From NCBI GenBank assembly GCA_003252535.1, contig QKDN01000059.1, forward strand, positions 1 to 32,882: DNA of 32,882 nucleotides, in the 5' to 3' direction. The stretch is from Campylobacterota bacterium (GTDB taxonomy: Bacteria; Campylobacterota; Campylobacteria; Campylobacterales; Sulfurovaceae). Each line of letters begins with the position of its first letter. Position 1 is the stretch's first letter. Made by a program: the position numbers and the translations under genes. The notes beneath the pieces were generated by a model. That model worked only from the letters and a program-made list of their open reading frames with translations. It did not search any database and was not told the DNA's origin. Below, piece by piece: positions 1 to 32,882 of this stretch.

Positions 1-159
1 ATTAATTGCTCTTAAAGGTTGCTCATGTGACCATTCATTTTCATTCATTATTCTAGGCTTGATGTCAGCATTATCAAGGCTATTTAAGATAGCATCAACA
101 AACTTTTTTTGTTCTTTTGTAGTTGTACTACCTTTACTGATAAATACACTAATTGACAT
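1..159 (-). CDS. Partial N-terminus of possible TIR-like nucleotide-binding protein
   Basis: Only the first 53 codons are present; the gene runs off the left edge. The start is well supported: an AGGGGAC Shine-Dalgarno lies just upstream of the ATG. The peptide begins with a hydrophobic beta-strand (SISVFIS), followed by an amphipathic helix around EQKKFVDAILNSL, then a second strand (ADIKPRI) and a motif ending EQPLRAIN. This strand-helix-strand layout resembles the start of predicted TIR-like nucleotide-binding proteins, but that is recognition from memory over a short stretch. The coding sequence is visibly richer in A and T than its neighbours, which may mean recent acquisition. A palindromic repeat separates it from leuA. 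It could equally be an uncharacterised protein of another family. No catalytic residue can be assessed. Confidence 0.5.
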   Translation of the reverse strand, partial: MSISVFISKGSTTTKEQKKFVDAILNSLDNADIKPRIMNENEWSHEQPLRAIN

Positions 160-186
160 CTTGTCCCCTTTATATTAAACATTTAT

Positions 187-294
187 CTCGTTCCCACTCT
201 CCCGAGTGGAATGCATATGGAAGTTTCAATGGTTAGTACATTCCAAAAATTCGAAAAACAGTATATGCATTCCCAAGCACAGCTTGGGAACGAG
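187..294. repeat. REPIN-like palindromic repeat, copy 1
   Basis: This 108-bp element starts with CTCGTTCCCA and ends with TGGGAACGAG. Each end carries a hairpin. The right one is a perfect 9-bp stem, TTCCCAAGC/GCTTGGGAA, with a 3-nt loop. The left one pairs CACTC with GAGTG around TCCC. Each hairpin is followed inward by GCATAT. The central part contains TTCCAAA. A second copy of the same length lies at 5705-5812. The layout of two inverted short palindromes joined by a spacer matches REP doublets (REPINs). No RAYT transposase gene is visible in the window. Confidence 0.8.
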
Positions 295-313
295 GGGGTT
301 AAACTGTGGAAAA

Positions 314-1879
314 TTATACAGTCTCAGAGCTGTCCGTATGACGGAGCTTGAGCATCCCTTCCATGCTAAGGTAGCTGTTGAGCGCGCCGATGTAGGCGCG
401 GGCTGAGGCCATCATCGTATCGAGGCTGAGGCCGTGGCCGATGATGGCTGGTTCGTTCTCGTTGAACATCACTTTGACCGTGACATTGGCGAGGGCGTCC
501 TTCCCTTTGGAGACCGAGGTGACCTTGTAGTCGAGGAGCTTACCCTGGTAGCCCGTGATGCGGTCGATGGTCTTGAACACCGCGTCGATCGTCCCGTCGC
601 CGATAGCCGCGTCGGTGGTGACGGTATCCTCGTGTTTGATAGTCACGGCTGCGCTCGGTACGCCTGCACTGCAGTCCATGAGCTGCAACGAGACCAATTC
701 GAAAGCTTTGTTGACCGCCGTCATCTGGCTCGTCATCAAGGCTCTCACATCGTCGTCGTAAATCTCTTTTTTCTTGTCGGCGATCTCTTTGAATCTCTCG
801 AAGGCATTGTTGAGATCATCATCGTTCACCTCGAAACCAAGCTTGTGCAATTTATCCCTGAACGCCGCGCGCCCGGAGTGCTTGCCAAGTACCAAGGTAT
901 CCTCCATATCAAGCCCGATATCGGCAGGAGAGATGATCTCGTAGGTCTCCTTGTGCTTCAATACACCGTCCTGGTGGATACCGCTCTCATGGGCGAAAGC
1001 GTTCTTGCCGACGATCGCTTTGTTGGGCTGCGGCTCGATCCCGGTGATATTGGCGATCAAACGGCTGGCGGGGTATATCTCTTTGGTATTGATATTGGTC
1101 TTGTACGCGCCGAAGATATCCTGACGGGTCTTGAGCGTCATGACGATCTCCTCGAGCGCTGCATTCCCTGCACGCTCGCCCAAACCGTTGATCGTACACT
1201 CTACCTGTCTCGCGCCGTTGAGCACCGCCTCGAGGGAGTTGGCGACACCCAAGCCCAAGTCGTTGTGGTTGTGTACCGAAATGATCGCCCGCCCCTCGGT
1301 GAATCTGCTCATCTCCCTGACCATCGCACCGATCTCGGAGGGCAACCTGTAGCCGACTGTGTCGGGGAGGTTGATCGTGGTGGCGCCTGCATTGATGACC
1401 GCATCGACGATCTCTTTCATGAAGCCGATATCGCTTCTCCCCGCATCCTCGCAGCTGAACTCTACATCGTCGGTGAATTCCCTGGCGTACTCGACCGCTC
1501 TCACCGCTCTTCTGATCACCTCTTCGGGCTTCATCTTGAGCTTGTACTCCATGTGGATGGGGCTGGTGGCGATGAAGGTGTGGATACGCTTGTGTCTGGC
1601 ATGGGCGATAGCATCGCCTGCCGCCTTGATATCGCTGTCAAGCGCCCTGGCCAAAGAACAGACCGTAGAGTGGGTGATACGCGCGGCGATCTTACTCACC
1701 GCGTCGAAATCGCCCGGGCTCGCCGCAGCGAAACCCGCCTCGATGATATCGACGCCGAGTCGCTCCAACTGCATCGCTATCTGTATCTTCTCCTCGGTGT
1801 TCATCGAAGCACCCGGACTCTGCTCACCGTCTCTCAATGTCGTATCAAATATCTTGATGATCTCTTGTTCATGATTCAT
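314..1879 (-). CDS. leuA: 2-isopropylmalate synthase
   Basis: LeuA condenses acetyl-CoA with 2-oxoisovalerate, the first committed step of leucine synthesis, in the cytosol. The 521-residue protein has full family length. The catalytic TIM barrel carries [10 protein letters not shown] near residue 14 and the metal-binding HNHND at 203-207. GKHSGR follows in the linker region, and the last ~130 residues resemble the LeuA dimerisation domain that binds leucine for feedback inhibition. The ATG follows an AAAAGG Shine-Dalgarno. The gene lies downstream of ftsH on the same strand. The 256-bp gap contains a promoter and a short leader ORF ending in leucine codons (1997-2074), which suggests control by leucine supply. 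Homocitrate and citramalate synthases are related, but the length and motifs favour LeuA. Confidence 0.95.
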
Positions 1880-1996
1880 AATAATACCTTTTATGCGTAT
1901 ATTCCCGAAAGAAACCCGGAAATAGAATGGTTTAATTTTATCCTAAAAATAGTGATAAAACAGCTATAGAATGTAAAAATGATAGGGGTGTAAATC

Positions 1997-2074
1997 TTAC
2001 AGTGAGAGCAGCAGCAGGAGAGCGGTGGCTTTGTATGTGAAATTTTTGTGCGAAATGGATGCAAATGCTTTCAT
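1997..2074 (-). CDS. leuL: Putative leucine leader peptide upstream of leuA
   Basis: A 25-codon ORF starts with ATG three bases after a strong GGAGAGA Shine-Dalgarno and ends TAA, 117 bp before leuA. Its C-terminus reads ALLLLLSL: five consecutive leucine codons (CTC CTG CTG CTG CTC), then serine and leucine just before the stop. Short ORFs with leucine runs ahead of leu biosynthesis genes are the hallmark of attenuation leader peptides such as enterobacterial LeuL. A T-run followed by TATAAT (2095-2100) places the likely transcript start only about 15 nt upstream of the ATG. A classical GC-rich terminator with a U-tract is not obvious between here and leuA. TTTTATC/GATAAAA can form a weak AT stem there. 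The exact mechanism is therefore open. Confidence 0.7.
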   Translation of the reverse strand: MKAFASISHKNFTYKATALLLLLSL

Positions 2075-2077
2075 TTT

Positions 2078-2115
2078 CTCTCCTTTTTTGTGCAATTATA
2101 CAAAAAAGAGGAGAG
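2078..2115 (-). promoter_or_regulatory. leuL/leuA promoter embedded in an inverted repeat
   Basis: On the minus strand TTTTTTG precedes TATAAT (2095-2100), matching the T-rich plus -10 layout of Campylobacterota sigma-70 promoters. The same stretch is an inverted repeat: CTCTCC and TTTTTTGT pair with ACAAAAAA and GGAGAG, with a 2-nt bulge and an 8-nt loop. GGAGAG is the leader peptide Shine-Dalgarno. A transcript reading through from ftsH could therefore hide the leader ribosome site, while one starting at this promoter could not. Confidence 0.6.
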
Positions 2116-2121
2116 GAATGC

Positions 2122-2152
2122 AAGAGAAAGGAAAATTATTTTCCTTTCTCTT
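2122..2152 (-). terminator. Perfect hairpin around the ftsH stop codon
   Basis: AAGAGAAAGGAAAA and TTTTCCTTTCTCTT form a perfect 14-bp inverted repeat. The 3-nt loop is exactly the ftsH TAA stop codon. The downstream arm is pyrimidine-rich with a TTTT run, so it could act as a weak terminator or a 3'-end stabiliser of the ftsH transcript. It is not a textbook GC-rich stem plus U-tract. Confidence 0.5.
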
Positions 2153-4091
2153 CTGCCTCTACGATCTCGCTGTGGGCGAGACGGCTCTCGAGACCGTTCG
2201 CCTCTTCGTACTCTTTGATGATCTCTCTGACTTTGGAGCCTTCGATCACCTCTACATCGAGGAGGACGCTTGTCATCTTCTCTATCGCCGGACTGTAGTC
2301 GCGGAGAGTCTGCTTGACCTTGCTGTAGTGCTCGTCGAGCATAGACTTGACCGTCGTGTCGATCTGCTCCGCCATCTTCTCGCTGTAGTCCTTCTGCGCC
2401 ATACCGCCGTCGAGGAAGCTGTGCTGTCTCTTCTCAAGCACCATCAGACCCGCCACATCGCTCATACCGTAGACGGAGATCATCGCCTTGATGATATCGG
2501 TAGCTCTCTGGAGATCGTTCCCGGCACCCGTCGATATCTCGCCGAGGAACACATCCTCGGCCGCGCGCCCCGCGAGGAGGACATCGATCTCGGCGAGAAG
2601 CTCGTGGCGCTGCTTGAGGAATCTGTTCTCCTCGTCCGGAAGGTGGAGGGTATACCCCAGCGCCCCGAGACCCCTCGGGATGATCGAGACCTTCGTGACC
2701 CTCGTCGCCCCCTTGGTGAGCTCCGCCATCAGCGCGTGGCCACTCTCGTGGTAGGCGACGATCTTCTTTTCCGTCTCGTTGATCTTACGGTTCTTTTTCT
2801 CAAGCCCTACGAAGGCTCTCTCGATAGCTTCCATCAGGTCGCTCTGCTCGATCTCTTTTTTGTTGTATCGTCCTGCGAGGAGCGCCCCCTCGTTGATGAT
2901 ATTGGCGAGATCAGCCCCGGCGAGTCCCGCTGTAGCTTTGGCGATGGCTGCGAGGTCGACATTTTTGGAGAGCTTGACATCCTTGATATGCACCTGGAGG
3001 ATCGCCAGTCTCCCCTCGTAGTCCGGCTTGTCGACGAGCACCTGACGGTCAAATCTTCCCGCTCTCAGAAGTGCAGCATCGAGTATCTCGGGTCTGTTGG
3101 TCGCCGCGAGGACGATGACCGGGGTGTTGCTCCCGAATCCGTCCATCTCTGCGAGGAGCTGGTTGAGGGTCTGCTCCCTCTCGTCGTTACCGCCGAAATT
3201 CGCCCCTGATGCCCTGCTCTTGCCGATAGCATCGATCTCGTCGATGAAGATGATCGCCGGAGCCGCTTTCTTCGCCTGGTCGAAGAGATCGCGTACACGG
3301 CTCGCACCCACACCCACGAACATCTCGATGAAGCTCGAACCACTCACCGAGAAGAAAGGGACCGACGCTTCACCTGCTACCGCTTTGGCAAGGAGAGTCT
3401 TACCGGTACCCGGAGGGCCCACAAGGAGGACACCTTTTGGGATCTTCGCACCAAGCTCCATATAACGCTCGGGGTATTTGAGGAAGTCGACGATCTCCTT
3501 GACCTCCTCCTTGGCCTCTTCTGCTCCCGCTACATCATCGAACTTGGTCTCAGGCTTCTCTGAGTCGACCATACGGTCGTTCTTGCCCATCCCGAGGATG
3601 CTGCCGCCCATCCCTTTCTGCATCCTTTTGGCTATGAAGATCCAGATAGCAAAGAAGATCAGGATCGGTAGAAGCATACTGATCAGCTCTGAAAGAAGAC
3701 CGTTGCCCATGACACCTTCGTACTTGATCTTTTTCTCTTCGAGAAGCGGGATCAGCTCCCTGTCGATCGCCGGGACATTCTGAGCAGTATATCGGATGAA
3801 GCTCCCCTCGCTCCCCCCTATCGCCTCGATATAACTTGGGGTGATCTTGACGCTTTTGATCTCGCCGCTCTTGATCAGCTCCTTGACCTCAGAGTATGTC
3901 ACCTGCTTGGTCTTCGTATTGGCGGGACTCATCATCGTCCCGAGCCCATCTCCTTCTCCCACAAAGCTCTTGAAGAGCATGATGACCACGATCGAGAAGA
4001 TCGCGAACGCCAGCAGGGGATTGTTGTTGAAGAAGTTGTTGTTATTGTTATCCTGATTGTTCGGATTGTTTTGATTGTTCTGATTACTCAT
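2136..4091 (-). CDS. ftsH: ATP-dependent zinc metalloprotease FtsH
   Basis: FtsH is the membrane-anchored AAA+ protease that removes damaged membrane and regulatory proteins. The 651-residue protein has full length. After an Asn-rich N-terminus come a membrane segment at about 25-42, a periplasmic domain, and a second membrane segment at about 134-154. The AAA module has Walker A GPPGTGKT (225-232), Walker B IIFIDEID (280-287) and [18 protein letters not shown] with the arginine fingers. The protease domain has HESGH (448-452) with a later zinc ligand D526 in [10 protein letters not shown]. All catalytic residues are intact. Its start overlaps the prmA stop by 8 bp, so hisA-prmA-ftsH is a tightly packed unit. 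The stop codon sits in the loop of a perfect hairpin. A divergent FtsH-like gene lies at 26470-27816. Confidence 0.97.
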
Positions 4092-4911
4092 CTCTTTCCT
4101 TACGATAGACGAGTGTCACCCACTCGTCTTTTTGTTTCTGCTCCACGAGTTTGAGCTCGAGGAATGAAGGCAGAACCAGCGATAACTTTGTATCTAAAAT
4201 TCCTGAAAGTATCAAAGTTCCGCCCAATTTAGTCGCCTTTTTTAAGTCAGAGGCAATGAAACGGAGGACATCAACGATGATATTGGCGATCACCACATCG
4301 TACTGCTGCTCCACCTTGTTGGCCGAACCTTCCCAGAGTCTGTGGTAGTTGGCATCGTTAAGCTCGAAGTTGCTCTGTGTGCTCTCGACCGAGAGAGGAT
4401 CGGTATCGCAGAGATCGACCACTGCGCCGAGCTTGCTTGCCGCAAGTCCAAGGATACCACTGCCGCATCCTACATCGAGGACACTGTCGCCTCTCTTGAC
4501 CCGTTCCTCGATCGCTTCGAGACAGGTGAATGTGGTAGCATGGTGCCCGGAACCGAATGCAAGGGCAGGATCGATCTTGATATTGATCTTCCCGTCCTTG
4601 AGCTCATACCAGCTCGGGTAGATATAGAAGCTTCCCGCTTCTATAGGCTCTACAGAGTTCTGGTACTGCTCTATCCAGTCGATGTTCTTCTTCTCTTCGA
4701 GGGTGAAAGTGACATCGATAGCTCCACCGAGCGTCCCCACGAGGGAGGTCACTGCATCCTGTACATAGCTCACATCGTTCTCGCTGCGGATGATGATATT
4801 GTCATTCCCTATCTCGAGCCCTTCACCGTGGATATTCGCCACAAAATCCGCCATGAAGTCGACGAAGTCGTGATTGAGCTTGATCGTCAGTTCCCAGTAT
4901 GTATCGTTCAT
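4084..4911 (-). CDS. prmA: Ribosomal protein L11 methyltransferase
   Basis: PrmA trimethylates ribosomal protein L11 using S-adenosylmethionine. The 275-residue protein shows the family hallmark [14 protein letters not shown] (114-127), the SAM-binding glycine motif [12 protein letters not shown] (144-155) and the VVIANI active-site strand near 206. The N-terminal ~80 residues fit the L11-recognition domain and are slightly shorter than in enterobacterial PrmA. The gene overlaps hisA by 4 bp (ATGA) and ftsH by 8 bp, indicating translational coupling in one transcript. The link to histidine synthesis and proteolysis appears positional rather than functional. Confidence 0.93.
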
Positions 4912-5624
4912 CTCTCACCCCTTGTTAGCTTGAATGCTTCGCTGAGATCGAGCGTCCCCTCATAGAACGCCTTCCCCACGATCGTCCCGTCTACGCCAGC
5001 CTCGATGAGCTTCCTGATATCCCCGATATCCTTGAGCCCGCCGCTCGCGATCGTCTCCACGCCGCTCGCCTCCTTGATGGAGAGGGTGAAGTCTACATTG
5101 ACCCCGCTGAGCATCCCGTCTCTCCCTACGTCGGTACAGATGATCGCCTCGACGCCGCATGCCGCGAACTCGCGCGCCAGGTCGGTCGCCTTCATATCGC
5201 TCACCTCTGCCCATCCCTCGACCGCTACCATCCCGTCGATCGCGTCGATACCGACCACGATGGGGTACTTCGCCGCCATATCCTTGACGAACTGCGGGTT
5301 CTTGACCGCTACCGATCCGAGGATCAGCCTGTCGACACCGAGGTCGAGGTACATCTTGATCGTCTCCTCGTCACGGATACCGCCGCCGAGTTCGAGCTTG
5401 AGGTTGCAGTTTTCACGGATCTTTTTGATCTGTTCGAGGTTCTCAGGCTTGCCCGCGAACGCGCCGTTGAGATCGACGAGGTGCACCCATTCGCTGCCGA
5501 GCTCCTCGAAACGCTTCGCCACCTGCCACGGCTCGTCACTGTAAATCTTGGCGCTGTCCATGAGTCCCTTGGTGAGGCGTACCGCCTTGCCGTCCTTGAG
5601 ATCGATCGCGGGGAGTATTGTCAT
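4908..5624 (-). CDS. hisA: Phosphoribosylformimino-5-aminoimidazole carboxamide ribotide isomerase
   Basis: HisA catalyses the Amadori isomerisation of ProFAR to PRFAR, the fourth step of histidine synthesis. The 238-residue protein is a complete (beta-alpha)8 barrel. The catalytic acids are seen as D8 in LPAIDLKDG and D127 in VVGIDAIDG. Phosphate-binding glycines appear in ELGGGIRD (78-85) and in ASGGLKDI near the C-terminus. The ATG follows AAAAGGACA, a good Shine-Dalgarno. HisH, whose product acts at the next step, lies upstream on the same strand, but a 212-bp gap with a REPIN-like repeat separates them. HisF is a close relative, but the DLKDG start and the length fit HisA. Confidence 0.95.
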
Positions 5625-5704
5625 TTGTGTCCTTTTAATTGTATAGATTTGTTAGTTTAGTTTTGAGTTCATCGAAGTTGGGGTGATTGAAGTCATAGGA
5701 TACA

Positions 5705-5812
5705 CTCGTTCCCAAGCTGTGCTTGGGAATGCATATGGATGTCTCAGCTATCGGATAAGTTCCAAATAATAGAAAGTCTCGTATGTGTTCCCATCGGGAC
5801 GATGGGAACAAG
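5705..5812. repeat. REPIN-like palindromic repeat, copy 2
   Basis: This copy is also 108 bp, starting CTCGTTCCCA and ending TGGGAACAAG. Its left hairpin, TTCCCAAGC/GCTTGGGAA, has the same stem as the right hairpin of copy 1. Its right hairpin is TTCCCATCG/CGATGGGAA. Stem bases therefore change in pairs while TTCCCA and TGGGAA stay fixed. GCATATGGA follows the left hairpin in both copies, and GTTCCAAAT lies in the middle. It sits between hisH and hisA. Confidence 0.8.
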
Positions 5813-5836
5813 GGTATGTGCATCATCTCCGGATCC

Positions 5837-6448
5837 TTACACTTTGAGGAAGTTCTCTATGATCCTGAGCCCGTTGGTGTGGCTCTTTTCGGGGTGAGGC
5901 TGGATGCCGTAGATATTGGCGTTGTTGACCGCCGAGACGAACTCGTAGCCGTAGTGGGTCTTGCCGATGGCGTATGCGTCGTCGCATACGGCGTGGAATG
6001 AGTGGACGAAGTAGAGGTAGAACTCCTTTTTCATCCCGGCAAAAAGCGGTGTCTCTCTCTGGACGAAGAGCTCGTTCCAGCCCATGTGGGGGACTTTGAG
6101 CGGGTGGTCGAAGCGGGTGGGATCGAAGGCGACGACATGGCCGGGGATGAGCCCGAGCCCCTCGTGATTGCCGAACTCCTCGCTGCTCTCAAAGAGTAGC
6201 TGCATCCCGAGGCAGATACCAAGCAGCGGTTTACCACTGGCTGCATACTCTTTGACCGCGCTGTCCATACCATTGGCTCGGAGGTGCTCCATCGCATCGC
6301 CGAAAGCGCCGACACCCGGGAGGATCAGCCTATCATAGTCTTTTAGCCGATCGGGATCGCTTTCTAGTTTTGCATTGGCGCCGAGGCTGTTGAATGCATT
6401 GATCACCGAAGCGAGATTGCCCATATTGTAATCGACTATACCTATCAT
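5837..6448 (-). CDS. hisH: Imidazole glycerol phosphate synthase subunit HisH
   Basis: HisH is the glutaminase subunit of imidazole glycerol phosphate synthase. It supplies ammonia from glutamine to HisF. The 203-residue protein is a complete class I glutamine amidotransferase. The catalytic triad is visible: C79 in LLGICLGMQ, and H185 and E187 in QPHPEKS. The oxyanion-loop motif PGVGAFG is at about 44-50. The ATG follows AAGGACTCC. A TATAAT at 6483-6488 on the minus strand, just after the upstream small ORF, suggests its own promoter. hisF is not in the window. hisA follows downstream beyond the inserted repeat. Confidence 0.95.
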   Translation of the reverse strand: MIGIVDYNMGNLASVINAFNSLGANAKLESDPDRLKDYDRLILPGVGAFGDAMEHLRANGMDSAVKEYAASGKPLLGICLGMQLLFESSEEFGNHEGLGLIPGHVVAFDPTRFDHPLKVPHMGWNELFVQRETPLFAGMKKEFYLYFVHSFHAVCDDAYAIGKTHYGYEFVSAVNNANIYGIQPHPEKSHTNGLRIIENFLKV

Positions 6449-6482
6449 TGGAGTCCTTGAATAAGCGAAGATATAAAATGTG

Positions 6483-6488
6483 ATTATA
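6483..6488 (-). promoter_or_regulatory. -10 box of hisH promoter
   Basis: TATAAT on the minus strand lies about 35 bp upstream of the hisH ATG. It follows closely after the stop of the preceding small ORF. No clear -35 box is seen, as is common in Campylobacterota. Confidence 0.45.
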
Positions 6489-6499
6489 TCTAATTTAGC

Positions 6500-6616
6500 T
6501 TACTCTCCTTTGTCAGTGTCCTTTTGAGACTTTTTAGGCAACTTCATCACAATGACAAATATGACAAAGATCACCACATAGAGGATGGTTCCAAGTAAAT
6601 CTGTCTGTTGTTCCAT
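6500..6616 (-). CDS. Small single-pass membrane protein coupled to EIIA
   Basis: A 38-residue ORF starts at an ATG that shares one base with the stop codon of the upstream PTS EIIA gene (TAATG), typical of translational reinitiation. The peptide has a short polar N-terminus (MEQQTDLLG), one hydrophobic stretch of about 16 residues (ILYVVIFVIFVIVMKL) and a charged Lys-rich tail (PKKSQKDTDKGE). This fits a single membrane span with the C-terminus in the cytosol by the positive-inside rule. I do not recognise a family. The coupling suggests expression in fixed ratio with EIIA, perhaps as a membrane tether, but that is inference. Confidence 0.65.
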   Translation of the reverse strand: MEQQTDLLGTILYVVIFVIFVIVMKLPKKSQKDTDKGE

Positions 6617-7086
6617 TATTTCAACTCCATGATGGTCTCTTTTGTCTTTACTTCACCTTCGTGTTTGACGATCTTCTTGCGTGAAGCCTGATGGGTAATG
6701 ACAACCGGGGTGACGATATCTTTGGCATTGGCTTCGAGGTAGGCAAGATCAGCCTTGATGACACTCTCGCCTGCTTTGACGATGTCCCCCTCACTCGCAA
6801 GTGCAGTGAACCCTTTGCCCTGGAGAGCGACCGTATCGAGACCGATATGCACCATCACTTCAAGCCCCTCTGCTCCTCTGATCGTGTAGGCGTGGAGCGT
6901 TTCGAATATCTGCGTGATCTTCCCGTCGATCGGTGCGCAGAAGAGCCCTTCGCTCGGGATGATCGCTATCCCGTCACCTGCCATCTTCTGTGCGAACACC
7001 TCGTCATCGACCTCTTCGATCGCTTTGAGCGTGCCCCTGCACGGCGCATGGATCGTCAACGGTTTCTTTTTGAACATTCCCAACAT
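6616..7086 (-). CDS. PTS glucose-type EIIA domain protein
   Basis: This 156-residue protein is a stand-alone EIIA of the glucose family, which carries phosphate from HPr to a sugar permease or regulates other proteins. The active-site histidine is H80 in EVMVHIGLDTV, with the partner histidine H65 in LHAYTIRG. IHAPCRGTL near the N-terminus and the GLFCAPIDGKI strand fit the beta-sandwich fold. The ATG directly abuts the nagA stop (TAGATG), and a small membrane ORF overlaps its stop. No EIIB, EIIC, HPr or EI gene is visible nearby. It may therefore pair with permease parts elsewhere or act in regulation. It resembles Crr, but the symbol is left out because the sugar is unknown. Confidence 0.9.
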   Translation of the reverse strand: MLGMFKKKPLTIHAPCRGTLKAIEEVDDEVFAQKMAGDGIAIIPSEGLFCAPIDGKITQIFETLHAYTIRGAEGLEVMVHIGLDTVALQGKGFTALASEGDIVKAGESVIKADLAYLEANAKDIVTPVVITHQASRKKIVKHEGEVKTKETIMELK

Positions 7087-8232
7087 CTATTTTTCCCTCT
7101 CATATATCAGGTTGCCGTCTGTGTAGACCTGTACGATACCGATATTCTCATCGAAGATCGTGATGTCCGCACATTTTTCAGGCGAAAGTATACCAGAATC
7201 CAGCCCCAGTTTGGCGGAAGGCAACTCTGTGACCATATAAAGGGCTTCAGCGACGGAGCATCCCGTGACGGCGATATAGTTTCTGATCGCTTCATTGAGC
7301 CTGAGGGTGCTTCCGGCGAGCTGTCCGTTCTCCAGTGTCGCCCTCCCCTCCTCGACGATCACCCTTTGGCCGCCGAGATCGTAGATGCCGCTGCACATAC
7401 ACCCCGCCCGCATCGCGTCGGTGATGAGTATCGTCCGGTCGTTCTTCAGCCTGTGAAGTAGTCGCAACGCCGTGGGGTTGGTATGGACCAGGTCGGCGAT
7501 CACATCGACGGTGATATCACTATCGAGCGCAGCGCCTACCACACCCGCGTCACGGTGGTGGAATCCCCGCATCGCATTGAAGCAATGGGTCGCATGGGAA
7601 ACTCCCTGTCCGAAACTCTCGATCGTCTCATCATAGGTGGCGTTCGAATGCCCGACAGAGAGGACGATATGCGGCGCCTTCTCCCGGAGAGTGCTGATAA
7701 ACTCTGCCGCCCCCTCCATCTCGGGAGCGAGCGTGACGATACTGATCTCGTCAAGATAGGGATCGAGCCACTCCAGCGTGGGCTTCTGGATCAGTACTGC
7801 ATCCTGCGCGCCGCACATCAGAGGATTGATGAAGGGGCCTTCGAGATGGATACCTGCGATCTTCGCCCCCTTGAGTGAATTTTTGTGGGTTTTGATATTC
7901 TCTATCGCATTGATGATATCGTCTGTCCTCATCGTCATGGTAGTAGCGATGAAAGAAGTGGTACCTGTGCCCGGAAGTGTCCGGGATATTGTCTCCAGTG
8001 CTTTAGGGGTCGCATCCATGACATCCGCCCCGCCGCTGCCATGGATATGGATATCGATGAACCCGGCGCTCACGTAGAGCCCGGCGGCATCAATGATCTC
8101 GTACTCTTCGGATGGCGTATCCTGAGTGATAGCGATAATGCGGGTATCGAAAAGGAGATTATGATCTGTATAGATTTGTTTGTCGTGGATAATGGTAGCG
8201 TTGATAATGGCTTTTTTTTGTGAGTGATTCAT
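7087..8232 (-). CDS. nagA: N-acetylglucosamine-6-phosphate deacetylase
   Basis: NagA removes acetate from N-acetylglucosamine-6-phosphate, leading to glucosamine-6-phosphate for cell-wall synthesis or catabolism. The 381-residue amidohydrolase has the HIH pair (62-64) in GFIDIHIHGSGG, the metal-binding E131 in HLEGPF, H195 in SVGHSNATY, H216 in SHATHCFNAM and the catalytic D272 in LITDAMRAG. The set is complete. A TATAAT lies just 7 bp upstream of the ATG and there is no Shine-Dalgarno, so the message may be leaderless. The next gene, EIIA, starts immediately at its stop, which supports an amino-sugar link. nagB is not in the window. Confidence 0.93.
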   Translation of the reverse strand: MNHSQKKAIINATIIHDKQIYTDHNLLFDTRIIAITQDTPSEEYEIIDAAGLYVSAGFIDIHIHGSGGADVMDATPKALETISRTLPGTGTTSFIATTMTMRTDDIINAIENIKTHKNSLKGAKIAGIHLEGPFINPLMCGAQDAVLIQKPTLEWLDPYLDEISIVTLAPEMEGAAEFISTLREKAPHIVLSVGHSNATYDETIESFGQGVSHATHCFNAMRGFHHRDAGVVGAALDSDITVDVIADLVHTNPTALRLLHRLKNDRTILITDAMRAGCMCSGIYDLGGQRVIVEEGRATLENGQLAGSTLRLNEAIRNYIAVTGCSVAEALYMVTELPSAKLGLDSGILSPEKCADITIFDENIGIVQVYTDGNLIYEREK

Positions 8233-8239
8233 GGAAGGA

Positions 8240-8245
8240 ATTATA
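8240..8245 (-). promoter_or_regulatory. Extended -10 box of nagA promoter
   Basis: TGCTATAAT on the minus strand has the extended -10 TG motif. Only TCCTTCC (7 nt) separates it from the nagA ATG, so transcription should begin at or next to the start codon. Confidence 0.55.
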
Positions 8246-8251
8246 GCAGAA

Positions 8252-8276
8252 TACTACAGTGCAATGCACCGTAGTA
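8252..8276 (-). terminator. Hairpin after the collagen-like lipoprotein gene
   Basis: TACTACGGTGC and GCACTGTAGTA form an 11-bp stem (one G-U pair) with a 3-nt loop, 17 bp after the lipoprotein stop. The U-tract is poor. It separates the lipoprotein from the nagA promoter and probably ends or processes that transcript. Confidence 0.5.
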
Positions 8277-8292
8277 AAGGAATGTATGACTG

Positions 8293-10002
<1,710 letters not shown>

Positions 10003-10089
10003 TTAAATCTCCTTTGGTAGATTTACTTATCAATTTAATCAAGATAATAAATAACAATCTCTATTTACTATCTCCATCAAACTGAGAGT

Positions 10090-10112
10090 GCGCAAGCTCA
10101 GCTGGCTTGCGC
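10090..10112 (-). terminator. GC-rich hairpin after the second lipoprotein gene
   Basis: GCGCAAGC and GCTTGCGC form a perfect 8-bp stem with a 7-nt loop, 11 bp after the lipoprotein stop on the minus strand. No U-tract follows. It may slow readthrough into, or stabilise RNA ahead of, the next lipoprotein gene. Confidence 0.5.
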
Positions 10113-10123
10113 GTCCTCCCTGC

Positions 10124-11650
10124 CTAGTTCGTATAGATCGGATAATCTTTACGGCATCTCACAGGGTTACCCTGTGCTTTGATCGTTTGCGTTTTGGTAG
10201 CTTTCACTCCGCCGGCAATCGTGTTGTCCTCTTCGAACTTGTAGACATACATCTGGTTGTTGGTCGTAGGTGTGCTTGACCAGAAGTAAGCCGTACTTGG
10301 GAGAGACTGTCCTGCACCTGTAGCAGCGTCACGGAAACCGCCAAGCTGTAGATTCAGGAACTCAGGCGGCAACCATGCTACACCGGCACTTGTCACACCC
10401 TGTCCAGCTTCTTCCCATTCAGGGAATGTAGGGATTCTGTATCCAGCCGGGCAAACTTTGTTCGGAGCAGAGACCCCTTTCCATAGTGTATCATCAGCAT
10501 TCACTCTCCAGTCGCCTGTCGATGTAATGAACAAGTTATCGTTCGGCTCATCGTCTTTTGTACTTGTCGTACCGTAGAGACCAGTGTGAAGCAATGTGTT
10601 ACTTACAGTTTCTACTTTTGTCAACTGGTGACCATCTGCTTTTCTTCCCCACTGCCAGAATGATCCGATGGCGTTTGCATCCGTCGTTGAAGTCGGGATC
10701 GCATCAGGCTGGAATGCCGGGTCTGATGGGTTCGCATACGGAGCACCAAGGTCGAAGTTGAGCCACAGTTTTCCTTTACCGTCCGGTACAGGGATGAATA
10801 TCTCCGGATCCCCACCATTGGTATTGGTCACATAGGCACTTACTCTGATCGTGAAGTTACTTGTCTCGGTCTCATTCGTTTCCATATTGCCCGGTTTGAT
10901 AGGATATGGGAATTTAGCCAGTTCATAACCTTCATAGTCATCATCGATATCTTTACACATTGCTTCGAAATCCTGTGTCGACTTACCGTCATCTACAAGA
11001 ATCTTGCCCATGATCGTCCCTGATGGGTATGCCTTCTGCTTATCCCAGTACAGTGAAAGTTTTACACCGCTCTCACCAGTCTGAGAAAGAGATGAAGGGA
11101 TCTCTTTGGTAACGATATATTTCCCGATAGTTCCCTGGTCTGTACCAGTCAGGATATAGTCGAGAGGTACCGTGATCCAGTTCTCACCGTCGGCATCCGG
11201 GTCGTTGTCACCGTTGATATCGTTGTCGATGATACCTTTGACTTCAGGCCACCCTTTGCTGTTGTTCTTACAGATAGCTGTAAGGTAGTGTACCGGGTCG
11301 AGTGTCGTGATCTCCATACCTTCAGGTATAATACAATGGATCGGATAGTAATCCGTACACTTCTCATCCGCCATATCGACAGGACATCCTGTCGTTGCAT
11401 TGATCTCACACTCCGGCGCTACTTCCTGAATAACAGTGTTGTTGATTTCATAATAGTTATCCAGGCCACACGCTTCAGGCCATGGACCTACACAGTCCGG
11501 ATCGTTTGCATCAATCGGACAACCGTTCTCATCGAGAAGACATACACCATCGCTCACCGCTTTTACGTATGCATCTTCACCGCACCCTGCAAGGAGGATA
11601 CCGGCTGCTACAAGTGCAGCCAAAGCGCTATTTGCTATTTTAGAATTCAT
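10124..11650 (-). CDS. Lipoprotein with FISUMP (TIGR02145-like) domain
   Basis: This 508-residue paralogue of the next lipoprotein has a signal peptide ending in lipobox LAGC, then [12 protein letters not shown] and the same Cys-rich motif ([17 protein letters not shown]). There is no collagen stretch. A shared segment GMEITTLDPVHYLTAIC leads into the beta-rich middle part, and the C-terminal domain has [45 protein letters not shown] and NPVRCRKDYP. The ATG at 11650 is preferred over an upstream in-frame GTG because AAGGAGG lies 8 nt before it. That Shine-Dalgarno and the start lie inside the last codons of the barrel gene, so the two are translationally coupled. Function is unknown; an envelope or surface role is likely. 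Confidence 0.85.
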   Translation of the reverse strand: MNSKIANSALAALVAAGILLAGCGEDAYVKAVSDGVCLLDENGCPIDANDPDCVGPWPEACGLDNYYEINNTVIQEVAPECEINATTGCPVDMADEKCTDYYPIHCIIPEGMEITTLDPVHYLTAICKNNSKGWPEVKGIIDNDINGDNDPDADGENWITVPLDYILTGTDQGTIGKYIVTKEIPSSLSQTGESGVKLSLYWDKQKAYPSGTIMGKILVDDGKSTQDFEAMCKDIDDDYEGYELAKFPYPIKPGNMETNETETSNFTIRVSAYVTNTNGGDPEIFIPVPDGKGKLWLNFDLGAPYANPSDPAFQPDAIPTSTTDANAIGSFWQWGRKADGHQLTKVETVSNTLLHTGLYGTTSTKDDEPNDNLFITSTGDWRVNADDTLWKGVSAPNKVCPAGYRIPTFPEWEEAGQGVTSAGVAWLPPEFLNLQLGGFRDAATGAGQSLPSTAYFWSSTPTTNNQMYVYKFEEDNTIAGGVKATKTQTIKAQGNPVRCRKDYPIYTN

Positions 11651-12278
11651 AACGAACACCTCCTTGTAGAGTTTGTGTATTGGTATACTCTATCTTTTCA
11701 CCCTCATCAAACAGGTTGGTCATGTGGTCATGGTTCATGTACTGGTATTTTCCGAACAATGTGATATTGTTGGGAAGCATGTACTCCAAACCACCCTGAA
11801 GACCCATACCTACGTGAGCCGAGGTAAGGCTGGAAGAATATGGACTTTTCTCAACAACCGGCAGGTCTTTCCACTCGAACATACTGTATCCGATGACCGC
11901 ACCTACATATGGTGTCAAAGCAAAGTCTGCCATTCTGAAGTTCAAACTCGCATTGTAGTTGGTAATTGTAGCTTCTTCAAGATCAGTGCCGTTTACGAAC
12001 AGTGTCGCAAACACATTGTCTGAATATCTGTATCCAACACCTGCTTCAAGAGCATATCCGGCTGTATCGTCTGTATTTGGCGCAAGCTCTGCGTTCACTG
12101 TATACGAGATAACCTCATTTTTTGTACTACCGATTGAACCGTAGATAAAGAAGTTCTCCGGCTTGATTTCAATTTTTGTCTCTTCTGTCTCGACCGGCGC
12201 CATGTCACCACTGGCATAACATACGGTTCCAGACATAACAGCAAATGATGCGATTATACTTAATGCTGTTTTCATCAT
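11640..12278 (-). CDS. Outer-membrane beta-barrel protein
   Basis: The 212-residue protein starts with a signal peptide (MMKTALSIIASFAVMSG, cleavage likely near YASG). The rest alternates hydrophobic and polar residues in short strands, such as FFIYGSIGSTK, GYALEAGVGYRYSD, VFATLFVNGTDL and ITLFGKYQYMNHD. It ends in GGVRYEF, the terminal aromatic signature used for outer-membrane insertion. The size fits a barrel of about eight strands, in the OmpA/OprF-barrel or porin-family style. The first ATG of an ATG-ATG pair is chosen because AGGGAG lies about 6 nt upstream. The final codons form the ribosome site of the following lipoprotein gene, with an 11-bp overlap. This suggests the two products are needed together. 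Confidence 0.8.
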   Translation of the reverse strand: MMKTALSIIASFAVMSGTVCYASGDMAPVETEETKIEIKPENFFIYGSIGSTKNEVISYTVNAELAPNTDDTAGYALEAGVGYRYSDNVFATLFVNGTDLEEATITNYNASLNFRMADFALTPYVGAVIGYSMFEWKDLPVVEKSPYSSSLTSAHVGMGLQGGLEYMLPNNITLFGKYQYMNHDHMTNLFDEGEKIEYTNTQTLQGGVRYEF

Positions 12279-12384
12279 CTCTATCTCCCTATTAAAATAT
12301 AATGTTAGAAATGACACACAGTACAAATTCATGTCGGATTTTATTCAACCCGATAGAATTAGTATTCATGCAATTCTATTTCAT

Positions 12385-12390
12385 ATTATA
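12385..12390 (-). promoter_or_regulatory. -10 box of barrel-lipoprotein operon
   Basis: TATAAT on the minus strand lies about 107 bp before the barrel gene ATG, in AT-rich DNA. The implied leader of about 100 nt can form a small stem, TCGGGTT with AATCCGA, with a 6-nt loop. Confidence 0.45.
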
Positions 12391-12441
12391 AGATATGGAT
12401 TCTTTATATTTTCTGATATTAATTAATTTGAGAAGAATTTT

Positions 12442-12463
12442 TGCAAAGTATTTCTACTTTGCA
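12442..12463 (-). terminator. Hairpin after purL
   Basis: TGCAAAGTA and TACTTTGCA form a perfect 9-bp stem capped by a GAAA tetraloop, 10 bp after the purL stop. The bases after it are A-rich rather than U-rich, so it may protect the 3' end rather than terminate intrinsically. Confidence 0.45.
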
Positions 12464-12473
12464 GAAGATTTTG

Positions 12474-14696
12474 TTAGAGATCCTGTTCGATCACCCTTAT
12501 AAATTGGCAAAAATAGATATCTCTGAGCTTGTCAAGAGTGATCTCGATATCATTGATGCTCACGTTTTCACCGCCTACTTCACCGATCGCTTCTATCTTG
12601 AGTCCAAGACCGCTCGCAAGCGCTGCCACTTTCCCGGCATTTTCAGGCGTCACTTCCAGCAAAGCGCGGCTTTGCGACTCGGCGAATACATCTCTAGAGT
12701 TTGCAACGCCCATGTTGACCTTGCAGCCCTTGTTCGAAACTGCTGCCATCTTTGCCAGTGCGATCGCGGCACCGCCCATGTTGATATCTTTGGCTGCACA
12801 CAGAAGCCCCTGCTTGTTCGCCTCTATGACCAGCTCCCAGAGCCTGAGCTCTTTTGTATAATCGATATCGGCAAGGGTTCCGACGGTTTTGCCGTAAAGT
12901 TCCTTGATATAAAGACTGCCGCCGAATTCACCCCTGGTCTCACCAACCAACAGGATTTTATTGCCTTCTTTCTGGAAAGCGCTTTGGAGGATATTGTTCT
13001 CATCGTCATTGAGTCCTACCATCGCGATCGAGGGTGTCGGGAATACGCTGACGCCGTTGGTTTCATTGTAAAGTGATACGTTGCCGCTTACGACCGGTGT
13101 GGAGAGCTCTGCACAAGCCTCCTTGATCCCTTCGCAAGCCTGTGCAAACTGCCACATGACCTCAGGGTTCTCTGGGTTCCCGAAGTTGAGACAGTCAGTG
13201 ATAGCCAGAGGCTTCGCACCGCTCATCGCCACGTTCCTACCGCTCTCGATGACCGCAAGCGCTGCACCCTTGAACGGATCGATATAACAATATCTTGGGT
13301 TACAATCCGAGCTCATAGCGAGGGCCTTACCGTTCTCCTTGACACGGATCGAACTTGCATCGAGCGATCCCGGAGCCTTGACGGTATTGATCTGTACCAT
13401 CGAGTCGTACTGGTTGTATACCCATGACTTGTCTACCACTTCTACGGATGCGATCAGCTTTTCAAATGCGCTCTGGTTATCGACTGCTTCGAAATCATCT
13501 ACCGATACACCGGCGACTTCGTCGAGATATTTCGGTCTGCTGGTTGGGCGGTCGAGTACCGGGGCCTCTTCACTCACGGGCGCTACAGGGATGTAGGCAC
13601 ATCTCTCACCGTGCCAGAAGAGCTCCATCATCCCCGTATCGGTCACCTCACCGATCACGGCAGCGTCGAGGTCCCATTTTTCGAAGATATCGATGATTGC
13701 CTGCTCGCTTCCTTTTTTGGCACAGATGAGCATTCTCTCCTGTGACTCGGAAAGCATGAACTCATACGGCATCATCCCCTCTTCACGCGCCGGCACTTTG
13801 TCGAGATTCATGATCATCCCCGAACCTGTTCTCCCTGCCATCTCGAATGATGAGCTCGTCAGCCCCGCTGCCCCCATATCCTGGATACCGACGACATGAT
13901 CGGTCTTGAAGAGTTCCAGGCACGCCTCCAGGAGAAGTTTCTCCGTGAACGGGTCACCGACCTGTACGGTAGGTCTGAGCGACTTGCTCTCTTCGGTGAA
14001 ACTGTCCGAGCTCATCACCGCACCGCCCAGACCGTCACGGCCTGTCTTCGACCCTACATAGATGACCGGGTTGCCCAGTCCCTCCGCACGGCCGAGGAAT
14101 ATCTCATCGGACTTTGCAAGACCGAGAGCGAATGCGTTGACAAGGATGTTGCCGTTGTAGCACTCATCGAAGCTCATCTCACCGCCGATAGTCGGCACAC
14201 CCATACAGTTACCGTAGCTTCCGATACCATCCACGACACCTCTGACCAGTCTTCTCTGGTACTTGCCGATCTGGCTCCTGGCATTGACATCACCGAATCT
14301 CAGAGAGTTCAGGTTGGCTACCGGGCGTGCACCCATCGTAAATACGTCCCTGAGTATCCCCCCTACGCCGGTCGCTGCACCCTGGAACGGCTCGATAAAG
14401 CTCGGGTGGTTGTGGCTCTCCATCTTGAATACTGCTGCCATGCCGTCACCGATATCAATAACCCCGGCATTCTCCCCCGGTCCCTGGATGACCCACGGGG
14501 CTTTCGTCGGAAAACCGCTGAGGTATTTCTTGCTTGACTTGTAGGAGCAGTGCTCCGACCACATAGCCGAAAATACACCGATCTCTACCAGGTTGGGCTC
14601 TCTGCCCTCGAGAATATGCTTGATATGTTCATAGTCCTCAAGAGATAATTTGTGAGCTTTTAAAACTTCTTCTATGTTTTCAATCGGTTGTGACAT
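12474..14696 (-). CDS. purL: Phosphoribosylformylglycinamidine synthase subunit PurL
   Basis: PurL converts FGAR to FGAM with ATP and ammonia in purine synthesis, working with PurQ and PurS. At 740 residues it is the small, multi-subunit type rather than the ~1300-residue fused form. Motifs include [17 protein letters not shown] with the key H49, [20 protein letters not shown] (92-110) and [14 protein letters not shown]. The N-terminal extension of the open frame beyond the chosen ATG lacks similarity and covers the promoter. The ATG at 14696 follows AAGGAAAATC, and a TATAAT lies about 43 bp upstream. purQ and purS are not nearby. dut is divergent. Confidence 0.96.
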
Positions 14697-14738
14697 AGGT
14701 GATTTTCCTTCTTTTTGGCAATGATAAATTGAGGGCAT

Positions 14739-14744
14739 ATTATA
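14739..14744 (-). promoter_or_regulatory. -10 box of purL promoter
   Basis: CTATAAT on the minus strand lies 42 bp upstream of the purL ATG. The intervening bases are AT-rich and contain the AAGGA ribosome site. It faces away from dut. Confidence 0.5.
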
Positions 14745-14888
14745 GATAAAAAGTACTAAATAAGTGATAAAAAGATAAAATCGCTGCCTGACAGACTTCG
14801 TACGAAACACAGACGCAACCGCAAGTCCCGCATTGCACTGAACCATCGTATGAGTTGACTGCAAGTCCAATACAATCAAAGGTACATA

Positions 14889-15569
14889 ATGAAAAAAATC
14901 CTCCAAATGCTGCAACTCCAGCAGGAGCTCAACGACAATACCAACGGTATCGGCTGGGAAGGCGGAGTGACCAAGAACGGCAAACTGATCGACTGGAGAC
15001 GCTGCGCATACCTCGAGTGTGCGGAACTTATCGACTCGTATCCATGGAAACACTGGAAAAGCATCGATGCAGAGCCAAACTATGACAATATCAAGATAGA
15101 AGCGGTCGATATCTGGCACTTTGTCATGAGCGAAGCGATAATGGTCTACAGTACCAATGACCTGGGTACGCACGAAGCTCTTGCAACAATGATAGCCGAA
15201 CTTGAGAACTTCGAGGAGTTCAAGAAACCATTCAAACCTTCATCCAAAGACCACTACGGTCAGATCGCACTGATCGAAGAGTTCATCCGCACCATTATGC
15301 AGGAGAGTACACTCAGCAAACTTTTTGCCGATTATTTCGATGTAGCGATGCAGTCAGGCCTCGATCTCGATACCCTCTACCAGCTCTATATCGGTAAGAA
15401 TACTCTCAACAGCTTCCGCCAGGATCATGGCTATAAAGAAGGGAGTTATATCAAAATGTGGAATGGAAAAGAGGATAATGAAGTGATGCAGCAGATACTG
15501 GAGAGCAATCCGCAGATCACTCCGCAGGAGCTCTATAATGAGCTTGAGAAGAACTACCCGGGTGCGTAG
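14889..15569 (+). CDS. dut: Dimeric dUTPase (all-alpha NTP pyrophosphatase)
   Basis: This enzyme hydrolyses dUTP to dUMP and pyrophosphate, preventing uracil misincorporation and feeding dTMP synthesis. The 226-residue protein closely resembles the Campylobacter dimeric dUTPase in my recollection. It shares [71 protein letters not shown] and WNGKEDNEV. Metal-binding acids are seen as E43-x2-E46 and E71-x2-D74, the all-alpha MazG-like layout. It is unrelated to the common trimeric beta dUTPase. AAAGG lies 7 nt before the ATG, with a TACAAT -10 further upstream. The gene converges with a lipoprotein gene, their stops only 2 bp apart. Confidence 0.93.
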
Positions 15570-15571
15570 TT

Positions 15572-16210
15572 CTATTCGGCTCTTTTACTGAGGTCCTGTG
15601 CCACGACCTCGTTGCCTACCACCGCCACCTCGGTCGCTACACGGATATTCTTGCTCTGGCCGTAGCCGCATTCGTTACCGCAGCTGACCGTTCCGATGAG
15701 ATAGTAACTTCCTGTCGGGACACCATAAAAAGCGAACTTTCCTCCTGTATCAGAAGCAGTGAAGCGCAGATAGTTGAAGAGTCTGTCGTCGGCTTTGTCC
15801 ATCTCTTTGCCGGCGAGGTAGCTCTCGTTGTACCACTGTTTCGAGTAGCTTGTGACAGGGTTGAGATAGAGCCTCGTTTTTGCTCCGTATACTTTGTTCC
15901 CGGCAGGCCCCTCAAGGTAGATCTTCCCTTCGATCGTACCTTTGCCGCTGCGTGAAAGTCTGCTGTATTCAGCCGCGGGGAAAGCGATCCTCTTGACCAT
16001 GACCCCGCTTCCCGTATCGTCACTGCTCGTGACGTTATTGTCAAGATCGGAGATATCGATCGAATCGTTATCCTCATCTACATTCGTATTCTCAGCCCAT
16101 ATCTTGCCGCTGTCTACATCGTCTTTGTAACTTTCTGGTGTTTTGGGTTGTCCAACACATCCGGAAAGTACTAACAACAGCGGCAAAGCGATCAACAATT
16201 TTCTAACCAT
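15572..16210 (-). CDS. Lipoprotein with carboxypeptidase-regulatory-like domain
   Basis: The 212-residue protein has a clear lipoprotein signal (LLLVLSGC, lipidated Cys18). An acidic, Asp/Asn-rich linker follows at about 25-70. The second half has GTIEGKIYLEGPAGNKVYGAK, GGKFAFYGVPTGSYYLIG and ends near EVVAQDL, a pattern typical of the transthyretin-like carboxypeptidase regulatory fold. The motif CGNECGYGQ could form a disulfide. It has its own TATGATATAAT promoter and a GGTGAG ribosome site just before the ATG. It lies upstream of nothing co-directional and converges with dut. The function is not known; a periplasmic or surface role is likely. Confidence 0.75.
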   Translation of the reverse strand: MVRKLLIALPLLLVLSGCVGQPKTPESYKDDVDSGKIWAENTNVDEDNDSIDISDLDNNVTSSDDTGSGVMVKRIAFPAAEYSRLSRSGKGTIEGKIYLEGPAGNKVYGAKTRLYLNPVTSYSKQWYNESYLAGKEMDKADDRLFNYLRFTASDTGGKFAFYGVPTGSYYLIGTVSCGNECGYGQSKNIRVATEVAVVGNEVVAQDLSKRAE

Positions 16211-16282
16211 TACTCACCCCATAAAACTTTTTTTGCATTATATCATAAGTGATACTTTTCGAAGATTATTACAAAAATCCTC

Positions 16283-17626
16283 TTATTTCCCCAGACAGAA
16301 TTCTCCGAACATCTTGTCAAGAATCTCTTCGCTCTCGTATGGCTTTGAGATCGAAGAGATGGCGCCCAGCGTATCATTGATATGATAAGAGAAGAACTCC
16401 AGCTCACCTCTCCTCAGCGGCTGTACTGCTTCGTGCAGTGCGGTTGCTGCACGCTCGACTGCATCGATCTGACGCGCCGATATCAGCATCAGATCATCGC
16501 TCCCGCCTATCGATTCGAGGGTTTGTCCGAGCCTGTCTGTAAGGTTGACGAATCCACGTTTGGAACTGATACGGATCGGATCGTACCCTTCGAACTTAAG
16601 AGTGTCGAGCTTCTGTTCCAAGTCGTCCTTGTTGATAGCGACAATGATATGTTTCTCCCGGTGTTGCTCGAGTATGGAGAGTATCTGCCCGTCCTGATCA
16701 TCGAAATTGTTTGAACCGTCGAACAGGGCGATGATGATATCCGATTCATCTATGCTTTTCAGTGAGCGCTCTATGCCGATCTGTTCGATGGTATCGTTCG
16801 CTTCCCTGATCCCCGCAGTATCGACGAACCTGATGACGTGGGTACCGATGCGTATCTGTTCTTCGATCGTATCCCTGGTCGTTCCGGCGATATCGCTGAC
16901 AATGGCCCTTTCGTAACTCAGCAGTGCATTGAGGAGCGAACTCTTCCCTACATTTGGCTTGCCGACGATCGATACCCTGAAACCATCTATCAATCCTCTG
17001 CGGCGGCGGCTGCTGAGAAGTATATTCTCAAGCTTCTTCTCCAGGTCGTCGATCTGTGAGAGCATAGAGTGGAGGATATCCTCAGGGAGATCCTCTTCGG
17101 CATAATCGATCATTACTTCGGAATATGCTATAAGGCGTAGCAGCATCTCCCTGCTCTCATCGACGAAATCCTTGAGCTCACCTTTGAGCTGTCTGGCAAG
17201 TATCTTCGCCGCATCAAGGCTTTTTGCCTCGATGATCCTGGCTGTCGCTTCAGCCTTGGTCAGGTCGATCTTGCCGTTGAGGAAGGCTCTTTTGGTGAAC
17301 TCACCGGGCTCAGCGAGCACTGCACCGTGTGCCAGGGTGGCAGCGAGTATCGCTTCGGCTACGATCATACCGCCGTGGCACTGGAACTCCACGATATCTT
17401 CACCCGTAAAACTCTTCGGGGCAGCGAAATAGATCATGATCGCCTGGTCGATGAGTTCTCCGGTGGTATCGTAGAGCGAGCTCAGGTGGGCTACTCTTGG
17501 ATCGAGTTTTTCTTTTTGGGATATAGTGAGTGCTATCGTATAGGCCTGAGGACCGCTTATACGGATGACAGAGATGGAGGATTGACCGTGCGAAGTGGCG
17601 ATAGCCGCGATCGTACTAGTCGTCAT
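16283..17626 (-). CDS. mnmE: tRNA modification GTPase MnmE
   Basis: MnmE, with MnmG, forms the carboxymethylaminomethyl or related modification at U34 of certain tRNAs. The 447-residue protein is complete. The N-terminal folate-binding domain runs to about 120 and includes GEDIVEFQCHGG. The helical domain is interrupted by a Ras-like GTPase with G1 GKPNVGKSS (222-230), G2 AGTTRDT, G3 DTAG (269-272) and G4 NKDD. The C-terminus is FCLGK, carrying the essential Cys of the C-[IL]-G-K motif. Its start overlaps the jag stop by 11 bp. It ends the rpmH-rnpA-yidC-jag-mnmE series, a widely conserved order. Confidence 0.97.
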   Translation of the reverse strand: MTTSTIAAIATSHGQSSISVIRISGPQAYTIALTISQKEKLDPRVAHLSSLYDTTGELIDQAIMIYFAAPKSFTGEDIVEFQCHGGMIVAEAILAATLAHGAVLAEPGEFTKRAFLNGKIDLTKAEATARIIEAKSLDAAKILARQLKGELKDFVDESREMLLRLIAYSEVMIDYAEEDLPEDILHSMLSQIDDLEKKLENILLSSRRRRGLIDGFRVSIVGKPNVGKSSLLNALLSYERAIVSDIAGTTRDTIEEQIRIGTHVIRFVDTAGIREANDTIEQIGIERSLKSIDESDIIIALFDGSNNFDDQDGQILSILEQHREKHIIVAINKDDLEQKLDTLKFEGYDPIRISSKRGFVNLTDRLGQTLESIGGSDDLMLISARQIDAVERAATALHEAVQPLRRGELEFFSYHINDTLGAISSISKPYESEEILDKMFGEFCLGK

Positions 17627-18485
17627 TTCTGCTGTTGAATTCGTTGATGAGGACGAACCTGCGGCCGTCTCGTGAGCTCTTGACCGCTACGTATTTGTCC
17701 GGGAAGGCCTCCCTGAGCTGTTCGAGGGCGATCTGTACCAGGATACCGTCAAGCGGTCTTGTCTTACCGCGACCTTTGACCCTGACATACTCTATCACCG
17801 GCTCGATATAGCTCTTGATCATCTCATGCTGTGAGGTGAGGAACTGAGCGATCTCGAGCTTGAGGTAAAGGTTGTATTTGGCATAGAGCCAGTTGAAGAG
17901 CATATAGGAGAGGGCGTTGTAGCGGTACCCCTCTTTGCCGATGAGGAGCGCAGCGTCGTTACCGTCGATGAATATCAGGGCAGTATTGTCCACTACGTCG
18001 ACCTCTATGGTATCGATATCGAAGCAGCTGTGAGAGAAGAGTTCTTTGAGTTCCTCCTCGATCTTTTGTGCCAGTTCGAGATTGTTGTTCTCCGGGCGGC
18101 GGTGCTCATGATGATCCGTCTCCTCTTTGTAGTGCCTGCTCTCTGCATCGAAGAAACTGTCGAGTACTTTGTCGCTCCTGGTCGCATGCTCGGTACTTTG
18201 AGGGCTTTTCTCCTGCTGTTCTCTGCGGGGCTTGGTCTTTGAAGATGTCTCTATCTCTTCGATATCGACGGAGATCTCGATATGCCTCGAATCAACGGTC
18301 CTCGTAGGAACCTCTTCGGTCCGCTTGCACTCTGCTACGATGATAGCGCTCTTTTTCATAAATCCGAGCAACCCGTTGGAGGGGTGCTGGATCACTTCGT
18401 AATTCAGATCGGCAACTGAGCAGTTAAGCTTTCTTGCAGCCTCTTCGTAAGCCTCTGCAAGAGTCGGTGCCTCTACTTTTGTCAT
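17616..18485 (-). CDS. jag: Jag/KhpB family RNA-binding protein
   Basis: Jag (KhpB) is an RNA-binding protein encoded next to YidC in many bacteria. The 289-residue protein has an N-terminal Jag_N domain (1-50) with LNCSVADLNYEVIQHPSNGLLGFMKK split over the usual strand-loop. A charged, variable linker occupies about 60-135. A KH domain at about 150-215 contains LLIGKEGYRYNALSYML, and an R3H region at the end has VKSSRDGRRFVLINEF. The start overlaps the yidC stop by 4 bp (ATGA), so coupling is likely. The membrane-insertion link is from gene order, not from motifs in this protein. Confidence 0.9.
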   Translation of the reverse strand: MTKVEAPTLAEAYEEAARKLNCSVADLNYEVIQHPSNGLLGFMKKSAIIVAECKRTEEVPTRTVDSRHIEISVDIEEIETSSKTKPRREQQEKSPQSTEHATRSDKVLDSFFDAESRHYKEETDHHEHRRPENNNLELAQKIEEELKELFSHSCFDIDTIEVDVVDNTALIFIDGNDAALLIGKEGYRYNALSYMLFNWLYAKYNLYLKLEIAQFLTSQHEMIKSYIEPVIEYVRVKGRGKTRPLDGILVQIALEQLREAFPDKYVAVKSSRDGRRFVLINEFNSRNDD

Positions 18486-20104
18486 TCACTGTCCTTCGCT
18501 TTGCTATGTGCAAGCTCCTTGGCCATAGCTTTGTGTTTCTCATACGCTATATTGATATAATATTGCTGAGCGATAGATAAAATATTGTTCGTTAGCCAGT
18601 AAAGAACCAGTCCTGAAGGGAATGTAACGAAGAACAATGTCATGATCACCGGGAACCATTTGAATATCTTCTCCTGGAGCGGATCGGTGATATTCGACGG
18701 TGTGATCTTCTGCTGGAAATACATCGAAGCACCCATCAGGATAGGAAGGACGAAGTACGGGTCCATAACCGCAAGGTCGTTGATCCAGAGTATCCACTCA
18801 GCCCCCTGCATTTCGTCCGCATTGAGAAGCACACGGTAAAGGGCAAAGAATACCGGGATCTGAAGCAAGAGCGGCAGACAGCCCCCCATCGGGTTGGCCC
18901 CATGCTTCTTGTAGAGCTCCATCATCTTCATATTCATTTTCTGCGGGTCTTTGCCGTACTTTTCCTTGATCTCTTTCATTCTCGGTGCGAGGTCTTTGAG
19001 CTTCTGCATCGACATCATCCCTTTGTACGAGAGAGGGAAGAGGACAAGTTTGACAAGGATGGTGAAGAGGATGATCGCCCAGCCCCAGTTGCCAACGTAG
19101 GCATGGATCATAGCGATGATCGCAAAGAACGGTTTGGAGAGGAAGGTGAACCAGCCGTACTCGATCACTTCGGTCAGCATCGGATCGATCGATTTGAGTA
19201 TCTTGTGGTCTTTCGGCCCGATGTATCCGTGAAGTGCGAAGTCACTGCTCCCCTGGATGAACACGAGCGGGTCATCGCCCTTGTCCTTGGCTACCGTGAC
19301 GTTCATGCCACTCTTCGTATCGTAGAAGAACGAAGCGTAGTACCTGTCGAAAGAAGAAGCAATGAAAGCCCCTTTGAATGCTTCATCACCCTCTACCTCG
19401 CCGTCTTCGAAGGTCGAGATGATGCCATCGCTTGCCTTGACAAGGGCACCTCTTACGATAAGGTAATTTGATTTGTCGGCTACTGGTCTGTGGCCGGTAG
19501 TGATAAAATACGGAACATCCTGGGTAGTCTTGATCTTCAGGTCATAGTGACCGTCGGCATAGAACGTTATCTCTTTGGTCACTGTCATACTGCCAAGCTG
19601 CTGCGTAAGCGTCAGTGCGGCAGGTCCGTTGCTCACATCGATCGAAGAGGTTGAAGCACTGTAGGTACTTTTGAACGCCTCGTCATTGATCCCGGCATCA
19701 CCGAAACGGATTTCGAGAGGCTTCACTTCGCTGTTGCCTATGAGCAGCAGTTCATTGCCTTTTTCATCCCTGTACTTGTCCTCTTTGAGGGTTACCTGTG
19801 CGATACGTCCAAGATCATCTATCTGTATCACAGAAGTAGCGCTCGTGACTGTAGCGATGATATTGCCGTTCGTTGCAGCAGGCACGTTGTTCTGTACGCT
19901 GGCAGCAGCCGGTTTGGACTTATCCTGGGGTTGTTCAAGTGTTGTGGATGGTGCGGGGGAGGCAGATTGTGTTGCTGTTGTTGCAGTAGTAGCGTTCTGA
20001 TCGTTTCTGTTCTTGGGCTCCATTGTCCCTAGAAAATAGCTCGATCCGACAAATACCAAAAAGGATAGCGCCAACGCGATGATGAGTCGTTTCTGAAGAT
20101 CCAT
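18482..20104 (-). CDS. yidC: Membrane protein insertase YidC
   Basis: YidC inserts and folds inner-membrane proteins, alone or with Sec. The ~540-residue protein has an N-terminal membrane anchor (LIIALALSFLVFVGSSYFLG), a Thr/Ala/Gln-rich linker and a large periplasmic beta domain to about 330. The Oxa1-like core follows, with WGWAIILFTILVKLVLFPL containing the conserved groove Arg replaced by Lys, then MKEIKEKYGKDPQKMN and further spans. ATG 20104 is used here. An in-frame TTG at 20113, with AAGGG upstream and one base after the rnpA stop, is a real alternative. yidD, often found between rnpA and yidC, is absent here. Confidence 0.95.
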   Translation of the reverse strand: MDLQKRLIIALALSFLVFVGSSYFLGTMEPKNRNDQNATTATTATQSASPAPSTTLEQPQDKSKPAAASVQNNVPAATNGNIIATVTSATSVIQIDDLGRIAQVTLKEDKYRDEKGNELLLIGNSEVKPLEIRFGDAGINDEAFKSTYSASTSSIDVSNGPAALTLTQQLGSMTVTKEITFYADGHYDLKIKTTQDVPYFITTGHRPVADKSNYLIVRGALVKASDGIISTFEDGEVEGDEAFKGAFIASSFDRYYASFFYDTKSGMNVTVAKDKGDDPLVFIQGSSDFALHGYIGPKDHKILKSIDPMLTEVIEYGWFTFLSKPFFAIIAMIHAYVGNWGWAIILFTILVKLVLFPLSYKGMMSMQKLKDLAPRMKEIKEKYGKDPQKMNMKMMELYKKHGANPMGGCLPLLLQIPVFFALYRVLLNADEMQGAEWILWINDLAVMDPYFVLPILMGASMYFQQKITPSNITDPLQEKIFKWFPVIMTLFFVTFPSGLVLYWLTNNILSIAQQYYINIAYEKHKAMAKELAHSKAKDSE

Positions 20105-20114
20105 TTGTTCCAAT

Positions 20115-20513
20115 TTATACCCTTTTGTTGTTGTTCTCTGTTGAGTTTTTGACGTTTGTGATAGGGTCCAAAGAGGCTTTGAGAGCAGAACACTTTTTGA
20201 GTGCGTAAAGATAGTTCCTTTTGACTTCGAGAAACTTTTGCTCCAGGAGTTTCGGCTTTGCTACGAGAGCATAGCTTCCATCCCTGATTGAATCTGTATT
20301 TTCGATAAAGTGTGCTCTCAATAAGCGCTTTGCTCTATTGCGGTGCACTGCATTCCCTATTTTTTTGCTTGCTACGAACCCTACTCTTTTTTGTTTGTCA
20401 TCGCGAAAAAACAGAACAAAATAGGGAGTATGCCATGACATGGAGGAGCTGTGATAAACTCCGTTGAATTCTTTAGTCGTTCTCAGACGACTAAAACTTT
20501 TTATGCTGCTAAT
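20115..20513 (-). CDS. rnpA: Ribonuclease P protein component with non-canonical start
   Basis: RnpA is the protein subunit of RNase P, which matures tRNA 5' ends. The core has [20 protein letters not shown], the basic RNR-type signature, and a C-terminal helix. The first in-frame ATG (20441) would give 108 residues but lack the conserved N-terminal helix. That helix, [15 protein letters not shown], is encoded upstream in the same frame. The frame is open back to a TAG inside rpmH, yet it holds no ATG, GTG or TTG. ATT at 20511-20513, overlapping the end of rpmH and 9 nt after AAAGG, is the best candidate. ATA and CTG are other options. The start given is therefore a proposal. Confidence 0.85.
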
Positions 20514-20635
20514 CTTTTTCTGCCTTTGGCTCTTCTAGCTGCAATTACCTTACGACCGTTCTTTGTCTTCATACGAGCTCTGAATCCGTGAGTTCTCTTG
20601 TATGGAGTATTGTGTGGCTGATATGTTCTTTTCAT
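20501..20635 (-). CDS. rpmH: 50S ribosomal protein L34
   Basis: L34 is a small, highly basic protein of the large ribosomal subunit. The 44-residue peptide begins [18 protein letters not shown], continues [20 protein letters not shown] and ends KRLAA, the classical L34 sequence, and has normal length. The ATG follows AAGGATATTTCAC. A TAGAAT -10-like box lies about 55 bp further upstream. It heads the rnpA-yidC-jag-mnmE series, and the rnpA reading frame overlaps its 3' end. nspC is divergent. Confidence 0.97.
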
Positions 20636-20808
20636 TGTGAAATATCCTTGTGTGATTTTCTACCAAGCGACTTGAGTAGTTTTTAGGTCGCGATTCTATC
20701 GTAATGTTGCTTAGAGTACAAAGAAACAGTACCATTTCATAACCTTGATCAAAAGTGCTTTCTCCCTGCTCTTCCTGTACGAGAGCCTGATATCAACTAT
20801 TTTTTGGG

Positions 20809-20814
20809 TATAAT
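20809..20814 (+). promoter_or_regulatory. -10 box of nspC promoter
   Basis: TTTTTTGGGTATAAT is a good Campylobacterota-type T-run plus -10. Only CGGCCT (6 nt) lies between TATAAT and the nspC ATG. No Shine-Dalgarno fits in that gap. Confidence 0.6.
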
Positions 20815-20820
20815 CGGCCT

Positions 20821-21975
20821 ATGAAAAAAGTATCAAAACTCAACCATATCATCGACCTTCTCCCCTCTCCGGCATGGGTACTCGAAGAGGACCTGCTCAA
20901 ATACAATCTCGCCATCTTCGAAGAGATCCAGCAGCGCAGCGGTGCCAAAATACTCCTCGCACTCAAAGGCTACTCCCTCTGGGCATCTTTCGATACCATC
21001 GCGCAGACGCTCCACGGATGCTGTGCCAGCGGACTCAACGAAGCGCTCCTTGCACACAATAGATTCGGCAAGGAGGTACATACCTACTCTCCGGCGTTCA
21101 AAGAGAGCGAGATAGAGCAGATCGCTTCTATCTCCCACCACATGGTGTTCAATTCGCCGCAGCAGTTTCACAGGTTCGCCGACAGGGCACTGAAGGTCAA
21201 TCCGAACCTCTCCCTGGGGCTGCGAATCAACCCCGAGTACTCCGAAGCCCCCGTAGAGCTCTACAATCCCTGCGGTCTCTACTCGAGGCTCGGTACGACA
21301 CTTGCCAACTTCGATCCCTCTATCCTCGAAAAATGCGACGGCTTCCATCTCCATGCCCTTTGTGAGCAGGACTCAGATGCGCTTGAAGGGGTTCTCAATG
21401 CATTCGAAGAGAAGTTCGGTGAGTACCTCCACGGGCTCAAATGGCTCAACTTCGGGGGTGGCCATCATATCACAAAGGACGGCTACCACAAGGAGAAGCT
21501 CATCGAGCTTATCATCAGGTTCAAAGAGAGATATAATGTCGAGGTCTACCTCGAACCGGGTGAAGCGGTCGGCTGGCAGACGGGACCTCTCGTCGCCACT
21601 GTACTCGATATCGTCCATAATGGCATCGATATCGCCATCCTCGACACCTCCGCCGAAGCCCATATGCCCGATACCATCATCATGCCCTACCGTGCTGCCG
21701 TCAGGGGTGCTGACGAGCCGGGGGTCAAGGCACATACCTACAGGCTCTCTGGCAATACCTGCCTCGCAGGCGATATCATGGGGGACTACAGCTTCGATGC
21801 ACCGCTCTCAATAGGTGATAAAGTGATCTTCGAAGACCAGATGCACTACACCATGGTCAAAGCAACGACATTCAACGGTATCGCCCTCCCCTCCATCTGC
21901 ATCCTCCGCACGGACGGTACGCTCGATGTCGTACGTGAATTTGGCTACGGGGATTTCGAAAGCAGGCTCGGATAG
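20821..21975 (+). CDS. nspC: Carboxynorspermidine decarboxylase
   Basis: NspC is a PLP enzyme that decarboxylates carboxynorspermidine or carboxyspermidine to norspermidine or spermidine, the main polyamine route in many Campylobacterota. The 384-residue protein has family length. The PLP lysine is K49 in LALKGYS. Other marks are CASGLNEALL, HLHALCEQ, the phosphate-binding GGGHHITKDGYH and EPGEAVGWQTG. The terminal domain has CLAGD and EDQMHYTMVK. Its ATG is only 6 bp from a TATAAT box and has no ribosome site, so the message is probably leaderless. The carboxynorspermidine dehydrogenase partner is not in the window. A GNAT gene follows after 4 bp. Confidence 0.95.
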   Translation: MKKVSKLNHIIDLLPSPAWVLEEDLLKYNLAIFEEIQQRSGAKILLALKGYSLWASFDTIAQTLHGCCASGLNEALLAHNRFGKEVHTYSPAFKESEIEQIASISHHMVFNSPQQFHRFADRALKVNPNLSLGLRINPEYSEAPVELYNPCGLYSRLGTTLANFDPSILEKCDGFHLHALCEQDSDALEGVLNAFEEKFGEYLHGLKWLNFGGGHHITKDGYHKEKLIELIIRFKERYNVEVYLEPGEAVGWQTGPLVATVLDIVHNGIDIAILDTSAEAHMPDTIIMPYRAAVRGADEPGVKAHTYRLSGNTCLAGDIMGDYSFDAPLSIGDKVIFEDQMHYTMVKATTFNGIALPSICILRTDGTLDVVREFGYGDFESRLG

Positions 21976-21979
21976 ATAC

Positions 21980-22435
21980 ATGGGCGATACTGTCTCGTTC
22001 ATGGTTGCAGGTACAGAAGACATCCCTGCTCTCATCGGGCTGCTTGGCGAACTCTTCGGTCAGGAGGCGGAATTTGTCCCCGACCGTGCAGCCCAGGAAC
22101 GGGGGCTTGGGATGATCATCAATGATCCCGCTATCGGAGAAATATTTATTGCGAAAGAAGCCGACAGCATCATAGGTATGGCCAACCTCCTCTATACCGT
22201 TTCCACCGCCCTCGGAGCCAGGGTGGCCATACTCGAAGATGTCATCATCAGCGAAGGATACCGCTCAAAGGGCATCGGTCAGAAGCTGCTGCAACATGCC
22301 ATGACTCAAGCCAAAGAAAATGGCTGCAAGCGGATCACACTCCTCACCGACAGAGATAATATCCAGGGACAAACCTTCTACAGGAAACTCGGCTTCAGCG
22401 ACTCTGATATGATACCTATGAGATATTTTCCATGA
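21980..22435 (+). CDS. GNAT family N-acetyltransferase
   Basis: The 151-residue protein is a GNAT acetyltransferase, moving an acetyl group from acetyl-CoA to an unidentified amine. The acetyl-CoA-binding loop is visible as GYRSKGIGQKLL (R/Q-x-x-G-x-G/A type), preceded by the strand AILEDVIIS. The C-terminal part has NGCKRITLLTDRDN and FYRKLGFSDSD, typical of the family. The start ATG at 21980, four bases after the nspC stop, is chosen; an upstream in-frame ATG inside nspC and a later one at 22001 are possible. The tight link to nspC raises the idea of polyamine acetylation, but this is inference from position. Confidence 0.85.
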   Translation: MGDTVSFMVAGTEDIPALIGLLGELFGQEAEFVPDRAAQERGLGMIINDPAIGEIFIAKEADSIIGMANLLYTVSTALGARVAILEDVIISEGYRSKGIGQKLLQHAMTQAKENGCKRITLLTDRDNIQGQTFYRKLGFSDSDMIPMRYFP

Positions 22436-22453
22436 CCCGACAGGAGGAAGATA

Positions 22454-22855
22454 ATGAAAAAACTGTTTCTCGTCGCACTTCTGTATACAGCACTCCATGG
22501 AGGCGATATCGTCGATATGGCGATCTATAACACCACGAAGGAGTTCATCTCCATCGTACAGTACAATGATCGCAAAATGAGTACCGAAAAGATCATTCCT
22601 CTACTCCACGACAATATACTCGACAAGAGTGAACAGGCTCTCAATGAACGGGTATACAATATCAGCTGTGACCTTATCGCACCACCCAGGATCGAAAATG
22701 TACAGGAGCTTAAAAATCTTACAAGCACATCAGTAAATAATAATGGAAGAGAATACCAGGTCTTCCTGCGAACCAAAGATGGCAGAGTAGTCTCTATCTC
22801 ACTCTATTATCAGAATGGAAAAGCAAAGATATCGTCGTTTGCGGGGATGAAGTAG
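22454..22855 (+). CDS. Small exported protein of unknown function
   Basis: The 133-residue protein starts with a probable signal peptide (MKKLFLVALLYTALHGG). The mature part is mixed alpha/beta and ends with strand-rich GREYQVFLRTKDGRVVSISLYYQNGKAKISSF. One cysteine occurs in YNISCDL, so no internal disulfide is expected. AGGAGGAAGATA gives a strong ribosome site. The gene follows the GNAT gene by 18 bp on the same strand and may share the nspC transcript. I do not recognise a family. It converges with yjdM. Confidence 0.7.
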   Translation: MKKLFLVALLYTALHGGDIVDMAIYNTTKEFISIVQYNDRKMSTEKIIPLLHDNILDKSEQALNERVYNISCDLIAPPRIENVQELKNLTSTSVNNNGREYQVFLRTKDGRVVSISLYYQNGKAKISSFAGMK

Positions 22856-22906
22856 AAATTGTGTGTAATGCAAAGGACACCCCAAAATAGGATGTCCTGT
22901 GTTAGA

Positions 22907-23254
22907 CTATGATTTTTTGACAAACTCTTGTTTGAGCTTGATAGCGCCGATACCCGGTACTTTACAGTCGATATTGTGTCCGTCGTTCCCTTCGACAAGT
23001 CTGATACCCTTGATCTTGGTACCTACCTTGATACCTGAAGAGCTCCCCTTGACCTTGAGGTCTTTGATCACCGTCACATCATCGCCGTCTGCGAGGACAT
23101 TGCCATTGGCATCTTTGACTACCAGCCCGGATTCATCCCCGGCAGCAGTCTCATTTTTGTTCCACTCGTAGCCGCATTCGGGACAAATTAGCAAATCCCC
23201 GTCCTCATAAGTGTATTCGCTTCCGCATTTGGGGCAATTTGGTAATTTTTCCAT
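22907..23254 (-). CDS. yjdM: YjdM (PhnA) family zinc-ribbon protein
   Basis: The 115-residue protein has an N-terminal zinc ribbon with C7-x2-C10 and C24-x2-C27 (NCPKCG and ICPECG). The family's C-terminal domain follows, with [23 protein letters not shown] and [27 protein letters not shown]. This matches the protein long called PhnA in E. coli, which is not the phosphonoacetate hydrolase despite the name. Its biochemical role is unclear. The ATG follows AAAAGGATAG, and a TACAAT -10-like box lies about 30 bp upstream. The gene stands alone, converging with the small exported protein gene. Confidence 0.92.
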
Positions 23255-23347
23255 TACTATCCTTTTGAAATTTTTGTGTAATTGTAGGGTAATAATGACC
23301 GAATGTCAAATTGGAGGGGCTCAGAACCCGGGAAACGGACCCTCGGT

Positions 23348-24115
23348 CTATTTCACAGGTGCCAGCGTCGCCACGTACATCCCGACGATCTCATTCATCT
23401 TTGCAGTGATGGAATCGGTAGTGGAGAAGACGATCTTGGGGAGACCGCCTTTTTCGATATTGAGGTAGAACTTGTAGACGATCTTCCACATCTTATCGAC
23501 CTCGCCCAGCTCCGCCGTGATCTGCGGTGTGTTTTGCTCATAGCTCATGAGCTGCTTGAGGATATTGTCGAACTCCTTGACGGTCTCTTTCATCTGGATG
23601 ATCGTGTTGTCATCTTTGACCCCAGCCTGGTAAGCGATATAGTACTTTGCGATCCTTTGTGAAAGCATCCTTGTTTTGCCTGAGATATCGACGATCACAT
23701 TTGATTTTTGATTCTCGGTCAGGGCCTTGACGACATAGTCACTCCCCTCGAGCATCGATTCGCTGAGGTCGAGCATGATCGTACCGTTCTCCACGCTGTA
23801 GGCTTCATTGGAGAGGGCTTCGAACTCCTGTAAGCTCATATCGACGAAGGCTATAAGATTGCGGATCTCTTCATCTTTGATCTCACCGCCGAGTCTCTGC
23901 TGTGCCGTCTTGAACTCGACGAGACTCGCCTTGAGCTGTTTGAGGGCATTCGATTTATTGATACCCCTCCCGGCGTAGAAGTAGTCCTTGGCCATCCTCT
24001 GTGTCAGCATCCTTTGCTTGCCAGCTATATCTACGATGTTATCGGCTGCCGCGGCGAATGCACAGCTACCCGCTACTACAGACAAAAAAACGAAATATGC
24101 TATTCTCTTCATCAT
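23348..24115 (-). CDS. Exported protein with two PilJ/NarX-like sensor motifs, copy 2
   Basis: This 255-residue protein has a signal peptide (MMKRIAYFVFLSVVAGSCAFA) and two repeats of a helical unit. Each unit begins with a P-box-like motif, AGKQRMLTQRM (31-41) and SGKTRMLSQRI (145-155). This motif resembles the N-terminal sensor domain of PilJ and the nitrate-binding P-box of NarX/NarQ. No transmembrane anchor after the signal and no HAMP, kinase or methyl-accepting domain follow, so it looks like a free periplasmic module. The ATG-ATG start at 24115 follows AAAGGA and is preferred to the upstream in-frame start inside the neighbouring gene. It follows its paralogue by 10 bp. The ligand is unknown. 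Confidence 0.8.
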   Translation of the reverse strand: MMKRIAYFVFLSVVAGSCAFAAAADNIVDIAGKQRMLTQRMAKDYFYAGRGINKSNALKQLKASLVEFKTAQQRLGGEIKDEEIRNLIAFVDMSLQEFEALSNEAYSVENGTIMLDLSESMLEGSDYVVKALTENQKSNVIVDISGKTRMLSQRIAKYYIAYQAGVKDDNTIIQMKETVKEFDNILKQLMSYEQNTPQITAELGEVDKMWKIVYKFYLNIEKGGLPKIVFSTTDSITAKMNEIVGMYVATLAPVK

Positions 24116-24125
24116 AACGGGTCCT

Positions 24126-24893
24126 TTACTGGAGCTTTTCATAGAGACTCGTGATCTCATTCATATCGGCAGTGATCTTGTCGGTGGTTTTCGCAATGAG
24201 ACTCGGGATATATTTTTTCGAATTGGATGCACCGAGCACTTCGAAGAAGAGCATACCCTTCTTGACATCTTCGAGTCCACTTTTGATGGAATCGGTATTC
24301 TTGTCAAAGGCGAGGAGTTTTTTCTGTGCATCCAGGAATTGCTGGAGGGTCTCGGTGAGCAGTGCATCGCTCTTTGACACACCCCATACCTTGAACATAT
24401 AGAGACTCCCCAGACGCTGGGACAGCATCCTCTGTCGTCCGGATATATTGACGATCTCCCCTGTCTGGTGTGTAGCTGTTGCGGCAAGTGCATTGGTAGC
24501 TTTGTGGGCAGCGGCAAGGAGCTGTTCCACTTCGTCGAAAAGGGTGCCAGCTACCTCTTTGGAGGGAGTTGCAAGGAGTTTTGCCCTGGTAGGCTCCCAG
24601 AGCGATTTGAGCTCTGCGAGGGCATCCGAGGATGCTTTATCCTTCCCATCTACGAACTTGATAAGATCGTTCAGTGTATCTTCGAAGAGCTGGGCTGACT
24701 CTTCAAGCTCTTTTTTCGGATTGCCGTAGATCATATTCATACCCAGCATCGAGTAGCTTTTCATCATTTTCTGAGAAAGCATCCTTTGTCTGCCGGCTTT
24801 GTTGATCGCTTCGTTGAGGGTAGCGATCTCTGCACATGAGAAGGTTACCAAAGTGAAAAACAGTGCGATCACTTTCAGGCCAGGTCTGTACAT
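24126..24893 (-). CDS. Exported protein with two PilJ/NarX-like sensor motifs, copy 1
   Basis: The 255-residue protein has a signal peptide (LKVIALFFTLVTFSC) and the same two-unit design as its downstream paralogue, with AGRQRMLSQKM (33-43) and SGRQRMLSQRL (151-161). The regions between are predicted to be helical. The final helix contains TDKITADMNEITSLYEKL, close to TDSITAKMNEIVGMY in the paralogue, so the two arose by duplication. Like copy 2 it lacks any signalling output domain. AAGGAGAAGAT is a strong ribosome site, and a TATAAT lies at 24915-24920. The pair may bind a small anion or other ligand in the periplasm for a partner encoded elsewhere. Confidence 0.8.
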   Translation of the reverse strand: MYRPGLKVIALFFTLVTFSCAEIATLNEAINKAGRQRMLSQKMMKSYSMLGMNMIYGNPKKELEESAQLFEDTLNDLIKFVDGKDKASSDALAELKSLWEPTRAKLLATPSKEVAGTLFDEVEQLLAAAHKATNALAATATHQTGEIVNISGRQRMLSQRLGSLYMFKVWGVSKSDALLTETLQQFLDAQKKLLAFDKNTDSIKSGLEDVKKGMLFFEVLGASNSKKYIPSLIAKTTDKITADMNEITSLYEKLQ

Positions 24894-24914
24894 ATCTTCT
24901 CCTTACTATGGGAT

Positions 24915-24920
24915 ATTATA
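24915..24920 (-). promoter_or_regulatory. -10 box for the paired PilJ-like genes
   Basis: GGATTATAATATCC on the minus strand contains TATAAT 22 bp upstream of the first ATG. An AAGGAG ribosome site lies in between. Confidence 0.5.
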
Positions 24921-24980
24921 ATCCGTCAGTTTACCAGAAGATATATATCAATACCATGATTTATATCAACAGATGTACCC

Positions 24981-25322
24981 TTATGCTGCACAGCCTGGAT
25001 GGTTCAGTCCGTCGACATATCCCCTGTATACTTCTTTCGCAGGGATGTTGTTCTGATATATTTTGAGAATTTCCCTGATAAAGTTGATCGGATACTCGTA
25101 GGTATACCCTGTATCCTGCTCATAATACTTCTCAAGTGTCTCATACATCAGCTCGTACACTTCGGCATCTTCCTGCTTGAGTCTTTCGAGATCGTTCTGA
25201 GCCTGGATAAGGGTAGCATCGTTGAATACCCCTCTTGTATCGATATTCTTTCTTTTTTCTACATACTCTCTGAGGTCTTTTCTGTTTCTTACATAGTCGG
25301 TAAATAGTTCAATAAGTGTCAT
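24981..25322 (-). CDS. Hypothetical protein, 113 residues
   Basis: The start at 25322 is chosen because AAGGAG lies 6 nt before that ATG; the longer open frame has no such signal. The protein is charged and mostly helical, with MTLIELFTDYVRNRKDLREYVEKRK, then an EEL-like run DLERLKQEDAEVYELMYETLEKYYEQ. A Tyr-rich segment (TGYTYEYPINFI) follows, and the end is GYVDGLNHPGCAA. No signal peptide or membrane span is seen, so it is probably cytosolic. I do not recognise a family. Base composition is a little AT-richer than that of the neighbouring housekeeping genes, and a repeat-rich region follows upstream of it. Confidence 0.65.
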   Translation of the reverse strand: MTLIELFTDYVRNRKDLREYVEKRKNIDTRGVFNDATLIQAQNDLERLKQEDAEVYELMYETLEKYYEQDTGYTYEYPINFIREILKIYQNNIPAKEVYRGYVDGLNHPGCAA

Positions 25323-25400
25323 GATGTTCTCCTTAACTATTATTTCTATCATTATTATGCCATTTTTATATAGCATTAGTATAGCAATATTTCTCTGCAT

Positions 25401-25593
25401 AAATAATTCTTTTGTAGAACTATAGGAAAATTATCGGGAACTACGTCGAAAAACCGTACAGAACATCCTGTTCTGATCATGTTTTTACACAGTATTTGCC
25501 GCAAATATACTAACAGAATCACCCGACACAGCGCCTGTACTTGCTCAATGAAATTTGCAAAACCATGAGGCTGTCCCGTCATATATATCGATA
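25401..25593. other. Gene-poor stretch with two dyad symmetries
   Basis: No convincing gene is seen here. An open frame on the minus strand (25376-25582) lacks a ribosome site and recognisable motifs. Two palindromes stand out: CAGAAC-ATCCT-GTTCTG at 25459-25475 and TATTTGC-C-GCAAATA at 25493-25507. They could be protein-binding sites or RNA hairpins. The stretch leads straight into the MITE-like element. Confidence 0.5.
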
Positions 25594-25723
25594 GGGCACC
25601 TCTTAAAACTATACTCCATGAGAGCGCTCCTGCACCATGCGAACGCTTTTACCCGTTGTACGGGTTGAGCGCATGGCTTCTCACTCTCTCATTGGAGGAA
25701 TGATCCAGTTTTTAGAGGTGCCC
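25594..25723. mobile_element. MITE-like element with terminal inverted repeats
   Basis: A 130-bp element begins GGGCACCTCTTAAAACT and ends AGTTTTTAGAGGTGCCC, near-perfect inverted termini of about 17 bp. Inside, CCATGCG and ACCCGT pair with ACGGGT and CGCATGG to form a central hairpin, and GAGAG/CTCTC runs add further pairing. It encodes no transposase. The termini look like those of some IS5-type elements, but that is from memory. No clear target duplication is visible in the flanks. Confidence 0.65.
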
Positions 25724-25755
25724 GGTAGATCGTTGCAACACTACGCCGACAGATT

Positions 25756-26307
25756 CTACAAAACAGTGCGCCCCTTCGTTTTCAAGATATATCCCAACGA
25801 ACCGATCACTACGAAAAATCCGAGAAGACTCATCGGCGGCATATACCCGTACCATTTGCCGACGCTGAACCACCCCTCTGCCCCCATGAAAAAGAGGTGG
25901 ACCCCTATCATGGCAAGAACCCATTCCGCTGCTACACGGATACCCCTCAACCACAGCCCGAATGCAGCCGCACCGCCGAGCAGGCTTACCTGTGCCATGA
26001 TCCTGAAGCTCCCCGTATCTGTAAAGAACTTGGCGTAGTATCCGTTTGGCAGCAGTATCAGGCTGATCACGCCGTGCAGGGCTGCCAGATAGCCGGCAGT
26101 GGCGAGGAGCTGTTCTCGCCTCTCCCCGTCATTCACCGGGGAGATCGCGAAGAGTGTCAGCGCACTAAGGGCCAGGGATTTGTTGAGGACGTACAGCGGC
26201 AGTTCGCTCCACATCACGGGACCGAAGACGATATAGCGCAATATTGCATAGAGGAGATAAAAGAGGATCGAATAGTACAGGATATATCTGCTCTGAAGTA
26301 TCTTCAT
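25756..26307 (-). CDS. Multi-pass membrane protein of unknown function
   Basis: The 183-residue protein has about five to six hydrophobic spans: YILYYSILFYLLYAILRYIVFG, LNKSLALSALTLFAIS, LLATAGYLAALHGVISLILL, MAQVSLLGGAAAFGLWL, WVLAMIGVHLFFMGAEGWF and PMSLLGFFVVIGSLGYIL. H98 sits in a span (AALHGVISL) and another His in GVHLFFMG. Paired histidines in helices would allow heme binding, as in MsrQ-like or ferric-reductase-like membrane domains, but this is weak. GGGAGGGACAGAG is a strong ribosome site, and TATAAT lies at 26334-26339. It is divergent from the FtsH-like gene. Confidence 0.7.
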   Translation of the reverse strand: MKILQSRYILYYSILFYLLYAILRYIVFGPVMWSELPLYVLNKSLALSALTLFAISPVNDGERREQLLATAGYLAALHGVISLILLPNGYYAKFFTDTGSFRIMAQVSLLGGAAAFGLWLRGIRVAAEWVLAMIGVHLFFMGAEGWFSVGKWYGYMPPMSLLGFFVVIGSLGYILKTKGRTVL

Positions 26308-26333
26308 TCTCTGTCCCTCCCTTTTGAACGGAC

Positions 26334-26339
26334 ATTATA
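26334..26339 (-). promoter_or_regulatory. -10 box of the membrane protein gene
   Basis: TGTATAAT on the minus strand lies 26 bp upstream of the ATG, with a GGGAGG ribosome site between them. Confidence 0.5.
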
Positions 26340-26414
26340 CACAAAGATTCTAAGGCCGCAACGGGATATATCGTATCATACCAACGTTCAGCGATCTCCA
26401 ACACACCGATACCT

Positions 26415-26430
26415 TGGTACTATCGTACCA
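26415..26430 (+). promoter_or_regulatory. Dyad overlapping the -35 region of the FtsH-like gene
   Basis: TGGTAC-TATC-GTACCA is a perfect 6-bp inverted repeat with a 4-bp centre. It lies where the -35 box would be for TACAAT at 26439-26444 (in TATGATACAAT). It is a candidate operator, though no regulator gene is adjacent. Confidence 0.4.
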
Positions 26431-26469
26431 GAGTATGATACAATAGAAAAAATGGTTCGGGAGAGGGGC

Positions 26470-27816
26470 ATGGCAAAAAAAGAAAATGAAGATATACCGA
26501 AACTCCAAAAATCGAAGATATCGTTCGAAGATATCGTCGGACATACACAGAGCAAAAAGCGTCTCAGATCGATCGTCAATATCATCAGGAACCCGCAGCT
26601 CCTCAAAGCCTTCGATATCACCGCTCCCAGGGGACTGCTGATCTACGGTCCCTCAAGCGTGGGCAAGAAGATGCTTGCCAAGGCTTTCGTCAGGGAGGCT
26701 AACCTGGGCTACTACGAGATAGCGGGCTCCAGGCTCTTCGATATCAAATACATCAAGGATATCTATGCCGCAGCGGCCAAACACGCACCATCGATCGTCA
26801 TCCTCGAAGATATCGATATCAAGGGGATCATGCAGGGGGCACTGACCAATATTTCATTCTCCGATATCGCCAAGATACTCGAATCTGTCGAAGCACCTGT
26901 ATTCACGGTCGCTACCGCCGAGTCGCTCGATGGTGTCGACCCCGTCCTCATCGCTCCAGAAAAGCTCGACTTCCTGATCGAGGTGACCAAGCTCGACAAG
27001 GATGCACGCCGCTTCTTCATCGAGAAGATACTCCAAAAGCCCCATGACCCCGGTATCGACACCGAGCGGATCGTACGCTATATCACCGGGATGAGTGCTA
27101 TGGAGCTCGAGCGCCTCGGCCGTATGGCGGCACTGAGCGCCATAGAACAGGGGACTGAGAGGATCACCGAGGATATCCTCATCGAGCAGATCAATAGCAT
27201 CAAATACGGCCACAAAGTGGAGACCCAGATGATCAGAAGCCTTGAAGAACAGCTCAGAATGACCGCCTACCACGAAGCGGCCCACGCCATCCTCTCATCG
27301 CTGCTCCTCCCCCATATCAAGATCGAGCAGGTGACCATCAGCAGACGGAGCAATATGCTCGGTTTCGTCTCCTACAACGCCGAAGACGAGATGACCAATC
27401 TCTCCAAGGAGGAGCTCTTCAACGATGTGTGCGTCCTCCTCTCGGGACGCATAGCCAAGATCAAAAAAGCCGGCGAGCAACAGATGGACAGCGGCGCAGT
27501 AGAGGACCTGACACAGGCCTCGACCAATATCTACGCTGCTATCAGCAGTCTGGGGATGGACAAAGAGCTCGGGTTCATCAATATCGAGTCGATCACCCTC
27601 ATGGACGACCAGTTCCTGCGAAGCCGGATCGAGGAGCGCTACCTCGTCTGGATGCAGAGCGCCACCGAGCGTACCTGGAAGCTCATCGACGTGCACTGGG
27701 AGATGATCGAGAAGCTTGCCCTGATGCTGATAGACAAAGAGATCGTCGAGAGCGACGAACTGGCCACAATCGTGGGCACTGCCACGGTCACCGGCAATCT
27801 TCCGGATACTATCTGA
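26470..27816 (+). CDS. Soluble FtsH-like protein with degenerate AAA site and intact HEXXH
   Basis: The 448-residue protein aligns by order of motifs with FtsH, but lacks its N-terminal membrane spans. The P-loop reads GPSSVGKK (60-67), with Lys in place of the usual Thr/Ser after GK. The Walker B strand is IVILEDID (109-116), with the Asp/Glu order unlike FtsH's IDEID. The arginine-finger segment (R-x-G-RFD) is replaced by LIAPEKLDFLIEV. By contrast the protease part is preserved: HEAAH at 268-272 and D346 in SGAVEDLTQAS, the counterpart of FtsH's third zinc ligand. The start at 26470 follows GGGAG by 6 nt; an upstream ATG at 26452 has no such site. It may be a zinc peptidase with an inactive or altered ATPase. 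Confidence 0.85.
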   Translation: MAKKENEDIPKLQKSKISFEDIVGHTQSKKRLRSIVNIIRNPQLLKAFDITAPRGLLIYGPSSVGKKMLAKAFVREANLGYYEIAGSRLFDIKYIKDIYAAAAKHAPSIVILEDIDIKGIMQGALTNISFSDIAKILESVEAPVFTVATAESLDGVDPVLIAPEKLDFLIEVTKLDKDARRFFIEKILQKPHDPGIDTERIVRYITGMSAMELERLGRMAALSAIEQGTERITEDILIEQINSIKYGHKVETQMIRSLEEQLRMTAYHEAAHAILSSLLLPHIKIEQVTISRRSNMLGFVSYNAEDEMTNLSKEELFNDVCVLLSGRIAKIKKAGEQQMDSGAVEDLTQASTNIYAAISSLGMDKELGFINIESITLMDDQFLRSRIEERYLVWMQSATERTWKLIDVHWEMIEKLALMLIDKEIVESDELATIVGTATVTGNLPDTI

Positions 27817-27843
27817 ACAGGATAGCGGCAGAGACTAAAAGAG

Positions 27844-27866
27844 AGTGCGGTTTAATGCCACGCACT
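27844..27866 (+). terminator. Weak hairpin between convergent FtsH-like gene and trkH
   Basis: AGTGCG and CGCACT pair around an 11-nt loop, 27 bp after the FtsH-like stop. There is no U-tract. The remaining bases to trkH (27867-27982) show no other feature I can support. Confidence 0.3.
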
Positions 27867-27982
27867 GTCGCCGATCAGCAGCCCCACGACGCAACGCCAT
27901 CCGAATCTCCGTGCTTAGCTCTCAGCCCGTTTGATCACTTACGCTGATGCAGGGTTGTGTATTTCGCAGGATACTCCATGAC

Positions 27983-29428
27983 CTAGAATCTCTTCCAGAA
28001 CGACCGGCTCATGAGGACGAATACAGTGTAGAACTCCAGCCTTCCGACGATCATTCCGGCCGAGAGTACCCAAAGATCCATATCGCTGAAGATGCTGAAG
28101 TTGTGCGCCGGGCCTACCTGTCCGAACCCCGGACCGATATTCCCCACCACCGCCAGCGACCCCGAAAGTGCCGTCATCATATCAAAGCCTCTCGCAAAGA
28201 GGTAGAGGGCGATCACGATGAGGGTAAGTATGAACAGGAAAACGAACCCGTAGGTCGCACTGAGTATCCGCTCGGACATCTTGGTATTGTCGACGAATAC
28301 AGAATGGAGCACATTGGGGTGGACGACCCTGCGCACTTCCGAGGCGAGTGTCTTGAAGATGATGACTATACGGATCACCTTCATCCCTCCGGCTGTCGAA
28401 CCGGCATTCCCCCCGATGAACATCGCGATAAAGATCACGGATACAGCGGCGGCACCCCACTGTTCATAGTCCAGTGAAGCGAACCCCGTCGTAGTCATCA
28501 CGGAAGAGATCGTGAAAGCAGCATGCATGAGGCTATAGTAGAATCCGTCACTGCTCCCCTGCCAGTGGATCACTGCCAGCACAACGGAAAGAAGTCCGAA
28601 GAGCTTGAGATACCATACCACCTCTTCGCTTCTGTAGCCGCTGAAATCACGCTTGCCGAAGAGTTTGAGATGGACCAGGAAGTTGATCCCCGAGAGGAGC
28701 ATGAAGAGGGTCGTCACCCAGACGATCCCATCCGCTGCGAAATACCCCAGAGAAGCGTTCTTGGTCGAGAATCCCCCCGTCGATATGGTAGAGAAGGCAT
28801 GGTTGACCGCATCGAACCAGTTCATCCCGAAAAGCTTGAGCAACACCGTATCGACGAGTGTCAGCGAGATATAGACGATCCAGAGACTCAGCGCGGTATC
28901 TTTGATCTTGGGGGTGAATTTCTCCAGGGTGATCCCTGTCGATTCGGCCTTGAATAGGCTGAGGCTCCCGGTGGGATTGATCATCGAGAGGAGCCCTACC
29001 CCCAGCACGATGATCCCCATCCCCCCAAGCCAGTGCATCAGGCTTCGATGGAAGAGGATCATGTCCGGGAGTACTTCAAGATCGTTATAGATCGTCGCAC
29101 CTGTCGTCGTAAACCCGCTCACCGCCTCGAAGAACGCTGCGCTGAAGCTCACATCGGTATAGAGGACGAGCGGCATGGCACCCGCGATACCGAGCAAAAG
29201 CCACAGCAGGTTCACCGAGAGAATACTCTCCTTGATACTGAAACGGATGATATGTCGGCGCAAAAGAAGCCAGATCAAGAGATTGATCACGAAGAATATC
29301 CCGTCGGCTATCAGCAGTCTCCCGTAGAATTCTCCGTAGATCACACCGACAAGGATATCGAGGAGGAAGAATGCGCTCAGTGTCATCCCTATCATGCTCT
29401 GGAGTTTGAGTACGTTTCTAAAGTTCAT
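27983..29428 (-). CDS. trkH: Trk/Ktr potassium uptake membrane subunit
   Basis: TrkH forms the potassium-conducting channel of the Trk system in the inner membrane. The 481-residue protein has four pore-loop repeats. The filter segments are visible as SGFTTTGATIY, STISTGGFSTKN, MTTTGFASLDY and VVGNIGPGFG, each carrying the filter glycine. Long hydrophobic spans lie between them. ATG 29428 is used; the longer open frame starts inside trkA. It overlaps the trkA stop by 11 bp, so the two subunits are coupled. The GGAT before the start is a weak ribosome site, consistent with coupled translation. Confidence 0.93.
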   Translation of the reverse strand: MNFRNVLKLQSMIGMTLSAFFLLDILVGVIYGEFYGRLLIADGIFFVINLLIWLLLRRHIIRFSIKESILSVNLLWLLLGIAGAMPLVLYTDVSFSAAFFEAVSGFTTTGATIYNDLEVLPDMILFHRSLMHWLGGMGIIVLGVGLLSMINPTGSLSLFKAESTGITLEKFTPKIKDTALSLWIVYISLTLVDTVLLKLFGMNWFDAVNHAFSTISTGGFSTKNASLGYFAADGIVWVTTLFMLLSGINFLVHLKLFGKRDFSGYRSEEVVWYLKLFGLLSVVLAVIHWQGSSDGFYYSLMHAAFTISSVMTTTGFASLDYEQWGAAAVSVIFIAMFIGGNAGSTAGGMKVIRIVIIFKTLASEVRRVVHPNVLHSVFVDNTKMSERILSATYGFVFLFILTLIVIALYLFARGFDMMTALSGSLAVVGNIGPGFGQVGPAHNFSIFSDMDLWVLSAGMIVGRLEFYTVFVLMSRSFWKRF

Positions 29429-30734
29429 AGATCCAGCTTTTGATGATAGAGAGATAGGTCTGGGCACAGAAAGCTACGATGACATCACCCTCCTGTCCGA
29501 CGATCTGGCTCCGAAAGGGCTGGAGTATCCCATCCCTGATCAGATAGGATGTATTGCCACCCTGGAACTTGATAGGTCTGAGCATTTTGCCCATGAGTGA
29601 GGAGTTGGGGAATATCTTCCGCAGGAATATATTGGCTTTCCCGCCGCAGAATTTCCGCTCCATGACCACTTCGCTCGAATATATCCGCTCGATGATCTCG
29701 TTGTAAGCGCTCATCTTGGGCCCCCGTACGACGACGATCCCAAGGGCATGCATGAGGTTGTAGTATTCTATCTCATTGATGATCGCCACGACCTTCTGTA
29801 TCCCGTTCTCCCTGGCCTCGAGACATTTGATGATATTGAACTCATCGTTGCCGGAAGCAGCGATCATCATATCGGCATATTTGAGCCCCTCCTCTTCGTA
29901 GAGCCCCTCGGTACCGTATTTGCAATTGATCGTTTTGACCGTACCTTCGAGCAGCTCATCCGCCCTCTCGCATAGTACGGTATCTTTCTCCAGAAGCTTG
30001 ATCTCGATCCCGCGCTCCTTGAGCCCCATAGCTACCGCCAGCCCGATATTGCCGGCACCGAAGATCACACACCTTCTGATCTCCACGGGATCGACAGTCT
30101 GGAGCTTCGAGCTCATCTGCCGTATGATCCGTTCGGCTCCGAAGAAATAGACCAGGTCATCCACCTGTACGCTCTCCATATCCTCCGGGGAAAAGAACTC
30201 CTTGTGCCGCTCCACTCCGACAACACTGCACAGCTCATTCTGGAGGCTCTCCATTGGTGCGCTTTGCGATACCCGCACCGATACGAGCTTGAAGTCGGTA
30301 TATTTGAAGTGTTTGACATTGTTGGCTTTGGGATAGTCGAGCAGACTCGCCACTGTAGCCGAGGTCATCTTGAGGGGATAGATCGCTTCTGATATCGACA
30401 GACGCTCTTTGAGTTTGCTCTGGATAAGACTTTCGTTCTGGAGACGGATGAACTTGCGCCCTATCTCCATCCTCTCATCGACTATCATCGTCGATATGAG
30501 GTTCGCCTCGTCCAGATCGGTCACGGCGATAAAGAGCTCCGCCTTTTCGATACCGATCTTCCCGTATGTCACAGGGTCTTCGATATCACCGTGAACTACC
30601 ATGATATCGAGGCTTTCATGGAGTCTTTTGAGAGCCTCCGCATTTTTGTCGATCACTGTCACATTGTGAATGATCGAAAGAGTTTTGGCAAGGTGGAAAC
30701 CCACCCGCCCCGCGCCTGCTATAACGATTTCCAT
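29418..30734 (-). CDS. trkA: Trk potassium uptake regulatory subunit
   Basis: TrkA is the cytosolic nucleotide-binding ring that gates TrkH. The 438-residue protein has the full two-repeat design. The first RCK domain starts MEIVIAGAGRVG with dinucleotide-binding glycines 7, 9 and 12 and an acidic D29. A TrkA_C domain follows near 130-215. The second RCK domain has CVIFGAGNIGLAVA, and a final TrkA_C domain ends near VGQEGDVIVAF. ATG 30734 is preferred because GAGG lies 7 nt upstream, rather than the upstream GTG. A 13-codon ORF with a stronger ribosome site overlaps its start. trkH follows with an 11-bp overlap. Confidence 0.94.
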   Translation of the reverse strand: MEIVIAGAGRVGFHLAKTLSIIHNVTVIDKNAEALKRLHESLDIMVVHGDIEDPVTYGKIGIEKAELFIAVTDLDEANLISTMIVDERMEIGRKFIRLQNESLIQSKLKERLSISEAIYPLKMTSATVASLLDYPKANNVKHFKYTDFKLVSVRVSQSAPMESLQNELCSVVGVERHKEFFSPEDMESVQVDDLVYFFGAERIIRQMSSKLQTVDPVEIRRCVIFGAGNIGLAVAMGLKERGIEIKLLEKDTVLCERADELLEGTVKTINCKYGTEGLYEEEGLKYADMMIAASGNDEFNIIKCLEARENGIQKVVAIINEIEYYNLMHALGIVVVRGPKMSAYNEIIERIYSSEVVMERKFCGGKANIFLRKIFPNSSLMGKMLRPIKFQGGNTSYLIRDGILQPFRSQIVGQEGDVIVAFCAQTYLSIIKSWIYEL

Positions 30735-30760
30735 GACCACACCTCTTTAGGGGTATTCAT
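30719..30760 (-). CDS. Possible upstream ORF overlapping trkA start
   Basis: A 13-codon ORF (MNTPKEVWSWKSL) starts with ATG six bases after GGGAG and stops 14 bases inside trkA. Its ribosome site is better than that of trkA. It could feed ribosomes to trkA or dampen trkA translation. It may also be chance. Confidence 0.35.
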   Translation of the reverse strand: MNTPKEVWSWKSL

Positions 30761-30825
30761 AGTCGGCTCCCAAGAAAAAATAAATGTTAATTCTATACCT
30801 CTTGCTCTGTTTTCCTGCTGAGTGA

Positions 30826-31473
30826 TCACATACCGGGAACTGCCAGTATACTCTGCGAGGATTTGAGATTCTCCTCCAGCAAGGTGTAGAATTGCCCCAT
30901 GTGATACCCGTCCGCCAGGCTGTGATGCACCTGTAGCGCTATCGGCGCAGTGACACGCCCGCCTGACTCATGGAACTTTCCGATGGTCACGATAGGGATC
31001 GAGGCGTACAGTGCCAGGAACGGATGTGTGATGGAGCTGAACCGCATCCAGGGGATATTGGTCAGGAAGTATCTGCCGTGTTTCTCCCGCATCTCCACAT
31101 CGGGACTCTGTGACCGCAGATCGGTAATATCGATAATCTGTTGATAAAACCCCCTGCTCTCCTCCATATGTATCGCATCGCAGAATGAAATGGTATTATC
31201 AGGTAGCAGCGTGGTGAAAGAGGGATGGACGACCTCGTACTCATAAAGCTCACCATCGACGATACGGTGCCGCAACGCGGCTATCTCGTTGAGTGTCCTG
31301 TCGATCATATATGCCATCAATGGGAAGAACCGCAGGCCATACTCCCGACGGAACTCAACGAGTGCCGTGATATCGACCTCGCAGGTCATGCTGAGCACGG
31401 GGATATCATGATGGAGGAAAGCTTCGTAGGTATTTTTGCGGGGATAGGTGCTGAGATCGATCTTTTGTGGCAT
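30826..31473 (-). CDS. Chloramphenicol acetyltransferase family protein
   Basis: The 215-residue protein has the size of a CatA-type acetyltransferase, which uses acetyl-CoA to acylate a hydroxyl substrate and works as a trimer. The active-site motif is QVHHSLADGYH (181-191), with H184 as the likely catalytic base and D188 in the usual position. The N-terminal MPQKIDLSTYPRKNTYEAFL and RFFPLMAYMI also fit. The start at 31473 is used; the longer frame would place the start codon upstream of the TATAAT promoter. Chromosomal members of this family do not always confer resistance, so substrate is open. It lies upstream of trkA on the same strand. Confidence 0.88.
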   Translation of the reverse strand: MPQKIDLSTYPRKNTYEAFLHHDIPVLSMTCEVDITALVEFRREYGLRFFPLMAYMIDRTLNEIAALRHRIVDGELYEYEVVHPSFTTLLPDNTISFCDAIHMEESRGFYQQIIDITDLRSQSPDVEMREKHGRYFLTNIPWMRFSSITHPFLALYASIPIVTIGKFHESGGRVTAPIALQVHHSLADGYHMGQFYTLLEENLKSSQSILAVPGM

Positions 31474-31492
31474 TTCAACTCTTTTTGACGAT

Positions 31493-31498
31493 ATTATA
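31493..31498 (-). promoter_or_regulatory. -10 box of the CAT-family gene
   Basis: TGTATAAT on the minus strand is an extended-type -10 about 20 bp upstream of the chosen ATG. It lies within the 50-bp gap after yaiI. Confidence 0.5.
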
Positions 31499-31523
31499 CA
31501 TTGGGGCACTTATATTGTATCTT

Positions 31524-31973
31524 CTACTTCAGTCTCCTGCCAAGAAATGCATTGAACTCGTTGGCAAAGGCATGAGCGTCTTTCTGTGTGAACGGCTTGG
31601 GACCTTTGGTGATCTCTCCGCTGTTTCGTATCTCCTCCATGAGGTTACGCACGGCCAGGAGCTGCTTGATATTCTCCCGTGTAAAGAGCGTGCCGCGGTG
31701 ATCTAGGGCATGTGCCCCTTTGTCGATCACCCGATCAGCCAGCGGGATATCTGCCGTAATGACGAGATCACCCTCCACCGCCATCTCTACGATACGGTGA
31801 TCTGCCACGTCTGCCCCCTGCTCCACAATGATCAGGGTGATATGCTCCGACTCTCCTATCGATATCCGTTTATTTGCCACTATGACAGTAGACAACGACA
31901 GCCTTTCGATCGCACGCAACATGATCGGTTTGAGGAGCTTGGGGAGTGCATCCCCGTCGATATAGAGATTCAT
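31524..31973 (-). CDS. yaiI: YaiI/YqxD family (DUF188) protein
   Basis: The 149-residue protein starts MNLYIDGDALPKLLK, the typical acidic opening of the YaiI/YqxD family. It continues with IVEQGADVADHRIVEMAVEGDLVITADIPLADRVIDKG, a PIN-like arrangement of acidic residues, and ends with the family's RLK-type tail after ITKGPKPFTQKDAHAFANEFN. The acidic set D6, D58 and D75-type positions could bind metal, but the activity is not established. The ATG directly follows the ywbE stop, so both are in one operon. Confidence 0.93.
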   Translation of the reverse strand: MNLYIDGDALPKLLKPIMLRAIERLSLSTVIVANKRISIGESEHITLIIVEQGADVADHRIVEMAVEGDLVITADIPLADRVIDKGAHALDHRGTLFTRENIKQLLAVRNLMEEIRNSGEITKGPKPFTQKDAHAFANEFNAFLGRRLK

Positions 31974-32168
31974 CTACTTGACTATCTCCTGCACTCTCCC
32001 CACTTCGCCGCTCATCAGACGCACCTTGATGCCATGAGGATGATTTGGGGACTTGGTGAGTATATCGCGTACTACGCCGTAAGTGATACGGCCCGTACGC
32101 TGATCCTCCTTGAGGACTATCCCCACATTGAGTCCGCTTCGGATATTTGCCCTGATCTTTCCCGACAT
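31974..32168 (-). CDS. ywbE: YwbE family protein
   Basis: The 64-residue protein matches the YwbE (DUF2196) family: RANIRSGLNVGIVLKEDQRTG, then GVVRDILTKSPNHPHGIKVRL and GEVGRVQEI. It is a small basic beta protein whose role is unknown. It is one base after the upstream hypothetical gene and directly abuts yaiI, giving a three-gene operon. The full family length is present. Confidence 0.92.
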   Translation of the reverse strand: MSGKIRANIRSGLNVGIVLKEDQRTGRITYGVVRDILTKSPNHPHGIKVRLMSGEVGRVQEIVK

Positions 32169-32169
32169 C

Positions 32170-32658
32170 CTAATCCTTCGGCTGATACTTCAGTATCTTT
32201 TTTATCTCATTGACGGGACAGAAAAAGAATACATGAAAAAAGACGCTCACCCTCGTCTCGCTATCGCCAGTACTTTCGAAACACACGAACGAGAATTTTT
32301 CACCCTCATCGGGGATGACAGTAAATGTCACGGGCTTGAGAGTCCGTACGAGATTGAGTATCTTCTTGTACTGCTTGTCCTCGGGCGATGCCAGCAGATT
32401 TGCCTGTCTCTCTTCATCCGACAGCAGTCCGACAAGCAGTTGCACCTTATCCTGGAATATCACTTTGTCCCAGCGGATCACCCCAAGCGGCGAACGGAAG
32501 ATGGAGTTGCCTGAGGTCAGAGGTGATGTTTTCTCACCCCTCAGCGCCTCGATCAACTGCAAGAATGGGTTCATCCCGCCCAGAGCCTCGGCAGCCTCAC
32601 TCGCCTCACGATGATAGCGAGCCTTGTCGGTCTCAGCCATTTTGAAAAAATTGCACAT
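32170..32658 (-). CDS. Conserved-looking hypothetical protein, first gene of ywbE-yaiI operon
   Basis: The 162-residue protein starts MCNFFKMAETDKARYHREA. This start is favoured over the in-frame ATG at 32640 because AAGGA lies 6 nt before it. It has a helical N-terminal half with GGMNPFLQLIEALRGEK, then SIFRSPLGVIRWDKVIFQDKVQLL and a beta-rich end around VTFTVIPDEGEKFSFVCFE. No signal peptide or membrane span is obvious. A hydrophobic FFHVFFFCPVNEIKKIL segment near the C-terminus is too short for a clear span. I do not recognise the family. ywbE follows after one base. Confidence 0.75.
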   Translation of the reverse strand: MCNFFKMAETDKARYHREASEAAEALGGMNPFLQLIEALRGEKTSPLTSGNSIFRSPLGVIRWDKVIFQDKVQLLVGLLSDEERQANLLASPEDKQYKKILNLVRTLKPVTFTVIPDEGEKFSFVCFESTGDSETRVSVFFHVFFFCPVNEIKKILKYQPKD

Positions 32659-32684
32659 ATAGTGTCCTTGTTATAGATACGCGC

Positions 32685-32690
32685 ATTGTA
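32685..32690 (-). promoter_or_regulatory. -10 box of hypothetical-ywbE-yaiI operon
   Basis: TATGATACAAT on the minus strand is identical over 11 bases to the box upstream of the FtsH-like gene. It lies 27 bp before the ATG. Confidence 0.45.
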
Positions 32691-32700
32691 TCATAATGTG

Positions 32701-32882
32701 GGTATGGGGGAGGTGGCATATATATATGAAGAAAGGCATAGAATTGAATTGAAACAAACGATAGATCAAAGAGGCCAAACGATAATAAACTAAAAAGCTA
32801 TAGGACAAAGAAATAAGATCATAGAAAAAGAAAGATGAAGTAAGTAAAGAGAGATAATTAGAAAGGGGATGGGTAAAGAAAA
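32701..32882. other. Purine-rich AT-rich stretch without a gene
   Basis: The plus strand is almost all A and G with few C and T. CAAACGATA occurs twice within about 25 bp. TATATATATG occurs near the left end. No ORF with a ribosome site is seen. The sequence continues beyond the window. Confidence 0.5.

Follow-up and report, generated by a model that had tools for sequence, protein, structure and literature searches.

The leuA gene of the DNA analysed here, a stretch of 32,882 nucleotides from a bacterium of the Campylobacterota (contig QKDN01000059.1; hereafter, the window), is preceded by a leucine-rich leader ORF, leuL, whose Leu codons appear to form a conserved helix with the Shine-Dalgarno (SD) sequence of the leader itself. 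Judged by its position, its size and its Leu run, the ORF is a member of the LeuL family and is not new in kind. The observation is real, and several structural features of this known leader family look new, i.e., the SD:Leu helix, the hairpins at the stop codon and in the spacer, a second promoter-like box (P2), and the peptide LPKIEIKN found in other families.

The genome that carries the window has a size of 2.92 Mb, and the relatives of its leuA are Sulfurovum-type Campylobacterota. On the minus strand, where all the features of the leader region are located, the ftsH gene (4091..2136) is followed, after a gap of 256 nt, by the leuA gene (314..1879), which encodes a 2-isopropylmalate synthase (NCBIfam NF002086 and TIGR00973); the identity of ftsH is also backed by NCBIfam. 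Transcription of the upstream ftsH gene probably ends at a 31-nt palindrome (AGAGAAAGGAAAATAATTTTCCTTTCTCT; 2122..2152), which is 97% its own reverse complement and overlaps the ftsH stop region. The sequence-only reading had placed in this gap a 25-codon ORF with its own promoter, a GGAGAG ribosome site and an ALLLLLSL end, and this description was confirmed on the minus strand. The ORF (2074..1997) encodes MKAFASISHKNFTYKATALLLLLSL followed by the stop codon, and its 3' end lies 117 nt from leuA, which has its own SD, AAGG, at 1890..1887. The leucine control codons, CTC CTG CTG CTG CTC TCA CTG (2000..2020), comprise six Leu codons with one Ser codon before the last CTG, and this C-terminal Leu run is conserved. 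When the region was shuffled 20,000 times with its dinucleotides preserved, an ORF of 10-50 codons with an SD and at least five Leu among its last 10 codons appeared only once.

The putative leader promoter P1 has a -10 box, TATAAT (2100..2095), 20 nt 5' of the leader start codon, and a weak -35-like element, TTGCAT (2118..2123), at a spacing of 17 nt. Relatives carry TTGACA with TATAAT or TATACT at the equivalent place. A consensus scan of the window for promoters and terminators called nothing on the minus strand; P1 escaped this strict promoter scan because its -35 element is weak.

Two repeats were observed elsewhere in the window. Positions 9636-9815 contain eleven overlapping copies of a repeat with a 9/18-nt periodicity (CACCNGTNTCTCCNGT), in the region of the minus-strand ORF 8293..10002. 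The string SICIPKHSLGT is common to two short ORFs of opposite orientation (206-406 on the plus strand and 5635-5826 on the minus strand), which suggests that a short repeat is dispersed here in inverted copies, too small for the 40-nt limit of the repeat search.

About 250 leuA loci were gathered to follow the leader across the Campylobacterota. The sequence-only reading would have fallen if the ORF or its Leu run were not conserved in close relatives; among the 100 genomes of the window family whose sequence extends far enough 5' of leuA, 91 have a Leu-rich leader preceded by an SD at this place, whereas shuffling of the same regions gives an expectation of 1.2. A Leu-rich leader is also present in most of the sampled genomes of other Campylobacterota families. 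It was not seen ahead of leuA in families f4 (0/6), f5 (0/2) and f9 (0/1); the automatic filter missed some real leaders in other families. The six f4 genomes (L201, L206, L211, L212, L214, and L216) have leuA, and no leucine leader was found ahead of it.

The gathered loci also include two peculiar groups. In a C. jejuni-like genus (g20; L251-L255), leuA is only 48-49% identical to that of the window, far below the values of other genera, and the LeuL leader is still found upstream, as if the gene and its leader were of different histories. The leuA matches of four genomes (G162, G170, G168, and G171) contain two or three in-frame TAA codons and may be decayed genes or matches that overrun the gene end.

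The sequence-only reading had mentioned leucine leaders of enterobacteria only; such leaders have also been described within the phylum of the window. The name LeuL was given in 2013 to the leader of C. jejuni, and orthologs were predicted for most of the Epsilonproteobacteria that possess leucine genes; the leader RNAs of C. jejuni end shortly 3' of the leader stop codon, and a role in attenuation was proposed (PMC3847290). Its translation in C. jejuni was shown in 2025 by ribosome profiling with retapamulin, which marks initiation (PMC11955535). The leader of the window resembles this LeuL in having 20-35 amino acids, several C-terminal Leu residues, a position directly ahead of leuA, and its own promoter and SD, in the same phylum (PMC3847290). 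One locus encodes a 28-residue leader with the C-terminus LLLQLSL, in agreement with the published C. jejuni peptide. The accessible portions of the two papers contain no mention of an SD:Leu-codon helix, of the spacer hairpins A and B, or of the P2 motif (PMC3847290, PMC11955535), and the literature found reports no tested mechanism for LeuL.

The codons of the run differ in rarity from those of C. jejuni, where the Leu codons of LeuL are rare (PMC3847290). In the window, the Leu codons of the leader are not rare: among the Leu codons of ten window genes, CTC is the commonest (50%) and CTG accounts for 18%. Codon rarity is a trait of the C. jejuni leader and not a definition of the family. 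The AT-rich relatives of the window do use rare Leu codons in their leaders, with CTC at 41% in the leaders vs. 8% in leuA. Besides codon rarity, pairing with the SD is offered as a second reason for the maintenance of CTC and CTG in these leaders.

When the window sequence is folded at minimum energy, the leader SD AGGAGAG (2084..2078; GGAGAG core at 2083..2078) forms the 5' arm of a 7-bp helix whose 3' arm, CUCUCCU (2022..2016), overlaps the Leu codons, and both arms covary in relatives. Since Leu codons of the type CTC-CTN always look complementary to an SD, the covariation was evaluated by a permutation in which the SD of one genome was paired with the Leu run of another. Among 168 sequences, the matched SD:Leu pairs were better than the permuted ones (-12.18 vs. 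-10.71, with a permutation standard deviation of 0.14). When 434 segment pairs were compared with no prior choice in 38 mutually divergent family members, the SD:Leu helix ranked at the top (z -6.9). Pairs involving neither the SD nor the Leu segment reached -3.1 at best, and the comparison thereby provides an empirical null of equal relatedness. By direct counting of pairs, the contiguous pairing past AGG:CCU was 3.76 vs. 2.87 ± 0.15, a value above all 5000 permutations. The third extension position of the helix is A-U in 25 cases, U-G in 2, U-A in 2, and C-G in 1, and striking examples are AGGAGGATAGA/TCTATCCTCCT (L180, L183, and L249), GGAGCGTACC/GGTATGCTCC (L039), and AGGAGTGT/ACGCTCCT (L017). 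Outside the window family, the helix is weak (z about -2.5), and it is not obvious in the C. jejuni-like leaders. Taken as a single sequence, the whole leader RNA of the window folds no better than its shuffles. From these comparisons, the helix would be a new feature of the leader, conserved in the window family, by which the control codons would cover the ribosome site of the very ORF to which they belong.

The closest precedent for such a pairing is the actinobacterial LEU element of leuA, where a run of Leu codons in the leader also pairs with an SD, in that case the one of leuA, with the involvement of a pseudoknot (PMC1262725). A similar translational control might be imagined here, with the Leu codons masking the SD of leuA and a stalled ribosome setting it free, and the Leu run is indeed complementary to SD sequences. 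However, unlike in the actinobacterial element, the Leu run of the window family favors the leader SD over the poorly pairing leuA SD in all 38 divergent members (mean -12.9 vs. -4.3 kcal/mol), and no covariation links it to the leuA SD. Masking of the leuA SD was rejected on these energies and on covariation, and translational control of this kind is thus very improbable.

The spacer between leuL and leuA contains further structures that are shared by the family, and all three of them are present in the window: a small hairpin that spans the stop codon of leuL (UGUAA GAU UUACA; 1989..2001), whose stop-proximal pairing covaries (z -5.8), hairpin A (GUUUUAUC..GAUAAAAU; 1935..1961), which covaries in relatives (z -5.5), and the 10-bp hairpin B (UAUUUCCGGG..UUCGGGAAUA; 1900..1924), where covariation is also found (z -4.8). 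Hairpins A and B belong to the predicted folds of the window. Hairpin B would be the terminator in a classical attenuation mechanism, in which stalling at the Leu codons toggles an antiterminator against an intrinsic terminator before leuA, as has been proposed for the C. jejuni LeuL (PMC3847290). Apart from its covariation, this role of hairpin B would be favored by a U-run that follows it in some relatives and ends about 24 nt before leuA; when 168 spacers were scanned for intrinsic terminators, only a minority of relatives had such a U-run behind a hairpin, near position -24. In contrast, hairpin B of the window has no U-run, and neither the consensus scan nor the scan of the 168 spacers revealed an intrinsic terminator in the window spacer, so that the earlier remark that a standard terminator is not evident before leuA holds for the window. 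Moreover, the 2:3 pairing expected of an antiterminator does not covary (z -0.2 to -1.7), no covariation was found for pairing of the Leu codons with the spacer hairpins, the families with spacers of 50-65 nt show no terminator, and one genome (L144) that lost the leader keeps both hairpins A and B. Classical attenuation is therefore a rather unlikely explanation for this leader.

Other leucine attenuators provide a useful comparison. In enterobacteria, the leu operon attenuator (Rfam Leu_leader) includes a short leader, rich in consecutive Leu codons, that precedes leuA. The window shares this short leader with its Leu codon run but, unlike the enterobacterial system, it has no match to Rfam Leu_leader and no pair of intrinsic terminator and antiterminator. 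A search of the window with the Rfam covariance models gave no match at the gathering score, and at E<=10 only chance-level matches, none of them to Leu_leader. The staphylococcal ilv-leu attenuator has a 26-amino acid leader with Leu codons, similar in size to that of the window, and its leucine-dependent control is genetically supported in Staphylococcus; it differs in preceding ilvD and in having a terminator, 52 nt past the leader stop (PMC5794164).

As a substitute for an intrinsic terminator, Rho may be considered. The spacers of the family are C-rich and G-poor (19% C and 9% G), a composition that would suit Rho and that is only suggestive.

Between the leader and leuA, the box TAAAAT (1935..1940) resembles a -10 element and is probably part of a second promoter, P2, for leuA. 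The motif TA[ACG][AG]AT is found in 25 of the 38 divergent members vs. 2.3 expected, and it overlaps hairpin A. Its variants are TAAAAT (47), TAGAAT (24), TAAGAT (6), and TACAAT (6), which vary at the two middle positions only. The two middle positions are usually the most variable ones of -10 boxes; this likeness lends weak support to a promoter because the search pattern fixed the other positions. The leaderless genomes L175, L184, and L190 keep the box close to leuA, the box reads TAATAT in another one (L157), and a canonical TATAAT occupies the same place in family f6 (the loci with a P2 box include L199 and L204). The reading of the box as a promoter is not settled, because hairpin A, which overlaps it, also covaries.

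If P2 were the main promoter, the leader might matter little, and leuA of the window organism would be driven mainly by P2. The frequency of the motif, its maintenance in leaderless genomes and the TATAAT of family f6 agree with this possibility. Nevertheless, the leader frame, the Leu run and the SD:Leu helix have all been kept across the family, and the motif lies within a covarying hairpin and may not be a promoter, which makes a leader of little effect improbable.

In five other Campylobacterota families (f3, f8, f10, f11, and f12), the leaders, which are among L191-L248 (e.g., L229, L203, and L208), carry LPKIEIKN as a peptide motif ahead of the Leu run. Across 28 distinct leaders, the residues LPKIE and N never change and the intervening I and K hardly do, an invariance that is partly a selection effect because the pattern used to choose the 28 leaders allowed little residue change. 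Independently of this choice, the underlying codons vary freely, with ATA 9, ATT 8, and ATC 11 for Ile, and CCC 7, CCT 7, and CCA 14 for Pro. A degenerate LPKIEIKN pattern matched in 33 of 150 genomes, once in each, and just upstream of leuA wherever the coordinates of leuA are known, and the reversed control pattern gave no match. The anchored pN/pS of the peptide is 0.45-0.74, an estimate blurred by the alignment at the Leu run, so that more weight is given to the counts per alignment column. These data point to selection on the LPKIEIKN peptide in those families, and therefore possibly to nascent-chain stalling there.

TnaC is a nascent peptide that arrests its own ribosome as a response to tryptophan. 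By analogy, leucine might trigger an arrest of translation by the leader peptide, a reading favored by the invariant residues over free codons and the single occurrence per genome at leuA in the other families. However, the window family has a different and looser motif before the Leu run, F.K...[ST], so that the reading of peptide selection was not extended to the window, and the Leu run would be superfluous in such a mechanism. As an explanation for the leader, arrest by the nascent peptide is distinctly improbable.

Taken together, the identification of a leucine leader ahead of leuA by the sequence-only reading is supported. The ORF, its conservation, the SD:Leu helix, the conserved hairpins and the P2 motif are seen in the sequences, whereas we infer the sensing of leucyl-tRNA, the attenuation of leuA by termination and a role of Rho. 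We consider it rather probable that leuL is a sensor of leucine supply that acts via premature termination, and that the SD:Leu helix would shut the leader once a ribosome has moved on. P1 would transcribe leuL, and a ribosome translating it would gauge the supply of leucyl-tRNA at the run of Leu codons. When leucine is plentiful, the ribosome would pass through and depart, and the Leu codons would re-pair with the leader SD, shutting out a second ribosome. The bare, C-rich and G-poor RNA left behind the ribosome would then lead to premature termination before leuA, either Rho-dependent or at the weak spacer hairpins. When leucine is scarce, the ribosome would stall on the Leu codons and keep the helix open, and termination would fail. 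The P2 box between the leader and leuA would provide a basal supply of leuA.

Somewhat further, we tentatively propose that the leader may be a self-closing sensor: the codons that read leucine would also be the lid of the leader's ribosome site, allowing about one reading per transcript in plentiful leucine, the control of leuA would be exerted by the leader RNA left bare, and the sister families may have added the nascent peptide LPKIEIKN. To the known LeuL leaders, the comparison adds parts that can be tested, i.e., a covarying helix that would mask the SD, the promoter-like box of P2, and a peptide motif that appears to be under selection.
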